From positions 310,001 to 374,000 of the forward strand of contig JAJYDC010000001.1 of NCBI GenBank assembly GCA_021777835.1: a DNA stretch of 64,000 nucleotides. The letters are read 5' to 3'. The stretch comes from Bacteroidota bacterium (GTDB taxonomy: Bacteria > Bacteroidota > Ignavibacteria > Ignavibacteriales > Ignavibacteriaceae). The notes under the pieces were generated by a model. The model did not search any database. It was not told the DNA's origin and saw only the letters and a program-made list of their open reading frames with translations. A program made the translations under genes and the position numbers. Below, piece after piece: positions 1-64,000 of this stretch (the stretch's first letter is position 1; each line of letters opens with the position of its first letter).

Positions 1-711
1 GGATTAATTCAGCCAATTACAGTAAGAAGATTTGAAAGTAAATATGAACTAATTTCTGGAGAACGAAGATTAAAAGCCTGCCGTGATATAGGGTACAGAG
101 ATATTCCGGCATATGTAATTAAAGTGGATACAGAAGAAGTAATGCTTGCTATGGCTCTTATTGAAAATATACAGCGTGAAAAATTAAATCCAATTGAAAT
201 TAGTATTGCTTACAAGCGTTTGATGGATGATTGCCATCTTACACAAGAACAGATTGCAGAAAAAGTTGGTAAAGATAGGACTACAGTTGCAAATACTATC
301 AGATTATTAAAATTACCTCAAGAAATTCAAGATAGTTTAATAAAAGAAGAAATTACATCTGGGCATGCAAGAGCTTTAATAAATCTACCTAATCCAGAAT
401 TACAGCTGGACGCTCTTCACAGAATTAGAGATGGAAATTTGTCTGTTCGCAAAGTCGAGCAATTAGTTAAAAAACTCTTAAGTCTTCCTGAGTCAAATAT
501 TAAAAAGACTATATCGATAATACCTAAAAGTAATTCCATTTCTGCGAACATGAGCGATATCGAAGACAAATTAAGGAAAGTATTCGGCACAAAGGTATTG
601 TGTAAACAAAAGCAGGATGGCTCCGGTGAAATTACCATTGAATTTTATTCTTACGAAGAATTAGAAAGATTATTTGAGCTATTTGAAATCATTAGCAAAT
701 CATATAATTAA
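1..711 (+). CDS. parB: Chromosome-partitioning protein ParB, 5' partial
   Basis: ParB binds parS centromere sites and, with ParA, segregates the chromosome origin. The frame is open from the first base of the window, so the N-terminus lies outside; the GTG at 124 is internal. The upstream codons encode the conserved ISGERRLKA motif of the CTP-binding ParB/Srx domain. The IENIQREKLNPIE motif follows and then a helix-turn-helix (LTQEQIAEKVGKDRTTVAN). The C-terminal part resembles the ParB dimerisation region. The last 38 bp overlap the next gene. parA is presumably upstream, outside the window. Confidence 0.93.
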   Translation, partial: GLIQPITVRRFESKYELISGERRLKACRDIGYRDIPAYVIKVDTEEVMLAMALIENIQREKLNPIEISIAYKRLMDDCHLTQEQIAEKVGKDRTTVANTIRLLKLPQEIQDSLIKEEITSGHARALINLPNPELQLDALHRIRDGNLSVRKVEQLVKKLLSLPESNIKKTISIIPKSNSISANMSDIEDKLRKVFGTKVLCKQKQDGSGEITIEFYSYEELERLFELFEIISKSYN

Positions 712-1177
712 AGCCTTAGTGTTGATTTTATTATTTTCATCATTGCAATTAGCTCAACAAAGGCATATACTTTCTCAAAACAACTCCAATCTCGATTCTG
801 TTTTTGTTATGAAAAAATCTCCTTGGGACGCTGTGTTAAGAAGTGCTGTCCTTCCAGGTTGGGGACAATTTTATAACGAATCATATCTCAAAATACCAAT
901 TATATGGGGACTCGGAGCCTGGTTTATCTATAATTGGAATTGGAATAACAAGAATTATCAACAATACAAAACTCTTTACATCCAGACCGGTAACAATATA
1001 TATGTAGGAAATCGTAATTTTTATCATGATCAGCGAGACTTATTCTCTATCTATATGGGATTGACATATTTTCTTAATTTGGTAGATGCTTACGTTGATG
1101 CTGAGTTGTTTGATTTTACAGTGAAAGGAGACAATTACTCTGGTCAACCAATGTTAAGTTTAAGGATTAAATTTTGA
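674..1177 (+). CDS. DUF5683 family membrane protein
   Basis: This 167-residue protein of unknown function resembles the DUF5683 family, which is often found beside parB in Bacteroidota and relatives. An N-terminal hydrophobic segment (about residues 12-27) looks like a signal peptide or anchor. The family hallmark SAVLPGWGQFYNESYLK lies near residues 57-73, followed by a second hydrophobic stretch rich in Trp and Tyr. The chosen start is a TTG 38 bp inside parB; GTG or TTG codons around 719 are alternatives. The stop overlaps the next ATG (ATGA), so it is probably translated with parB and the Yip1-like gene. Location in the envelope is inferred. Confidence 0.75.
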   Translation: MSYLKSLANHIIKALVLILLFSSLQLAQQRHILSQNNSNLDSVFVMKKSPWDAVLRSAVLPGWGQFYNESYLKIPIIWGLGAWFIYNWNWNNKNYQQYKTLYIQTGNNIYVGNRNFYHDQRDLFSIYMGLTYFLNLVDAYVDAELFDFTVKGDNYSGQPMLSLRIKF

Positions 1178-1884
1178 TGAACAATTCTAGTGTTTGTAAA
1201 CAATGCGGTTCTGAAAATGCCTTTTATGAATTAACATGCAGCAATTGCAAAACATATCTTCGTGAACGTGTTTATAACATTGATTTGTGGAAGGTAATTG
1301 GTTTTCTAATTGAAAGCCCCAAAGAAGCGTTTACCTTGATAATATTTGCCGAACATAAAAATTTCACATCGTTTATCATATTACTAGTTACTGGAAAATT
1401 ATTAATTAATTTAATGTTTCTATCTCTCGTCACTCATAACGATGAGCCTTCTTTCAATAACTTAATATTCATATATTTTATTCTATTAGGTATACTAATA
1501 GTTCTAGTTATATTATTCTCGTTACTATTTAAAATTGTCAACAACTTTTTTGGAATTACAACAAGAATAAAAGACGGAATTGCAATTTTAGCCTACTCCT
1601 TATTTCCATACATAATTGGTCTGATTATTCTTTTCACAATTGAGGTTACAGTGTTCGGTGGTAATATATTTTCAAATAATCCGTCACCATTTAGCCTAAA
1701 AGAATTTTTTGCTTATGCTTTGCTTTTTTTTGAAGCTATTCTAGTTCTGTGGAGCATCTTCTTAACTGTAGCAGGGATGTTAAGTCAAACGAAAAATATT
1801 ATATATTCAATCTGCCTCGCTTTGGTTTTTAATTTAACTCTCTTCTATTTATTGTACGAAGGATCTGTTACCTTTTTCAAATAG
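1177..1884 (+). CDS. Zinc-ribbon plus Yip1-like multi-spanning membrane protein
   Basis: The product has a short N-terminal zinc ribbon (CKQCG, then CSNC about 14 residues later) followed by about five hydrophobic segments, the architecture of bacterial Yip1-domain proteins. The function is unknown. The start is the ATG at 1177 that overlaps the preceding TGA stop (ATGA), preferred over the TTG one codon upstream. It appears to be the last gene of a parB-DUF5683-Yip1 unit. A 6-bp inverted repeat (AGCAAT/ATTGCT) just after the stop lies between this gene and the convergent phosphatase, but has no T-run. Confidence 0.7.
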   Translation: MNNSSVCKQCGSENAFYELTCSNCKTYLRERVYNIDLWKVIGFLIESPKEAFTLIIFAEHKNFTSFIILLVTGKLLINLMFLSLVTHNDEPSFNNLIFIYFILLGILIVLVILFSLLFKIVNNFFGITTRIKDGIAILAYSLFPYIIGLIILFTIEVTVFGGNIFSNNPSPFSLKEFFAYALLFFEAILVLWSIFLTVAGMLSQTKNIIYSICLALVFNLTLFYLLYEGSVTFFK

Positions 1885-1910
1885 CAATATTACATGTAAA
1901 TTGCTTGGTA

Positions 1911-2837
1911 TTAATCTCCTTTATTTGGGAACAAGCTTACTATTGCGCCATAGCGTATACCTTGAGTGCTTACAGATACTGATGTAATATTCATAATATC
2001 CATTATCTTTTCTAAAATAAGGGTTCCTGCAAGTAGTATATCTTCACGTCCGTTGACAATAGGCCCATATTTTTCAGAAATATCTTTTGAATTAAGTTTA
2101 GACATTTTCTCTGCTATAGTTCGAATTTCGCTTATTGTTAAAATGCTCCCCTCAATCAATTCTTCATTAAATGCACTCAGGTTTTTCTTTATGCAGGCTA
2201 GCGCAGTTGGAGTTCCAGCGATTGCTATTGCTGAGTCAACCTGATATCGATATTTGGATATTTCATCGAATTTAACTATTAATTCGTTTGAAAAGCACGC
2301 TAATTCAGCAGATAAAGGGGGGTTATGTTTTAAATACATTTCTGTTCCACTGACAACACCTATTAAAAAACTCTTGCTGAACAGAATATTTTTTTTATAT
2401 CCAATTACGAGTTCAGTACTTCCTCCGCCAATATCAATTACCAAATTTATATTTTCCGAATTATTATTAAAGGTCGCTCCCAGGTAGGAATATTTAGCTT
2501 CTTCTTTACCTGGAATAATTTTGGCTTCACAATTATATTTTAATTTAATTTGATTGAGCAAAGCCTTACCATTCGAGGCAATACGAAAAGCGTTAGTTGC
2601 GGTTACTAAAATCCTTTCGCAATGGTAATTTGTGATTATATTAAAGTAATCATCTAAAACATCAAACATGATTTTGCTCTGCGAAGGAAGAATTTCAGCC
2701 CCAGAGAGTAATCCTTTTCCAATTCGAGGTATTCTTGACTCATTTAATATCGGATTAAGGATATTTTCATTTATTTTAATTTCTGCTATTAGCAAAAGTA
2801 TTGTATTTGTACCAATATCTATTGAAGCAATAGTCAT
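1911..2837 (-). CDS. Ppx/GppA family phosphatase
   Basis: An exopolyphosphatase/guanosine pentaphosphate phosphatase of the ASKHA (sugar kinase/actin) fold. The phosphate-1 motif SIDIGTNTILLLIAEI is at the N-terminus and the phosphate-2 motif VIDIGGGSTELVIG is near residue 135. At 308 residues it is the short form with only the two actin-like lobes and no C-terminal HD domain. Whether it hydrolyses polyphosphate or pppGpp cannot be decided from sequence. It stands alone, convergent with the upstream plus-strand genes and divergent from the gene at 2878. Confidence 0.88.
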   Translation of the reverse strand: MTIASIDIGTNTILLLIAEIKINENILNPILNESRIPRIGKGLLSGAEILPSQSKIMFDVLDDYFNIITNYHCERILVTATNAFRIASNGKALLNQIKLKYNCEAKIIPGKEEAKYSYLGATFNNNSENINLVIDIGGGSTELVIGYKKNILFSKSFLIGVVSGTEMYLKHNPPLSAELACFSNELIVKFDEISKYRYQVDSAIAIAGTPTALACIKKNLSAFNEELIEGSILTISEIRTIAEKMSKLNSKDISEKYGPIVNGREDILLAGTLILEKIMDIMNITSVSVSTQGIRYGAIVSLFPNKGD

Positions 2838-2877
2838 TATTTTTTTTTATTTTTAATTTGTACAAATAAAGATAATT

Positions 2878-3399
2878 ATGGAAAACCAAAAAATCATTTC
2901 GAAAATCTTTTTATATCTGGCGGTTTTAGCTGGAATTATATGGCTTGGCTCATATATAGAAAGATTAATCTTATCATATCAGTTGTTTGACGGTGTAGAA
3001 TTCACGCTAAGAGCTTACTTAAATAATCAGAATTTGCCGGCTATCTTTACAATGCTTGATGCATCCACAATTTTAACAACAATTGTATATATACTATTTA
3101 TTGTATTGTTTAGTCTATTTTTAGTCACTTCAAAAATAAGTTTGAAGCAGAATGGCTGGCTCTTTATTGTTAGTCTCATAATTTTCCTAACATTGCCATT
3201 TGAGGCTTATTTGATAAGCATAGACTATAAATGCATCATGATGATCAATTCAGGACACTCTGACCCAATAACAATTTTGAATCTATATATTATGAGATTT
3301 AAAATATTAAGTAGCTTTCCTATAATCGAAATATTGAGTTATTTTGCAGTGCTGTTTTTAGTACTATTTCGACCATTAGTAAAAGCGGACAAATTGTAA
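2878..3399 (+). CDS. Hypothetical four-helix membrane protein
   Basis: I do not recognise this 173-residue protein. It has four hydrophobic segments (about residues 10-28, 65-85, 95-115 and 150-168), with a short loop of Lys/Asp between helices three and four. There is no signal peptide cleavage site and no catalytic motif that I can see. It starts 40 bp from the divergent phosphatase gene and is followed 5 bp later by another unknown gene, so it probably opens a unit running to aroQ and the HAD gene. Confidence 0.6.
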   Translation: MENQKIISKIFLYLAVLAGIIWLGSYIERLILSYQLFDGVEFTLRAYLNNQNLPAIFTMLDASTILTTIVYILFIVLFSLFLVTSKISLKQNGWLFIVSLIIFLTLPFEAYLISIDYKCIMMINSGHSDPITILNLYIMRFKILSSFPIIEILSYFAVLFLVLFRPLVKADKL

Positions 3400-3404
3400 A
3401 TAAA

Positions 3405-3677
3405 ATGAAAATTAAAGAAAAAGAATTTGAAGAGATTTTACAAGAGCTTAAATCACTCTCAGGGCAGTTAGGAGCTGAAGTCCGTTTTGAAAAGGGGGAC
3501 TTTAAAGGTGGGTATTGTCTCTTAAAAGAAAGTAAAGTAATAGTCATTAATAAAATGGCAAACCTCCAAAGAAAAGTTATGATCTTATCAATGGCTCTTA
3601 AAGAATTGGGAATCGATCAAATTTATTTAACTCCAAAGATTAGAGAAATTATAGAAGAGATGAGCGAAGTAAAATGA
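3405..3677 (+). CDS. Small hypothetical protein upstream of aroQ
   Basis: A 90-residue, charged, soluble protein that I do not recognise. An N-terminal amphipathic helix rich in Glu/Lys (residues 1-20) is followed by two short beta-like stretches (GAEVRFEKGDFKGGYCLLKE, SKVIVINK) and two helices. The pattern suggests a small alpha/beta domain. It lies 5 bp after the membrane protein gene and its stop overlaps the aroQ start by 4 bp (ATGA). Translational coupling to aroQ is therefore likely, but no function follows from that. Confidence 0.6.
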   Translation: MKIKEKEFEEILQELKSLSGQLGAEVRFEKGDFKGGYCLLKESKVIVINKMANLQRKVMILSMALKELGIDQIYLTPKIREIIEEMSEVK

Positions 3678-4117
3678 GAATTCTTGTAATAAATGGCCCA
3701 AACCTTAATGCACTTGGTACAAGAGATAAGAACCATTATGGTAATTTAACCTTAAATAAAATTGAAAATATGTTAGTTAATGAATTTAAGGATATTCACT
3801 TTACATTCGTCCAATCAAATAGTGAAGGAGAAATTATAGATATCATACAAAAGGCTGGAGCATCATTTATCGGGTTAATTATTAATCCTGGCGGTTACGC
3901 ACACACTTCAGTCGCAATAAAGGATGCTTTAGAAGACTGCAAAATTATTAAAATTGAAGTCCATTTATCACATTTAGCTAAAAGAGAGAACTTTAGACAA
4001 AACCTCGTAACAGCATCTTCTTGTGATGGATATATTAGCGGATTTAAAGAAAAAAGTTATATGGCTGCAGTATTCTTAATTTTGAAGCTATTTAAAAAAA
4101 GTGACAAAAATGATTAA
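3674..4117 (+). CDS. aroQ: 3-dehydroquinate dehydratase, type II
   Basis: Converts 3-dehydroquinate to 3-dehydroshikimate in the shikimate pathway, in the cytoplasm as a dodecamer in this family. The type II signatures are present: NGPNLNALGTRDKNHYG with the catalytic Arg and Tyr, QSNSEGEIID, NPGGYAHTSVAIKDAL with the catalytic His, and IEVHLSHLAKRENFRQ. Length (147 residues) is normal. The lid loop has KNHYG where many homologues have a P..YG-type sequence. It overlaps the gene before it by 4 bp and the HAD gene after it by 8 bp. Confidence 0.95.
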   Translation: MRILVINGPNLNALGTRDKNHYGNLTLNKIENMLVNEFKDIHFTFVQSNSEGEIIDIIQKAGASFIGLIINPGGYAHTSVAIKDALEDCKIIKIEVHLSHLAKRENFRQNLVTASSCDGYISGFKEKSYMAAVFLILKLFKKSDKND

Positions 4118-4793
4118 AGCTGTAATCTTTGATTTGGATAATACATTAGTAGATTTCATGAAAATGAAACGTCTTTCTATAGAGGAAGCTATACGAGCAA
4201 TGGTAGATTCTGGACTTCAGATTTCTATACAAGAATCTAATAAAATTATTGATGAAATTTATAAAGAACAAGGGATTGAGTATCAAAAGGTATTTGATGT
4301 TTTCTTACAAAGAGTATTAAAAAAGGTTGACTACAAGATTTTATCAGCGGGAATCGTTGCGTATAGGCGTGCAAGAGAAGCTGCACTGATACCTTATCCT
4401 CATGTATACCCGACCTTGCATCAATTGATGAAAATGGGGATGAAAATGGGGATTGTCTCTGATGCTCCAACCAAGGAAGCATGGCTAAGGCTGGCATACT
4501 TGAATTTTCACCATATATTCGATGCTGTAGTTACATTTGAAGACACTGGAGTTAGAAAGCCGAATTCTGCACCTTTTTTAATGATATTGAAAAAACTAAA
4601 TGTATCTCCTGATCAAGCCTTAATGCTTGGTGATTGGGCTGAACGTGATATATTAGGTGCTTCATTAGTGGGAATGAAGACTGCGTTTGCGAAATATGGT
4701 GACACTTTCCATACAGAAGTGCATAATGCTAACTATGAACTTAATGATATTAGCGAGCTAATTAAAATTATCATTAAAGAAAATAGCAAGTAA
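4110..4793 (+). CDS. HAD-superfamily hydrolase (subfamily IA)
   Basis: A phosphatase-like HAD protein with motif I FDLDNTLVDF at the very N-terminus, a helical cap (about residues 15-85), motif II VSDAPT, the motif III lysine in GVRKPN, and motif IV MLGDWAERD. All catalytic residues are present; the substrate is unknown. I use the ATG at 4110, which puts MIKAVIFDLD at the start; a GTG three codons upstream is possible. It overlaps aroQ by 8 bp, so it is co-transcribed, but no shikimate role is implied. Confidence 0.85.
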   Translation: MIKAVIFDLDNTLVDFMKMKRLSIEEAIRAMVDSGLQISIQESNKIIDEIYKEQGIEYQKVFDVFLQRVLKKVDYKILSAGIVAYRRAREAALIPYPHVYPTLHQLMKMGMKMGIVSDAPTKEAWLRLAYLNFHHIFDAVVTFEDTGVRKPNSAPFLMILKKLNVSPDQALMLGDWAERDILGASLVGMKTAFAKYGDTFHTEVHNANYELNDISELIKIIIKENSK

Positions 4794-4819
4794 TAAGAAG
4801 TAGTTAAAGTTTATATTTA

Positions 4820-4872
4820 TTTGATATGCTGATATTGATATTATTAAATGAATTAGTTATTTTTATATCAAA
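4820..4872. promoter_or_regulatory. Inverted repeat upstream of merR-family gene
   Basis: Two perfect 8-bp arms, TTTGATAT at 4820-4827 and ATATCAAA at 4865-4872, flank 37 bp and end 15 bp before the MerR gene start. GATATT repeats also occur between the arms. The position fits an operator or a promoter-proximal site, possibly autoregulatory. AT-rich DNA makes such repeats fairly likely by chance, so this is inference. Confidence 0.3.
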
Positions 4873-4887
4873 TCTCAATGAGAAAAT

Positions 4888-5286
4888 ATGAAAGACCTTT
4901 CAATAAAGAAACTTTACTACTCAATAAGCGAAGTAAGTAAAATTACCGAAGTTGAGCAATACGTACTTAGATATTGGGAAACTGAATTTGAAGAATTAAG
5001 TCCCCAGAAAAATCGCGCTGGGAATAGAATCTATACAAACAAAGATATTCAGCTTATATTAAAAATTAAGACTTTATTGCGGGATAGAAAATACACTATA
5101 GAAGGCGCAAAAAAAATATTAGGTATTTTTGAGCCGGAAGTTGTGAAAATTACACAAGAAAACAAGATTGAGCCTACAAAAAATCCACACGTCGTGCTTG
5201 ATAATAAAAAAGATAGACTAAATTATCAAAAAAAGGATCTAGAAGAGATAAAGGAAGTCTTAGAGTTTTTGCTTTCTAAATTATAG
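4888..5286 (+). CDS. MerR-family transcriptional regulator
   Basis: A DNA-binding regulator with an N-terminal MerR winged helix: YYSISEVSKITEVEQYVLRYW is split by the turn, then RAGNRIYTNKDIQLI forms the wing, and TIEGAKKIL completes the domain by about residue 75. The rest is a charged linker and a short helix instead of a ligand-binding domain. This makes it the small CueR/SoxR-unlike type common in Bacteroidota and Chlorobi, often near tRNA or housekeeping genes. No metal-binding cysteines are seen. An inverted repeat upstream may be its site. It is followed 5 bp later by tRNA-Pro. Confidence 0.85.
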   Translation: MKDLSIKKLYYSISEVSKITEVEQYVLRYWETEFEELSPQKNRAGNRIYTNKDIQLILKIKTLLRDRKYTIEGAKKILGIFEPEVVKITQENKIEPTKNPHVVLDNKKDRLNYQKKDLEEIKEVLEFLLSKL

Positions 5287-5291
5287 TTTTT

Positions 5292-5365
5292 CGGAACGTG
5301 GCGCAGCCCGGTAGCGTACCTGAATGGGGTTCAGGTGGTCGTGGGTTCAAATCCCACCGTTCCGA
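5292..5365 (+). tRNA. tRNA-Pro (anticodon GGG)
   Basis: Acceptor arms CGGAACG and CGTTCCG pair perfectly. The anticodon stem CCTGA/TCAGG encloses the loop ATGGGGT, giving anticodon GGG. The T arm GTGGG-TTCAAAT-CCCAC is canonical. The 3' CCA is not encoded. A terminator hairpin follows within 6 bp. Confidence 0.95.
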
Positions 5366-5370
5366 CGATT

Positions 5371-5401
5371 TAGCGGATTTCTATATGCCGCTATTTTTTT
5401 T
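5371..5401 (+). terminator. Rho-independent terminator after tRNA-Pro
   Basis: TAGCGG (5371-5376) pairs with CCGCTA (5388-5393) across an 11-nt loop and is followed directly by eight T residues. It would end the MerR-tRNA-Pro transcript before purF. Confidence 0.75.
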
Positions 5402-5540
5402 ATACAATATGATTATTAATAAGAATCTACAAGTCAATTGCAATTGAAACTTGTGTCCTCTCCCTTGCTAAATAACACGCCAATTTTATAAAGAGGAATT
5501 TATTCCGTAATTTTAAAATATAAATATTTGTGAATGATCA

Positions 5541-7028
5541 ATGAAATTAAGACTCAACGAAGACAAACCTAAATGTCATTGCGGAATATTTGGAATTTTC
5601 GGCGCTGACGACGCTGCAGTAAACACTTACTATGGGCTACATGCACTACAGCATAGAGGTCAGGAAGCAAGTGGTATAGTAACAAGAGATTTCAATGCAT
5701 CAGCGAAACCAGTGTTTAATATTCACAAAGGTGAAGGATTAGTCTCAGAAGTGTTTGCGGATTCAAAAATATTTAAAACTGTTTTAACCGGAAGTGCCGC
5801 CATTGGACATAATAGATATTCAACAACTGGTTCATCAGAATCAAGAAAAAACATACAACCCTTTGTTGTTAATTATAGGTTAGGAAATTTGGCTGTTGCT
5901 CATAATGGAAACCTAACTAATGCTAAACAGCTTCGAGATGATCTCGTTGATGAGGGAGCTATTTTTCAAACAACAAGTGATACTGAAGTGATTCTACATC
6001 TAATTGCTAGAAGTAGATTAAGCAATCAAGTTGAACAAATTAAGGAGGCTTTGTCGAGACTAGAAGGCGCTTATTGTTTAACTATTTTGACTAATGATAA
6101 ATTAATAGCAGCAAGAGATCCTTATGGTTTTAGGCCCCTATCAATAGGGCAGTTAAATGGAAATTTCGTGGTAGCATCCGAGACGTGTGCGTTTGATATA
6201 AATTCAGCAAAGTTTATAAGAGAAGTTAACCCAGGGGAAATAGTTGTTATTGATGAGAATACTAAAAATATTGAGGATATACAATCTTATAGAATATTTA
6301 ATTCAGACTTCCCACAGAAACATTGCATTTTTGAATATATATATTTCTCTCGCCCTGATAGTTTTATATTCGGACACAATGTGGATAAAATGAGAAGAAG
6401 ATTAGGAAAAATATTAGCAAGGAAGTACCCCGTGAAAGATGAGGACGGTGAGAAAGTAATCGTAATTAGTGTCCCGGATAGTTCTAACACAACGGCTATT
6501 GGCTACGAAACACAATTGGAAAAGATGGGGATCAATTCTAAGCTGGAAATTGGATTAATTCGAAGTCATTACATTGGAAGAACATTTATTCAGCCTGAAC
6601 AAGAGAAGAGGAAAAATAGTGTTAGGATAAAATTTAATACGGTAAAGGGTGTGTTAGAAGGCAGAACAATCGTACTTGTTGACGATTCTATAGTCAGGGG
6701 GACTACATCCAGACAACTTATTAATTTAATAAGGGAAGCAAATCCTAAAGCCATTCATTTGCGAATTTCTTCTGCTCCAATAATGCACCCTTGTTATTAT
6801 GGTATGGATTTCCCAAGCAGAAATGAATTAGTTGCAAATCAGATGAATGGAAACATAAAAGAAATAGAAAAATATTTTCATGTTGATAGCCTAGAGTATT
6901 TGACTGTTGACGAAATGCTTGAAGCAGTGTCAGAAGCAAACCCAAATAACTTTTGTACAGCTTGTTTTTCTGGAAATTACCCTACAAATGTAGATGTAAA
7001 CTTTACAAAAGAGATTTATGAGGTTTAG
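5541..7028 (+). CDS. purF: Amidophosphoribosyltransferase
   Basis: Catalyses the first step of purine synthesis, PRPP plus glutamine to phosphoribosylamine. The N-terminal Ntn-glutaminase begins at Cys14 (CGIFGIFG) after a 13-residue propeptide that must be removed. The C-terminal PRTase domain carries the PRPP loop VLVDDSIVRGTTS. Cysteines in HCIFEY, HPCYYGMD and FCTAC match the 4Fe-4S ligands of the Bacillus-type enzyme, so this is the iron-sulfur form. Length (495) is normal. The ATG at 5541 is the only start, since an in-frame TGA lies two codons upstream. It is alone, followed by a 530-bp gap. Confidence 0.96.
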   Translation: MKLRLNEDKPKCHCGIFGIFGADDAAVNTYYGLHALQHRGQEASGIVTRDFNASAKPVFNIHKGEGLVSEVFADSKIFKTVLTGSAAIGHNRYSTTGSSESRKNIQPFVVNYRLGNLAVAHNGNLTNAKQLRDDLVDEGAIFQTTSDTEVILHLIARSRLSNQVEQIKEALSRLEGAYCLTILTNDKLIAARDPYGFRPLSIGQLNGNFVVASETCAFDINSAKFIREVNPGEIVVIDENTKNIEDIQSYRIFNSDFPQKHCIFEYIYFSRPDSFIFGHNVDKMRRRLGKILARKYPVKDEDGEKVIVISVPDSSNTTAIGYETQLEKMGINSKLEIGLIRSHYIGRTFIQPEQEKRKNSVRIKFNTVKGVLEGRTIVLVDDSIVRGTTSRQLINLIREANPKAIHLRISSAPIMHPCYYGMDFPSRNELVANQMNGNIKEIEKYFHVDSLEYLTVDEMLEAVSEANPNNFCTACFSGNYPTNVDVNFTKEIYEV

Positions 7029-7558
7029 ACAATGCCTATTTCATTTCATAAATTTATTTTCAAATATAGGTACTTCTACCATTATTTCATTTTATATGCA
7101 AAAGAATTTTATCAATTAATTTTAGATAGTATGTTTCATACATGTAGGTTCATAATTCAATGAATAAAACGGAAAGATCATACAGGATATTTGTATAATA
7201 GTGGATAGTTTTATGAATTAACTGTAGCACATCAGTTAAGAATATTAAATATATTATTAAAAACCTATAAAGAAAATTTTCTAATAAAATATTATCCTAT
7301 GATGTAAAATAAAATTATTTGCAAAACAGAAAATTGCTCAAACCATTTGTTTATCATCTTTTGATTTAAATACCGAAAGGGAAGCTAGCATAACTTGGTA
7401 AACTTTAGATTATTTGATAATACGTTAAGTCTTCAGGGAGAGTTTCAAGAGATGGAATGCTTATTAGATACTATTCTTACCAATCGAAATGTGTTTGGGT
7501 TACACAATTTTAATTTGTGACTAATATTATGGGAAATGGGCAAATTTGAGTTAATAGC
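7029..7558. other. Gene-free AT-rich gap between purF and pgsA
   Basis: I see no convincing gene or RNA in this 530-bp stretch. It holds a 7-bp perfect hairpin (TTAACTG 7218-7224 with CAGTTAA 7233-7239, 8-nt loop) without a following T-run. Promoters for pgsA-ftsY presumably lie near its end. No SD is evident before the pgsA ATG. Confidence 0.5.
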
Positions 7559-8131
7559 ATGAAAATTAAGTGGAAAGAAATATATACTTTATCAAATTCT
7601 CTTAGTATCCTTAGATTGCTTTTATTCATCCCAATTTGGATTTTATTAGACAAAAATGAATTGGGCCATATTAGAATAATTATTGTTGCTATATGCTTAT
7701 TTGGAGCTTTAACTGATATCCTGGACGGGCTTATTGCTAGGAAGCGTAATGAAGTTACTGAGGTTGGCAAAATAGTTGACCCTTTGGCAGATAAAATAGT
7801 TATTGCAACTCTTGTTATTAGGCTATTCGCAAGTGGTGAAATATCTGGATATTACTTATTTATGATAATAGGAAGAGATTTGTTGATTCTTGTTGGGGGG
7901 ATGATGGTAACAGACAGAATTGGGAAGGTTTTGCCTTCAAATATCCTTGGAAAAATTACTGTCATAAATATTGCTGCTGTATTGTTGCTAATATTATTTG
8001 GCATAAGTAAAGAAACTATTATATTTCAAATAATATATATGCTCAGTATTATCTTAATTGTAGTTTCACTAGTTGGGTATATTATTAGAGCAAACGAATT
8101 TTTAAGGCGAGAAAAGAATGAGTCTGTTTAA
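7559..8131 (+). CDS. pgsA: CDP-diacylglycerol--glycerol-3-phosphate 3-phosphatidyltransferase
   Basis: An inner-membrane enzyme making phosphatidylglycerol phosphate, the precursor of phosphatidylglycerol and cardiolipin. The CDP-alcohol phosphatidyltransferase signature is complete (Asp53, Asp56-Gly57, Ala60-Arg61, Gly70, Asp74, Asp78). Several hydrophobic helices follow, and length (190) is normal for PgsA. The family also includes phosphatidylserine and cardiolipin synthases, so the exact acceptor is inferred. It overlaps ftsY by 14 bp, suggesting coupled translation. Confidence 0.88.
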   Translation: MKIKWKEIYTLSNSLSILRLLLFIPIWILLDKNELGHIRIIIVAICLFGALTDILDGLIARKRNEVTEVGKIVDPLADKIVIATLVIRLFASGEISGYYLFMIIGRDLLILVGGMMVTDRIGKVLPSNILGKITVINIAAVLLLILFGISKETIIFQIIYMLSIILIVVSLVGYIIRANEFLRREKNESV

Positions 8132-9053
8132 GAATTTTAATTTTGACAAACTAAAAAATAGTTTGGTAAAGACTAGAACTAAGCTAGTAAATTCACTAAA
8201 TGAAACAATTAGCGGAAAGGCCTTAATTGAGGAGGATTTTTTCGAAAAATTACTGGATATTCTCATTTCTTCCGACATGGGCATGGATGTAGCCGATAAG
8301 ATTATAACTAAAACTAGAATTAAACTTAAGAATGAAAAAGATCGAACAAATGCTAATATTATTCGGATAGTAAAGAGCGAAATGGTTGCAATATTTAATA
8401 ATGATAAATTGATTGAAGATAAAAATATCAACTCAAGTTTAACGCCCTACGTTATTTTAGTAATTGGAGTTAACGGAGCAGGAAAAACTACTACGATTGG
8501 GAAACTAGCCAATAATATGCATAAAAGCGGATTAGAGGTAGTTGTTGGTGCTGCTGATACTTTCCGAGCAGCTGCCAGCGAACAATTAAATATTTGGGCA
8601 AATCGTGCCAAGGTCAGGATTATTCAAAAACCGGGTGGTGATCCATCATCGGTTGCCTTTGAGGCTGTCTCAGCGGCTATTAAGGATCACGCAGATGTTG
8701 TTATTATAGATACTGCAGGAAGATTACATAACAAAACTAATCTAATGATAGAGTTAAGCAAAATAAAGCGTGTAATTTCTAAAATAATACCAAATGCTCC
8801 ACAAGAAACGCTGTTAGTTTTGGATGGGAATATCGGACAGAATGCTATTGTCCAGGCTGATGAGTTCTCAAAAGTCACAGAAGTAACCGGTTTGGTAATT
8901 ACTAAGTTGGATGGCACCGCAAAAGGTGGCGTAATTTTCCAAATATTCGATAAACAAAAAATTCCCGTTAAATATATTGGGGTCGGTGAAGATATAGATG
9001 ATCTGCAGGATTTCGATCCCGAAGCATTTGTATCAGCCATATTTGAAAATTGA
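8118..9053 (+). CDS. ftsY: Signal recognition particle receptor FtsY
   Basis: The SRP receptor GTPase delivers ribosome-nascent chains to the Sec translocon. Residues 1-100 form the helical N domain without the long acidic A domain of E. coli. The G domain carries GVNGAGKTTTIGKL (about 117-129), GAADTFRAAA, IIDTAGRLHNK, TKLDGTAKGG and GVGEDIDDLQDF, the last being the family C-terminal signature. Length (311) is typical of short FtsY. It overlaps pgsA by 14 bp; co-expression of a lipid enzyme with a membrane-targeting receptor is plausible. Confidence 0.96.
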   Translation: MSLFKNFNFDKLKNSLVKTRTKLVNSLNETISGKALIEEDFFEKLLDILISSDMGMDVADKIITKTRIKLKNEKDRTNANIIRIVKSEMVAIFNNDKLIEDKNINSSLTPYVILVIGVNGAGKTTTIGKLANNMHKSGLEVVVGAADTFRAAASEQLNIWANRAKVRIIQKPGGDPSSVAFEAVSAAIKDHADVVIIDTAGRLHNKTNLMIELSKIKRVISKIIPNAPQETLLVLDGNIGQNAIVQADEFSKVTEVTGLVITKLDGTAKGGVIFQIFDKQKIPVKYIGVGEDIDDLQDFDPEAFVSAIFEN

Positions 9054-9247
9054 GAACTTTGCTCATAGGGAATTAAGACTGAAGCCAATATGAAATTAAT
9101 GAATATAAGTTTACATAATATACATTATCGGACACATATATTAGCTTTACCTTTCCTTTATTAAATAATATAAGCCGTGCACCTAGTTGCATTATCCCAC
9201 TCCAAATAAAAATGATTAAAGAATGCTAAAGTGAAGTAAATTCGTAA

Positions 9248-10099
9248 TTATTTATATTTATAAAATCCTTCACCCGTTTTTCTGCCAAGTTTATTTGCAT
9301 TAACCATTTTTTTTAGTAGCGGACATGGCCTGTACTTCGGATCATTAAAACCATTATATAACACTTCCATTATTGATAAGCAAACATCCAGACCTATAAA
9401 GTCAGCTAATGAAAGTGGTCCCATTGGATGATTCATACCCAATTTCATAACAGTATCAATTGCTTCTGTCGAAGCAACCCCTTCCATTAAAGCAAAAATT
9501 GCTTCATTGATCATTGGCATTAGAATTCTGTTAGAAATAAAACCTGGAAAATCATAAACTTCTACCGGTGTTTTCCCAATTTTTATAGATAATTCTTTGA
9601 TTGTATGAAATGTCTCGTCTGAGGTAGAATATCCTCTTATAATCTCTATTAACTGCATAACAGGGACAGGATTCATAAAATGCATACCAATAAATTTATC
9701 CTGACGTACATTCTTTGATAACTCGGTTATAGAAATGGATGAAGTGTTACTTGCAAAAATTGAATTCTCTTTTACTATCTTATTCATTTCTTCAAATATC
9801 TTTATTTTAGCATCTTTATTCTCAAATATTGCCTCGATAACTAGATCAGTTTGGACAGGTATTCCGCTAAGTCCGATAATCGGATTTATATTACTTAAAG
9901 TTCTAATTTTCTTTTCTTCTGAGATCGTTCCCTTTTTAATCTGCCTGTCTAAATTTGATATTATTGTTTCAATGGCTTTTGTAGAACGTTCTTGACTTGT
10001 TTCAATTATATTTACTTTATAGTCATTTAATGCAAAAACATGGGCAATCCCATTGCCCATTGTCCCACCACCAATTACAGAAATGTTTGTTATGTCCAT
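9248..10099 (-). CDS. hbd: 3-hydroxybutyryl-CoA dehydrogenase
   Basis: An NAD(P)-dependent 3-hydroxyacyl-CoA dehydrogenase interconverting acetoacetyl-CoA and 3-hydroxybutyryl-CoA. The Rossmann motif [16 protein letters not shown] lies at the N-terminus, the signature with catalytic His in [17 protein letters not shown] near residue 138, and [11 protein letters not shown] with the substrate-binding Asn in the C-terminal helical domain. Length (283) matches single-domain HBD rather than the FadB fusion. No other beta-oxidation genes adjoin it, so its pathway (butyrate, fatty acid or PHB) is undecided. Confidence 0.92.
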
Positions 10100-10174
10100 A
10101 ATATTTTTTTTCTCTTTTCATAATTCGTTTAACTCTAAGCTCTTAAAAAGTAAAAATTTTAAATTCCGACTTTT

Positions 10175-11293
10175 CTATTTCTTTGAAGTTAAGGCTGCAA
10201 TCTCATAAATCATGCTTAAGCCTAAAACATTAATATTTATATTATTTGGTATTATAGAAGAAAGATAATTTAGCCTTCTAACGAGGTCATTTATTTCAAC
10301 AGATGGAAAACTTTTATTAAACTTAGAAAATGTTTCTTCATACTTGGAAAAATATAAATTTCCAAATCCTATTCGATATTTTTGCAAGTCGTTTAGCCAT
10401 ATTGTTACCATTTGGATAATCAACTTTATTGAATCTGAATCATTTTCCGATAAATAAGGTGATATTTCGTTAAACGCAGAATTGAATTTTTTACCTAGTG
10501 AATACCTTAAAAAAGAAATCGTTCTTGCTAATAACGTTTCAAAATCATTTTCTAATAGTTGTATTGCATTACTTACGGATCCGCCTGAAAATGGAGCAAT
10601 TTCCTCTGATAGATTCTTTTCTACATTAAAATATTTGATTAACACTTTTGATAAGTCTTCATTATTAAGAGGATTAAAATTTACAACCCAACATCTGGAT
10701 CTGATTGTCTCTCTTAGCATAAATGGGAAAGGCGTAGTTAAAACGAAAATAATTCCCTGCGGAGGCTCCTCCAAATTCTTGAGCAAGGCATTTTGAGCTT
10801 CATCATTCATCAGGTGGGCATCAGATACAATGATAAAGCGATACTTGACATCTGCGTATGAAAAGGAAATAAATTTTCTTATATCACGAATACTCGTAAC
10901 CTTTATATTATTAGCCTTCGGGATAGAAATTTTAATATAAGGGTTTTGGATTTTCTTTTCCAGCTGATCTCTTAAAATTTGTATTTCATCTTTACTTAGT
11001 TTTTCAATGCCAGTACTATCATCATCTTCATTCTTGCCTCGAGGTAGTGGTATTATATATTTGATATATGGTTCTGAAAATTTGTATATGTGATTTTTTA
11101 TTTTAAGAAATGTTTCAGCATCTAAAAATTTTGAATTTATAATTTCTGCAAATTTGAACGCAGCTAAATCTTTGCCACAGCCTTCAATCCCGCTAAACAG
11201 AAATGCATGAGGAATATTTGATGAAAAGATTATCTTAGTTAATAATTCTTTCGCTTTTTGCTGGCCGTATAATCCCTCCCATGTTAATTCCAT
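10175..11293 (-). CDS. holB: DNA polymerase III delta' subunit-like clamp-loader protein
   Basis: An AAA+ subunit of the clamp loader. It has a Walker-A-like motif FSGIEGCGKDLAAFKFA (residues 33-49), VSDAHLMNDEAQNALLKNLEEPP, and the SRCWVVNF arginine-finger motif. The C-terminal helical collar follows, to 372 residues. The usual four-cysteine zinc module after the P-loop is absent; that region is instead charged (about 60-105) and holds no Cys pairs. It lies upstream of the DUF2795 gene in transcript order reversed: the DUF2795 gene ends the region on its 3' side at lower function similarity and spacing is only 45 bp. Confidence 0.85.
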   Translation of the reverse strand: MELTWEGLYGQQKAKELLTKIIFSSNIPHAFLFSGIEGCGKDLAAFKFAEIINSKFLDAETFLKIKNHIYKFSEPYIKYIIPLPRGKNEDDDSTGIEKLSKDEIQILRDQLEKKIQNPYIKISIPKANNIKVTSIRDIRKFISFSYADVKYRFIIVSDAHLMNDEAQNALLKNLEEPPQGIIFVLTTPFPFMLRETIRSRCWVVNFNPLNNEDLSKVLIKYFNVEKNLSEEIAPFSGGSVSNAIQLLENDFETLLARTISFLRYSLGKKFNSAFNEISPYLSENDSDSIKLIIQMVTIWLNDLQKYRIGFGNLYFSKYEETFSKFNKSFPSVEINDLVRRLNYLSSIIPNNININVLGLSMIYEIAALTSKK

Positions 11294-11338
11294 TAGAATT
11301 AAATGCTAATCAAGTTTACAACACTTTCCTTATTATTG

Positions 11339-11560
11339 CTAGTAATCATCTTCATTATAAAAGAAGTCTTCATCAGAAGGATAATCTGGCCAAATATCTT
11401 CAATTGATTCATAAGGTTCATCAGAGTCCTCCAATTCAATTAAATTCTCAACAACCTCATAAGGTGCACCTATTCTTTCAGCATAATCAATTAACTCTTC
11501 CTTAGTTGCAGGCCAAGGTGCATCGTCCAAATATGAAGCTAATTCAATCGTCCATATCAT
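11339..11560 (-). CDS. DUF2795 family small acidic protein
   Basis: A 73-residue, very acidic protein. Its core, WTIELASYLDDAPWPATKEELIDYAERIGAP followed by VVENLIELED, fits the DUF2795 family; in writing, the core spans residues 3-45. The C-terminal third is a low-complexity Asp/Glu/Tyr tail. DUF2795 proteins are small helical domains of unknown function. It lies 45 bp upstream of holB and 19 bp downstream of the M23 peptidase gene, on the same strand, so it may be transcribed with both. Confidence 0.75.
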   Translation of the reverse strand: MIWTIELASYLDDAPWPATKEELIDYAERIGAPYEVVENLIELEDSDEPYESIEDIWPDYPSDEDFFYNEDDY

Positions 11561-11579
11561 AAATTCTATAACTTCCTGT

Positions 11580-12506
11580 TCAATTTTTATGGGTTAATTC
11601 AAAAAAACCTAAATTACCAAAGAAAAACTCTGCTGGGTTCAGAATTACGCCATCATGGTGAACTTCATAATGAAGATGTGATCCAGTGGATAATCCAGTA
11701 TCGCCAATCTTTGCAATCATTTCTCCCCTCACTACTTTTTGGCCTTCTTTTACATCGGCCTCAGATAAATGAGCATAAATAGTTTCGTATCCAAATCCAT
11801 GATCTATTTCTACAGCTAAACCAAACCCCCCTCGATATCCCACTGATTCTATTGTACCATTTCCTGTAGCATATACAGGTGTGCCTTCACTGGCAACAAA
11901 ATCAATCCCGTCATGCATTCTCTCAATATGTAGAATTGGATGAAACCTCATTCCAAAACCATCACCAATCTCACCATCACATGGTTTTATAGCTGGTATA
12001 TCTTGATACAATTTTTGATTTAGTTGAAGCTGATTCCTTATTTCACTATATTGTTTTTTCTCAAATGCAACTTTTCTCGAGACTAAATCAACAAAATTAA
12101 GTAGTGAATTAAGCTTCTCTTCGGAAGGACTTTTAAAAAAATCTGTTACATTATTAAATGATCCCCCACCAATTCCAACATCCATCTCATCTTGAGAAAC
12201 TGGCTGCAAATTTGCTGCTGCCCTAAGGTTATTATTTGTTTTATATAAACTATCTAACTGTTTATCTAGTAAATCATAATTAGTAGCAATTTTATCTAAA
12301 TTCTCTTTCAAAATTCTATTTTCGCTTCTTAAATCTCGCATATTTTTCTGAGAGTTAACGATAGAAGAAACGATAAAATAGCCGCCAAATATAATTGTAC
12401 TAAAAATCACCACAGAGAGAGTAAAATATATAGCTAACTTAGCTTTATAATTCTTAATCTCTATAAATTGTAATTTGGCTTTTGAGAAGAAATATAATTT
12501 TTTCAT
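11580..12506 (-). CDS. M23 family metallopeptidase, membrane-anchored
   Basis: A probable peptidoglycan endopeptidase or envelope regulator. It has a single N-terminal transmembrane segment (about 24-45), a coiled-coil region (about 50-95), then a LytM/M23 domain with the metal ligands in MHDGIDF and GSHLHYEVHHDG. Both zinc-binding motifs are present, so it is probably active and not an EnvC-like degenerate form. The architecture resembles the membrane-anchored M23 proteins of Bacteroidota and Chlorobi. Located in the periplasmic face of the inner membrane by inference. Confidence 0.88.
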   Translation of the reverse strand: MKKLYFFSKAKLQFIEIKNYKAKLAIYFTLSVVIFSTIIFGGYFIVSSIVNSQKNMRDLRSENRILKENLDKIATNYDLLDKQLDSLYKTNNNLRAAANLQPVSQDEMDVGIGGGSFNNVTDFFKSPSEEKLNSLLNFVDLVSRKVAFEKKQYSEIRNQLQLNQKLYQDIPAIKPCDGEIGDGFGMRFHPILHIERMHDGIDFVASEGTPVYATGNGTIESVGYRGGFGLAVEIDHGFGYETIYAHLSEADVKEGQKVVRGEMIAKIGDTGLSTGSHLHYEVHHDGVILNPAEFFFGNLGFFELTHKN

Positions 12507-12564
12507 AACTTAGGCCGCAAACTAAAAAAATAAGATTAGTTTGTCAAGGGTATTGTCCACTTTT

Positions 12565-13575
12565 CTATTCAAAATCGTGTTCGAAATAATCGACACCTCT
12601 AAGACTGTCATCATTGTGATTCTTTAGTTTACTATTTAAACGGCTTTGAAAATAGTTTGCAGCATCATATCCATAGTGTTTTAGTAAATAATTCAGACTT
12701 ATTACCTCCGAAATCACGGTAAGGTTTTTCCCAGGCAAAATGGGAAGTTTAACATAAGGAACTTCTATATTTAGGATATTAAAAAAATTTTCATCTAACC
12801 CGGTACGAGTGTATTCGACTTTATCATCCCATACTTCAAGTTCAACAATTATTTCTAGCCTTTTTTGATATCTAATTGCACGAATACCAAACATTCTTTC
12901 AATATCAAGAAGACCTAATCCTCTAATTTCCATGAAATGCTTAACTAAGTTTGTGCCGGAACCCATCAAGATTCCTTCTCCTTTTTTAGTGAGAATTATA
13001 ATATCATCCGCAACAAGACGGTGTCCTCTTTCAATTAAGTCAAGTGCGACTTCGCTTTTCCCAACGCCTGATTTCCCTACAAACAACATGCCTACACCGT
13101 ATACATCAACAAAGGAACCATGTATAGAAATTCTCGGTGCAAATTGATCGTCTAAAAAATCGCTTATGAGATATACAAGTTTAGTTGTATCGTAGGATGA
13201 ACCAAATACTGGGACATGATGCACATTAGCTATTTCTAATAACAATGGGAAAGGTTGATTGTTATCAGTTAAAACGATACACGGAATGTCAAAGCTAAAT
13301 ACTCTTTCGACAGCCTCTCTTCTTGCAGAATCAGATAACTGATCTAGATATCTCATTTCGGTATTCCCAAACACTTGAACTCGTGCAAAAGAAAAGAGTC
13401 CAACAAATCCAGCTAATGCTAGGCCTGGTCTAAATAAATTTTGGTCAACTATTTTTTTTGAAAAACCAGATTTATCAGAATATAATTTTAGCTTAAATTT
13501 ATCCCGCGTATTATTAAACAAAAATTCAATTGTAATGAATTCTTTTCTAGAAATAGCTTTTTGATCAATTCTCAT
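12565..13575 (-). CDS. hprK: HPr kinase/phosphorylase
   Basis: A bifunctional kinase/phosphorylase that acts on a serine of HPr-like proteins. The N-terminal regulatory domain (about 1-130) is followed by the catalytic domain with the capture His near residue 152, Walker A GKSGVGKSE (about 167-175), and the family signature MEIRGLGLLDI. Length (336) is normal. It overlaps hpf by 4 bp (ATGA-type). No PTS components lie in the window; a role in regulation without sugar PTS, as in other Gram-negatives, is inferred. Confidence 0.93.
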   Translation of the reverse strand: MRIDQKAISRKEFITIEFLFNNTRDKFKLKLYSDKSGFSKKIVDQNLFRPGLALAGFVGLFSFARVQVFGNTEMRYLDQLSDSARREAVERVFSFDIPCIVLTDNNQPFPLLLEIANVHHVPVFGSSYDTTKLVYLISDFLDDQFAPRISIHGSFVDVYGVGMLFVGKSGVGKSEVALDLIERGHRLVADDIIILTKKGEGILMGSGTNLVKHFMEIRGLGLLDIERMFGIRAIRYQKRLEIIVELEVWDDKVEYTRTGLDENFFNILNIEVPYVKLPILPGKNLTVISEVISLNYLLKHYGYDAANYFQSRLNSKLKNHNDDSLRGVDYFEHDFE

Positions 13576-13877
13576 TCTTTAATTCTAATATTTTTTTTTG
13601 TTTTCAATTTTTCAAGTTGCCTTGAAAGTTTTATAACCGCAGCACTTATTGACTTCATAAAATCATCAGATTCTTCTTTAGCAGTCAAAGTCTGTCCGGG
13701 AACTTGCAGCACTATTTCAGCCGACTTAATACTAGGATGAGTATTCTGAAAACTTAGAATAACATCCGCATTGAAAATACTATCGTTGAATTTCCCTAAA
13801 GACGAAACTTCTCCATTTATAAAATCTTTTAAAGTATCATGTGCTTTAAATTTTCTAGCAGTTATTGAAATATTCAT
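13572..13877 (-). CDS. hpf: Ribosome hibernation-promoting factor, short form
   Basis: A 101-residue HPF/RaiA (S30AE) protein that binds the 30S subunit and inactivates ribosomes in slow growth. The N-terminal beta strand MNISITARKFKAHDTLKDF and the charged C-terminal helix are typical. There is no C-terminal dimerisation domain, so this is short HPF or RaiA, not the long form. A strong SD (GGAGG) precedes the ATG. It sits between a Xer recombinase and hprK, an order reminiscent of hpf-hprK neighbourhoods elsewhere. Confidence 0.88.
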   Translation of the reverse strand: MNISITARKFKAHDTLKDFINGEVSSLGKFNDSIFNADVILSFQNTHPSIKSAEIVLQVPGQTLTAKEESDDFMKSISAAVIKLSRQLEKLKTKKNIRIKE

Positions 13878-13892
13878 TGCAACCTCCTGTAA

Positions 13893-14777
13893 TTATGATT
13901 TTGGATGAGCTTTTTTATAAGTGGATTTTAATCTTTCAACACTAATGTGAGTGTATATTTGCGTGGTGGACAGATTTTCATGCCCTAGTATTTCCTTTAC
14001 TGCACGAAGATCTGCTCCATTATCAAGCATATGAGTAGCCGCGCTATGTCTTAAAATATGAGGACTCTTTTTCTTTATCTCTGAAACTTTCCCCAGATAT
14101 TTGCTAACCAGTCTATGAACATATCGAGGATATATTCTCTGATTCTTTTCGGTTACAAAAAGAGGAGCTTTAAAATCTAAAATGTCCCTTGTTAATATAT
14201 AGTTGTTCAATACAGGAACAGATTTTCCTCCAATAGGTACAACTCTCATTTTATTTCCTTTACCTAATACAGTAAGAGTTTTCCTATCTAAATCTAAGTC
14301 GGATAAATTTAAATTGCAAAGTTCAGATACACGAATTGCACATCCATATAATATTTCAAAAATTCCTATGATAAGTTCATGATTTTCATCCGATTTTTCA
14401 ATTTCATCATAAATTTCTAAAATCGATCCACTTGTAGTTATATCAGGTAATTTCCTTTTCGTCTTTGGGTTTGTTATTGATAAAATTGGATTTTCTTTTA
14501 TATAATTGTGTTGATATGCATATTTAAATAAACCTCTAAGAGATGACAGTTTCCTTGAGATTGAAGTTTTCTCATGCTTCTTGTCAGTTAAATAACCTAA
14601 ATATGAACGAAAAAATCTTTCATATATTTCTGACAAATCATTTTTATTATATTCCTTGCAGTAATAATTAAATTCACGCAAATCTTCTGAATAAGATTTT
14701 AATGTCATGGACGAATATCGACGAATTTTTTCAATATTTTCCAAATATTCTTCTATAAGTATATCAATCAGCATCAA
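13893..14777 (-). CDS. xerC: Tyrosine recombinase XerC/XerD
   Basis: A site-specific recombinase that resolves chromosome dimers at dif. The N-terminal SAM-like core-binding domain (about 1-95) is followed by the catalytic domain with Arg in CAIRVSELCNL, Lys in LGKGNKMR, HILRH with His and Arg, the late His in LGHENLSTTQ, and the nucleophile Tyr in IYTHIS. All catalytic residues are present and length (294) is typical of a chromosomal Xer, not an integrase. XerC versus XerD is not decidable here. It overlaps the topA end by 14 bp. Confidence 0.9.
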   Translation of the reverse strand: MMLIDILIEEYLENIEKIRRYSSMTLKSYSEDLREFNYYCKEYNKNDLSEIYERFFRSYLGYLTDKKHEKTSISRKLSSLRGLFKYAYQHNYIKENPILSITNPKTKRKLPDITTSGSILEIYDEIEKSDENHELIIGIFEILYGCAIRVSELCNLNLSDLDLDRKTLTVLGKGNKMRVVPIGGKSVPVLNNYILTRDILDFKAPLFVTEKNQRIYPRYVHRLVSKYLGKVSEIKKKSPHILRHSAATHMLDNGADLRAVKEILGHENLSTTQIYTHISVERLKSTYKKAHPKS

Positions 14778-17097
14778 TCTCTTTCAACTCTTCAGCTTCT
14801 TCTTGAATCATTTCTGCATGACAAATTGGACACCGCATATAAATCCCTTTCTTAACAGAATAACGATGTTCCATATAGTCTGAATCAGCATTGGGGCAAC
14901 TTTGAGGAACTGGTTTATACCAACTTACAAAATCGCAATCAGGATATCTAGAACAACCGTAAAATAATCTTCCTCGTTTCGATTTCCTTTCAACTACATA
15001 TCCCGTTTTGCATTTGGGGCAATCAACACCAAGAGAAATATTTTTTATAAAATCACATTCAGGATATTTCTCGCATCCAATAAATCTACCAAATTTCCCA
15101 TTTCGGTACACTGTTCTAGAGCCGCACTTATCACACATTTCACCAGTGTATTCGGGCTCTTGGTTTTGGGCATAAATATCCTTAAATGATTTTATATTTT
15201 TGCATTCAGGATAATTTGAGCATGCTAAATATCTACCGAATCTACCTACTTTAATTTCCATCTCGTGTCCGCATAAATCACAAATAATTTTATCAATTTT
15301 ATTTTCAACATTTTTTAATGCGTTTGAAAATGGTCTATAAAAATCGTCAAGTACTTTTTTATATTGATTATCACCTTGTGCAATTTGATCTAATTCTGCT
15401 TCCATACTCGCTGTAAAATCCTCATTTATAATATCAGGGAAATTAGTAACAAGGATTTTATTTACTTCTCTACCTAGTTTTGTAGGAAATAGTTTGCGCT
15501 CGACCTGATCCACATATTTCCTATCTTGTATTGTTCCTACAATCATAGAATATGTGCTAGGTCTACCTATACCTTTACTTTCAAGTTCTTTTATCAAAGT
15601 ACTTTCCGAAAACCTAGCTGGAGGTTTTGTAAAGTGCTGAGCTCTTTTAAGATCCTCTAAACCAAGGTGCTGATCCTTTTCTAATCCAAGAGGAATTGTA
15701 TCATTGCGATATTCTTCCTTTTCCTCTGCATTTTCTTTCACTTCAAAAATTTCTTCATAAATTTGCGTAAACCCCCTGAACTTAACAGCACTTCCAAAAG
15801 CCTTAAATATAAATTCATCAGCTCCTATTTCGACGACTGTTGTTTCCAAAAGTGCCGGATTCATTTGAGAGGCAATAAATCTTTTCCAGATCAGCTCATA
15901 TAGCCTAAACGAATTCTTGTCTAAATACTTTTTAACAAAATCTGGTGAATATTTCAAAGATGTTGGCCTTATTGCCTCGTGTGCATCTTGCACATTGGAT
16001 TTGTTTTTCTTTTCGTAATTATTTGGCACGGCTGGTAAATATTCATTACCAAAGTTATCTTTGATAAAATCCCTGACTTCTGTAATCTTTTCATCACTTA
16101 TACGAGTCGAATCAGTACGCATATACGAGATTAACCCTTGTAAACCTTCCGTCCCAAGTTCTACACCTTCGTATAACTTTTGTGCTATAGCCATAGTCTG
16201 TTTGGGGCGCATCCTGATTCTTTTCGAAGCTTCTGCTTGTAATGCACTTGTGATAAAAGGAGCTGGGGGGTTTCTTTTGGAAGTGCGTTTAACAATATTG
16301 CTAATGTAAAAATTATCTTTTCCTGATACCCGGTTAAATACTTCAAACGCTTTTTCTTCATTCGGAATGTTAATACTCTCCTGCAAAAAGTCTTCCCATT
16401 CTTTTTCTTCCATAATGGGTTTTGGTTGAACTCTTATGTCCTTCCCATTTATGCTAAAAAGTTTAGCTTTGAAAGTGTCTCCTTTATCAGTTTTAAATAT
16501 TGCCCAAATTGACCAATATTCAGTAGTAATAAATTTCTCGATTTCGAATTCTCTATCACAGATTAATTTTAAAGCTACCGATTGCACTCTTCCGGCAGAA
16601 AGTGCCGTGCTACCTGACATTTCGATAACGGCTTTCCATAGAAAAGGAGAGATTTTGTATCCAATTATTCTGTCCATTACCCTTCTTGCTCGTTGTGATG
16701 CTACCAAATTAGTGTCGATTATGCTAGGATTTTGCATAGCTTTTAAAACGCCGCTTTTAGTTATTTCATTAAATAAAACTCTATGAATTTTTGAATCAGC
16801 ATTTAAGATATCAGCAATATCTTGTGCAATAGCTTCACCTTCACGATCCGGGTCAGTAGCAATATATATACTTTTACTTTTTCCTGCTAAAGATTTTATC
16901 TTCTTTATAACATCCCCTTTACCTCTTATTGTAACAAACTGAGGCAAAAAATCGTTATCTAAATCAACTCCCAGTTTTGTCTTTGGTAAATTTTTAACAT
17001 GTCCAATTGTTGGCTCAACTATATAGTCTTTACCAAGATATTTATTTATTGTTTTAGCTTTCGCAGGTGATTCTACAAGGACAAGGTTTTTGAGCAT
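14764..17097 (-). CDS. topA: DNA topoisomerase I
   Basis: A type IA topoisomerase relaxing negative supercoils. TOPRIM is at the N-terminus (LVESPAKAKTI with the catalytic Glu; TDPDREGEAIA with the DxDxE acidic residues), and the active-site Tyr lies in SYMRTDSTRIS near residue 325. From about residue 600 the C-terminus has three four-cysteine zinc ribbons (CDLCG...C...C repeats with GRF/GRY motifs) and a fourth degenerate one (CP, CPIC). Length (777) is normal. Codons near its 5' end share 12 bases with the ybeY start. Confidence 0.97.
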   Translation of the reverse strand: MLKNLVLVESPAKAKTINKYLGKDYIVEPTIGHVKNLPKTKLGVDLDNDFLPQFVTIRGKGDVIKKIKSLAGKSKSIYIATDPDREGEAIAQDIADILNADSKIHRVLFNEITKSGVLKAMQNPSIIDTNLVASQRARRVMDRIIGYKISPFLWKAVIEMSGSTALSAGRVQSVALKLICDREFEIEKFITTEYWSIWAIFKTDKGDTFKAKLFSINGKDIRVQPKPIMEEKEWEDFLQESINIPNEEKAFEVFNRVSGKDNFYISNIVKRTSKRNPPAPFITSALQAEASKRIRMRPKQTMAIAQKLYEGVELGTEGLQGLISYMRTDSTRISDEKITEVRDFIKDNFGNEYLPAVPNNYEKKNKSNVQDAHEAIRPTSLKYSPDFVKKYLDKNSFRLYELIWKRFIASQMNPALLETTVVEIGADEFIFKAFGSAVKFRGFTQIYEEIFEVKENAEEKEEYRNDTIPLGLEKDQHLGLEDLKRAQHFTKPPARFSESTLIKELESKGIGRPSTYSMIVGTIQDRKYVDQVERKLFPTKLGREVNKILVTNFPDIINEDFTASMEAELDQIAQGDNQYKKVLDDFYRPFSNALKNVENKIDKIICDLCGHEMEIKVGRFGRYLACSNYPECKNIKSFKDIYAQNQEPEYTGEMCDKCGSRTVYRNGKFGRFIGCEKYPECDFIKNISLGVDCPKCKTGYVVERKSKRGRLFYGCSRYPDCDFVSWYKPVPQSCPNADSDYMEHRYSVKKGIYMRCPICHAEMIQEEAEELKEIDAD

Positions 17098-17121
17098 AAT
17101 AATTCCGCTTACTTTACATAA

Positions 17122-17574
17122 TTAAAGATTATAAATTTTGGATGCTCGGAAAATAAGCCAATAATCGGCGCACAACTTATTCTCAAGCTTTTTCATAACA
17201 AGTCTATCATTTTTGCTTTGATCATCATATCCTAATAAATGCAAAATTCCATGAATTACAAGTCTAATAATTTCCTGATTAGCTTTTACCCGAAATCTAT
17301 TAGCATTTTTCTCAGCATCTTCAAAGGAAATAATAATCTCAGCATCAAATATATCATGATTATTATTGTAATTAAAAGTGATTATGTCTGTAGAGTATTG
17401 ATGCTCGAGAAATTTTGCATTTACCGCAATTATTTCTTTACTTGTGACAAAATTAATGACCAAGCTAGATATTTCAAATCCTAATTCTTTCCTTAATTTA
17501 GATACAATTGCATGTATTGCAGTCTTATTTATTGTTTTTTTTGCGGAAGAATTTACTACCAAATTTTTTAACAC
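17122..17574 (-). CDS. ybeY: Endoribonuclease YbeY
   Basis: A single-strand endoribonuclease in 16S rRNA maturation and ribosome quality control. The zinc motif is HGILHLLGYDD near residue 110; the third position is Asp rather than the usual His, as often in Bacteroidota relatives. The start is GTG, supported by the SD GAGGAAA five bases upstream. Length (150) is normal. It lies 24 bp upstream of topA on the same strand. Confidence 0.88.
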   Translation of the reverse strand: MLKNLVVNSSAKKTINKTAIHAIVSKLRKELGFEISSLVINFVTSKEIIAVNAKFLEHQYSTDIITFNYNNNHDIFDAEIIISFEDAEKNANRFRVKANQEIIRLVIHGILHLLGYDDQSKNDRLVMKKLENKLCADYWLIFRASKIYNL

Positions 17575-17601
17575 AATTTCCTCTTAGCTATTTTGTAACA
17601 A

Positions 17602-18471
17602 TTAAATGTCTAACTTTAGACCTTCAGTAGCAGCTACGCAAATTACATTAGATTTTTCATTTTTTATTATTTTAGAAGTTTCTTTATAAATTTCATCCAT
17701 CTTATTATCATCATAATCTGGATTAAAATGAAATAATATAAGATTTTTGACGTTTGCCAAAATACTAAAATAAGCAAGAATGCTATTGCTTGTATGTCCC
17801 CATCCCTTCTTTGTGAATGCATTATTTTCATCATAAAAAGTATCATGGATTAAATAATCACAATCTTTGCAAAATTGGATCAAATCAGCATTCAAGTTTT
17901 TTAATCCAGCAAATGAATGAGACAAGTTAAGGCTTTCCTTAATTAATTCATTATCCGGCATATAAACAATGGATTTCCCCGAAACTTGTATTTTGAAAGC
18001 TAATGCGGGTGAAGAATGGTTTGCTCTAATTGCTTGTAATTCAATATCATCAAATATCCTAAGATTGCCTGAAGAAATATTCTCAAACTCAATTCGACTT
18101 TTTACTTGATTAATCTTCACGGGGAAATAATGTTCATCCATTTGACCACTTAATAAAGTTTCAATACTTCTCTCTTTATTGCTCTCTCCAATAAAAATGA
18201 TCTTATTCTGTTCTGAATAAAGTGGCATAAAAAATGGTATCCCTTGAATATGATCCCAATGATAATGGGTAAGCAGAATTGTAATGTCTTTTCTAAAATC
18301 TTCTTCCTTTAAGTGTTTCCCTAATTCCCTGATTCCGCTACCAGCATCTAAAATAAAGATGTTATTATTGTCAGTTCGAAGTTCAACACAAGGTGTGTTT
18401 CCTCCATATTTTATAGTTTTATTCCCAGGCACGGGTATTGATCCACGAGTGCCCCAAAATTTTAGATACAT
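17602..18471 (-). CDS. MBL-fold metallo-hydrolase
   Basis: A metallo-beta-lactamase fold hydrolase. It begins FWGTRGSIPVPG, has GGNTPCVELR, and the metal motif THYHWDHIQG near residue 88, with later His/Asp in NHSSPA, HDTFY and GWGHTS. The N-terminus is typical of the subgroup often annotated cyclic-phosphodiesterase or RNase Z-like hydrolase, whose substrates are mostly unknown. Length is 289. It lies 28 bp upstream of ybeY and 7 bp downstream of the carbonic anhydrase gene, on the same strand. Confidence 0.82.
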   Translation of the reverse strand: MYLKFWGTRGSIPVPGNKTIKYGGNTPCVELRTDNNNIFILDAGSGIRELGKHLKEEDFRKDITILLTHYHWDHIQGIPFFMPLYSEQNKIIFIGESNKERSIETLLSGQMDEHYFPVKINQVKSRIEFENISSGNLRIFDDIELQAIRANHSSPALAFKIQVSGKSIVYMPDNELIKESLNLSHSFAGLKNLNADLIQFCKDCDYLIHDTFYDENNAFTKKGWGHTSNSILAYFSILANVKNLILFHFNPDYDDNKMDEIYKETSKIIKNEKSNVICVAATEGLKLDI

Positions 18472-18478
18472 TTTTTTC

Positions 18479-19042
18479 CTAAATATCTTTTAATGACTCG
18501 ATTGTCATTTCGGTATATTTTTTATACCTCATAGCTGATCTTTCAAAATCTCTAATCTCTTCTTCGCTTAAATCCCTCACGACTTTTGCGGGTACACCAG
18601 CAACTAATTTACCAGATGGTACTATAAAATTTGGTTTAATAACAGAGCCAGCTGCTACCATCGATTCACTTTCAACAACCGAACCGTCTAAAACTACTGA
18701 TCCTATCCCTATCAAACACATATCTTTAAGGGTACAACCATGTAGCTTTACAGAATGTCCTATGGTAACTTTGTCGCCAATGTTCAGTGGATATTTCCCA
18801 TTTGTGACATGTAGCATCGAACAATCCTGGATATTGGTGAAACTTCCAATTCGAATATAATGAACATCACCACGTATAACTGTGTTATACCAAACACTTG
18901 AATTATCCCCTATCGTTACGTCTCCTATGACTTTAACACCGGAGGCTAAAAACACATTTTCTCCCATTTTAGGATATTTGCCCATATAGGGGAAAAATTT
19001 TAACTCATTATCTAGTTCTTTGCGTATTTTGGAGGTATCCAT
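18479..19042 (-). CDS. Gamma carbonic anhydrase family protein
   Basis: A left-handed beta-helix trimeric protein of the gamma carbonic anhydrase/YrdA type. Hexapeptide repeats run through about residues 35-145 (for example VIGDVTIGDNSSVWYN). The metal-ligand histidines are in SMLHV and GHSVKLHGC. True carbonic anhydrase activity is not assured in this subgroup. I chose the ATG at 19042; an ATG five codons upstream (19057) is also open. Either start lies within the DUF3108 gene end (31 or 46 bp overlap), suggesting coupling. Confidence 0.85.
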   Translation of the reverse strand: MDTSKIRKELDNELKFFPYMGKYPKMGENVFLASGVKVIGDVTIGDNSSVWYNTVIRGDVHYIRIGSFTNIQDCSMLHVTNGKYPLNIGDKVTIGHSVKLHGCTLKDMCLIGIGSVVLDGSVVESESMVAAGSVIKPNFIVPSGKLVAGVPAKVVRDLSEEEIRDFERSAMRYKKYTEMTIESLKDI

Positions 19043-19836
19043 CCTGGCCTCTTCCATGATTTTAATTCTATCTTTACGTCACCTACTATTACTTTCATTT
19101 TTGCAAGTATTGGAACCGCAGCCTCATCATTCGAAAACCAACCTTCAAAGTATCCAGTCAATCCAAATATACTTATAAATTTCATTGTCCCGTCTATGTG
19201 GGTGCAAGCAATAGGATAATTTACTGCGTCAATAGTTATTCCACTTATATGTGAATTAAAATTTATCAGAGTATTTTCTTTCTTTTCTTTTATGAAACAA
19301 GGAAGAGTTTCAGTTCTATTTTGTCCACTGTTCATTCTAGCATAATATAAAAGTGAAAGACCGTCCTGATATTCCTTTTTCGCAGTAGTCGTTGAGTCTG
19401 TCCATAATTGTGAAGGATAAATTTTACCTTTCATAATGTGTATAAGTGAATTATTGTAATCAAAAGTATAATCTGTATAAGTTGTATAATCCTTACTCTG
19501 TACTAAGCCACGAAAAAAAATCGAATAAAACTCTGAGTTCATTGTCGTAATATAGACCTGGTGTAAACTAACAAAAGGGATTCCTGAATACGAGTCTATA
19601 TACCCTATTGCATTATAATAAACTTCCCCGTCTTCATTTTTTTTGCTTTTTACTACGATCTTAATTTCGCCTAGCTTTATAAAAGAATAACTGACCACAT
19701 AGGTTAATTCCTCTCCAACTTGTAGTCTCTTATCAGAGAAAAAACTATAACTGTAAGGTTTTATATTTTCGTATAAATTCCTAAATGGATGCAAAAATAA
19801 AAATGGTAATATTAATAATATTAATGCCCTTTTCAT
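19012..19836 (-). CDS. DUF3108 domain-containing exported protein
   Basis: A 274-residue protein with an N-terminal signal or anchor (ALILLILPFLFL) and the family start LQVGEELTYVVSYSFIKLGEI. DUF3108 proteins are predicted periplasmic beta-rich proteins of unknown role in Gram-negative bacteria. Its start overlaps the S41 protease stop by 4 bp and its end overlaps the carbonic anhydrase start. Processing or transport partnership with the protease is possible but not shown. Confidence 0.82.
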   Translation of the reverse strand: MKRALILLILPFLFLHPFRNLYENIKPYSYSFFSDKRLQVGEELTYVVSYSFIKLGEIKIVVKSKKNEDGEVYYNAIGYIDSYSGIPFVSLHQVYITTMNSEFYSIFFRGLVQSKDYTTYTDYTFDYNNSLIHIMKGKIYPSQLWTDSTTTAKKEYQDGLSLLYYARMNSGQNRTETLPCFIKEKKENTLINFNSHISGITIDAVNYPIACTHIDGTMKFISIFGLTGYFEGWFSNDEAAVPILAKMKVIVGDVKIELKSWKRPGWIPPKYAKN

Positions 19837-21452
19837 TTCAATCTTGCCAATTCTTTAGCATCACGAAATAAAGAAGCAGAATTTAAAAATTGAAGATCAC
19901 CGTTTAGCAGGACCTGATACCAGCCTCCATTATTCCAAAGACTTCTTGCTATTTCGGCTTTCAATCTAGTGCCAATATACTCCTTATCTTTCTCAAAATC
20001 TTCACTATTGAACTTAATTCCTTTTTGCCTGGCGAAGTCTATGAAATTGTCATAATCCTTGTTCGATAACTCGTAATAATTCATAAATGTTTTCAAATTA
20101 TCATCATAATTCTTTAAAATATCATTTTTATATTTACCAAGATAACTTAAAATGTATTGATAGAAAATGCTATTTTTTAATAATTCTGAAGTAAAAACAG
20201 TTACATTATTATCCACAATTATATAATCTGGAGTTATTCCCCCACCGCCATACACTATTCTCCCGTCATGCGTTTTGTACTCAGGCAAAGAACTGTCTTT
20301 TTCAGCAGTATGCTCGATGTTATTACCCGGTATATCATCGTTCTTTCCTGCATCTTCATAATATTCCTTTTTGCTCTGTATTTTTTTATAGTCACGTTGA
20401 ATAAGTCGGCCAGAAGGTGTGTAATACCTTGCTACTGTCAACCTTAATGCCGAGTTATCCGGCAGGGGAAATTGACGTTGAACTAACCCCTTCCCAAAAG
20501 TAGTTTCACCAACAATTAGTGCTCTATCCCAATCTTGCATTGCACCTGCGACAATCTCACTCGCAGAAGCACTTCCGCTGTTAACCAAAATTATTAACGG
20601 TAAATTTTTATATAGTGCCGGTTTTGATGCATAGTATTCTTCATCAAATTCTTTACGCCTTCCTTTAGTATATACTATTATTTTATTATCACCTAGGAAT
20701 AAATTGGATATTTTTACAGCTTGATTTAGATACCCACCTGGATTACCGCGAAGATCAAGGATGAGCTGTTTCATCCCCTTGTGTTTTAGGTTTATTAATG
20801 CACTATTTAATTCATCATAAGTAGTCTCTGCAAATCTTGAAATGCTGACATATCCAGTAATATTATTATACATGAAGTGAGCATCCACTGAGTATAACGG
20901 AATTTTAGCCCTTGGAACTTCATAATTGATTGGATCTCTTGTTCCAATTCTTAGAATTGTGAGTTTTACTTTTGTACCGATTGGTCCTCGCAACTTATTT
21001 CTAACCTGATCATTATTTATAGATATAGCACTCACATCATTTATTTTAATTATTTTATCTCCTGAAATTATCCCGAGTGCCTTACTTGGTCCTCCACTTA
21101 TAGGTGCAACAACAGTTAATGTATCGTTAAGAATTTGAAATTCTATCCCAATTCCATCAAATTCACCCTTAAAAGATTCCTCCACAGACTCTAATTGCTT
21201 TGCTGGGATGTAAACAGTATGCGGGTCTAACTTATTAAGCATCCCATTTATCGCAGCTTCAACTAGTTTTTGCTTGTCAACTTTTTCTACATAATATTTA
21301 TCGGTGTAAGTTAAAATATCTTTGAATTTAAGAATACTACCCTGGAGTTTGTTATCAAAGAACACTATATGAATCAGAATGCCAATCACTATTCCGACTG
21401 TCAAAACAACTATAGTAAAAGGTATTTTTATTCTATTGGATTCCATTTCCAT
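19833..21452 (-). CDS. S41 family C-terminal processing peptidase
   Basis: A periplasmic Ser/Lys protease with an N-terminal membrane anchor (about 11-30). A PDZ domain (about 85-170) includes FDGIGIEFQ and SGDKIIKIND. The S41 domain has the nucleophile in VNSGSASASEIVAGA and the catalytic Lys in GETTFGKGLVQ. Length (539) fits CtpA/Tsp-like proteins of Bacteroidota with an extra C-terminal helical region. Two ATG codons occur at 21452 and 21446. The stop overlaps the DUF3108 start. Confidence 0.92.
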   Translation of the reverse strand: MEMESNRIKIPFTIVVLTVGIVIGILIHIVFFDNKLQGSILKFKDILTYTDKYYVEKVDKQKLVEAAINGMLNKLDPHTVYIPAKQLESVEESFKGEFDGIGIEFQILNDTLTVVAPISGGPSKALGIISGDKIIKINDVSAISINNDQVRNKLRGPIGTKVKLTILRIGTRDPINYEVPRAKIPLYSVDAHFMYNNITGYVSISRFAETTYDELNSALINLKHKGMKQLILDLRGNPGGYLNQAVKISNLFLGDNKIIVYTKGRRKEFDEEYYASKPALYKNLPLIILVNSGSASASEIVAGAMQDWDRALIVGETTFGKGLVQRQFPLPDNSALRLTVARYYTPSGRLIQRDYKKIQSKKEYYEDAGKNDDIPGNNIEHTAEKDSSLPEYKTHDGRIVYGGGGITPDYIIVDNNVTVFTSELLKNSIFYQYILSYLGKYKNDILKNYDDNLKTFMNYYELSNKDYDNFIDFARQKGIKFNSEDFEKDKEYIGTRLKAEIARSLWNNGGWYQVLLNGDLQFLNSASLFRDAKELARLK

Positions 21453-21669
21453 TCAACTCATAATAACACTTGCGTAAAAAAACATAATGTATTATAATTA
21501 TTTAGAAAGTAGTTTTTGAAATTATCAATTTTATTCAAAGATTTTGATTATGATGTTTTATCTAATATTTTTCCAAAACGCCATTATGAATAATATCATC
21601 AAGAAGCACTTTAGTAATTTGTTGGTCATAATTGAAGTTTTAACCTAAAATTGTTGGGACATTTTTCAA

Positions 21670-22398
21670 TTATCTGACTTCCTCCCAGTTAGCAGAAATG
21701 GATCTCCTTCTTAACCAAACTGAGATGCCATTTTTTATCCATGAAACTGTAACCCTCCAGTAACCAAACTTTCTAAATCGTCTTGGAGATTCATATACAC
21801 TGATATAAGTGCTAAAAAATATTTTTCCCAACTTCCTAATTCTACGGAATAAATTGAATTCTTCTCCAGCGGCTAATGATTCATCATAACCACCTAACCT
21901 TTCATAAATTTCCTTTCTTACTACCTGGCATTCTCCCCTGCCCATTCCGAGACCTATTAAATTTAAAAAATGGAAATATTCGTTATAAATAAAATGGAAA
22001 AACTTATCTGATATAGTTTCATCTTCAGGAAAGACTTTAACTCTAAAAGTCAGCGCAAGAATTTCTTTATCATTAAAAATATTCTCTATATTGGTAAAGA
22101 ATAGTTTTAAATTATTAATCCGAACGTCTGCGTTGATAAAAATAAAAATACTACCGTTTGCTAAATTTGCTCCACAATTTCTACTGCTCGCTATGTTTTG
22201 TTTTTGTTGATTAGTATGTGCAATCACCTTTTCAGCTTTATCCAAAGCTATTTCTATGATTCTGTCTCTACTTCCGTCATCAGAAATTATAATATCAAAG
22301 TCTATTTCTTCCCTTAGTTTAATATCATTCAACAAACTTAAAAGATTCGACAGCAGTTTTGCTTCATTTAAAGTCGGAATGATAGCGCTGAATTTCAA
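21670..22398 (-). CDS. Family 2 glycosyltransferase
   Basis: A GT-A glycosyltransferase with the N-terminal nucleotide-binding motif AIIPTLNEAKLL, DDGSRDR, and FINADVRI in place of the usual DXD-containing motif (Asn-Ala-Asp). An acceptor-type motif GMGRGECQVVRKEIYERLGGY and a late AGEEFNLFRRIRK follow. No transmembrane segments are obvious, so it may act on the cytoplasmic face. Its sugar and acceptor are unknown. It is separated from the protease by 217 bp. Confidence 0.85.
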   Translation of the reverse strand: MKFSAIIPTLNEAKLLSNLLSLLNDIKLREEIDFDIIISDDGSRDRIIEIALDKAEKVIAHTNQQKQNIASSRNCGANLANGSIFIFINADVRINNLKLFFTNIENIFNDKEILALTFRVKVFPEDETISDKFFHFIYNEYFHFLNLIGLGMGRGECQVVRKEIYERLGGYDESLAAGEEFNLFRRIRKLGKIFFSTYISVYESPRRFRKFGYWRVTVSWIKNGISVWLRRRSISANWEEVR

Positions 22399-22436
22399 GT
22401 TTATTAATTAGATATTATTATAAAATTAACATTAAT

Positions 22437-23948
22437 TTAGCTTTTAACTTCTGGCTTCATTTGTGGAAAGAATATTACATCTCTTATGGAAATTTGGTTA
22501 GTCAATAACATTACAAGTCTGTCTATACCTATGCCCATTCCAGCAGTTGGCGGCATACCATATTCAAGAGCCCTTATGAAATCATCATCAATTTGATGAG
22601 CTTCATCGTCTCCTGCTTCTTTCATTTTCACTTGATCCTCAAATCGTGATTTTTGGTCAATTGGATCATTTAACTCACTAAATGCATTACATATTTCTCT
22701 TCCAGCAACATATCCTTCAAACCTTTCCACTAATCCAGCTTTTGAGCGATGTTTTTTTGCAAGTGGAGAAAGTTCAAGCGGATAATCTATAACAAATGTA
22801 GGCTGTATCAGGTCTGGCTGAACCAATTGACTAAACATTTCATCAATCAACTGCGCTTTTGTTTCTACATGAGCTAAGTCAATATTTAGCCTTTTTGCTG
22901 TAGCTCTAAGTTCCTCATTTGAAGCATTAATAACATCTATGCCAATTTTCTCTTTAAGTGTCTCAGTCATTGAAACTCTTCTCCAAGGTGAACTGAAATT
23001 AATGTTGCTGCTTTCAAATTCAAAATCCAAAGTTCCAAATACTTCGATGCAAATGTGGTTGATCATTTTCTCAACAAAATTCATCATCCATTCGTAATCC
23101 TTGTATGGAACATAAAGCTCCATCATCGTAAATTCAGGGTTATGAGTTTTATCCATTCCTTCGTTTCTAAAATCTTTCGATATCTCATATACGCCATTAA
23201 AACCGCCGACAATTAGTCTTTTTAGATATAGTTCATCCGCAATTCGCAAATATAGTCTTGTATCAAGCGCATTATGATGTGTCATAAATGGTCTGGCTGA
23301 AGCGCCACCATATATCGGCTGCAAAACTGGAGTTTCTACTTCGAGATAGCCAAATGAATCAACAAACCTTCTTAATGAAGAAATTATTTTGCTTCTTTTA
23401 ATGAATATATATTTGATTTCAGGATTAACTATTAGATCTAAGTAACGTTGCCTATATCGAAGTTCTTTATCTGCAAATTGATCATGTATAATTTTATTAC
23501 CTTGCTCATCAATCGTTTCTTTAGCAATAGGAATCGGTCGCAATGCTTTTGAAAGAAGCGTTAAATTTGATACATGAATAGAAATTTCTCCTGTTTTTGT
23601 TTTGAATATAAAACCCTCAACTCCAACGATATCTCCAATATCCATTAATTTAAAAGAATCGTAATTCTCTCCTATGTCATCCTTTCTTAAATATATCTGG
23701 ACTTTACCTTTATAATCATGAATGTGAGCAAATGAAGCTTTACCCATGCGGCGAATAGCCATTATTCTGCCTGCAATTCTAACTACGCGTTTTTCATCGT
23801 CAGCAAAAGAAGTTTTAATTTGTTCTGAGTCGGAATCATTATCAAACGAATATGCAAATGGTTCTATTCCCATTTTTCTTAGTTCTTCTAATTCTTCAAA
23901 TCGTCTTTTTATTAGGACATTAATATCTTGCTGATTGCTATTATCCAA
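22437..23948 (-). CDS. lysS: Lysine--tRNA ligase, class II
   Basis: Charges tRNA-Lys. An OB-fold anticodon-binding domain (about 55-155; VRIAGRIMAIRRMGKASFAHI) is followed by the class II catalytic core with motif 1 near residues 200-220, motif 2 FRNEGMDKTHNPEF, and motif 3 GMGIGIDRLVMLLTN. Length (503) is normal. It lies 13 bp downstream of dacB on the same strand, likely the same transcript. Confidence 0.97.
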   Translation of the reverse strand: MDNSNQQDINVLIKRRFEELEELRKMGIEPFAYSFDNDSDSEQIKTSFADDEKRVVRIAGRIMAIRRMGKASFAHIHDYKGKVQIYLRKDDIGENYDSFKLMDIGDIVGVEGFIFKTKTGEISIHVSNLTLLSKALRPIPIAKETIDEQGNKIIHDQFADKELRYRQRYLDLIVNPEIKYIFIKRSKIISSLRRFVDSFGYLEVETPVLQPIYGGASARPFMTHHNALDTRLYLRIADELYLKRLIVGGFNGVYEISKDFRNEGMDKTHNPEFTMMELYVPYKDYEWMMNFVEKMINHICIEVFGTLDFEFESSNINFSSPWRRVSMTETLKEKIGIDVINASNEELRATAKRLNIDLAHVETKAQLIDEMFSQLVQPDLIQPTFVIDYPLELSPLAKKHRSKAGLVERFEGYVAGREICNAFSELNDPIDQKSRFEDQVKMKEAGDDEAHQIDDDFIRALEYGMPPTAGMGIGIDRLVMLLTNQISIRDVIFFPQMKPEVKS

Positions 23949-23961
23949 AAAATACCTCCGA

Positions 23962-25464
23962 TTATTTTCTTCTGAAATTTGCTAACCGCAGACAAACTAG
24001 ATCCTGAATATTTTCAGCTAGTTTAACTGGTACATCAAAATTATTTACAATAATTGAAAAAGCTACTGGCTCATGGTCACCAGTATATGCATAGCCCGAA
24101 AGACTTCTTACTCCTTCCAAAAATCCTGTTTTTGCTCTTATGTTACCTTGTGCTTTGCTGTTTTGCATTCTGTCACCTAGAGTTCCGTCAACTCCTGCAA
24201 TTGGCAATGAATTATAATATGGTACAAAATCTTTATTTTTATACATATAACTAAGCAGTGTTACAATCTGCCTTGGTGTTACTAGGTCGAGTCTTGAAAG
24301 CCCGCTGCCGTCTACTATGTTCATACCCTCCGGATTAATTCCCATCTCTCTAAATAATCTATTTTCTGTAGCTATTCCATTTTCAGAAGATCCAAAATTC
24401 TTTGTCTCGAGCCCTATTGTCTTTAATAATTGTTCTGAAAAAAAGTTCTCACTGTTTTTATTTATTACTTTTATTATTTCTTTAAGTGGTGGGGAATATT
24501 GCGTAAAAAGCCTTGTCATTTTCGAATAGTCAAGAGGTTGTGAAATATCATCAACATCTATAGGATAACCGTCAATTGAGATGCCTTTTCTTTTTAATAC
24601 ATCTTTTAGTACTACCATCGCATACTGAGTCGGGTTGTTAACTGTTACAAATGTTTTTACAGTATCGGAGTTTTGTTTAATTGTTCCATAAACAGTAACC
24701 ACATTAGTCCCCATATCTCGATATACGTTAATCGAAGTAACTGAGTCTGTAGGAACTGTATTAACTTTATTTAATATTATTATATATTTTGTCGAGGGCT
24801 CAATTGATACTTGAGGAAGATGATTTTCTTTATTAACACTAACATATACGTTAACAACATTATCATTAAAAGAAATTGCGCTTGAGGGTGCTGCAAACCA
24901 CTCACTTTCATAGTCCCAACTCCAGCCTGCACCAAGTCCTACTTCATCAAACGCATTGTCATCTCCTATAATATTTCCCGTTATTTCATCAATGCCTAGT
25001 TTTGATAATGAATCCGCCCAATCTTCATAAACTTTGTATATGTTATCATCATAAAATCTACCTGAAATAGTTGGATCGCCTCTACCTTGAATTACCAAAT
25101 CCCCCTTAAGTACAGACCCGTCTATTTTCCCATTTATAAATATATTAGTCTTGAACTTATAATCACTCCCTAAAAGAACTAGCCCTGCTGCTGTGGTAAA
25201 TAATTTTAAGTTCGAAGCTGGCATAAATAGTTTATCTTCGTTTCGCTTATAAAAATATTCCCCCGTCTCAAGCGATTGTATGACTACTCCCCATTGTGCA
25301 TTACTGAAATTTGGATCATTAAAAATATCATTCATCTGCGACCAAAATTCCTGCATTGTGGAATAGGAGTATTTTGGGATAGAATCGCTAGCAGCAACTT
25401 GGGCATATACTGGGTAACCAATTATCAATACAAAAAAAATAAAAATAGAATTTTTAACGCCCAT
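23962..25464 (-). CDS. dacB: D-alanyl-D-alanine carboxypeptidase/endopeptidase (PBP4 class)
   Basis: A periplasmic class C penicillin-binding protein trimming peptidoglycan. A signal peptide occupies about residues 1-21. The active-site motifs are SxxK in MPASNLKLF (Ser84, Lys87), SxN in NKNSENFF, and KTG in RAKTGFLEG. The large insert between SxxK and SxN matches PBP4/DacB. Length is 500. It overlaps the pseudouridine synthase stop by 11 bp. Confidence 0.93.
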   Translation of the reverse strand: MGVKNSIFIFFVLIIGYPVYAQVAASDSIPKYSYSTMQEFWSQMNDIFNDPNFSNAQWGVVIQSLETGEYFYKRNEDKLFMPASNLKLFTTAAGLVLLGSDYKFKTNIFINGKIDGSVLKGDLVIQGRGDPTISGRFYDDNIYKVYEDWADSLSKLGIDEITGNIIGDDNAFDEVGLGAGWSWDYESEWFAAPSSAISFNDNVVNVYVSVNKENHLPQVSIEPSTKYIIILNKVNTVPTDSVTSINVYRDMGTNVVTVYGTIKQNSDTVKTFVTVNNPTQYAMVVLKDVLKRKGISIDGYPIDVDDISQPLDYSKMTRLFTQYSPPLKEIIKVINKNSENFFSEQLLKTIGLETKNFGSSENGIATENRLFREMGINPEGMNIVDGSGLSRLDLVTPRQIVTLLSYMYKNKDFVPYYNSLPIAGVDGTLGDRMQNSKAQGNIRAKTGFLEGVRSLSGYAYTGDHEPVAFSIIVNNFDVPVKLAENIQDLVCLRLANFRRK

Positions 25465-26194
25465 AGCTATTTATAACTCCTGATATTTCGAACTTTGTAA
25501 GTTGTCGATACGCGCCTTGTGGAATATCAGCTTTTATTCCTGCATAACTTATACGGTTTAATGAAACAACAGTATAGCCTAACGCTGCAAATATTTTCTT
25601 TACAAAATGATTTCTTCCTTCTGTTGCAATTACATTTATGAATTTTTTAGAATTTTTACTTGAGAAGTATACCTTGCTGAATCTTCCACGCTTTCCCTCA
25701 ATAAAAACTCCCGTTTGTAGCTTATCTATATCAGCATCCAAAATTGGGCGGTCAAGTTTAACTTCATATTCTCGAGGGACTTTATTTTTTGGATGAGTAA
25801 GCAAATTGGCAAAGTCACCATCATTAGTTAATAGTAATACACCCGTTGTGTTATAGTCAAGTCTACCGACTGGAAATATCTTCTCTTTTGTCTTAATTAA
25901 TTCAACTACTGTTTTACGGTCCTTTTCATCATCAGTTGTTGTAATTACCCCCATTGGTTTATTTAACAAATAATATAAATGTCTTTTAGGAGAGATTCTT
26001 TCTCCATCTAAAAAGACTTTATCTCTACCCAAATCAACTTTATAAAATAGCTTATCTATAACTTTATTATTGACAGAGACTCTTCCTTGTAAAATCATCT
26101 CTTCGGCTTTTCGTCTTGAACATATTCCGCTATCAGAAATAAATTTATTCAGCCTGGTCGTTGTTAACTTGTTCGTTGTTTGATTCATTTTCAA
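25454..26194 (-). CDS. rluB: Large- or small-subunit rRNA pseudouridine synthase (RsuA/RluB family)
   Basis: Isomerises a uridine in rRNA. The N-terminal S4 domain (TRLNKFISDSGICSRRKAEE) is followed by the catalytic domain with the active Asp in PVGRLDYNTTGVLLLTNDGD and the C-terminal motif NHFVKKIFAALGY. RluB, RluE, RluF and RsuA cannot be firmly separated. The start lies 50 bp inside scpB, an unusually long overlap; ATG codons at 26194 and 26188 are both possible. Confidence 0.85.
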   Translation of the reverse strand: MKMNQTTNKLTTTRLNKFISDSGICSRRKAEEMILQGRVSVNNKVIDKLFYKVDLGRDKVFLDGERISPKRHLYYLLNKPMGVITTTDDEKDRKTVVELIKTKEKIFPVGRLDYNTTGVLLLTNDGDFANLLTHPKNKVPREYEVKLDRPILDADIDKLQTGVFIEGKRGRFSKVYFSSKNSKKFINVIATEGRNHFVKKIFAALGYTVVSLNRISYAGIKADIPQGAYRQLTKFEISGVINSYGR

Positions 26195-26798
26195 CTGTTT
26201 CTTCCAAAAGATTCATCAATATTTTCTGCTTTTGCTCTAAGAAATCTTCGTCTTTCATAATCTCTTCAATTTCTCGAGGCTTAGGCAAATCACTTAATTT
26301 ATTTAGTCCAAAATATTTTAAAAATTCATCGGTTGTGCCATATAATAATGGTCTGCCTATTGATTCAGCTCTGCCTGTAATTGCCACGAGACTCTTTTCT
26401 AGTAAGGTAGTCAAAATATAATCGGAATTTACTCCTCTAATTGCTTCTATCTCAGGTTTTGTTATTGGCTGCTTATATGCAATTATAGCAAGTGTTTCAA
26501 GTGCAGCCTGACTAAGCCTCCTTTTGCTCTTTTCCGACGATAAAAATCCTACATATTTTGCATTCTCGGGCTTAGTAGCATATAAAAATCCGTTCGCAAC
26601 TTTCACTATTTGGAATGCAATATTTTGTGCATCATATTTTTTATTTAACTCATCAACGACATTTTCTATTTCGTCAATTGAAATATGTGTATCTTCCCCA
26701 TCTATGCCTTTAATAGCTTTTACGATTTCATTCGATGATATAGGATCATCAGAAGAAAAAATTAAAGCTTCAATTATTGAAAAATATAAATTATCCAT
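26145..26798 (-). CDS. scpB: Segregation and condensation protein B
   Basis: A kleisin-associated winged-helix partner of the SMC complex that condenses and segregates chromosomes. Two tandem winged helices are recognised by the IEALIFSSDDPIS start and the QAALETLAIIAYKQPITKPEIEAIRGV motif near residues 95-123. The C-terminal tail (about 195-217) is Asn/Glu-rich, low in complexity, and overlaps the rluB start. The start overlaps scpA by 8 bp. Confidence 0.92.
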   Translation of the reverse strand: MDNLYFSIIEALIFSSDDPISSNEIVKAIKGIDGEDTHISIDEIENVVDELNKKYDAQNIAFQIVKVANGFLYATKPENAKYVGFLSSEKSKRRLSQAALETLAIIAYKQPITKPEIEAIRGVNSDYILTTLLEKSLVAITGRAESIGRPLLYGTTDEFLKYFGLNKLSDLPKPREIEEIMKDEDFLEQKQKILMNLLEETVENESNNEQVNNDQAE

Positions 26799-27510
26799 TG
26801 GTTATTTTGAATAAGACAAAATCATTAAAATTAGGCGATTCTTTAATCCCGATCATTCCCATTTTCGTTAATTCAAGAAGAGCAACAAATGTAATTACTA
26901 TTCTAATTTTTTCCCTCATATCGTTAATTAGACTAAGAAAATGAAGCTCTGTTTCCTTCTCTAAATTGCTCATTATAAAGGATATTTGCTCTTCAATAGA
27001 AATATTTATTTTCTTTATCTCATGAAATACTTCTGTCTTAACACCGTCTAAAACCTTTTTAATTGCTTTCGCCAAGTCAAAGATAGTAACATTCTTTAAT
27101 AGAATTTCATAATCAGGTGGAGCTATTTTCTCATCAGCAGAGTAATTTCCTCGATAATTAATTTTCCTTTGACTTGTTTCAAAGAAAGAAAGTTCTTCCG
27201 ACATTTCTTTGTATTTTTTATATTCTAACAATGCTTGGATTAGTTCTGACCTAGGATCAATTTCTTCTCCTTTTTCATCAATTTCTCTAGGAAGTAATAG
27301 CCTGACTTTAATATGCATCAAAGTAGAAGCCATTAGAATAAAGTCACCTGCAAGCTCAAGATCAAGCATTTGTATAAGATTTACATAATCTAAAAATTCT
27401 TTTGTTATTTTGGAAATAGGAATGTCGTAAATATTCAGCTCATCTCTTTTTATAAAAAAAAGGAGAAGATCAAGCGGACCCTCAAACTGGTCTAACTTAA
27501 TTTTGTACAC
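26791..27510 (-). CDS. scpA: Segregation and condensation protein A (kleisin)
   Basis: Bridges the SMC head domains and binds ScpB. The family start KLDQFEGPLDLLLFFIKRDE, the DLELAGDFILMASTLMHIK motif, and a C-terminal winged-helix end are present. Length (239) is normal. It lies directly downstream of trpS (2 bp gap) and overlaps scpB by 8 bp, so trpS-scpA-scpB-rluB-dacB-lysS reads like one transcript. Confidence 0.94.
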   Translation of the reverse strand: MYKIKLDQFEGPLDLLLFFIKRDELNIYDIPISKITKEFLDYVNLIQMLDLELAGDFILMASTLMHIKVRLLLPREIDEKGEEIDPRSELIQALLEYKKYKEMSEELSFFETSQRKINYRGNYSADEKIAPPDYEILLKNVTIFDLAKAIKKVLDGVKTEVFHEIKKINISIEEQISFIMSNLEKETELHFLSLINDMREKIRIVITFVALLELTKMGMIGIKESPNFNDFVLFKITNG

Positions 27511-27512
27511 AT

Positions 27513-28493
27513 CTATCCTAACATCATTTTTGCATGAACCTCTTCCATAGTTGACTTTGCAGCTCTTTTGGCTTTGCTTTCGCCGTCATGAAGAATGTCT
27601 GTAACTTCACCTATTCGATTTTCATAATATTTTCGTTTTACAATAATCGGCTCTAAAAAGGTTGATATTTTACTCGCACAATTGAGCTTACAGTCAACAC
27701 ATCCTAAAGCACCTGAACGACAATTTTTATCTATTTCTTCAACCTTTGATGGATTAAATTTTCTATGATAAGAAAATACTAGGCAAATATCTGGATTACC
27801 AGGATCTCCTTTCCTAATTTTCTGCGGGTCAGTGACAGCCTTTCGTAATTTAGATTTTACCGTTTCCGCATCATCAGAAAGAAGTATTGTATTATTCAAA
27901 GATTTACTCATTTTTGCATTTCCGTCTAATCCGGATAATCGGGCGAATTTTGTAAGAAGAGGCTCCGGTTCGGGAAATACTTCACCATAGTTAGAGTTAA
28001 ACCTTCGCGCGATTTCTCTTGATATTTCTACATGAGGCACTTGATCCTCTCCAACTGGAACAACTTCCCCTTTATAAAGGAGAATATCTGCAGCCTGTAA
28101 TACCGGATAACCAAGATGACCATAAATTACATTTTCGATATTCAAATCTCTGATTTGATCTTTTAATGTTGGATTTCTTTCAAGTCGATTAACACTAATT
28201 AGCATTGAGAAAATTAAATTAAGTTCTGCATGTTCTTTAATTTGCGATTGACGAAACATTGGGCTATGCACTGGATCTAATCCGCAAGCTAACCAATCAA
28301 TCAGCATGTCAATTGAATCTTGATATATTTCTTTTGTGTCTAATTTTGTTGTCAATACGTGATAATCGGCTATTAAATGAAAACTTTCATAGTTTTGCTG
28401 AAGCTTAATCCAATTTTCTAACGCTCCAACATAATGCCCGATGTGAAGTTTGCCGGTTGGGCGCATTCCGCTAAGTATTCTTTTCTTTCTCAT
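27513..28493 (-). CDS. trpS: Tryptophan--tRNA ligase with a cysteine cluster
   Basis: A class I synthetase charging tRNA-Trp. It has the HIGH-type motif GKLHIGHYVGAL (about 14-25) and AKMSKSLNN with the KMSKS loop (194-198). Cysteines 237, 258, 265 and 268 form C-x20-C-x6-C-x2-C (with another Cys at 272), close to the iron-sulfur-binding pattern reported for Thermotoga maritima TrpRS. A cluster bound near the anticodon-recognition region is therefore plausible. Length is 326. It heads the scpA-scpB run. Confidence 0.96.
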   Translation of the reverse strand: MRKKRILSGMRPTGKLHIGHYVGALENWIKLQQNYESFHLIADYHVLTTKLDTKEIYQDSIDMLIDWLACGLDPVHSPMFRQSQIKEHAELNLIFSMLISVNRLERNPTLKDQIRDLNIENVIYGHLGYPVLQAADILLYKGEVVPVGEDQVPHVEISREIARRFNSNYGEVFPEPEPLLTKFARLSGLDGNAKMSKSLNNTILLSDDAETVKSKLRKAVTDPQKIRKGDPGNPDICLVFSYHRKFNPSKVEEIDKNCRSGALGCVDCKLNCASKISTFLEPIIVKRKYYENRIGEVTDILHDGESKAKRAAKSTMEEVHAKMMLG

Positions 28494-28567
28494 AATCTAA
28501 AATTTGATTTTTCGATGTTATATTAAATAAATTATAATAATGAGTAATTATTGGTAGAAATCTATCA

Positions 28568-29071
28568 TTATGAAAGATAAAGATATGGTTTCCAGTTTTC
28601 GTCCAGCTTACCTACAACATTTTTTATGAACATAATATGACTGGGCTTAAATGGTCTATTTAACAAAATCATATTCGCTTCTACTGGAGTTCTATCACCT
28701 TTTTTGTTATTGCAGAATGTACAGGCACATACTAAATTATCCCAGGAATCTGAACCGCCTTTTGATTTAGGGATAATGTGATCAATTGTTAAAGGTAAAT
28801 CACCTCTTCCGCAATATGAGCACTTATATTCATCTCTTCGCAAAATATTTTTTCTTGTAAGCACAACTCGCTTGTAGGGCAAAGTAATAAATTGACTGAG
28901 CCTAATTATACTAGGCCAAGGGAATGTTTTCGATACGCTTCTTAATTCTTTTCTTTTATCCTGAAGCACTAGTTCTGCTTTGCCAAGATAAATTAGAACG
29001 ATAGCTTTTTTTATGTTGCAAACGGTTAAAGGCTCGTAGCTTTGATTTAATATCAATACTTTTGCGTTCAA
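28568..29071 (-). CDS. HNH endonuclease family protein
   Basis: A 167-residue HNH nuclease of the type widespread as a chromosomal single gene in bacteria. The N-terminal LNQSYEPLTVCNIKKAIVLI precedes a zinc-finger HNH: Cys84-Cys87, Asp97-His98, Asn112 and Cys117-Cys120. The catalytic core is intact. The start is a TTG with only a weak upstream GGAAAG; a strong AGGAGG lies about 33 bases upstream without a usable in-frame ATG, so the exact start is unsure. Function is unknown; not necessarily mobile. Confidence 0.85.
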   Translation of the reverse strand: MNAKVLILNQSYEPLTVCNIKKAIVLIYLGKAELVLQDKRKELRSVSKTFPWPSIIRLSQFITLPYKRVVLTRKNILRRDEYKCSYCGRGDLPLTIDHIIPKSKGGSDSWDNLVCACTFCNNKKGDRTPVEANMILLNRPFKPSHIMFIKNVVGKLDENWKPYLYLS

Positions 29072-29110
29072 CTTTCCGTTTGTGCGTTTCGCCGGTTCGA
29101 AGTCAACCTC

Positions 29111-29302
29111 CTACCTTGTCTTATCCTGTTTTAAATATTTTAGCCTTAAAAAAATTCTAAACACTAATAGGACAATTGATATAACAAGAAAATAATTGTT
29201 AGCTTGTCGAGGGGCAATCCTCGTTAACATAATTATAATAAACAAAACTACAATTGCAAGCGAACCATAGTTAAACAAGTTGTATGTTCTTTTAGTAAAC
29301 GT
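29111..29302 (-). CDS. Possible small two-helix membrane protein with ACG start
   Basis: An open frame of 63 codons ends in TAG at 29111 and lies 39 bp upstream of the HNH gene on the same strand. It encodes two hydrophobic helices (about residues 14-28 and 37-50) and a basic Lys/Arg-rich tail. No ATG stands at the beginning: an in-frame TAA is followed directly by ACG, with GGAAGA seven bases before the ACG. A TTG at codon 9 is the alternative. It may start at ACG, be a decayed gene, or be chance; the membrane-protein-like composition favours a real gene. Confidence 0.4.
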   Translation of the reverse strand, partial: TFTKRTYNLFNYGSLAIVVLFIIIMLTRIAPRQANNYFLVISIVLLVFRIFLRLKYLKQDKTR

Positions 29303-29492
29303 TTATATATCTTCCTTTATTCTGGAAATTATAATTAAAAAATGATATTTAATGTGAAAATATAGCTAAATAGATGAGTATTTTCCAATGCTAAATGAGA
29401 AAATGTTGCTTTATCTCTCACGATTCTACAAACTATAAGAATTTCATTTGGATTTGGAATATTATTGGTATGATAAAATTTTATTAAGAGAC

Positions 29493-29524
29493 AAAAGGCT
29501 GCTGACATTTATTAGTAAGCAGCC
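29493..29524 (-). terminator. Terminator of the tRNA cluster
   Basis: Arms of 7 bp pair perfectly (GGCTGCT at 29497-29503 with AGCAGCC at 29518-29524) across 14 bases. On the minus strand the hairpin is followed by TTTTG. It lies 7 bp past the 3' end of tRNA-Glu. Confidence 0.7.
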
Positions 29525-29531
29525 ACCTATG

Positions 29532-29603
29532 TGACCCCAACGGGATTCGAACCCATATTACCGCCGTGAAAGGGCGATGTCCTAACCATTAGACGATGGG
29601 GCC
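29532..29603 (-). tRNA. tRNA-Glu (anticodon TTC)
   Basis: On the minus strand the acceptor GGCCCCA pairs with TGGGGTC (one G-T), the anticodon loop is CTTTCAC with anticodon TTC, and the T arm contains GGGTTCGAATCCC. CCA is not encoded. It is last of the four-tRNA transcript. Confidence 0.95.
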
Positions 29604-29618
29604 AGTAAAATATTTCTG

Positions 29619-29693
29619 GGTGAGCGATGGGGATTGAACCCATGACCCTCAGGGCCACAACCTGATACTCTAACCAACTGAGCTACGCTCACC
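29619..29693 (-). tRNA. tRNA-His (anticodon GTG)
   Basis: Acceptor GTGAGCG pairs with CGCTCAC. The extra G at the -1 position, typical of tRNA-His, faces a C discriminator and is encoded. The anticodon stem TCAGG/CCTGA encloses TTGTGGC, giving GTG. Confidence 0.95.
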
Positions 29694-29751
29694 ATGAACA
29701 ACTAAAAGTAAGAAATTCTAAAATCAAAATCTTACTTTCCATTTTCCTTCG

Positions 29752-29825
29752 TACGCCCGAGTGGATTCGAACCACTGACCTACAGCTTAGAAGGCTGTTG
29801 CTCTATCCAATTGAGCTACGGGCGC
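29752..29825 (-). tRNA. tRNA-Arg (anticodon TCT)
   Basis: Acceptor GCGCCCG pairs with CGGGCGT (one G-T). The anticodon stem ACAGC/GCTGT encloses CTTCTAA, giving TCT for AGA/AGG codons. The T arm contains GTGGTTCGAATCCAC. Confidence 0.95.
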
Positions 29826-29876
29826 AGATCAATTTATTATCAAAGAAAAATTTATCAATATTTTGTGGCTTCTTAG

Positions 29877-29952
29877 TCGGGGCGGTAGGATTCGAACCTA
29901 CGACCTCCTGCTCCCAAAGCAGGCGCGATGAACCGGGCTACGCTACGCCCCG
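29877..29952 (-). tRNA. tRNA-Pro (anticodon TGG)
   Basis: Acceptor CGGGGCG pairs with CGCCCCG. The anticodon stem CCTGC/GCAGG encloses TTTGGGA, giving TGG. It is first of the four-tRNA cluster and the second proline tRNA in the window. Confidence 0.95.
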
Positions 29953-30226
29953 AAGCTTTTATCTCTAAATAATATGAACTTATAAAATCACTTAATTACA
30001 ATTAAACACATAATCTAAAGAATGTATCTAAAAGTTAAGCAAAAAGAATAAGTTTTATTTTTGAGATTTCAAATATATCTTATTGCTAACATAAATACAA
30101 AAATTCATCATTTTTTTTCTAATTCCTTTTATCGTTCCAATAATTTATCATAATTGATATAATATTTCCATGTAAATAATTTCTTAAGTAAATTTCTACT
30201 TACTTATTCATAAAAAATTATTCTCA

Positions 30227-31450
30227 ATGGTTTTTCCGTTTTATATAGCTAAAAAATATATCTTTTCGAAAAAGAACTCTAGATTCATTTCGTTTATTTC
30301 TGGTTTCTCTATTACAGGCATTGCACTTGGAGTCGCAACCCTAATCATAGCCCTAAGCATTCTGGGCGGTTTCCAAACCACAATCACTAATAAGTTGATC
30401 GACTTTGACTCTCATATCCAAATTACATCCTATACAACTACTCTTCCTGATTATCATTCTGCTTTACCTAAAATAAAGATGATACTTTCGCCTTTTGCTA
30501 AATCGGTCAATCCTTTTATTTCAAAACTTGCTATTATAAGCAGCAAAGATTTTAAGGAAGGGGTAAGTATAAAAGGAATTAACCCTGAAGACTCTTGGTA
30601 TGGTATTAAGAGAGATATTGTAAGCGGTAGTTTCAATCTATCAAATTCGACAGGGGTATCTTCTATTATTATTGGGAAGAAACTTGCCGATAAATTATTT
30701 ATAAAAGTTGGTGACCAGATTACAGTTTTTGCCCTAAATAAGAACCAAATCCCCTCGCCGGAAAATTTACCAAATATTAAAAAATATGAAGTTACCGGCA
30801 TTTTTGAAAGCGGTATGTCTATCTACGATGACTTAAATGCGTATGTTAATATTAACTCAGCTCAAAATCTTTTTAACATTGGAGATAACATTACTGGGTA
30901 TGATATAAAGCTTAATAATATTTCGAAGATTGATAGTCTAACTTCTGTTTTGTCTGATAACCTTAGCTATCCATATGCGGTAAGGTCAATTTATCAAATA
31001 CATAGAAATATTTTTACCTGGATTGAGCTTCAAAAAAAACCAATCCCTATTATATTAGGGCTCATTATTCTGGTTGCTGTATTTAATATTATTGGTACTT
31101 TATTAATGATTGTTTTGGAAAGAACCAATGCTATAGGCGTGTTAAAATCATTGGGCGCAACTCAGAAGCAGATTATATCAATATTTATCGTGCAAGGTGT
31201 CTATTTTGCAATAACAGGAATTTTACTTGGTAATTTAATCGCTTTCGCGCTTACCTATTTGCAATATAGATTTAGAATAATAAGCATTCCTTCTTCAGTT
31301 TATTTTATGTCATCAATTCCAATTTCCATGTCAGCATACAATTTCTTTAGCGTTTCATTATTAACATTATTTCTTTGCTTGTCAGCTTCTTTTATTCCAA
31401 GTTTTATTGCATCAAGGATTCAACCGATTTCTTCATTAAGGTTTAGCTGA
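30227..31450 (+). CDS. ABC transporter permease, LolC/LolE family (first copy)
   Basis: An inner-membrane permease of the lipoprotein-releasing LolCDE system, extracting lipoproteins for the outer membrane. It has an N-terminal transmembrane helix (about 23-45), a large periplasmic MacB-like domain (about 50-255), and three C-terminal helices with the FtsX-type core VFNIIGTLLMIVLERT and GVLKSLGAT. Length (407) is normal. The stop and the next ATG overlap (TGATG). LolC versus LolE cannot be assigned from sequence alone. Confidence 0.88.
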   Translation: MVFPFYIAKKYIFSKKNSRFISFISGFSITGIALGVATLIIALSILGGFQTTITNKLIDFDSHIQITSYTTTLPDYHSALPKIKMILSPFAKSVNPFISKLAIISSKDFKEGVSIKGINPEDSWYGIKRDIVSGSFNLSNSTGVSSIIIGKKLADKLFIKVGDQITVFALNKNQIPSPENLPNIKKYEVTGIFESGMSIYDDLNAYVNINSAQNLFNIGDNITGYDIKLNNISKIDSLTSVLSDNLSYPYAVRSIYQIHRNIFTWIELQKKPIPIILGLIILVAVFNIIGTLLMIVLERTNAIGVLKSLGATQKQIISIFIVQGVYFAITGILLGNLIAFALTYLQYRFRIISIPSSVYFMSSIPISMSAYNFFSVSLLTLFLCLSASFIPSFIASRIQPISSLRFS

Positions 31451-32682
31451 TGAGTTACGAATCATACATATCTAAAAGATATCTGCTATCAAAGCATAAA
31501 ATTAATTTTATAACTATTATATCACTAATCTCTATCTTAGGAATTACAGTTGGGGTTGCAGCTTTAATTGTTGTTCTCTCCGTGTTTAATGGCTTTGGCA
31601 GCTTGGTTAAGTCTTTCTTAATGAATATGGATCCACATGTTCGAGTAGAAATAATTTCTCAGCAAGGATTTGCCAAACAGCAAGAAATCCCTACTGCTCT
31701 AAAGTCTATACCAGATGTAAAATATTATGCGCCTTTTGTCAGTGGAAAGGTACTTGCGTACAATGGTGGCAATACTCAGGTCGTAAACCTAAAAGGCATA
31801 AAACAGGGAAATGGAAATGAACTTTATCAAATTCGACCGAATATGCTTTTTGGTAAATACGATTTGTCTGATCAATACGGAATACCCCACATTATACTCG
31901 GATTAACCCTGGCTGATAGACTTGAGTCAGTCGTTGGTGATACAATTACCGTAATATCCCCTGTTGGAATAGAGCAAGCAATAACTCAACTTTCAATGCC
32001 GGTTACGCAAACTTTTGTGGTTAGCGGTATCTATAGCTCAAATAATAATGATTACGATGCTAATTTTATTTTTTGTAATCTTTCTACTGGTCAAGATCTT
32101 TTAGGCTATAATAATCATGTGCAGGGGTATGATGTTAGATTAAACAACATTTCCGAAGCTAATAAAGTAAAGTCCATTCTCAACTCTAAACTCAATTCTA
32201 AATATTTTAATGTTAACACTTGGTATGATTTTCATAAAGAATTGTACATAGTAATGAATATCGAAAGATGGACCGCTTATATCCTCCTCTGTTTAATTAT
32301 TGCTGTGGCAAGCTTCAATACACTTGGCTCATTGTCTATGTCTGTTATTGAAAAAAAACGTGATATTGGAATACTTCGCTCCATGGGATCAAGTGAAAAT
32401 TCTATAATGAAAATATTTATGTATGAGGGCTTACTAATAGGTGTTATAGGGACAATTTCTGGACTCTTATTGGGTTATCTGGTTTGTTATTTACAAATTC
32501 ATTACAATATTTATCCTCTGGATCCGACTCGATATAAGATTGATTCTCTACCTTTAAAAGTTAAATTCTCCGATTTCCTTTATGTATCAGGCGCATCTAT
32601 GGTACTTTCGTTTATTGCATCACTTATACCTGCAAAAAGAGCCGCTAAGGTTAATACTCTTGAAGCTATCAAATGGGAATAA
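31450..32682 (+). CDS. ABC transporter permease, LolC/LolE family (second copy)
   Basis: A second permease of the same FtsX/LolCE fold, so the transporter is a heterodimer as in LolCDE. The N-terminal helix has ITVGVAALIVVLSVFNGFGS, followed by a periplasmic domain and C-terminal helices with SFNTLGSLSMSVIEKKRDIG and GILRSMGSS. Length is 410. It starts within the stop of the first permease gene and is followed 25 bp later by the ATPase gene. Confidence 0.88.
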   Translation: MSYESYISKRYLLSKHKINFITIISLISILGITVGVAALIVVLSVFNGFGSLVKSFLMNMDPHVRVEIISQQGFAKQQEIPTALKSIPDVKYYAPFVSGKVLAYNGGNTQVVNLKGIKQGNGNELYQIRPNMLFGKYDLSDQYGIPHIILGLTLADRLESVVGDTITVISPVGIEQAITQLSMPVTQTFVVSGIYSSNNNDYDANFIFCNLSTGQDLLGYNNHVQGYDVRLNNISEANKVKSILNSKLNSKYFNVNTWYDFHKELYIVMNIERWTAYILLCLIIAVASFNTLGSLSMSVIEKKRDIGILRSMGSSENSIMKIFMYEGLLIGVIGTISGLLLGYLVCYLQIHYNIYPLDPTRYKIDSLPLKVKFSDFLYVSGASMVLSFIASLIPAKRAAKVNTLEAIKWE

Positions 32683-32707
32683 ATAATTAAAAAATAGAAG
32701 CTGAATA

Positions 32708-33397
32708 ATGAATAAAACAATAATTTTACATGCGGATAAACTTATAAAAACTTACCCGTCTAAAACAAAACAATTAAAAGTGCTTGACTCTGTTTCCTTG
32801 GATATTATGGGAAAGAATATTTCGGTCATTATTGGAGCATCAGGCGCGGGTAAAAGCACTTTGTTGCATTTGCTTGGTGGATTGGACCGACCGGATACCG
32901 GGAAAGTTCTTTTTGACAATGAAAATATATTTGATCACAATGACGACAAACTAGCTAGGTTCAGAAATAAAAATGTAGGTTTTGTTTTTCAGTTCCATCA
33001 CCTGCTCCCTGAATTTACTGCCCTTGAAAATGTTGCTATCCCGCAAATGATAAGCGGAATTTCTTATAATAGTGCGATTAAAAGAGCAAAAGAACTAATT
33101 TATTCTGTTGGACTGTCTAACCGGGAAAACCATAAACCTGCTGAACTCTCAGGCGGAGAGCAACAAAGGGTGGCTGTAGCTAGAGCCTTAGCGAATGATC
33201 CTGCAATTATTTTTGCAGATGAACCAACAGGAAATCTTGACTCGGTAAATAGCGAAATAATTAACCAAATTATCGTCGATTTGAGAGATAAACTAGGTAA
33301 GACTTTTATTATCGTAACTCATAACTCAGACTTAGTAAAATTAGCTGACGACGTATTTGAAATGAAAGATGGCAAATGTAAAAAGAGGACTTCTTAA
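32708..33397 (+). CDS. lolD: ABC transporter ATP-binding protein LolD
   Basis: The ATPase of the lipoprotein-releasing complex. It has Walker [17 protein letters not shown] (near residue 43), the Q-loop [12 protein letters not shown] typical of the LolD/MacB class, the signature [16 protein letters not shown], Walker [14 protein letters not shown], and H-loop His in VTHNSD. Length (229) is normal. Its stop overlaps the convergent pepA stop at a TTAA palindrome, leaving no room for a terminator between them. Confidence 0.93.
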
Positions 33398-34896
33398 ATT
33401 TTACTTAAATACTCGAATAACAACCTAACACCAAACCCGGTCATATATTTCTTTGTATAATTATTATAATTGTTTGCAATTGCAGGACCTGCTATGTCTA
33501 TATGTGCCCAAGGTATTTTTTTCTCAACAAAATTTTCTAAAAACTTAGCTGCCGTTATTGCACCACCCCATCGACCACCTAAATTCTTTACATCTGCAAC
33601 TTCACTCTTGTTCAATATATTATAATCGTCCCACATTGGTAATCGCCATACTCTCTCGTGAGTGTCTATTCCTACTCGATATAATTCTTTAGCCAATTTA
33701 TCGTCTTTTGTAAAAAGTCCTGCAACAAATTCACCTAGCGCAACTACACATGCACCAGTTAAAGTCGCTAAATCAATTATTAAATCTGGTTTCAATTTGG
33801 ATGCATAAAAAAGACCGTCTGCTAATACCATCCTTCCTTCAGCATCAGTATTATCTACTTCAATACTTTTTCCGGACGATGTCACAACAATATCACCCGG
33901 TCTCATTGAATTTCCGGAAACCATATTTTCTGCCGCTGGAATTATCCCAACTAAATTAATATTAAGTTTTGCTTTGGACACAGCTAATATCGTTCCCGCT
34001 ACTACCGCGCCTCCGGACATATCGGCTTTCATCTCCCACATATTAGCCGCAGGCTTTATAGATATTCCTCCCGAGTCAAAAGTAATTCCTTTGCCCACCA
34101 GTACGACTTTCCTTTTAGCACTTTTACTTTTTGATATTCCCGAATATTCTATTATAATAAAACGAGGTGGATTCGCACTCCCTTTTCCTACTGCTAATAA
34201 CCCTCCCATATTTTTTTGACGAATATCGATCTCATTAAATACTTTTACTCTTGCCCCTGCTTTCTTTAATTCATCCGATATCCTTTTCCCAAATTTAACC
34301 GGCGTCAAATTATCTGAAGGCTCATTTTGTAAATCCTTAGCAAAATTTAAACCTGCTAAAATAATTTTAGCTCTGCTTATTGAACTATTTAGTTTCTTAG
34401 TATTTTCAGCATAGAAATTAACATTCAATACCTTTGGTGATTTTCTGTCTGACTTATATCCTCCAAATGAATAATTTCCTAAATAAACTCCTTCAACAAA
34501 TGATTGATAGTAATATTCCTCGCTGCTAAAATACTTTTTAAATGATTCATACTTCGGTATAAATATATGCAGGTTTTTAACCGACTCTTTATCTAATGTA
34601 GGAATAAATCCGGCTAAATAATTTCTAAAATAATCCGGTGAAAATGATTCATCTACCTTTACTTTTGATATTAGAACCTCGTCTGGTTTGCCATCGTATT
34701 TTTGAACTCTTATATCATTGCCGTTATCCGATAGAAAAGTCTTCTTTTGCATATCTGTTAATTTCACATTAAATACTTTTGCAAGGTTCTCTAAGGTGAC
34801 ATCAATTCTTTTTTCATTTATCAAATATCGTAATGATATAGAAAAGGGCTTGTACAGTATTTTATTTGTGCCGGATGAAATAGCTAACTTGAACAT
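33394..34896 (-). CDS. pepA: Leucyl aminopeptidase (M17 family)
   Basis: A cytoplasmic hexameric two-zinc aminopeptidase. The metal and catalytic motifs are VGKGITFDSGGISIKPA, MKADMSGGA and the M17 signature NTDAEGRMVLAD. The N-terminal regulatory domain (about 1-170) is poorly conserved as usual. Length (500) is normal. Convergent overlap with lolD is noted under that gene. It starts 13 bp after the DHH phosphoesterase stop. Confidence 0.94.
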   Translation of the reverse strand: MFKLAISSGTNKILYKPFSISLRYLINEKRIDVTLENLAKVFNVKLTDMQKKTFLSDNGNDIRVQKYDGKPDEVLISKVKVDESFSPDYFRNYLAGFIPTLDKESVKNLHIFIPKYESFKKYFSSEEYYYQSFVEGVYLGNYSFGGYKSDRKSPKVLNVNFYAENTKKLNSSISRAKIILAGLNFAKDLQNEPSDNLTPVKFGKRISDELKKAGARVKVFNEIDIRQKNMGGLLAVGKGSANPPRFIIIEYSGISKSKSAKRKVVLVGKGITFDSGGISIKPAANMWEMKADMSGGAVVAGTILAVSKAKLNINLVGIIPAAENMVSGNSMRPGDIVVTSSGKSIEVDNTDAEGRMVLADGLFYASKLKPDLIIDLATLTGACVVALGEFVAGLFTKDDKLAKELYRVGIDTHERVWRLPMWDDYNILNKSEVADVKNLGGRWGGAITAAKFLENFVEKKIPWAHIDIAGPAIANNYNNYTKKYMTGFGVRLLFEYLSKI

Positions 34897-34909
34897 TTTT
34901 TTACTTTTC

Positions 34910-35899
34910 CTATTTTTCTAAGTAGTTTTCTGTTTTTCCAAGAATACTGGGTATTAAATCTGTTAAACTTTGGTTAAAGAATCGGGCTCCTGCTGCATTA
35001 ATATGCCCTCCGCCGCCAAACTCCGCTGCCAATTTATTAACTGGTATTTTACCTTTTGATCTAAAACTAACTTTGAATCCCTCTTTTAATTCAATGAATA
35101 GCAGACCAATTATTACTCCTTCAATTGACAACGCGAAATTAACAAAATTTTCTGTGTCTGACTCAAACGCTCTAGTAATTTCAAAATCTTCTCGTTTAAT
35201 TACCATATAAGCGATTTGATCTTTATTTCCACAAAGTTGCAAAGAATTAAGTGTCCTGCCAAGAAGCATTATTTTGCTAAACTTACTTTGATCATAAAGT
35301 CGATCATATACTTCTTCAGGTTTTACATCTTGTTGCAATAATTTAGCTGCTATATTGTGAATTTCTGGTGTTGTCCTTTCAAATCTAAAAGAGCCTGTAT
35401 CTGTCATTATCGCCGCATATATAGGGTATGAAGTTTGATGATTAAGTCTAATAATATTTGTTTTCTCTATAAAATTGTAAAGAATATGTCCTGTCGCACT
35501 GTATTCAGGGTCCGTGAAGAAATAATCAACGAAACTCTCAGGGTCCTGATGATGATCGATGCAAATCTTCAATTTTGTTGAATTAATAAAACCTTCTTGC
35601 ATCTTTACGATTCTGTTTGAACGATTAAAATCTAATGCAACTAACACTTCAACTTCATTAAATAGTGAATCATGTCTCTCAGCATTGTAAATTTGAATCT
35701 TCTTATCCACATCAAGGAATTCAAGATTGTACGGAGTATCGCTGTGATTAATTATATATACTTTCTTCCCAAGCTCTTTCAAAATAAAATAAAACGCGAC
35801 TTCAGATCCTATTGCATCGGCATCTGGGTTAACATGGGTAGTAAGAAGAAAAGAGTCATGCTCAATTATTATTTTTCTCAGAAGGTCAAAATCAATCAT
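34910..35899 (-). CDS. nrnA: DHH-family phosphoesterase, NrnA-like (nanoRNase/PAP phosphatase)
   Basis: Degrades short oligoribonucleotides and, in the NrnA family, 3'-phosphoadenosine 5'-phosphate. The N-terminal DHH domain has LTTHVNPDADAIGSE and IDHHQDPES with metal-binding Asp/His. The C-terminal DHHA1 domain has GGGGHINAAGARF. Length (329) fits NrnA. Preceding an aminopeptidase on the same strand implies a shared transcript but not a shared pathway. Confidence 0.88.
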   Translation of the reverse strand: MIDFDLLRKIIIEHDSFLLTTHVNPDADAIGSEVAFYFILKELGKKVYIINHSDTPYNLEFLDVDKKIQIYNAERHDSLFNEVEVLVALDFNRSNRIVKMQEGFINSTKLKICIDHHQDPESFVDYFFTDPEYSATGHILYNFIEKTNIIRLNHQTSYPIYAAIMTDTGSFRFERTTPEIHNIAAKLLQQDVKPEEVYDRLYDQSKFSKIMLLGRTLNSLQLCGNKDQIAYMVIKREDFEITRAFESDTENFVNFALSIEGVIIGLLFIELKEGFKVSFRSKGKIPVNKLAAEFGGGGHINAAGARFFNQSLTDLIPSILGKTENYLEK

Positions 35900-36061
35900 A
35901 GTGTGTGAATATTATCTTTGACAAAATTACTGTTTGAATTTAAATAGTTAAAATATGAAAATATTCATTCGTATAAAATGTTATTGTCGGGAAATAAAGC
36001 CAGAATTCTGAAACGACTGCAAACTATTCTTTTTTTTAAGGACAATAGTTCGCTATTATTA

Positions 36062-36958
36062 TTAAAAAACCTTCTTCGCTTGTCTTTGCTGTACCATAGA
36101 AATTAAGTTGTTAACTTTTCGTAACTCGTCATCCGTTAGTTCAGGTTTTATTATATCTAACGCAATATTTATCCAGCGGATATTTAAGTTCTTCGTTGCA
36201 TATAATATTTCCTCTTCGGCATTATCATGATTGTTCACAAATATCGAGATAAATTTAGCAGCAGCTTTTATACAAACAATATAAGGTAATAGATTATTGT
36301 TGCAAATTCTAATAAGATTATTAGTTTGATCTATGTGAGATCCGCACAATTCTACAGCTTTTATCCCCGCAATCTTCTGTAAAGGAAGTCTATTTAACGC
36401 TTTTAGGTTTTTATCGGAAGCGATTTTAATCAATTGATCAACTGCACTATCAATTTCAAACATGCTTGTCATACCACTGTTGTATGCTTTGTCTATAGCT
36501 ATTTGGATTGTCACATCTATACTATTCTTTGCTTTACCCAGGACATTAACATTTAGCCTTACATCTTTTGAGAGCTGAACAACACTTTCATAATCGCCAT
36601 TTTTTATAGACAATTCTAATAATGCGGAAGGACTTTCTTTACTGGTAGCTTTTTTTTCTGCTATTGAATTAACTGAATCTTTTGATGTACTTTGATTATC
36701 CAAAATCATCTTAATTTCTTTTTTCTTTGCAAATTGCTCCGGAAATAGAATTTTAACTCCCATAGAAATTAAATTATCAACTACAAGATTCACATTTTTA
36801 TCGTCTATATTAAAACTTATCAGTTTGTCCTCTCCTAAAGTCCCATACCTTACTGCCTTTATGTCTATATTGTTTGATGATCCCTTTAATGTCTTAAGCA
36901 AATTCTTGGTTGAATCAAATTTGTCCTCTGAAATTTTACAAATTATTTTAATGTCCAC
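36062..36958 (-). CDS. Hypothetical two-domain protein
   Basis: I do not recognise this 298-residue soluble protein. Residues 1-75 alternate as strand-helix-strand-strand-helix-strand, an ACT/ferredoxin-like order. Residues about 84-112 are a Ser/Lys/Glu-rich linker. Residues 113-298 are mostly helical with short repeats of 25-35 residues, which may be a helical repeat or SMC/HEAT-like array; no catalytic motif is evident. It stands alone, divergent from the phosphoesterase gene. The fold remarks are inference from pattern only. Confidence 0.6.
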   Translation of the reverse strand: MDIKIICKISEDKFDSTKNLLKTLKGSSNNIDIKAVRYGTLGEDKLISFNIDDKNVNLVVDNLISMGVKILFPEQFAKKKEIKMILDNQSTSKDSVNSIAEKKATSKESPSALLELSIKNGDYESVVQLSKDVRLNVNVLGKAKNSIDVTIQIAIDKAYNSGMTSMFEIDSAVDQLIKIASDKNLKALNRLPLQKIAGIKAVELCGSHIDQTNNLIRICNNNLLPYIVCIKAAAKFISIFVNNHDNAEEEILYATKNLNIRWINIALDIIKPELTDDELRKVNNLISMVQQRQAKKVF

Positions 36959-37181
36959 TTAAACTTCTCATTTTTTTGTTAAACTGTTAATGCTTCGTTA
37001 ATTACTTCCGCTCAATCTAATTGCAGAGCAATTACTATAATTCTTATTCTAGTTCATATTAAATATTTATATTATGAGATTATATTTTTTAATAATTATC
37101 TCATTTAATGATTTGATAATTTGTTCTAAATTATGAACCTTTCTAAGTTTGTTCATTATTTATTTTTCAATTTGAGGACAC

Positions 37182-38171
37182 ATGAAAAAAATATTGGTGT
37201 TATTCGCTATTCTACTTTTACCAGTAGGTTATACTTTTTCACAATCTCACAATAATTCAAAGAGTACTGTTCATAAACTTCCGTTATATAGTCATATCGT
37301 AATTGTCATAGAGGAAAATAAAAGTTACGAACAAATCATAGGAAACAAAGCCGCTCCTTTTATAAATAATGTTCTTAGAAAAGAAGGCGCAAACTTTACA
37401 CACATGTTCGCCGAGGAACATTTCAGTGAAGGTAATTATTTCTGGCTTCTTTCCGGTAGCAATCAGGAGGTTAATTTTTACGATGGTATTCCTGATTCAA
37501 AAAATAATCCAAAATATCCGTTTACTTCATCCAATCTAGCTCAACAGCTTCTTAAGAAAGGCTTTTCCTTTAAAGGATACGCTGAAAGCCTTCCCGCTGT
37601 CGGTGATACTGTTTCACTCTCAGGCTTTTATGCAAGGAAACATGTTCCTTGGGTCAGTTTCGCCAATATTCCGAATACAAAATCAGTAAAAACTTCTTCT
37701 AATTTACAATTTGCCCAATTCCCTACGGATTTTAACAAACTGCCTACTGTTAGCATTGTCATTCCAAACCTTATTCACGACATGCATAACGGTACCCCAC
37801 CCCAAAGTGTTACGGACGGGGACAATTGGTTGAATACTAATCTTAATAAATATTATCAATGGGCAAAATCACATAATTCTCTGCTGATATTTACTTTTGA
37901 CGAAAATAATGATTCAACTCATTATTCCGGCGCAACAGATCCTGCTAGTAAAAATCATGATATCCGAAATAGAATACCGACTATTATTGCAGGAGCTCAT
38001 ATAAAACCCGGAAATTATTCCGAAGGCAAAGGTATTTCGCACGTAAATATCCTACGCACTATTGAAGCAATATATGGATTACCGCAATCTGGATTCCAAC
38101 AAGCTAACTGCCTTAAATATGGAATTTCTAATGATTATATTATCGAAGATATATTTTCTAAAGTTAAATAA
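37182..38171 (+). CDS. Secreted phosphoesterase-family protein (PF04185-like)
   Basis: A 329-residue exported protein with a signal peptide (about 1-20). The phosphoesterase/acid phosphatase (AcpA, phospholipase C) family signature VIVIEENKSYEQIIG begins near residue 40, followed by PNLIHDMHNGT and FTFDENNDSTH, with the DNxH-like metal residues and a late GISHVNILRTIEAIYGL. The enzyme may hydrolyse phosphate esters in the periplasm or outside. A GAGGAC SD lies just upstream of the ATG. It is a single gene. Confidence 0.82.
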   Translation: MKKILVLFAILLLPVGYTFSQSHNNSKSTVHKLPLYSHIVIVIEENKSYEQIIGNKAAPFINNVLRKEGANFTHMFAEEHFSEGNYFWLLSGSNQEVNFYDGIPDSKNNPKYPFTSSNLAQQLLKKGFSFKGYAESLPAVGDTVSLSGFYARKHVPWVSFANIPNTKSVKTSSNLQFAQFPTDFNKLPTVSIVIPNLIHDMHNGTPPQSVTDGDNWLNTNLNKYYQWAKSHNSLLIFTFDENNDSTHYSGATDPASKNHDIRNRIPTIIAGAHIKPGNYSEGKGISHVNILRTIEAIYGLPQSGFQQANCLKYGISNDYIIEDIFSKVK

Positions 38172-38270
38172 ATAAGTCTATTTTATTTAGACCTATAATT
38201 ATTGATTGAAATATTGGACGATAAATTTTAGTTTTAATTTCCTATTATATTAAAAATTATTGAGACTATA

Positions 38271-39317
38271 TTAATTTACCGTCCACATATTTCCGCTATT
38301 TAATAATTTCTTCAAGTCACCTTCACCCTTTTGCATTTTAACCTTATTAATTTGAGAATGAAATTCTTCATTGTATGTTGTTTTGTTAATTTCTCTGATT
38401 ACTCCTATAGGATGAGGAAATCCTTCAATTTCCTGAAACTCTGCTAGTAAATTAGCTCCCGCAGGTGATTTATCAAATTCATCATGAACCCATAAATCAT
38501 TTATTGAATACTTCCCTTCATCAATTCTTACAACCTTCGGAGTTAATCCTTCTAATACAATCCCCTTATCCATATTTTTTCCAAAAACCATTGGTTTGCC
38601 ATGTTCAAGAATTATAATATTATCAGCCTTAGTTTCTTTTTCTGTATAAAGTTCAAATGCTCCGTCGTTAAATATATTGCAGTTCTGATATATCTCTATA
38701 AGTGAAGTGCCTTTATGAATTGCTGCTCTTTTTATGATGCTTTGTAGATGCTTTGGGTCTCTATCCAGTGATCTTGCTACAAATGTAGCCCCTGCCCCAA
38801 TCCCTAATGTCAATGGATTGAATGGAAAATCTACACTTCCATAAGGTGTGCTTTTTGTTTTTTTCCCTCTCTCGGATGTCGGAGAATATTGCCCTTTAGT
38901 TAAGCCATAAATTTTATTATTAAAGAGAAGAATTTTTATATCTATATTCCTTCTGCATGCATGTATAAAATGATTACCTCCGATGCTTAATAAGTCTCCG
39001 TCTCCGCTTGCAACCCATACTGAAAGATCAGGATTATTAATTTTTACCCCAGTAGCTATAGCCGGCGCACGACCGTGTATACTGTGCATACCAAAAGTCT
39101 CCATATAATATGGAAATCTTGATGAACATCCAATACCCGATACCCATACCATTTTTTCTCTCTTTATTCCTAGCTCAGGCGCAATTCTTTGCATAGCAGC
39201 CAGAATCGCATAATCGCCACATCCTGGACACCACCTTACATCTTGTGATGAAGCAAAATCTTTTGCAGTATATTTAATTTCTGCTTCTGTATTTTCTTTT
39301 CTATTTTCGTTTATCAT
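38271..39317 (-). CDS. korB: 2-oxoacid:ferredoxin oxidoreductase beta subunit (copy 1)
   Basis: The thiamine-pyrophosphate and 4Fe-4S subunit of a 2-oxoglutarate-type oxidoreductase, passing electrons to ferredoxin. Cluster cysteines lie in WCPGCGDYAI and GIGCSSRF plus a later QNCNIFN; the TPP-binding segment is GDGDLLSIGGNHF with NNKIYGLTKGQYSPTS. Length (348) is normal for KorB. It begins 1 bp after korA (copy 1). Substrate (2-oxoglutarate versus pyruvate or another 2-oxoacid) cannot be fixed. Confidence 0.9.
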   Translation of the reverse strand: MINENRKENTEAEIKYTAKDFASSQDVRWCPGCGDYAILAAMQRIAPELGIKREKMVWVSGIGCSSRFPYYMETFGMHSIHGRAPAIATGVKINNPDLSVWVASGDGDLLSIGGNHFIHACRRNIDIKILLFNNKIYGLTKGQYSPTSERGKKTKSTPYGSVDFPFNPLTLGIGAGATFVARSLDRDPKHLQSIIKRAAIHKGTSLIEIYQNCNIFNDGAFELYTEKETKADNIIILEHGKPMVFGKNMDKGIVLEGLTPKVVRIDEGKYSINDLWVHDEFDKSPAGANLLAEFQEIEGFPHPIGVIREINKTTYNEEFHSQINKVKMQKGEGDLKKLLNSGNMWTVN

Positions 39318-39318
39318 T

Positions 39319-41157
39319 CTATAATCCTTTCAAAGCATTTTCAATTTTCGTCTCAATTTCCGAGGACTTAAATGGAAGTCCTTGAATTTTTGTGAATGAA
39401 TCTATATCGACTAGGTATTCAGCTTTTAAGAATCTCGCAAGTTGTCCCATATTTAGTTCAGGGCATATTATGTGTTTATATCTCTTAAGTACTTCTCCCG
39501 TATTTCTTGGAAACGGATTCAAGTATCTCAAATGCGCTTGCGCTACCTTCTTACCACTATTTCTTACCCTGGCTACTGCCTCAGTTATTGATCCGAAAGT
39601 CCCGCCCCAGCCAATCACCAATAAATTCGCATCATTATCACCCGTTACTTCAAGTTCAGGTATGTCTTTCTCTATGTTCTTTACTTTCTGAGCACGTAAT
39701 CTAACCATGAACTCATGATTCTCAGGATCATAGCTGACATTACCTGTAATATTAGCTTTTTCTAGTCCGCCTAATCTATGTTCTAATCCGGCTGTTCCGG
39801 GAATTGCCCATGGACGGCTTAAATTTTCGTCCCTTAAGTATGGTGCAAAACCTTCCTTTTCATTTCTAAATTTTACTTTGATTTCAGGTATATCATCCGG
39901 ATTTGGAATTAGCCATGGCTCAGAACCATTCGCTATATATCCGTCTGATAGGTATAATACAGGGACCATATACTTCGTTGCAAGTCGTGCCGCTTCCAAT
40001 GCCATATTAAAACACTCAGCCGGTGTTGAAGGTGCTATGACTACGACTGGAGCTTCTCCGTTTCTTCCGTTTATTGCTTGTTGCAAATCTGATTGCTCGG
40101 TTTTTGTCGGCAACCCTGTACTTGGACCTCCGCGCTGAACATCTATTATAATTATCGGAAGTTCAGTCATAACCGCTAATCCGATAGCCTCTGTTTTTAA
40201 AGCTACCCCTGGTCCGCTGGTTGTTGTAATTGCCAACGCACCTGTAAATGCAGCTCCAATCGACGCTGTGATTGCAGCAATTTCATCTTCAGCCTGAAAT
40301 GTCCTAACCCCAAAATTCTTATGCTTGCTTAATTCATGTAAGATATCCGAAGCCGGTGTTATTGGATATGAGCCTAGGAATAAAGGCAATCCGGATTTTA
40401 CAGATGCTGTCACAAAACCAATTGCTAACGCTTCATTTCCTGAGATATTCCTGTAAACCCCTTTTGGTAATTTCGCCGCCTCGACTTGATATCTAGTAGT
40501 AAATAATTCTGTATTCTCTCCAAAATAATATCCAGCCATTAAAGCTTTTTCATTTGCAGAAGCTATAAGTGGAGCATCCTTAAATTTATCCTTTATCCAT
40601 TTCATTGTTGGCTCGTATGGTCGACTGTATAGCCAGTACATCATTCCAAGTGCAAAGAAATTCTTACATCTTGCTATTTCTTTTGCAGATAAACCGCTGT
40701 CTTCAAGTGCCATGCTAGTCTGTTTGCTTAACGGTACCTGTATAATATTATAACCTTCCAAACTTCCGTCTTCTAATGGATTTGTTTCATACCCTGCAAG
40801 TTTAAGGTTTCTTGCATCGAATGCATTAATGTTTATTATAATGTAAGCGTTATGTTTTAAGTCTTTTATATTGACTTTCAGTGCTGCTGGGTTCATCGCT
40901 ACTAAAACATCCGGAGAGTCACCAGGTGTTTGAATATCGCTGCTGCTAAAGTGAAGTTGATATCCGCTCACACCGTATGTTGTTCCGATTGGTGCACGTA
41001 TTTCTGCAGGATAATCAGGAAGGGTGCTTAAATCATTCCCTACTAGCGCTGTCGTGTTTGTAAATTGCATCCCGGTTAATTGCATCCCATCACCAGAATC
41101 ACCGGCAAAACGCACAGTAACGTCCGAAAGTTCGAGGATTTCCTTTTCCACTTTCAT
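39319..41157 (-). CDS. korA: 2-oxoacid:acceptor oxidoreductase alpha (gamma-alpha fused) subunit (copy 1)
   Basis: The fused gamma and alpha subunit of the KorAB enzyme. The gamma domain (about 1-190) begins VTVRFAGDSGDGMQLTG, and the alpha domain carries GSYPITPASDIL, QAEDEIAAITASIGAA and RGGPSTGLPTKTEQSDL. Length (612) is normal for the fused form. It precedes its korB by 1 bp. A separate tandem copy lies just upstream at 41.4-44.2 kb. Roles in an oxidative or reductive TCA branch are possible. Confidence 0.9.
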   Translation of the reverse strand: MKVEKEILELSDVTVRFAGDSGDGMQLTGMQFTNTTALVGNDLSTLPDYPAEIRAPIGTTYGVSGYQLHFSSSDIQTPGDSPDVLVAMNPAALKVNIKDLKHNAYIIININAFDARNLKLAGYETNPLEDGSLEGYNIIQVPLSKQTSMALEDSGLSAKEIARCKNFFALGMMYWLYSRPYEPTMKWIKDKFKDAPLIASANEKALMAGYYFGENTELFTTRYQVEAAKLPKGVYRNISGNEALAIGFVTASVKSGLPLFLGSYPITPASDILHELSKHKNFGVRTFQAEDEIAAITASIGAAFTGALAITTTSGPGVALKTEAIGLAVMTELPIIIIDVQRGGPSTGLPTKTEQSDLQQAINGRNGEAPVVVIAPSTPAECFNMALEAARLATKYMVPVLYLSDGYIANGSEPWLIPNPDDIPEIKVKFRNEKEGFAPYLRDENLSRPWAIPGTAGLEHRLGGLEKANITGNVSYDPENHEFMVRLRAQKVKNIEKDIPELEVTGDNDANLLVIGWGGTFGSITEAVARVRNSGKKVAQAHLRYLNPFPRNTGEVLKRYKHIICPELNMGQLARFLKAEYLVDIDSFTKIQGLPFKSSEIETKIENALKGL

Positions 41158-41304
41158 AGATTGTTTATCCTTTATTTTAAGAATTTATTTTAACTAAAGA
41201 TTTATCCGCAATCTTGAAGTTAATAGATTTCTTTAAAGAATTCTTTTTACTAATGGGAAGTTAAACATTTTTTATTATAAAGTAATGTGAGTTGTTTTAC
41301 ATAA

Positions 41305-41339
41305 AAAAAGGAACAAGCCTCATTGGCTCATTCCTTTTT
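41305..41339 (-). terminator. Terminator between the two korAB pairs
   Basis: AAAAAGGAA (41305-41313) pairs with TTCCTTTTT (41331-41339), with an inner AGCC/GGCT stem and a small CA/CA mismatch. The A/T-rich base lets it act on both strands. It lies 29 bp past the copy 2 korB stop. Confidence 0.75.
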
Positions 41340-41368
41340 ATTAATAGACTATAGTTCGTAGCGTGTGC

Positions 41369-42406
41369 TTAATTTACCTCCCAGGTATTGCCTGCAAAAA
41401 GTACTTTCTCTAAGTCGCCTTTTCCCTTTTTATCGGTAACAGTATGTATCTGTGCCTCAACTTCACCATCGTATGTAGCTTTGGATATCTGTCTGAATAT
41501 TCCAATTGGAGTTGGCATTGCCGGATCATCCGATAGATGAGCTAATAATGTGGCAAGTACAGGGCTTTCATCAAATTCATCGTGCACTAAAATGTCTTCT
41601 TCTCGATGTGAACCATTCCCTACTTCAACTACTTTTGGTTTTGCACCATCCATTATGATACCCTTGTTCTTGTTTGCACCGAATAACATCGGCTTTCCGT
41701 GCTCTAGTACAAGAACATTATCATCTTTAGTCTTTTTGTCTGTTAGAATATCAAAGGCTCCGTCATTAAAGATGCTGCAATTCTGAAATATTTCAATAAA
41801 AGCTGCTCCTTTATGCGCTGCTGCTCGCTTAATCATTTCCTGTAAATGTTTAGCATCTCTATCAAGAGATCGCGCCACAAATGTCGCTCCTGAACCAAGA
41901 GCAAGCGAAATTGGATTAAACGGGTAATCAACACTTCCGTATGGGGAGGTCTTGGTAATTTTCCCTTTTTCTGATGTTGGTGAATACTGCCCTTTTGTTA
42001 GTCCATAAATTCTATTGTTGAATAATAAAATTTTAAGATCAACATTCTTTCTGCATGTATGTATAAAATGATTACCGCCTATACTCAATAAATCTCCGTC
42101 TCCTGCTGCTACCCAAACAGAAAGTTCTGGGTGACTAACTTTTACTCCTGTTGCAATTGCAGGTGCTCTTCCGTGAATACCATGGAAACCATAAGTATTC
42201 ATGTAATAGGGAAATCTTGATGAACATCCTATACCGGAGATCCATACAATATTCTCTTTTTTAATTCCGACCAAATCTGGGAAAGATCTCTGCACTTGAG
42301 CTAATATTGAATAATCCCCGCATCCTGGACACCATCTTACATCCTGATCGGTAACGAAATCTTTTGCCGTAATTTTCAAATCTTTAACTTCAATTTGTTC
42401 ACTCAT
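41369..42406 (-). CDS. korB: 2-oxoacid:ferredoxin oxidoreductase beta subunit (copy 2)
   Basis: Paralogue of the korB at 38.3 kb with the same motifs: WCPGCGDYSIL, GIGCSSRF, GDGDLLSIGGNHF, and QNCSIFNDGAF. Length is 345. By eye the two beta subunits agree at well over half of positions. The start ATG overlaps the korA stop (TAATG), so the pair is coupled. A terminator follows. Confidence 0.9.
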   Translation of the reverse strand: MSEQIEVKDLKITAKDFVTDQDVRWCPGCGDYSILAQVQRSFPDLVGIKKENIVWISGIGCSSRFPYYMNTYGFHGIHGRAPAIATGVKVSHPELSVWVAAGDGDLLSIGGNHFIHTCRKNVDLKILLFNNRIYGLTKGQYSPTSEKGKITKTSPYGSVDYPFNPISLALGSGATFVARSLDRDAKHLQEMIKRAAAHKGAAFIEIFQNCSIFNDGAFDILTDKKTKDDNVLVLEHGKPMLFGANKNKGIIMDGAKPKVVEVGNGSHREEDILVHDEFDESPVLATLLAHLSDDPAMPTPIGIFRQISKATYDGEVEAQIHTVTDKKGKGDLEKVLFAGNTWEVN

Positions 42407-44247
42407 TATTCATTTCCTCCAAGGATTTCTTTAATTTTATCTTCAATGTCGGACACTCTAAACGGTAGCCCTCTCATAATATTCAATTGCTTTATCGGAA
42501 GTAGAAATTCACTACGCAATATTTTTGCAAGTTGCCCTAGATTTATCTCTGGTAGTAGTACATTATTAAATCCCTTTAAAACGTACTCAGTATTCTTCGG
42601 TAATGGATTTAAGTATTTCAAATGTGCTTGTGAAACCTTATAACCCGACTTACGAGCCTTTATTACTGCTTCCTTTATTGCACCATATGTTCCTCCCCAT
42701 CCTAATACTAGTAATTCTCCCTCAGTATCTCCGTCTACAGTTAAATCAGGAATATCATTAACCATGTTCTTTACTTTTTGAGCTCTTAGATTTATCATCA
42801 AATCATGATTATCCGGATCGTAACTTACTGTACCAGAAATATTTGCTTTTTCAAGTCCGCCAATCCTGTGTTCTAATCCTGGTGTACCCGGCTTAGCCCA
42901 TGGACGTGAAAGATTTTCGTCTCTTAAATATGGCGCAAAACCTTCTTTCTCGGTTCTAAATTTAACAGGTATTTCAGGTAACTCATTAACGTGAGGAATC
43001 TTCCATGGCTCAGAACCGTTCGCTAGGTAACCATCAGTTAATAATATAACTGGTGACATATATTTTATTGCTAGCTTTGAAGCTTCCATCGCCATTGTAA
43101 AACAATCGCTTGGCGTTGAAGCTGCTAATACTGCTACAGGTGCTTCACCGTTTCTGCCGTATATTGCCTGAAGTAAATCTGCTTGCTCTGTCTTAGTCGG
43201 AAGACCGGTACTAGGGCCACCTCTCTGCACATCGATAATAACAAGGGGAAGTTCCGTCATTAACGCTAACCCTAAAGCTTCTGTCTTTAAAGCAAGGCCA
43301 GGACCGCTAGTTGTTGTAATAGCTAGATTACCGGCAAAGGAAGCGCCTATCGCTGATGTAATTCCTGCAATCTCATCTTCTGCCTGAACTGTTTTAATAC
43401 CAAAATTCTTATAGTTGCTTAAATATTGCAAAATCTCAGTCGCTGGCGTTATTGGATATGATCCTAAAAATAAAGGTAAACCGCTCTTAACTGAAGCTGC
43501 TAAAAAGCCAAGCGCAGTTGCTTCATTTCCTGAAATACTTCTATATGTCCCTTTTGGTAATTTTGCCGGTTCAACTGAATATCTTGTATTAAATATCTCA
43601 GTGTTCTCACCATAGTTATATCCTGCTGTCAATGCTTTAGTATTCGCATCGATAAATACCGGAGTTTTACTGAACTTCTTCTGTATCCAATTTAATGTCT
43701 GATCTAAAGGTCTGTCAAATAACCAATACATTAACCCAAGTGCAAAAAAGTTTTTGCATCTTGAAACTTCCTTAGGTGATAGTGCACATCCTTCAAGTGC
43801 TTTTGCTGTCAAAGATGCAATCGGTACTGGGAATACTTCAAATCCTTCAAGTGAATCATCTTCTAACGGATTTGTCTCATACTTTGCAAGTTGAAGGTTC
43901 TTTCTATCGAAAGAGTCTGTGTTTACAATTATTGTAGCTCCAGGCTTCAATTCACTTAAGTTCTTTTTCACTGCCGCGGGATTCATCGCTACAAGCACAT
44001 CGGGTCTGTCGCCTGGCGTATGAATATCATTACTGCTAAAATGTAGCTGGAATCCGCTTACTCCATAAACTGTCCCTATTGGAGCACGAATCTCTGCGGG
44101 ATAATCTGGTAAGGTACTTAGATCATTTCCCATTAACGCTGTAGTATCGCTGAACTGACTACCTGTAAGCTGCATTCCATCTCCGGAATCGCCTGCAAAA
44201 CGGACAGTAACCTCAGATAAACTTTGAACTTCTTTTTCTTTGGGCAT
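42406..44247 (-). CDS. korA: 2-oxoacid:acceptor oxidoreductase alpha (gamma-alpha fused) subunit (copy 2)
   Basis: Paralogue of the korA at 39.3 kb. It has the same gamma domain start (VTVRFAGDSGDGMQLTGSQ), GSYPITPATEIL, QAEDEIAGIT and RGGPSTGLPTKTEQADL. Length is 613, one residue longer than the other copy. It opens a separate transcription unit, with about 430 bp of gene-free DNA upstream. Differences from copy 1 are spread along the protein, which suggests long divergence rather than a recent duplication. Confidence 0.9.
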   Translation of the reverse strand: MPKEKEVQSLSEVTVRFAGDSGDGMQLTGSQFSDTTALMGNDLSTLPDYPAEIRAPIGTVYGVSGFQLHFSSNDIHTPGDRPDVLVAMNPAAVKKNLSELKPGATIIVNTDSFDRKNLQLAKYETNPLEDDSLEGFEVFPVPIASLTAKALEGCALSPKEVSRCKNFFALGLMYWLFDRPLDQTLNWIQKKFSKTPVFIDANTKALTAGYNYGENTEIFNTRYSVEPAKLPKGTYRSISGNEATALGFLAASVKSGLPLFLGSYPITPATEILQYLSNYKNFGIKTVQAEDEIAGITSAIGASFAGNLAITTTSGPGLALKTEALGLALMTELPLVIIDVQRGGPSTGLPTKTEQADLLQAIYGRNGEAPVAVLAASTPSDCFTMAMEASKLAIKYMSPVILLTDGYLANGSEPWKIPHVNELPEIPVKFRTEKEGFAPYLRDENLSRPWAKPGTPGLEHRIGGLEKANISGTVSYDPDNHDLMINLRAQKVKNMVNDIPDLTVDGDTEGELLVLGWGGTYGAIKEAVIKARKSGYKVSQAHLKYLNPLPKNTEYVLKGFNNVLLPEINLGQLAKILRSEFLLPIKQLNIMRGLPFRVSDIEDKIKEILGGNE

Positions 44248-44675
44248 AATTGGTCTCTTAATAATTGATAATTAAAACTACCAACTTTAAAACCATATAC
44301 CGTGCCATTTGTAAATCAATTTCTGTTTTTGATAAAAAAGTTGAATAATTATGTGAATTATCTTTTATGGCAAACTTAAATTTGAATTTCGCTTAAAATG
44401 AGCTAATAATTAAATGTATTTAGATACTATTGCAATTAACAATCTTTGATGTTAGCTATTAAAAATTCAATATTTGTAATATTTTCCCAACATCGGGAAT
44501 CATTTTTTTTTGATTAGGGAATTTTTATCTATATCTAGAGATAGGATGATATGCTGACTTTATGTAAAAATTTCTTCATGCCATTTGTGCTCTTTCTAAA
44601 TATTAACTTTTTAGTTGCTAGTATTTTTAAACAAATATTTTCAACGACCTGCAATAACGTACACTTGACTAAAAT
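44248..44675. other. Gene-free gap between korA (copy 2) and dsbD
   Basis: This 428-bp AT-rich stretch holds the likely promoter of the korAB copy 2 operon and the 3' end region of dsbD. A small hairpin (TTCCC 44484-44488 with GGGAA 44495-44499) is followed by a T-run but has no plus-strand gene to end. A 7-bp inverted repeat, TTGACTA/TAGTCAA, overlaps the dsbD stop. No gene is evident. Confidence 0.4.
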
Positions 44676-46469
44676 CTAGTCAATGTTTTGTAGTACCTCA
44701 GAGAATTCCTTGGCATTAATAAATCCGGTTATCCTTTTAACTTCTTTCCCCTTCGAATTTAAAATGAGTACTGTCGGAACTCCTATAATCTTATATTTAT
44801 CTCTAAGCAGTTCTACATCGGGAGAAAGTGTCTTTGTCATGTTAGCTTTAAGTGTAATGAAATCCTTAGATTCACTTATAACATTTGGATCAGAGAATGT
44901 AGATGCGTCTAATTCTTTACATGGAATACACCAGTCGGCGTAGAAATCTATTATCGCTCCTTTGTTTAGACTTAAACTTTTCGATAGAGAGTTCTCAGAA
45001 TATGATTTCCATTCAATAGAATTTTTCTTCTCAGGAATTAAAACATATGTAGATATCGCTATTAGCAAAATCGAGAATACAATCTTAAATAACCTGAATC
45101 CTTTAATATTATTCGCGAGCTTATCAAAGATTAAGATATAAAGGGCAGCTATAATAAAATATATGGGCAGTACATAACCCGAAATATTTTTAGGCAGAAG
45201 CGGGAGTATAAAATAAAATGCCATACCCAAAAGAATAAATCCGAATATATGCTTCACCGATTCCATCCATACTCCCGAACGAGGTAATTTCTTAATCTTA
45301 CCTGAAAATATGGCAAGTAATAAATAGGGGAACCCTAAACCAAGAGCTAAAACAAAAAACATTAAGAACCCGTAAACTGGATCTCCTTTTGCAGCTACAA
45401 ATGTTACTAATCCAAGCACAAATGGACCAATGCAAGGAGCTGCGACTATTCCCATCGTTAAACCCATAAAGAATGCACCATAGTAACCATTTTTAGCCCC
45501 TCCTGCTTTTGCGACTAAACTATTTGGCATTTGAATTTCGTATAGTCCAAACATGCTTAACGATAAAATCACGAAAATCAATGCAATAGATATAATGACC
45601 CACATATTTTGCAATAACGACCCAAAAACCGCTCCGCTCAAAGCTGTTACTACTCCTATAATTGAATAAGTAAGCGCCATTCCAATTACAAATAATAACC
45701 CCATCAAGGAAAGTCTTTTTGTGCTTCCTTCGCTTTGCCCGCCAAAAAAACCTATTGTAATAGGGATTAAGGGATAAACACATGGAGTAAGATTTAACGC
45801 CAATCCTCCAACAAAAACAATTAACAGGCTTAATAATAATCCGCTTGATGCTAAAGTTGATGATATAGCATCCGTAGGCTGTGAGCTTTTAATTTGTGAG
45901 GCGTTACTAGTATTTAAATGACTAAAAATATCCTGGTTAATCTGTGCTGCGGCTGTTTTAGAATCAGTTACGCTGACTAATAATGTATCTTTAGCTGAAG
46001 CAGGTGGCGAGCAAGTTTCATTATTGCATGACTGGTAATCCAACATTACTATAACTGGATAATTTCCTGGAGATAGATTTTCCGGCACATCTATTATTCC
46101 GCTAAAATAAATTTCTCCTTCCCAAACAGACAGTGGCTTCTTAGAAAAACTTAGCTTAACTTCGTTTGCTTTTGGGAAATCGACATCATGCAGTCTAAAT
46201 CCTTTCGTTGTATCTATCATAATTATCGTAGGTATTAAATAATCTTCATTTGGCTTGTCTGAATTTATATGCCATGAATTCTCAACCTTTGCTATTATAG
46301 CAATTTTAAATTGACTGCCTGCTCTTACTCTATCCAATGAAGAGTATGCTTTTATCTTAACATGATTCTGCTGCCCCGTTATTTGTGATAACACGGGAGC
46401 GCCTAAGACATATATAAATATTATTAAAAATAATGACAGTTGACCCCAATTTATAAATTTCTTTTTCAT
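44676..46469 (-). CDS. dsbD: Thiol:disulfide interchange protein DsbD
   Basis: Moves reductant from cytoplasmic thioredoxin across the inner membrane to periplasmic disulfide targets. A signal or anchor at residues 10-30 leads into the N-terminal periplasmic domain (Cys pair in QSCNNETC near residue 152). The eight-helix DsbD core carries TPCVYP and APCIGPF cysteines. The C-terminal thioredoxin-like domain has DWCIPCKEL. All three cysteine pairs are present. Length (597) is normal. It sits after nadE on the same strand. Confidence 0.94.
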   Translation of the reverse strand: MKKKFINWGQLSLFLIIFIYVLGAPVLSQITGQQNHVKIKAYSSLDRVRAGSQFKIAIIAKVENSWHINSDKPNEDYLIPTIIMIDTTKGFRLHDVDFPKANEVKLSFSKKPLSVWEGEIYFSGIIDVPENLSPGNYPVIVMLDYQSCNNETCSPPASAKDTLLVSVTDSKTAAAQINQDIFSHLNTSNASQIKSSQPTDAISSTLASSGLLLSLLIVFVGGLALNLTPCVYPLIPITIGFFGGQSEGSTKRLSLMGLLFVIGMALTYSIIGVVTALSGAVFGSLLQNMWVIISIALIFVILSLSMFGLYEIQMPNSLVAKAGGAKNGYYGAFFMGLTMGIVAAPCIGPFVLGLVTFVAAKGDPVYGFLMFFVLALGLGFPYLLLAIFSGKIKKLPRSGVWMESVKHIFGFILLGMAFYFILPLLPKNISGYVLPIYFIIAALYILIFDKLANNIKGFRLFKIVFSILLIAISTYVLIPEKKNSIEWKSYSENSLSKSLSLNKGAIIDFYADWCIPCKELDASTFSDPNVISESKDFITLKANMTKTLSPDVELLRDKYKIIGVPTVLILNSKGKEVKRITGFINAKEFSEVLQNID

Positions 46470-46494
46470 ACTTTATCTCTAATTCCTAGGTTTA

Positions 46495-48132
46495 TTATCT
46501 TCTCCAGCCTTGAACAATCGGATACCTTCTTCCGTACCCGAAAGCTTTAGTTGAAACTCTTAATGCAGGAGCGGCTTGTCTCCTCTTATATTCGTTTATG
46601 TCTACTAATCGTAATACATATTTTATAATCTTCTCATCGCCAATCTCATGTGAAATTTCTGATATTTCCTTATTTTCTTCAAGATACATCTTTAGAATCT
46701 TGTCTAACAAGACATATTCAGGCAATGAATCCTGGTCTTTCTGTCCTGGTCTTAATTCAGCCGAAGGCGGCTTAGTAATAATTTCAAACGGGATAATTTC
46801 TTCCTTTATATTAATATATTTTGCTAAACGGTATACATCAGTTTTGTAAACATCAGCTATAACCGCTAACCCGCCGCTCATATCACCATAAAGTGTGCAA
46901 TAACCTACCGCCATCTCTGATTTATTCCCGGTTGTAAGCAATAGATAATTATACTTATTCGATATTGCCATCAGGTATAACCCTCTTACTCGAGCTTGAA
47001 TATTTTCTTCGGTTACGCCTTGCGGCATATTATGAAAAGTCTCTTCCAACATTTCATTTATTTTATCAACAACCGGCTGTATCGAAATATTTGCTGATGA
47101 GATGCCTAGATTCGAAATAAGTTTCTCCGAATGAGTGACACTTCCTTCGCTTGAGTATTGCGACGGCATTAAAATAACATGTACACAATCCCTCCCTAAT
47201 GCTTTTACTGCTATATATGTAACAAGCGCAGAATCAATCCCTCCGCTTAATCCTACAACTACCTTTTTAAAATTTAATTTATTGCAATACTCTCGCAGAC
47301 CATAAATCAAAGCATTTAATATTTCATCTTCAAAGCTATTCTCCGAATTTACTATCTCTTCATACTTTCTGTTAGTATCAAAAATGAAATAGTCTTCCTC
47401 ATACGCCTTTCCTAGCATAACCAAGTTACCATTATTATCAAAGCACATGCTCGCACCGTCAAATATTAGATCTGTCTGAGCACCAACCGTGCAGACATAA
47501 GCTAGTGGAATTTTATCTTGCTTAGTTAAAACCGATAACATTTTATGCCGGTCTTCACGTTTATGATATGCATAAGGACTTGCTGAAATATTTATTAAAA
47601 CAGTCGAACCTTTTTCAATTAGACTTTTTACAGGATCAATATTGTAACGCCTCTTGTACCAATAATCCTCATCATTCCATATATCTTCGCAAATGGAAAT
47701 CCCAAGTCTCTCTCCTTTGAAATCAAATGTGTATGTTTCATGCGCCATGTCAAAATACCGCATCTCGTCAAAAACATCGTAATTAGGAATTAAAGTCTTA
47801 TGTTGAATGAATTGGATTTTCCCATTAAAACATAGCAAAGCAGAATTATGAACATCAGTCCCGGTTAAACTATCGTTTTCTGTAATAGAGCCAAAAAGCA
47901 CAGCTGTTTCCCCTGTAATTATGGCTATCTCTTCTGATGCCTTATAAACAGCTTCCCTAAATTCTTTCTTTTCGACTAAATCTTGAGGCGGATATCCGAC
48001 CAACGCTAGTTCAGGAAATATTATTAAATCAACATTATCACGTACAGCCTTGTTGTATCCCTCAATAATTTTCGATTTGTTAAATTCTAAATCGCCTATA
48101 ATTGTATTTACTTGGCATAAAGCAAGTTTCAT
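46495..48132 (-). CDS. nadE: Glutamine-dependent NAD+ synthetase
   Basis: The last step of NAD synthesis. The N-terminal carbon-nitrogen hydrolase domain has Glu41 (FPELALVGYPPQD), Lys in HKTLIPNYD and Cys in SICEDIWND. The C-terminal synthetase domain has the ATP loop VGLSGGIDSALV and the tail PPSAELRPGQKDQDSLPEY. Length (545) matches the fused glutamine-dependent form. It ends 26 bp upstream of dsbD. Confidence 0.95.
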   Translation of the reverse strand: MKLALCQVNTIIGDLEFNKSKIIEGYNKAVRDNVDLIIFPELALVGYPPQDLVEKKEFREAVYKASEEIAIITGETAVLFGSITENDSLTGTDVHNSALLCFNGKIQFIQHKTLIPNYDVFDEMRYFDMAHETYTFDFKGERLGISICEDIWNDEDYWYKRRYNIDPVKSLIEKGSTVLINISASPYAYHKREDRHKMLSVLTKQDKIPLAYVCTVGAQTDLIFDGASMCFDNNGNLVMLGKAYEEDYFIFDTNRKYEEIVNSENSFEDEILNALIYGLREYCNKLNFKKVVVGLSGGIDSALVTYIAVKALGRDCVHVILMPSQYSSEGSVTHSEKLISNLGISSANISIQPVVDKINEMLEETFHNMPQGVTEENIQARVRGLYLMAISNKYNYLLLTTGNKSEMAVGYCTLYGDMSGGLAVIADVYKTDVYRLAKYINIKEEIIPFEIITKPPSAELRPGQKDQDSLPEYVLLDKILKMYLEENKEISEISHEIGDEKIIKYVLRLVDINEYKRRQAAPALRVSTKAFGYGRRYPIVQGWRR

Positions 48133-48590
48133 AAATAGTCTTTATTTTTTGTTCCAAACATATAAAAGGTCAAATGGTTTTACAATAATATCGCATAGGT
48201 AATTTATCTTTTTCTTATAAATTATTGCCCATTATTTATTTAAATTGAAACAATAAATTACTAAATCCAATTGTTCAAGTTTTCATTCACACCGATCAAT
48301 ATACAACTGTTTCCTTATTACAGTGGATTATTAGCATCTTTTCAACGTGTTTTACTCTAATCCCTTTCCTATGTTTCTACCCATTTTATCACGTTATCAC
48401 AGATTTGAATTGCCCTAGAAAAGCAAATTCCTCAATATTCTTAACCTATTATGATATTCGTAAGCTCCGCTGGCTAAATTATTTAGCCGTAATTCAGTTA
48501 TAAAAACCGATCGTAATAATATATTAGTTTAAATCTTTAATTTCCTTATTATTCCAACTGAAATTAATCTTATTTACACGGAGGTATAAA
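48133..48590. other. Gene-free gap before the PspC gene
   Basis: A 458-bp stretch between nadE (-) and PspC (+), so promoters for both probably lie here. GGCTAAA (48472-48478) and TTTAGCC (48482-48488) form a perfect 7-bp hairpin with a 3-nt loop but no T-run. A strong GGAGG SD stands before the PspC ATG. No gene or RNA seen. Confidence 0.4.
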
Positions 48591-49022
48591 ATGAGACGGA
48601 AATTGTACCGGTCACGCAAAGATAAAATGATTGGAGGAGTTGCAGGCGGTATCGGCGACTATTTCGATATTGATTCAACACTAATCAGAATTATTTTTAT
48701 AGTGGCCTTAGTTCTCGGAGGAAGCGGTATTCTTGCTTATATAATTCTGTGGATTGTAGTTCCCGAAGAACCTTATCCTAATATTGCATCAGACTCAACC
48801 GGAGGTCAAGGCACTGCGACTGAATCCAAAGATGATGCTTCCACCCGAGTAAGCAATGAGCAGGAGCCAAAACGACATAATGTTGGCGGAGTGATCCTAA
48901 TAGTTCTAGGATTTATATTTCTAGGACAAAATTTTATACCCTGGTTTCGTTTCGGCGACTTCTGGCCTTTAATACTAATTGTTATAGGTATTGCGTTGAT
49001 ACTTAAATCAAATTCAAAGTAA
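48591..49022 (+). CDS. PspC-domain protein with C-terminal LiaI-like helices
   Basis: A 143-residue inner-membrane protein. The N-terminal PspC domain (LYRSRKDKMIGGVAGGIGDYF, then ILAYIILWIVVPEEP) is followed by a charged linker and two more helices (GGVILIVLGFIFLGQ, FWPLILIVIGIALIL). PspC proteins act in envelope stress sensing. It begins 11 bp after a strong SD and lies 20 bp before a LiaF-like gene on the same strand, which supports a two-gene envelope-stress unit. Confidence 0.85.
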   Translation: MRRKLYRSRKDKMIGGVAGGIGDYFDIDSTLIRIIFIVALVLGGSGILAYIILWIVVPEEPYPNIASDSTGGQGTATESKDDASTRVSNEQEPKRHNVGGVILIVLGFIFLGQNFIPWFRFGDFWPLILIVIGIALILKSNSK

Positions 49023-49042
49023 AACAAATTGCGGGAAGCTAT

Positions 49043-49990
49043 ATGAAAACAAGAAATCTATTCTGGGGATTGTTCTTTGTAACTATCGGAATTCTTATTC
49101 TCCTTGCTAATATTGGATCTTTGAACTTCGATATGACATACATCTGGAAATTTTGGCCCGTCATATTTATACTTTTAGGAATTTCATATTTTACAACCAA
49201 CTCAGTTGTGAAAGGATTCCTTTCAGCTATATCGGCTATAATAATTGCAGTAGCGTTATTTGCTTTCTTCAACTCAATCTTTTGGTTCGTTAGAGGCAAT
49301 GATTTCTTTGATAATAACCATAATTATTCAATCTCATCAGACTTTGATTCTTCAAATTATTCCACTGATTACAGCCCTGATATAAAGAAAGCAGTATTTT
49401 ATTTCGATGCTGGTGCCGGTACCTTTAATATTAAAGATACTACGGACAATCTAATGTCTGCGCATATCACCGGTCATAAAAATCATTATCAACTTGAAAA
49501 GGAAGTATCAAACGGTACCGCAACCGTAAAGTTTAAAATGAAGAAAAGGTCATTCACGTTTTTTGACGGCAAATACAATCATAATTATGCACAAATAAAA
49601 CTCAACCCTAATCCGGTTTGGGACTTGTACTTAAACGGAGGCGCAGCAGAAATGGATTTCGATCTGACTCCATACAAAACAGATAATATAAAAGTAAAAA
49701 TGGGGGCTGCCAAAATAAGGATTAAACTTGGCGATAGAAGTGAACAGACTAATCTAAATCTGAATGCCGGTGTATCATCAATAGAAATCCTAATCCCGGA
49801 CTCTTCTGGTTGCCAGATCAGAGTTAAATCTGCTCTTTCAGACAATGAATTCAACGGCTTCGATAGGATGAATAAACACGAATATCAGACTTCTAACTTC
49901 GATCACGCAAAGCATAAGATTTACCTTAATCTTGATGCAGGAATATCTTCAGTTCATGTAAATAGATATAATAAAAGTGATTGGCAATAG
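49043..49990 (+). CDS. LiaF-like/DUF5668 toast-rack membrane protein
   Basis: A 315-residue protein with N-terminal LiaI-LiaF-type helices (LFWGLFFVTIGILILLANI; FWPVIFILLGISYF; then a third) and a soluble C-terminal beta-rich domain (about 105-310) like the toast-rack/cell-wall-active fold of LiaF. Repeated NAG/DAG patterns (FDAGAGTFNI, NGGAAEMD, NAGVSSIEI, DAGISSVHV) mark the beta turns. Its role is likely sensing or modulating envelope stress with PspC, but this is inferred. Confidence 0.82.
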   Translation: MKTRNLFWGLFFVTIGILILLANIGSLNFDMTYIWKFWPVIFILLGISYFTTNSVVKGFLSAISAIIIAVALFAFFNSIFWFVRGNDFFDNNHNYSISSDFDSSNYSTDYSPDIKKAVFYFDAGAGTFNIKDTTDNLMSAHITGHKNHYQLEKEVSNGTATVKFKMKKRSFTFFDGKYNHNYAQIKLNPNPVWDLYLNGGAAEMDFDLTPYKTDNIKVKMGAAKIRIKLGDRSEQTNLNLNAGVSSIEILIPDSSGCQIRVKSALSDNEFNGFDRMNKHEYQTSNFDHAKHKIYLNLDAGISSVHVNRYNKSDWQ

Positions 49991-49998
49991 GCAATTAT

Positions 49999-50038
49999 TA
50001 GAGGCTTAAAATATATCCAATATGTTTATAAGCCTCTA
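49999..50038. terminator. Bidirectional terminator between convergent genes
   Basis: TAGAGGCTT (49999-50007) pairs with AAGCCTCTA (50030-50038) across a 22-nt AT-rich spacer. The right arm is followed on the plus strand by CCCTTTTT. The hairpin overlaps the end of the MGMT gene. Confidence 0.6.
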
Positions 50039-50385
50039 CCCTTTTTCAAAGGCTTTGGCTTCCATATATATTTATCCATCAAAACAAATCCATCTCTATC
50101 AAACTCAACACCTTCAGATCGAAGAAGGTCTTCCATAATATCATGATCACCGAAATGTAGTCTTCCTGTAAGTGCTCCAAATCTATTTACTACTCTATGA
50201 CAAGGCAGTCCTGACTCTTTAGCACCATTTAAAGCCCAGCCCACTGTCCTTGCCGCCGACCTTATGCCGCAGGCTTCTGCTATATCACCATAAGTAGTAA
50301 CTTTACCATAAGGAATCTTTGCTACAACTTTATAAACACGGTCGAAAAAATCCTCTTTCTTTTTCTTTGATTCAGGTTTCTTCAT
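50026..50385 (-). CDS. MGMT-family methylated-DNA-protein cysteine methyltransferase domain protein
   Basis: A 119-residue protein made of just the C-terminal DNA-binding/methyl-transfer domain of Ogt/MGMT proteins (YGKVTTYGDIAEACG, then GLPCHRVVNRFGAL). The acceptor Cys of PCHR is present, so it is not the alkyltransferase-like ATL type with Trp. The N-terminal domain of Ogt is absent, which is usual for this short group. It follows prfB by 3 bp. Confidence 0.85.
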   Translation of the reverse strand: MKKPESKKKKEDFFDRVYKVVAKIPYGKVTTYGDIAEACGIRSAARTVGWALNGAKESGLPCHRVVNRFGALTGRLHFGDHDIMEDLLRSEGVEFDRDGFVLMDKYIWKPKPLKKGRGL

Positions 50386-50388
50386 ATT

Positions 50389-51490
50389 CTAATTCTGACT
50401 GAACTTTAATAGATAAGCTTTGATAAATTTATTCAAGTCACCATCCATAACCCCTTGAACATCGGAAGTTTCAACTTCAGTACGGTGATCCTTAACCATA
50501 TTATAAGGATGAAAAACGTATGAGCGTATTTGACTTCCCCATTCAATCTTCATTTTCCCCTTTTCGACTTCGTCTAATTCAGCTTCTTGTTTTTCCCTTT
50601 CCGCCTGATAAAGTTTTGACTTCAATAACTTCATTGCGTTAGTCTTATTCTGTATCTGCGACCTCTCACTTTGACAAGCGGCTACTGTCCCTGTCGGAAT
50701 ATGTGTAATCCTAACAGCTGTCTCTACCTTATTTACATTCTGCCCGCCTTTTCCGCCCGAGCGATAAGTATCAATCCTTAAATCTGCTGGATTGACTTCA
50801 ATAAGTATAGTATCATCAATCTCTGGAATAACAAACACGGATGCAAAAGAAGTATGCCTACGCTTATTAGAGTCGAAAGGCGAAATTCTTACTAGCCTGT
50901 GCACTCCATTCTCCGCTTTCATATAGCCGTATGCAAATTCACCTTCTACTTCAATCGTTACGCTTTTAATTCCTGCACCGTCCCCTTCAAGGATATCTAC
51001 AAGAGACATCTTAAAACCATTTTGTTCGCCCCATCGCAGATACATCCTCATAAGCATATCTGCCCAATCCTGTGCCTCTGTTCCACCTGCACCCGAATGG
51101 ATTGTAAGTATGCAGTTCTTGTTATCATCCTTTCCGCTTAGCATATTTTTAAGCTCAGCAGCCTCAATACTAGTGTTCAAGGATATCAATTCGTTTTGGA
51201 TCTCTTCAAGAAGTGATTCGTCATTCTCCATTTCAGCTAACTGCATATACTCATCCAAGCTTCTAACTTTTTGGTCTATATCTCTCCATAAATTAACCCA
51301 TCCTTGAAGATTCTTAATTTCAAGTAAAACCTTTTGTGCTCCCATCTGATCATTCCAGAAGGATTCTTCTGTAGTCTTATATTGAAGGTCTTTTACCTTT
51401 GCGTCTTTATTATCGACGTCAAAGATAACCTCGTAAATTATGGATCCTTTGCTTATGTAAGCTTAGCTGCTTAAATTCTTCCTCAAACAT
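50389..51490 (-). CDS. prfB: Peptide chain release factor 2, with programmed +1 frameshift
   Basis: Recognises UGA/UAA and releases the nascent chain. The gene starts at the ATG at 51490, runs 23 codons to CTT TGA C, and must shift +1 there to continue into the main frame, giving 366 residues. Main-frame motifs are SPF ([11 protein letters not shown]) for stop recognition and GGQ ([15 protein letters not shown]). Taking the ATG at 51345 instead would lose the N-terminal domain. This is the self-regulating RF2 frameshift seen in many bacteria. Confidence 0.95.
51418..51424 (-). other. RF2 +1 programmed frameshift site
   Basis: On the minus strand the slippery sequence reads CTT TGA C. The preceding codons are CGA GGT TAT, whose GAGG gives a Shine-Dalgarno-like contact a few bases upstream as in E. 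coli prfB. In the shifted frame Leu is followed by GAC GTC GAT (Asp-Val-Asp), and the ATG of the later frame follows. Confidence 0.92.
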
Positions 51491-51520
51491 ACTTTAATCC
51501 TGTATTGTTAATAATCTCTT

Positions 51521-51832
51521 TCATATTTCAATCTCCATTCTTAGCAATGCTGCAGCTAATGTTTTTCCCTGCGCATCATGTTTAAGCGATACCGTTCCGC
51601 CTCCGCCTAAAGTATTATGCAAAAGAAAATTTAAAGCTCGCAAATTGGGAAGTTCATATCTTTCAACTTCGCCAAAACATATTTCGTTAAAATGCTTTTT
51701 AACGCGGCTTACGCTCAAGTTCTTCTTAATTATTTCATACCCTTTATCGTCGTAAGCTATTATACCTATATTCGCCGCATCGCCTTTATCTCCGCTTCTA
51801 CCGTGCGCTATTTCTAATAATCTTATTTTCAT
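51521..51832 (-). CDS. AtuA-like ferredoxin-fold domain protein
   Basis: A 103-residue protein matching the small C-terminal domain found at the end of some AtuA proteins (IAHGRSGDKGDAANIGII, then PNLRALNFLLHNTLGGGGT). It follows the AtuA gene by 1 bp, so the two are in effect one split protein. The domain is of unknown function. Here it is separate; in other genomes it can be fused. Confidence 0.78.
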   Translation of the reverse strand: MKIRLLEIAHGRSGDKGDAANIGIIAYDDKGYEIIKKNLSVSRVKKHFNEICFGEVERYELPNLRALNFLLHNTLGGGGTVSLKHDAQGKTLAAALLRMEIEI

Positions 51833-51833
51833 T

Positions 51834-53201
51834 TTACAACTCTATTAATTTTACTTCTGGTTTAACTAATACTTTAGGAATTAATGCTGGCCAATAAGCG
51901 ACTACTTCACTAGGTTTAGGGCGACCACCGGCAAACCCGGTAACACTTGGAGGACCTGTTAATATCAAGGGAGCTATTTCTTTTCCAAACCGTTCAATTG
52001 AATCATAATCCTGAGATCTTACTGCAACTTTTAGCATAATTTCATTTATATTATCCTCATCTATTTCTTTAGATAAAGGACCATGGCAGGAGTTGTAGCC
52101 GATAAACTCAGTTCTTATTTCCTCAAATGATAATTTAAGATTCTCTAGTCTTTTCCTTAGTATCTCGTCTGCAGCCTTTGCTTTCGATAATGCCTGTGGC
52201 CATGAGTAAGTTAAATTTGCTGAAGCAGAAAACCCGCTTGCGTATGAGCATGATACCTTATAAAAGTCAGTTGCTTTCTTTCCTTTTATGTTATAAACCT
52301 TCACCCGGTCGCCGCCTAAATCTTCTAATTTTATTGACGTAAAATCTGCAACACAATCAGGAGTAATATAAACTTCCGGATCACCTATTTCATATACCAA
52401 TTGTTCAGCTACTGTTTCAAATGAAACCCTTCCTCCGGTATTAGGATGCTTTGTAATTATAAACTCACCGTTTGGATAAGCTTCTGCAATGGGGAATCCT
52501 ACCTCAGCCATGTTTGGTATACTTTGCCAATTACCTAGAAAATTACCACCAGATGATTGAGCACCACATTCTAAAATGTGCCCTGCTACAGTTCCAGCTG
52601 ACATAAGATCATAATTAGTTTTATCCCAACCAAATTCATAAATCATCGGTGCTAAAGTCAACCCTGTATCAGTAGTCCTTCCGGTAATAACAATATCTGC
52701 ACCCGCTCTTAAACCTTCAACAATCGGTAAAGCGCCGAAATATACATTTGCACTAAGAATTTTACCTTTGACAGTAACTATCGGTTCATCCGTATCCATG
52801 TTATTAAGTCCACTACCGGAATTTACAATCTCGTCAATTCTCTCTTTTATATCATCTCCAAGGACAACAGCAATTTTTAATTTGTTTATACCAAGATTTT
52901 TTGCAACTTCCATAACAGCTTCGGCACAGGCAATAGGATTAACTCCTCCACCATTTGTAATTATTTTTGTTCCTTTTTCTTGGCAAACTGGTAAGATCCT
53001 TTTCATCAATTCAGGAATATCTTTTGCATAACCAAGTTTTGGATTTCTATTCTTCTGTTTTTGAAGAATGGACATTGTGACTTCTGCCAGATAATCCATC
53101 ACAAGGTAATCAACCTTTCCTTGTGTAACCTGGACATAAGGTGCGTTAATTAAATCACCCCAGAATCCTTGACCAGATGCTATTTTAATTTTATCCTTCA
53201 T
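51834..53201 (-). CDS. Acyclic terpene utilisation AtuA family protein (DUF1446)
   Basis: A 455-residue cytoplasmic protein of the AtuA/DUF1446 family (ASGQGFWGDLINAP, GITNRTTDTG-like VITGRTTDTGLTLAPMI, and EC/GAQSSGG). AtuA is linked to acyclic terpene (citronellol, geranyl) breakdown in Pseudomonas, but most homologues are of unknown substrate. No other atu genes are near, so a terpene role is doubtful. The start overlaps the miaA end by 4 bp. Confidence 0.8.
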   Translation of the reverse strand: MKDKIKIASGQGFWGDLINAPYVQVTQGKVDYLVMDYLAEVTMSILQKQKNRNPKLGYAKDIPELMKRILPVCQEKGTKIITNGGGVNPIACAEAVMEVAKNLGINKLKIAVVLGDDIKERIDEIVNSGSGLNNMDTDEPIVTVKGKILSANVYFGALPIVEGLRAGADIVITGRTTDTGLTLAPMIYEFGWDKTNYDLMSAGTVAGHILECGAQSSGGNFLGNWQSIPNMAEVGFPIAEAYPNGEFIITKHPNTGGRVSFETVAEQLVYEIGDPEVYITPDCVADFTSIKLEDLGGDRVKVYNIKGKKATDFYKVSCSYASGFSASANLTYSWPQALSKAKAADEILRKRLENLKLSFEEIRTEFIGYNSCHGPLSKEIDEDNINEIMLKVAVRSQDYDSIERFGKEIAPLILTGPPSVTGFAGGRPKPSEVVAYWPALIPKVLVKPEVKLIEL

Positions 53202-54166
53202 CCGAGTTCCTCTCTGCGAATAATTTCATCCGCAATATTATCAAGATCTTTTGTGAGATCTGATTGTTGGTGTATGTCAATGTCCGGCCTGTAGGTATTT
53301 GGTAATTCAAGCCAGGAAATTCTTCCATCTGCTCTAAACCAGGTTAACTGCCTCTTAGCAAATCTTCTTGTATTTCTTTTAATTAATTCAACAGCTCTTT
53401 CAAGTGTTATATCACCCTCTAAAAATGCGATTATTTCTTTATAACCTACAGTGTTTAGAGCATTTAAATCTTTGTTAAAGCCTTTTGCAAGTATCTCCTC
53501 CGTCTCTGCCACCAGACCAAGAGCTATCATTTGATCAACACGCTTCTCTATATTATTATAAAGAATCGAACGCTCCCAATTTAAGCCAAATTGAAGAAAC
53601 TTGAAATGCATTTGTCGCTTATGCTCCTTCTGAAAACTACCGATCGTCCTTCCTGTTAAATGAAAAACTTCCAATGCCCTCATAACTCTTTTCCAGTTTT
53701 GAGGCAGCATCTTATGGGCACTCTCTGGATCAACTTTCAATAATTCCGAATACAGATATTCATTTCCGTGTTTTTTTCTATTCTCTGACAATTCATTTCT
53801 ATATGTTTCATCAACGTCCACTTCATTGAAAATCCCATCAACTAAAGCTTTAATATATAAACCCGAACCCCCTACGACAATAGGTACCTTATTTCTTCTT
53901 ACTATACTATCCATTACTGATATTGCATCATTCTCAAAGCGACTTACATTATAATTTTCATCCGGATCCAATATATCAATAAAATAATGCTTCACTTTTT
54001 CTAATTGCTGTATTGAAGGCTTTGCAGTACCAATATTAAGGTACCTAAATATTTGCCTGCTATCAGCCGAAATAATTTCACCGTTTAACTTCTCCGCCAA
54101 AATTAAACTTAAACTTGTTTTCCCGGAACATGTTGGCCCGGTGATTACAATTATTTTTGGTTCCAC
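53198..54166 (-). CDS. miaA: tRNA dimethylallyltransferase
   Basis: Adds the dimethylallyl group to A37 of UNN-reading tRNAs. The P-loop ITGPTCSGKTSL stands at the N-terminus, then SADSRQIFRYLNIGTAKPS, GGSGLYIKALVDG and the family TRRFAKRQLTWFR near the end. Length (322) is normal. It overlaps the pcm stop by 16 bp and the AtuA start by 4 bp. Confidence 0.95.
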   Translation of the reverse strand: MEPKIIVITGPTCSGKTSLSLILAEKLNGEIISADSRQIFRYLNIGTAKPSIQQLEKVKHYFIDILDPDENYNVSRFENDAISVMDSIVRRNKVPIVVGGSGLYIKALVDGIFNEVDVDETYRNELSENRKKHGNEYLYSELLKVDPESAHKMLPQNWKRVMRALEVFHLTGRTIGSFQKEHKRQMHFKFLQFGLNWERSILYNNIEKRVDQMIALGLVAETEEILAKGFNKDLNALNTVGYKEIIAFLEGDITLERAVELIKRNTRRFAKRQLTWFRADGRISWLELPNTYRPDIDIHQQSDLTKDLDNIADEIIRREELG

Positions 54167-54789
54167 CCTTCCCTGCCAATTAAAGGTACAAAGGAAAATT
54201 GAGGTACATCCATAATATCAAATTCGTCTTCGTCAAGTTTTGTAATAATTTTTAATATCTGAGAATTCTTATCGCCTACGGGAATTACAAGCTTACCTCC
54301 TATTAATAATTGCTTTTTTAGTGAGGAAGGAATATTCGGGGAACCTGCTGTAACTATAATTCCGTTATATGGTGCAAACTCGTCCCACCCTATAGTACCG
54401 TCTCCACATTTAGTATTAACATGAATCCCTAAATGATCAAAAAGTTTTCTTGTAGCTGAGTAAATTTCAAATTGTCTTTCAATGCTATAAACTTGGATAC
54501 CCATCTTAAAAAGTATTGCGGCTTGATATCCTGAACCTGTGCCGATTTCTAAAACCTTAAATTTTGGTTTTAGCATTAAAGCTTCAGTCATAAATGCCAC
54601 AGTATAAGGTTGTGATATTGTCTGGCCGTATCCAATCGGAAGTGCAATATCCTTGTATGCATGATGCTTCATTGCTTTTGGCACAAACAAATGCCTTTCA
54701 ACTTCGCCGATTGCTTTCAGAACAAAAATATCGTTGATACCTTTTTCTGATAATTTGTCTACTAATTCTAAACGTTCTCTTTCGTACAT
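54151..54789 (-). CDS. pcm: Protein-L-isoaspartate O-methyltransferase
   Basis: Repairs isoaspartyl residues in aged proteins using S-adenosylmethionine. It has the PCMT motifs LPIGYGQTISQPYTVAFM, LEIGTGSGYQAAILF, and GIIVTAGSPNIP. Length (212) is normal. It overlaps miaA by 16 bp, so the two are coupled. The C-terminal LIGREGWNQK is typical. Confidence 0.93.
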   Translation of the reverse strand: MYERERLELVDKLSEKGINDIFVLKAIGEVERHLFVPKAMKHHAYKDIALPIGYGQTISQPYTVAFMTEALMLKPKFKVLEIGTGSGYQAAILFKMGIQVYSIERQFEIYSATRKLFDHLGIHVNTKCGDGTIGWDEFAPYNGIIVTAGSPNIPSSLKKQLLIGGKLVIPVGDKNSQILKIITKLDEDEFDIMDVPQFSFVPLIGREGWNQK

Positions 54790-54886
54790 TTGCTAATAAT
54801 ATTATTTGAATCTAGTATCTAAAGATAAAAATAAAATTCGGTAATTGTTTAATTTTACCCGAGCAATAAATTCAATTGGAGGAAAA

Positions 54887-55405
54887 ATGTTGGACTTTAT
54901 TTACGGACCGATTCTAATTATGTCAATGAGAATTTGCGATGTCTCTCTTGATACTATTCGAGTAATTCTAGTTGTGCAAGGCAAAAAATACTACGCCGGA
55001 ATTGTTGGCTTCTTTGAAGTCCTAATTTGGGTATTTGCTATACGATTTATATTTCAACACCTCGATAACATTCCTAATCTTTTTGGGTATGCTACTGGCT
55101 TTGGACTAGGAAATATTATTGGAATAATGATAGAACAAAAAATCGGATTTGGGTATGCGCAACTAAATATCATATCGCGGCATCTTACCGATGATATTGC
55201 AGATACCCTTCGTAAATCAAAATTTGCAGTTACTATTTTACCCGCCGAAGGTGGTGCAGGCGGCGTATCAGTAATTGTAATAATTATTTCACGTAAGTTC
55301 CAGAAAGAAATTATAAAACTAATAGAATCAATCGATAAGAATGTATTTATAACAATTCAGTCATCACTTCCTTTGAGAGGATATAGACTTGGGTCAAGAA
55401 AATGA
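54887..55405 (+). CDS. DUF2179 (UPF0316) membrane protein
   Basis: A 172-residue protein with three N-terminal helices (about 7-25, 35-55 and 60-85) followed by a soluble DUF2179 domain (RHLTDDIADTLRKSKFAV, EGGAGGVSVIVIIISRK). UPF0316 proteins are widespread and uncharacterised. The ATG at 54887 has the SD GGAGG six bases before it; a TTG at 54845 is not supported by an SD. It is followed by two tRNA genes. Confidence 0.85.
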   Translation: MLDFIYGPILIMSMRICDVSLDTIRVILVVQGKKYYAGIVGFFEVLIWVFAIRFIFQHLDNIPNLFGYATGFGLGNIIGIMIEQKIGFGYAQLNIISRHLTDDIADTLRKSKFAVTILPAEGGAGGVSVIVIIISRKFQKEIIKLIESIDKNVFITIQSSLPLRGYRLGSRK

Positions 55406-55501
55406 TTTTAATTGATTCAATTATTTTGCAAAATGAACGAATCCTATTATATTTGAGACGCAAATTTTTGGAATATGCTAAGTTAATTTGAAATTATGTT
55501 T

Positions 55502-55574
<73 letters not shown>

Positions 55575-55630
55575 CAAAAGTAATATTAAACTGATAATAA
55601 TCCACGAAAGTGGATTTTATTGTTATATAT

Positions 55631-55704
55631 GGCGCTGTAGCCAAGTGGTCTAAGGCGAAGGTCTGCAAAACCTTTATTCGTCGGTTCGAATCCGACCGGC
55701 GCCT
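55631..55704 (+). tRNA. tRNA-Cys (anticodon GCA)
   Basis: Acceptor GGCGCTG pairs with CGGCGCC (one G-T). The anticodon stem AAGGT/ACCTT encloses CTGCAAA, giving GCA. The T arm is TCGGTTCGAATCCGA. It lies 56 bp after tRNA-Gly. Confidence 0.95.
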
Positions 55705-55814
55705 CAATAGCTCGAATTGTATTAATTTTGAGCGTAACCTATCACAAGATTTCTACCCCTCTCTTTTAGTGCTCTTATCTCTTTACATGATTATACTTGT
55801 CTAGAAATGTGCTA

Positions 55815-55849
55815 AGTGCTTCAATATCATAAGCACTATCTAGTTTTTT
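55815..55849 (+). terminator. Probable terminator downstream of tRNA-Cys
   Basis: AGTGCTT (55815-55821) and AAGCACT (55831-55837) pair perfectly over a 9-nt loop; six T residues follow after a 6-nt spacer. It is 110 bp past tRNA-Cys and would end a transcript of the two tRNAs. Confidence 0.5.
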
Positions 55850-56234
55850 ACTAAGAATAATTTACCTACTATTAATTTGGATATCATAGCAGTTCCAATT
55901 AGAAACCTAGCATGTATTCCAAGCAAGTTGTTTTTATAACATAGTCTTTATATCATATTAATACAAATGGATCCATTAACATCTCTTTTGATTGGAATTT
56001 ATAATTGACAAGTAGCGTACTGAAAGCTTATAGGTTATGATTTAATGAAGGTTCAATTACTGCAATCCCCATGGCGTGTGTAAGTATTTTCCTTTACTAG
56101 TAAAAATTCCCCCTTGCTGTTATAATTTCAATTAAACTGACAAGAACATCATTATGCTAATTTGAGAACAGTTTTCGTAAAAACAATAGCTACGAAATAA
56201 ATATAGTAAATGAAAAACCTGAATATTATATCAA
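55850..56234. other. Gene-free gap before nuoN
   Basis: This AT-rich 385 bp between the tRNA terminator and the end of the nuo operon holds no recognisable gene, repeat or RNA. A terminator for the nuo transcript on the minus strand would be expected near 56150-56230 but I see no good hairpin. Confidence 0.35.
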
Positions 56235-57665
56235 TTATTTTAAGAATGATGATATCAAATTTATAATAGTTCCGGGTGCTATTCCTATAATAATCACTAA
56301 AAGTACAGAGATAATTACTGCTGTTAGCCCAGTTTTACTTAAGTCTAATTTTAAGTCTCCTTCAGAATCCTTAAAGTACATCAACACAACAATTCTTAAA
56401 TAAAAATAAACTGAAATAACGCTTGAGAGCACTCCTAGTATTGCTAACCAAGTTAATTTTGATTTAATTGCTGCAATAAACACATAATACTTACCGAAGA
56501 ATCCCGCAAATGGTGGAATTCCAGCAAGTGAAAACATTATTATTGCAAAAAGCGCGGCAAGCAAAGGGTACCTAGAAGCTAAACCAGAGAACGATTTTAA
56601 TGTTAAGTTAGATTCGTCTTTCCCCTCAATTAAAGCTACAATTCCAAATGCACCTAAATTCATAAAGGTGTATGAAGCTAAATAAAAAATTACACCTGCA
56701 ATACCAAATGAATTTCCTGCGGCTAAACCAATTAACAAATATCCTGCATGTGAAATTGATGAATATGCAAGCATTCTTTTAATGTTCTCCTGAGAGATCG
56801 CAACAATACTTCCATAAAACATTGATAACACTGCAATTACAGCGAGATAAGGCATTAAAATATTCCCGATTCTCCCTGTAAACAAAACGCCTAGTGTAAC
56901 AATAATTGCGCTAAAAGCAGCGGCTTTACCTCCGGTTGAAAATAACCCGGCAATAGTCGAAGGAGAACCTTCATATACATCTGGAACCCACATGTGGAAT
57001 GGGAAGGCAGCAATCTTAAATGAAAAGCCAATTAGGAATAATAATATTCCGGCGATAAAAAGTTTATCAGAAGATAATTCATAAAACCGGGATGTAATCA
57101 TGTCTATTGATGTTGAATGAACAGTTCCATAAATCAATGCAATTCCGTAAACAATAAAACCAGTAGCAAAAGCTCCGAGCAAAAAATATTTTAACGAAGC
57201 TTCGTTAGCATTTAACCGTTTTCTATTCAAACCGGCTAAAGCATAAAAACTAACTGACATCAACTCTAAGCCGATAAAGATCATGAATAGATCCTTTGCG
57301 CCTGCCATCAACATCATACCCAACACTGATGTTTGGAGAAGAAGATAATATTCACCGAAATATGTACCATATTTTTTTATGTAATCGATGGAAAGAAGAG
57401 CAACAATAGCAGCCCCAAAGGTAAATATCACATAGAATATATTTACTATTCCTCCCGTTGCAAGCATATTTTGGAATACGACCGAAATAGAATCTATGGT
57501 ATACAAAGCGTGAAATCCTGCTGCTAAAAATAATAGGACGGTGAACCATGGAAGTATTACTTCACTTTTTTTAGAGTACATTTCAATAATAAGTGAGATT
57601 AATATTCCTGCCCCTATTAGCAACACAGGTATAATATTATAAAATTCTTGGAAGTTGTTAAGCAT
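56235..57665 (-). CDS. nuoN: NADH-quinone oxidoreductase subunit N
   Basis: A Mrp-antiporter-like proton channel subunit of complex I. It has about fourteen transmembrane helices and the proton-antiporter core: MLMAGAKDLFMIFIGLELMS, the Lys-bearing FKIAAFPFHMWVPDVYEG, and NIKRMLAYSSISHAGYLLIG. Length (476) is normal. It is the last gene of the operon and follows the unknown 121-residue gene by 4 bp. Confidence 0.93.
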   Translation of the reverse strand: MLNNFQEFYNIIPVLLIGAGILISLIIEMYSKKSEVILPWFTVLLFLAAGFHALYTIDSISVVFQNMLATGGIVNIFYVIFTFGAAIVALLSIDYIKKYGTYFGEYYLLLQTSVLGMMLMAGAKDLFMIFIGLELMSVSFYALAGLNRKRLNANEASLKYFLLGAFATGFIVYGIALIYGTVHSTSIDMITSRFYELSSDKLFIAGILLFLIGFSFKIAAFPFHMWVPDVYEGSPSTIAGLFSTGGKAAAFSAIIVTLGVLFTGRIGNILMPYLAVIAVLSMFYGSIVAISQENIKRMLAYSSISHAGYLLIGLAAGNSFGIAGVIFYLASYTFMNLGAFGIVALIEGKDESNLTLKSFSGLASRYPLLAALFAIIMFSLAGIPPFAGFFGKYYVFIAAIKSKLTWLAILGVLSSVISVYFYLRIVVLMYFKDSEGDLKLDLSKTGLTAVIISVLLVIIIGIAPGTIINLISSFLK

Positions 57666-57669
57666 AATG

Positions 57670-58035
57670 TTATTCTAAAAATAAAATATCTTCGTCTGTT
57701 TTTTCAATAATTAATTTATGATTGTCCTCAAGTCTGAGAGCTAACTTAATGTGATTATCCATTTGGAAAATATCTTCATCTTTCTCTACGGCAACTAATT
57801 TAATTGCTTCATATTTTGTGATATTTTCCTTCAAATTCTTAAACTCCTTAAAATATATTTCAGTAAATGAGTCTGTTGATCTTATATATAATGATTTTGA
57901 TGAAGGAGAAAAATCCATCAAAATGTCGTCCTCAATAACTATTTTCAATATATAACAAGGAAAAGGTAACAATACTCTGTTGCCATAATATAATCCGTTA
58001 ATTTTATTTTCTAAAGCATCCTTAATGGTTCTCAT
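57670..58035 (-). CDS. Hypothetical soluble protein inside the nuo operon
   Basis: A 121-residue protein that I do not recognise. It is mixed alpha/beta with many acidic residues at the C-terminus (about 100-121). It has no membrane segment or catalytic motif. Its ATG overlaps the antiporter stop (TAATG), preceded by GGGAGAAG, so it is translated from the same messenger. An upstream in-frame ATG at 58065 would overlap the antiporter by 31 bp and is less likely. Confidence 0.65.
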   Translation of the reverse strand: MRTIKDALENKINGLYYGNRVLLPFPCYILKIVIEDDILMDFSPSSKSLYIRSTDSFTEIYFKEFKNLKENITKYEAIKLVAVEKDEDIFQMDNHIKLALRLEDNHKLIIEKTDEDILFLE

Positions 58036-59495
58036 TAACTTCTCCCATAAAAAAACAATAACCAAATGATCGTATATGCCGGAAGTAATACTAACAGTGA
58101 ATACTTAAATATATATGCAAAAAAGCTAGGCATTGTAATACCGGCTCTTTCGCTTATTGATTTAACCATAAAATTAGGTCCATTTCCGATATATGTCATA
58201 GCACCAAAAAGAACTGCGCTTATTGAAATTGCTTCTAAATAAATAATGTCCACGCTTATAAAATGCTGTACATGAGCCTTAATTGCTACATCAAGATAAT
58301 ATTTCCCCATTGCCGCACTCAGAAAATTTATATACGTCGGCGTATTATCAAGCACTGACGAAAGTGCTCCTGTCGCCCAATAAAAAACATCCGCATTTAA
58401 CTTGTTACCAAGTGTTTTTGCTTCAATTGCTACTAATTCAAGCGCAGGAAGCATAGTAATAAAAATTCCTAAAAATAAAAATGCCACCTCTTTTATGGGC
58501 TCAAAGTTAAATTCATTTGCCTTTAGAATCTTTTGATCTGAACCTTTATAAGCAAAATAAACAACCGCGAACATGATTATTTCTCTTACCCCAAATGGTA
58601 AAGGGGAAAAATCCGGAACCCAATGGAACACCGAGGGATCAATAAATACAGCAAGAATAATTACCAACAAAAATATCATATTCTTGTGGCCCTTGATTTC
58701 AATTTTCCCACTGTACTGTTTCTTGTCGCTTGACTTCTTATTTAAAAGATCAAAAAAGTAAAATGGAATTAAAATCAAAATCAGTGCTAAAATCCACATA
58801 TACCACATATGCTGGACAACCCAAAAGAAAGGAACGCCGCTAAGAAATCCTAAAAATAACGGAGGATCTCCCAACGGGGTTAACGCTCCGCCTACATTGC
58901 TAACAATAAAAATAAAAAATATAATATGATACGTAGCTATTCTATCTTTATTTAGTTTTATAAATGGCTTTATCAGTAGAACTGATGCACCAGTTGTACC
59001 TATAAAATTAGCAAGAACAGCACCAATCAATAGAAAAATCGTGTTAACAATTGGAGTGGCTTTCCTATCAACATTTATCAAGATACCGCTTGCTACTACA
59101 AATAGTGAAGTCATTAACGCTATAAAAGAAATATATTCAGTTATAGTTTTTTGAAGTCCGCTAAATTCATTCAGAACAAATACATAATAACCCGCTACAA
59201 TAACTGCTAATAGAATTGAATACTTACCGTAATGCTTTTCCCAATGATGTTTGTAAAACAAAGGTCCTGTTGCAATAGCTAATAGCAATATTACAAAGGG
59301 GGCTATCAAATATATAGGAGGTTGCTGCAATTGTGTCTTTGATATAGAGGCAACATTTAATGTATCGGCGTTTAAGTTATTTTTAACTTCTGCCGATGAC
59401 AAAACAGTATTTAGAAAGAACAATAAAAGAATTCCGGTTAATAAATATATTTTCTTGGAATTATTTCTTTTCAATAAATCACTTCGCTTCGCCAT
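58035..59495 (-). CDS. Sodium:proton antiporter of the CitMHS/ion-transporter type, within the nuo operon
   Basis: A 486-residue membrane protein of the ion-transporter superfamily, often named sodium:proton antiporter (CitMHS_2-like); the substrate is inferred. A signal-like helix (about 15-35) precedes the core, whose conserved pieces are IGTTGASVLLIKPFI, NVGGALTPLGDPPLFLG and MTYIGNGPNFMVKSI. The start overlaps nuoM by 17 bp and the stop overlaps the next start. Its place inside the complex I operon is unusual and suggests coupled Na+/H+ handling. Confidence 0.8.
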   Translation of the reverse strand: MAKRSDLLKRNNSKKIYLLTGILLLFFLNTVLSSAEVKNNLNADTLNVASISKTQLQQPPIYLIAPFVILLLAIATGPLFYKHHWEKHYGKYSILLAVIVAGYYVFVLNEFSGLQKTITEYISFIALMTSLFVVASGILINVDRKATPIVNTIFLLIGAVLANFIGTTGASVLLIKPFIKLNKDRIATYHIIFFIFIVSNVGGALTPLGDPPLFLGFLSGVPFFWVVQHMWYMWILALILILIPFYFFDLLNKKSSDKKQYSGKIEIKGHKNMIFLLVIILAVFIDPSVFHWVPDFSPLPFGVREIIMFAVVYFAYKGSDQKILKANEFNFEPIKEVAFLFLGIFITMLPALELVAIEAKTLGNKLNADVFYWATGALSSVLDNTPTYINFLSAAMGKYYLDVAIKAHVQHFISVDIIYLEAISISAVLFGAMTYIGNGPNFMVKSISERAGITMPSFFAYIFKYSLLVLLPAYTIIWLLFFYGRS

Positions 59496-61002
59496 TCAAT
59501 GGAGTAAATACTTGCTCAATTACTTTCTGAGTTGAAGTTTCCGACACCTTTAAGAAAGTGCTAGGATAAATTCCAATCCAAATTACAAATACAAAAATGG
59601 CCGATAATATGAAAATCTCTCTCTTATTCATATCCTTCATCTCGTTTAACTTTGGATTCTTAACTTCACCAAAAACTACTCGCTGATAAAGCCATAGCAT
59701 ATAGACCGCAGCAAAAATTACTCCGCTTGTAGCAAATCCGGCAAACCACCAGCTATCTAATACAGGTGACTTAAATGTACCAAGAAGGATTAAAAACTCT
59801 CCGACAAAACCATTTAGCCCTGGTAATCCTATCGAAGATAATGAAGCAATCATAAAGAAAGTTGCAAACACCGGAACAATCTTTGCAATTCCGCCGTAAT
59901 CGGAAATAAGTCTCGTATGCATTCTATCATAAAGTACACCTACTAAAAGGAATAATGCCCCGGTAGACAATCCATGATTTACCATCTGAATTACCGCCCC
60001 CTGAACAGATTCTTGAGTCATTGCAAATATTCCCAATACCACAAATCCTAAATGTGCTACCGATGAATAAGCAACTAATTTTTTCATATCTTTCTGGACC
60101 ATGGCCACTAGAGCACCGTATATAATCCCAATGATAGCTAACGTAGAGATATAAGGGGCAAAGTGAATGGCAGCTTGCGGAAAAAGAGGTAAACAAAATC
60201 TAAGCAATCCGTAAGTTCCCATCTTTAAAAGAACTCCCGCCAGAATTACACTTCCCGCCGTTGGAGCTTCTACGTGTGCGTCGGGTAACCATGTGTGTAA
60301 TGGGAAAATAGGTACCTTTATTGCAAAACTAAGCGCAAAAGCTAAAAACATCCATTGCTGAATTCCATATGGAATATTTGGGGCAATAGTATAAAGCTCA
60401 ACAAGATTCGTGGTAAAATGCCCAAGTATACCTGAAGCGTATACTGCCAGCCAGATAATCGCAACCAGCATCAATAAACTGCCGAACATGGTAAAGAGAA
60501 AAAACTTTATCGATGCATAAATTCTTCTCGGTCCTCCCCATATACCTATAATAAAATACATCGGGATTAGCATCGCTTCCCAAAAAATATAAAACAGGAA
60601 GAGATCAAGTGATACAAAAACCCCAAGCATACCTAGCTCAAGTAAAAGCATGAAAAAGGTAAATTCCTTTACATTTTTATTGATGCTTTTCCAACTCGAT
60701 AACAGAGTAAGAGGGGTTAAAAATGTTGTTAATAATACAAGTAAAAGCGAGATACCGTCAACTCCAACATTATAGCTTATATGCAGATTGCTTATCCACA
60801 TATTCGTTTCAACTAATTGGAATCCCCCTTTTGCAGAATCGTATCCGGTATAAATAATTATTGATACGATAAATGTTAAAGTCGATACGAGTAATCCGAA
60901 ATACCTTACAAGGTTCTCTTTATCTTTTTTAATTAATAATAAGAGAAGAGCGCCAACTAAAGGCACCCCTAATAATAAAGTGATTAAATAATTATTTGTC
61001 AT
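59479..61002 (-). CDS. nuoM: NADH-quinone oxidoreductase subunit M
   Basis: A proton-translocating complex I subunit of the membrane arm. It has about fourteen helices with the signature Glu in LLLELGMLGVFVSLDLFLFY, the helix with FWEAMLIPMYFIIGIWGG, and the Lys-bearing FAIKVPIFPLHTWLPDAHVEAPT. Length (507) is normal. The stop overlaps the antiporter start by 17 bp; nuoL ends 3 bp upstream. Confidence 0.95.
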   Translation of the reverse strand: MTNNYLITLLLGVPLVGALLLLLIKKDKENLVRYFGLLVSTLTFIVSIIIYTGYDSAKGGFQLVETNMWISNLHISYNVGVDGISLLLVLLTTFLTPLTLLSSWKSINKNVKEFTFFMLLLELGMLGVFVSLDLFLFYIFWEAMLIPMYFIIGIWGGPRRIYASIKFFLFTMFGSLLMLVAIIWLAVYASGILGHFTTNLVELYTIAPNIPYGIQQWMFLAFALSFAIKVPIFPLHTWLPDAHVEAPTAGSVILAGVLLKMGTYGLLRFCLPLFPQAAIHFAPYISTLAIIGIIYGALVAMVQKDMKKLVAYSSVAHLGFVVLGIFAMTQESVQGAVIQMVNHGLSTGALFLLVGVLYDRMHTRLISDYGGIAKIVPVFATFFMIASLSSIGLPGLNGFVGEFLILLGTFKSPVLDSWWFAGFATSGVIFAAVYMLWLYQRVVFGEVKNPKLNEMKDMNKREIFILSAIFVFVIWIGIYPSTFLKVSETSTQKVIEQVFTPLNGEAK

Positions 61003-61005
61003 ATT

Positions 61006-62943
61006 CTACAAGCTTAGTATTATCCAGAAAAGAGCGACCACAATTCCTAGCATCATCATTAATGCATAAAACTGCGCTACGCCAGTTTGTATTTTTCTAA
61101 TAGAACCTGAAATCTTATCGATTAAGTTAGCAACACCGTTTATTAAACCATCTATGAGTTTTACATCGGCAAATTTCCATAATACTGTTTCGGATCCCTT
61201 TACAATAGGAGTTACTATTGCTGCGTCATAAACTTCATCAACATAATATTTGTTCAATAAAAGACCGTAAATTCCGTTGAATCTTTTTGCTAGACTATCA
61301 GCTGGCTTAATATTCTTTATATAAATATACCTAGCTGCATAAATACTGCCTATTACTCCTGCTAACGTTACAACCATAAAAATAATTTCTTCTAGGTTGC
61401 TGTGTACTCCAAACATGGCTATCCTCGCTTGAGCGGGTTTGAAAATCGGCTCAAACCAATTATCTAATTGATTTCCATGCTCTCCAGAAAATATTTCTGG
61501 GATACCGATAAATCCACCAACGGCAGAAAGCACTGCAAGTATAATCAATGGTATGGTCATAACAGAAGGCGACTCGTGCGGATGTTTGTCGTGACCGAAT
61601 CTTTCTTTGCCGTCAAAAGTTAAGCTGACTAGCCTAAACATGTAAAACGCAGTGAGTAATGCAGTTATCGCTCCAACTAACCAGTATATAATATTTCCGT
61701 TAGTATATGAATACCAAAGAATTTCATCTTTGCTAAAGAAACCCGACAAAGGCGGTATCCCGGATATGGCTAATGATGCAATTAGAAATGTTATATATGT
61801 CTTAGGCATATATTTCTTCAATCCACCATAGTTTTGTATATTCTGCTCATCATGCATTCCGTGAATTACTGATCCGGCTCCTAAGAACAATAATGCTTTG
61901 AAAAATGCGTGTGTCATTACATGAAATAATGCTGCAGAAAAAGCGCCGACTCCAAGCGCTAAAAACATGTAGCCAAGCTGACTAACCGTAGAATATGCCA
62001 ATACTTTTTTAATGTCATTTTGGACTAGCCCTATTGAAGCAGCGAATATCGCAGTTAACGCGCCTACAATAGCAACCAATTCCATAATTGCTGGTGCAGA
62101 AGCATATAGGATTGAGCAGCGAGCTACCATATATACTCCGGCTGTAACCATTGTAGCTGCATGAATGAGAGCGGATACAGGTGTCGGTCCAGCCATTGCA
62201 TCTGGCAACCAAATGTATAATGGAATTTGTGCGGACTTCCCCACTGCCCCGATAAAAAGAAAAAGAGCAATGAAATTTGAAACGTATTGTGGAATGGTTA
62301 AGGATGCCGCTCTTGAAAAAACATCATTAAAGTTCAAACTTCCGAATGTCATATAAATTAGAAATATTCCTAAAAGGAATCCGAAATCACCTATCCTATT
62401 TACAATGAATGCCTTTTTAGCTGCATCACCAGTTGTGCCCTTTTCAAATTTTCTGTCATACCAAAATCCGATCAATAGATAAGAGCAAAGCCCAACACCT
62501 TCCCACCCTAAAAATAGAAGAAGGAAGTTGCTTCCGAGTATTAGATTCATCATTGCAAAGATGAACAAATTTAGATATGCAAAAAATCGTCCGAATCCCT
62601 TATCACCGTGCATATAACCAATTGAATACACGTGTATGATAAAACCTACGCCGGTTACAATTAGACCCATAAACAATGATAATTGATCAACCTGATAGGA
62701 AATATTAACATCAAAATTTCCCACCTTAATCCAAGTAAAGAGATTAACGATAGTTTGTCTTTGATCAGGAGGCATATTAAGCGTCTGGAAAAAAGCACCT
62801 AGTACTATAAGAAATGAAATCCCTATAGTCGCACTTCCCAAAATGCCTATGATTTTTTCATTTTTAATTTTGCTTCCGAAAAGCCCATTAATTAGAAATC
62901 CTAATAATGGAAGCAAAGTGGTTAAATAAATAAGCTGAACCAT
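61006..62943 (-). CDS. nuoL: NADH-quinone oxidoreductase subunit L
   Basis: The distal proton-translocating complex I subunit, with about sixteen helices and the long lateral-helix region at the C-terminus (about 560-645). Core motifs are NLILGSNFLLLFLGWEGVGL, QIPLYIWLPDAMAGPTPVSA and NDIKKVLAYSTVSQLGYMF. Length (645) is normal. It is 3 bp before nuoM and 37 bp after nuoK. Confidence 0.96.
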   Translation of the reverse strand: MVQLIYLTTLLPLLGFLINGLFGSKIKNEKIIGILGSATIGISFLIVLGAFFQTLNMPPDQRQTIVNLFTWIKVGNFDVNISYQVDQLSLFMGLIVTGVGFIIHVYSIGYMHGDKGFGRFFAYLNLFIFAMMNLILGSNFLLLFLGWEGVGLCSYLLIGFWYDRKFEKGTTGDAAKKAFIVNRIGDFGFLLGIFLIYMTFGSLNFNDVFSRAASLTIPQYVSNFIALFLFIGAVGKSAQIPLYIWLPDAMAGPTPVSALIHAATMVTAGVYMVARCSILYASAPAIMELVAIVGALTAIFAASIGLVQNDIKKVLAYSTVSQLGYMFLALGVGAFSAALFHVMTHAFFKALLFLGAGSVIHGMHDEQNIQNYGGLKKYMPKTYITFLIASLAISGIPPLSGFFSKDEILWYSYTNGNIIYWLVGAITALLTAFYMFRLVSLTFDGKERFGHDKHPHESPSVMTIPLIILAVLSAVGGFIGIPEIFSGEHGNQLDNWFEPIFKPAQARIAMFGVHSNLEEIIFMVVTLAGVIGSIYAARYIYIKNIKPADSLAKRFNGIYGLLLNKYYVDEVYDAAIVTPIVKGSETVLWKFADVKLIDGLINGVANLIDKISGSIRKIQTGVAQFYALMMMLGIVVALFWIILSL

Positions 62944-62980
62944 AAATTTTACAATCTCAAAATAGTTTTACTTTAGAAGT

Positions 62981-63286
62981 CTACCATTTTAGAATATTGA
63001 TCTCATCAATATTCAAAGTCAATTTATTACGGAAAATTGCAATAATGATTGCAAGCCCTACTGCAGCTTCCGCCGCAGCTACTGTCATTACAAAGAATAC
63101 AAAAAGTTGCCCCGCCGAATTGCCCATATATGAAGAAAAAGTTACTAGCGTTAAATTAGCTGAGTTCAACATCAATTCAATCGACATAAATACAATTATA
63201 GCATTTCGGCGGGTTAAAACGCCGGCTACGCCTACTAAAAACATAAACCCGCTTAAGATTAAATAATATTCAATTGGTACACTCAT
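62981..63286 (-). CDS. nuoK: NADH-quinone oxidoreductase subunit K
   Basis: A three-helix complex I subunit of 101 residues. The conserved Glu residues of the membrane arm are in [13 protein letters not shown] and [14 protein letters not shown]. Length is normal. It lies 4 bp after nuoJ and 37 bp before nuoL. Confidence 0.95.
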
Positions 63287-63290
63287 AATT

Positions 63291-63803
63291 TTACTCGAAT
63301 TTCTTTTTAGCTAATACTATTGCGCCTATTGTAGCCGCTAACAGTAAATATCCCGCCGCTTCAAACGGAAGCACATAATTAGTATACAATTGTTTCCCAA
63401 TTTCCTCAATTGTACCGGCATGAACACTTGCCGCTGCATCAGCATTGTTTCCGACTGCAGGATGAGAAACAAATATCATGAAAACAAGTTGCATAAATAC
63501 AATAAAAGCAATTATGAAAGCAAAGATTTTTAATTTAGGTTGATGGGAAAAATACTTCTCATGTTCGGGCTTTAATAACATGATTACAAAAAGGAACAAA
63601 ACCATTATCGCTCCCGCATAAACTATAACCTGGGTTACTGCTATGAATTGAGCGTTTAATGTTAAATATAAACCGGATAAGCCAGCCATATTTAAAATTA
63701 AAAACAATGCGCTGATTAATGCATTCGACCGCGTAATCATTAGTACGGCTGAGATAGCTGATATCGCGCCGAATAAAATAAATAGTATTAGTTGTAATGA
63801 CAT
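63291..63803 (-). CDS. nuoJ: NADH-quinone oxidoreductase subunit J
   Basis: A five-helix complex I subunit of 170 residues. The conserved [20 protein letters not shown] segment lies near residue 58. It begins 36 bp after the asnS stop, so nuoA-I are not directly upstream and the complex I genes are split. Confidence 0.93.
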
Positions 63804-63839
63804 TCTAAACTTTTAGTATTTAATTTTAATATTTTTATG

Positions 63840-64000
63840 CTAGGGAGTATTTCGGTAGATCATCCTTGGGAATGGAATTGATTCCCTTACATGATCCAAA
63901 CCGCATATCCAGCTTACCGTTCTTTCAAGACCTAAACCAAAACCTGAGTGCGGTACTGAACCGTATTTCCTTAAGTCAAGGTACCACTCGAAAGCTTCAC
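63840..64000 (-). CDS. asnS: Asparagine--tRNA ligase, 3' end (partial)
   Basis: The last 53 codons of a class II aminoacyl-tRNA synthetase, ending in TAG; the rest lies beyond the window edge. The motif 3 region [20 protein letters not shown] and the ending [11 protein letters not shown] are typical of AsnRS. The aspartyl enzyme is less likely. It precedes nuoJ in transcript order. Confidence 0.92.

Follow-up and report, generated by a model that had tools for sequence, protein, structure and literature searches.

A CitMHS_2 antiporter-like gene and a small gene of no known family between nuoM and nuoN of a complex I membrane-arm cluster

Introduction

In Rhodothermus marinus, the genes nhaD and pcd reportedly lie between nqo13 (nuoM) and nqo14 (nuoN) of the nqo10–14 cluster, and we take the antiporter of this species that is known for Na+ resistance to be the gene in this slot. 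The presence of an antiporter gene and of pcd among the complex I genes of R. marinus is reported in the available part of Melo et al. (2005, doi 10.1016/j.bbabio.2005.06.003). The R. marinus antiporter, which confers Na+ resistance in E. coli, was the basis for proposing the NhaE family (TC 2.A.111), according to the accessible sections of PMC9408914. In Melioribacter roseus, ndhJKLM correspond to Mros0138–0135 and ndhN to Mros0132, and ndhGHI form a separate locus, Mros2032–2034 (PMC3534657, available text).

Here, we describe a comparable locus in the window, the whole stretch of 64 000 nucleotides that was analysed. It codes for a CitMHS_2 transporter (CIT) and a protein of no known family (SMALL), and we compare the distribution of the two genes with that of the neighbouring nuo genes.

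Gene organization of the locus

The features of the locus are listed in table 1. The initial annotation had placed an antiporter-like gene and a 121-residue gene between nuoM and nuoN; the coordinates and the matches to PF16980, TIGR01972 and TIGR01770 bear this out, and the two overlaps that it described, of nuoM with CIT and of CIT with SMALL, are both present.

Table 1. Features of the CIT–SMALL locus in the window.
Feature	Position	Strand	Basis or remark
nuoJ	63291..63803	-	opens the membrane-arm cluster; assigned by eye and from its position, with counterparts in relatives
nuoK	62981..63286	-	named by eye and position
nuoL	61006..62943	-	TIGR01974, 779.6 bits
nuoM	59479..61002	-	TIGR01972, 639.5 bits
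nuoM/CIT overlap, 17 bp	59479..59495	-	the open CIT frame has this ATG as its first codon
CIT, 486 aa, transporter of the CitMHS_2 family and probable NhaE/NhaD-like Na+/H+ antiporter	58035..59495	-	PF16980
GGGAGAAG, Shine-Dalgarno-like, within the end of CIT and directly 5' of the SMALL ATG	58039..58046	-	sequence reading
CIT stop TAA and SMALL start ATG, one base in common (TAATG)	58035..58035	-	sequence
SMALL, partner gene of CIT, 121 aa; no family assigned; predicted as a soluble all-beta domain	57670..58035	-	ATG at 58035
nuoN, 4 bp downstream of SMALL	56235..57665	-	TIGR01770, 409.1 bits

Read past the window edge, where asnS (locus L132; named by eye) lies upstream of nuoJ, the order of the cluster is asnS–nuoJKLM–CIT–SMALL–nuoN. 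The pair had been described as inside the nuo operon. It does lie within a nuoJKLM...nuoN cluster; this is the membrane-arm part and not the whole operon, and nuoG-, nuoH- and nuoI-like genes are carried by another contig of the source genome (C51, L156; nuoH by Pfam, nuoG and nuoI by eye). Matches to the nuoH family are found on contigs C51, C36 and C42 of this genome, that on C42 being weaker (108 bits). Contig C36 (L128) carries a second nuo cluster, nuoABCDHIJKLMN, without CIT (partly by eye). There, nuoE, nuoF and nuoG were not seen, and the cluster (L128:494-14040) is preceded by haem-binding cytochrome-like genes (by eye).

After nuoN, positions 54845-55705 of the window contain tRNA-Cys, tRNA-Gly and a DUF5698/DUF2179 gene; an nnrE-like gene is found at this place in 29 of 30 class loci. 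The segment is a rearrangement point.

The distance from the CIT stop to the SMALL start varies from -1 to 24 bp over 40 distinct class places (47 class rows, seven of them second copies of one place), with an overlap in the window copy only. Close spacing of the two genes is conserved, and the exact overlaps are local to the window copy. Translational coupling of CIT and SMALL is possible there, given the lack of intergenic space and the presence of GGGAGAAG before the SMALL ATG. A scan for sigma-70 promoters found 38, against a mean of 34.6 in shuffled sequences.

Family and predicted fold of CIT

CIT matches CitMHS_2 (PF16980) over residues 60-482 with 456.5 bits, above the curated Pfam cut-off of 25.7, and CitMHS (PF03600) with 50.1 bits. 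The Pfam label for PF16980 is 'putative citrate transport'. No match to PF00361, the antiporter-like family of Mrp and NuoLMN, was found in CIT at E<=10, and a search of PDB sequences with the CIT profile gave none at E<=1. The AF2 model of CIT (pLDDT 87.7) aligns with ArsB over 390 residues (Z 31.4, rmsd 3.9), followed by NaS1, NaDC3, Pho90, INDY and other anion carriers (Z 19-26); Foldseek returned Pho90 (E 2.5e-6) and ArsB (2.6e-6). ArsB and NhaD are related. CIT is thus predicted by its model to belong to the IT superfamily, which has the ArsB/INDY-type fold (ArsB/NhaD/DASS). The earlier reading of CIT as antiporter-like agrees with its family (PF16980) and with the predicted fold (ArsB).

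The motifs GDPP, LDN.P and YIGN.PN are invariant in CIT over 40 rows, as are the acidic residues D210, E336 and D383. These three residues appear compatible with ion coupling and are no proof of Na+/H+ exchange, which we nevertheless infer for CIT.

A quick CitMHS_2 tree was built from 96 picked rows after removal of repeats. Clade A (54 rows, support 99) contains all 46 SMALL-linked rows and the single sampled nuo/PCD row, PCD being pterin-4a-carbinolamine dehydratase. Clade B (23 rows, support 99) has SMALL in the flank of none of its 23 rows. The tree also includes a clade of 14 rows of family f27, beside PCD or nuoL, and five rows on longer branches. Seven genomes have both clade A and clade B rows, and SMALL is at the clade A copy in all seven. 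One row, L063_G036, is labelled as lacking SMALL because its contig ends there.

SMALL is a genuine gene of no known family

Of 59 genomes, counting that of the window, 38 have SMALL, with 45 to 80% identity to the window copy (alignment A1). Its dN/dS is 0.096 and 0.055 against two relatives (L004 and L006), near the values for CIT (0.071 and 0.059); synonymous changes are near saturation for the second relative, L006. These ratios indicate that SMALL is under purifying selection. A spurious open reading frame is ruled out by the distribution of the gene together with its dN/dS.

Neither Pfam nor NCBIfam gave a match to SMALL. Its relatives gave scattered weak matches to these collections, any one family being hit by no more than three of 31 members (lowest E 0.0048), 2 of 22 and 1 of 22. 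The PCD family, PF01329, was matched by none of the 31 or the 22 members at E<=1. A diverged PCD was rejected as the identity of SMALL on the lack of a PF01329 match and an hhalign probability of 0.2%.

The model of SMALL is a compact all-beta domain of good confidence (pLDDT 89, pTM 0.83). Its highest 19-residue hydropathy is 1.47, and no segment exceeds the threshold of 1.6. Foldseek returned nothing at E<=0.001 for the model, and the best VIA match is ZP2 (Z 6.1), followed by Ig-like folds, a similarity that may merely reflect a common arrangement. A PCD chain is not among the best 50 rows of either Foldseek or VIA, which excludes nothing. Searches of PDB sequences gave no match with the A1 profile and two rows of chance level with the A3 profile. 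None of the fold matches from Foldseek and VIA gives a function.

SMALL travels with CIT

In the 59 genomes (own included), CIT is directly upstream of SMALL in 38 of 39 copies, one of these CIT being a remnant. Such constancy of order, together with the purifying selection on SMALL, exceeds what chance would give. The lone SMALL without upstream CIT is at a contig start, and the CIT of the same genome also ends near a contig end. The survey of nuoM–nuoN gene order in relatives showed placement among nuo genes to be common, nuoN being directly downstream of SMALL in at least 34 of the 39 copies. The count is based on 66 of 67 CIT rows, G049:C139 being below the cut-off, and on at least 109 NuoN rows. 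Among the five SMALL copies without a counted nuoN, that of G027 is followed 117 bp onward by a nuoN fragment at a contig end. CIT–SMALL lies between asnS and an nnrE-like gene, without nuoJKLMN, in G047, G037, G048 and G057. In G037, a NuoL/M-like cluster that resembles a membrane-bound hydrogenase (by eye) is found after asnS–CIT–SMALL–nnrE (L114:10623-17868).

SMALL can outlast CIT, because the CIT of G003 is a 45-position remnant running into SMALL between nuoM and nuoN (L024:1501-2179) and the CIT copy of G012 contains one stop. Either a deletion or faulty assembly of this fragmented genome accounts for the G003 remnant. There are also CIT genes without SMALL: they adjoin nuoN in G013, G017 and G006, CIT is alone in G049, and the class members G126, G166 and G062 likewise lack SMALL. 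In G035 (C155:847-3791, L048), two CIT genes in tandem are followed by SMALL and nuoN.

The A1 profile of SMALL matched 25 of 197 class genomes. The A3 profile, to which diverged rows were added, matched 45 of 198 phylum genomes at E<=0.001, 14 belonging to the order of the window and 31 to family f21. At E<=0.01, A1 gave two weak rows outside families f1, f2 and f21, G109 (with internal stops) and G119, which are taken as chance matches. The SMALL profile matched none of the three genomes to which the loci L010, L011 and L012 belong, a comparison that is uninformative as it had no control.

Family f21 is probably Chlorobiaceae, because it groups with two uncultured Chlorobiaceae loci. Among its 28 SMALL rows (G120, E 0.0024, left out) and 46 CIT rows (a second fragment in G104 left out), SMALL is directly after CIT in 20 of 28 copies, with gaps of 20-60 bp and one of 321 bp, and elsewhere in eight. 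Twelve of 43 CIT-bearing genomes gave no SMALL match. A broken SMALL is found directly after a full-length CIT match in two genomes (G120:C30:27186-27350 and G233:C43:72358-72662). In G153 (L116:7900-9706) and G090 (L129:7250-9035), also of f21, SMALL is away from CIT and directly before a membrane-protein gene, presumably DUF389-like. The association of SMALL with CIT thus holds within nuo clusters, in loci flanked by asnS and nnrE, and in f21, three contexts in all.

The pair is separable from the complex I genes

Gene content was compared in 30 chosen class loci. The choice was not random, and L127 (PCD type) and L128 (the second nuo cluster) were left out. Both the asnS and nnrE flanks are kept in 27 loci. 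Eleven have the arrangement nuoJKLM–CIT–SMALL–nuoN; five have CIT–SMALL without nuoJKLMN (L112, L113, L114, L115 and L152); eight have nuoJKLM–nuoN without the pair (L138-L141 and L148-L151); five have nuo and CIT without SMALL (L131, L142, L120, L121 and L125); and in one, L137, CIT is alone. When the missing proteins were searched by tblastn against 14 loci (6 + 8), no convincing remnant was found; the strong nuo-like matches in L114 belong to another cluster. Five Chlorobiaceae-like (f21) loci (L007, L008, L118, L119 and L122) also carry a diverged pair and have no nuo genes in the vicinity.

The gene pair and its conservation are observed directly in these genomes, and since pair and nuoJKLMN each occur without the other, in five and eight of the 30 loci respectively, the pair is separable from complex I. 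The initial annotation had asked whether the two genes always travel with nuo; they do not, as the pair-only and nuo-only class loci and the nuo-free Chlorobiaceae-like pairs demonstrate. Because nuo-embedded copies are found class-wide, the pair-only and nuo-only loci are read as losses; loss is a reading of the pattern and not an observation, and the pattern fixes neither the direction nor the number of events.

PCD occupies the same position in other genomes

Five other families include at least 11 genomes, picked by reading coordinates, that have the order CIT–PCD–nuoN with gaps of 26-121 bp. In six f27 genomes with no nuoN among the matches listed (E<=1e-85), CIT and PCD are divergent neighbours; for G231 (f27), the absence of nuoN is deduced from there being no row among the matches listed. 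In G078, G075, G165 and others of families f26, f24 and f27, PCD is directly before nuoN and no CIT match is listed. PCD seems to have its own link to the nuo cluster.

Discussion

The reading that we favour, with a probability of roughly 0.56, is that CIT is a single-polypeptide CitMHS_2 (NhaE/NhaD-like) Na+/H+ antiporter and that SMALL is a cytosolic partner subunit dedicated to it, for which regulation or gating is the likeliest role. Complex I would pump protons and build the proton gradient; CIT would spend part of this gradient in expelling Na+ and setting the internal pH; and SMALL, which would contact CIT on the cytosolic side, would adjust its activity. The two genes lie between nuoM and nuoN and are therefore probably co-expressed with complex I. 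Against this reading weigh the CIT remnant of G003, the stop in the G012 copy, the CIT genes without SMALL, and the f21 genomes in which SMALL is broken, away from CIT or not matched.

The pair might instead be accessory subunits that give complex I the capacity for Na+ transport, as the initial annotation had suggested. The frequency with which nuoN directly follows SMALL and the R. marinus precedent, in so far as the available sources describe it, speak for this. It is nevertheless very improbable: the 30 chosen loci include five with the pair only and eight with nuo only, nuo genes are absent near the pair in the five f21-type loci, and CIT is absent from the other nuo cluster (L128) of the window genome. 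On the 30-locus pattern, in which the pair does not occur with, and only with, nuoJKLMN, we reject CIT and SMALL as complex I subunits; and because the pair is often kept where nuo is missing, it is more probable that SMALL partners the antiporter than that it belongs to complex I.

The nature of both proteins may also be other than supposed. CIT could carry citrate, a dicarboxylate, arsenite or another anion, with SMALL serving that transport; the Pfam name of PF16980 and the top matches to the predicted fold (ArsB, Pho90, and di/tricarboxylate or sulfate carriers) point that way, and we regard it as unlikely given that the R. marinus antiporter gives E. coli resistance to Na+, according to the accessible part of PMC9408914. 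Somewhat less unlikely is that SMALL does not regulate CIT and is instead a factor for assembly or stability, or an enzyme that its position has brought along. This would suit the occurrence of an unrelated enzyme family, PCD, at the same position in at least 11 genomes, and of CIT without SMALL in G013, G017, G006 and G049, but SMALL is kept with CIT in the nuo, asnS/nnrE and f21 contexts alike. As an antiporter partner, SMALL might, more tentatively, be the first of a new protein family, soluble subunits that regulate single-polypeptide NhaE-type antiporters in Ignavibacteria-like and Chlorobiaceae-like genomes, with PCD as its equivalent in Rhodothermus-type loci. If so, the same slot would hold two unrelated small proteins, either of which would adjust a Na+/H+ antiporter to respiration. 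A family without a name gains from these data a testable role, as partner of a Na+/H+ antiporter, and the natural arrangements of both kinds, pair-only and nuo-only, offer a test of whether the antiporter is a part of the enzyme or merely co-expressed with it.

The gene order in M. roseus resembles that of the window genome, according to the available text of PMC3534657, in that two gene numbers fall between ndhM and ndhN and that ndhGHI are apart. That available text mentions neither Mros0133 nor Mros0134, nor the word 'antiporter'; these two genes would be CIT and SMALL. NhaE (TC 2.A.111) is described in the accessible part of PMC9408914 as an IT-superfamily exchanger, and CIT is predicted to have a fold of the IT type. 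CIT is likened to NhaE through this description, which in the part available mentions no small partner. R. marinus, as far as the available sources describe it, is like the window in having an antiporter gene and a gene for a small soluble protein among those of complex I; its small gene is a PCD homologue, whereas neither family nor profile searches matched SMALL to PCD. The arrangement is thus partly known, as antiporter and pcd in R. marinus; what is new is SMALL in this slot and the evidence for its partnership with the antiporter.
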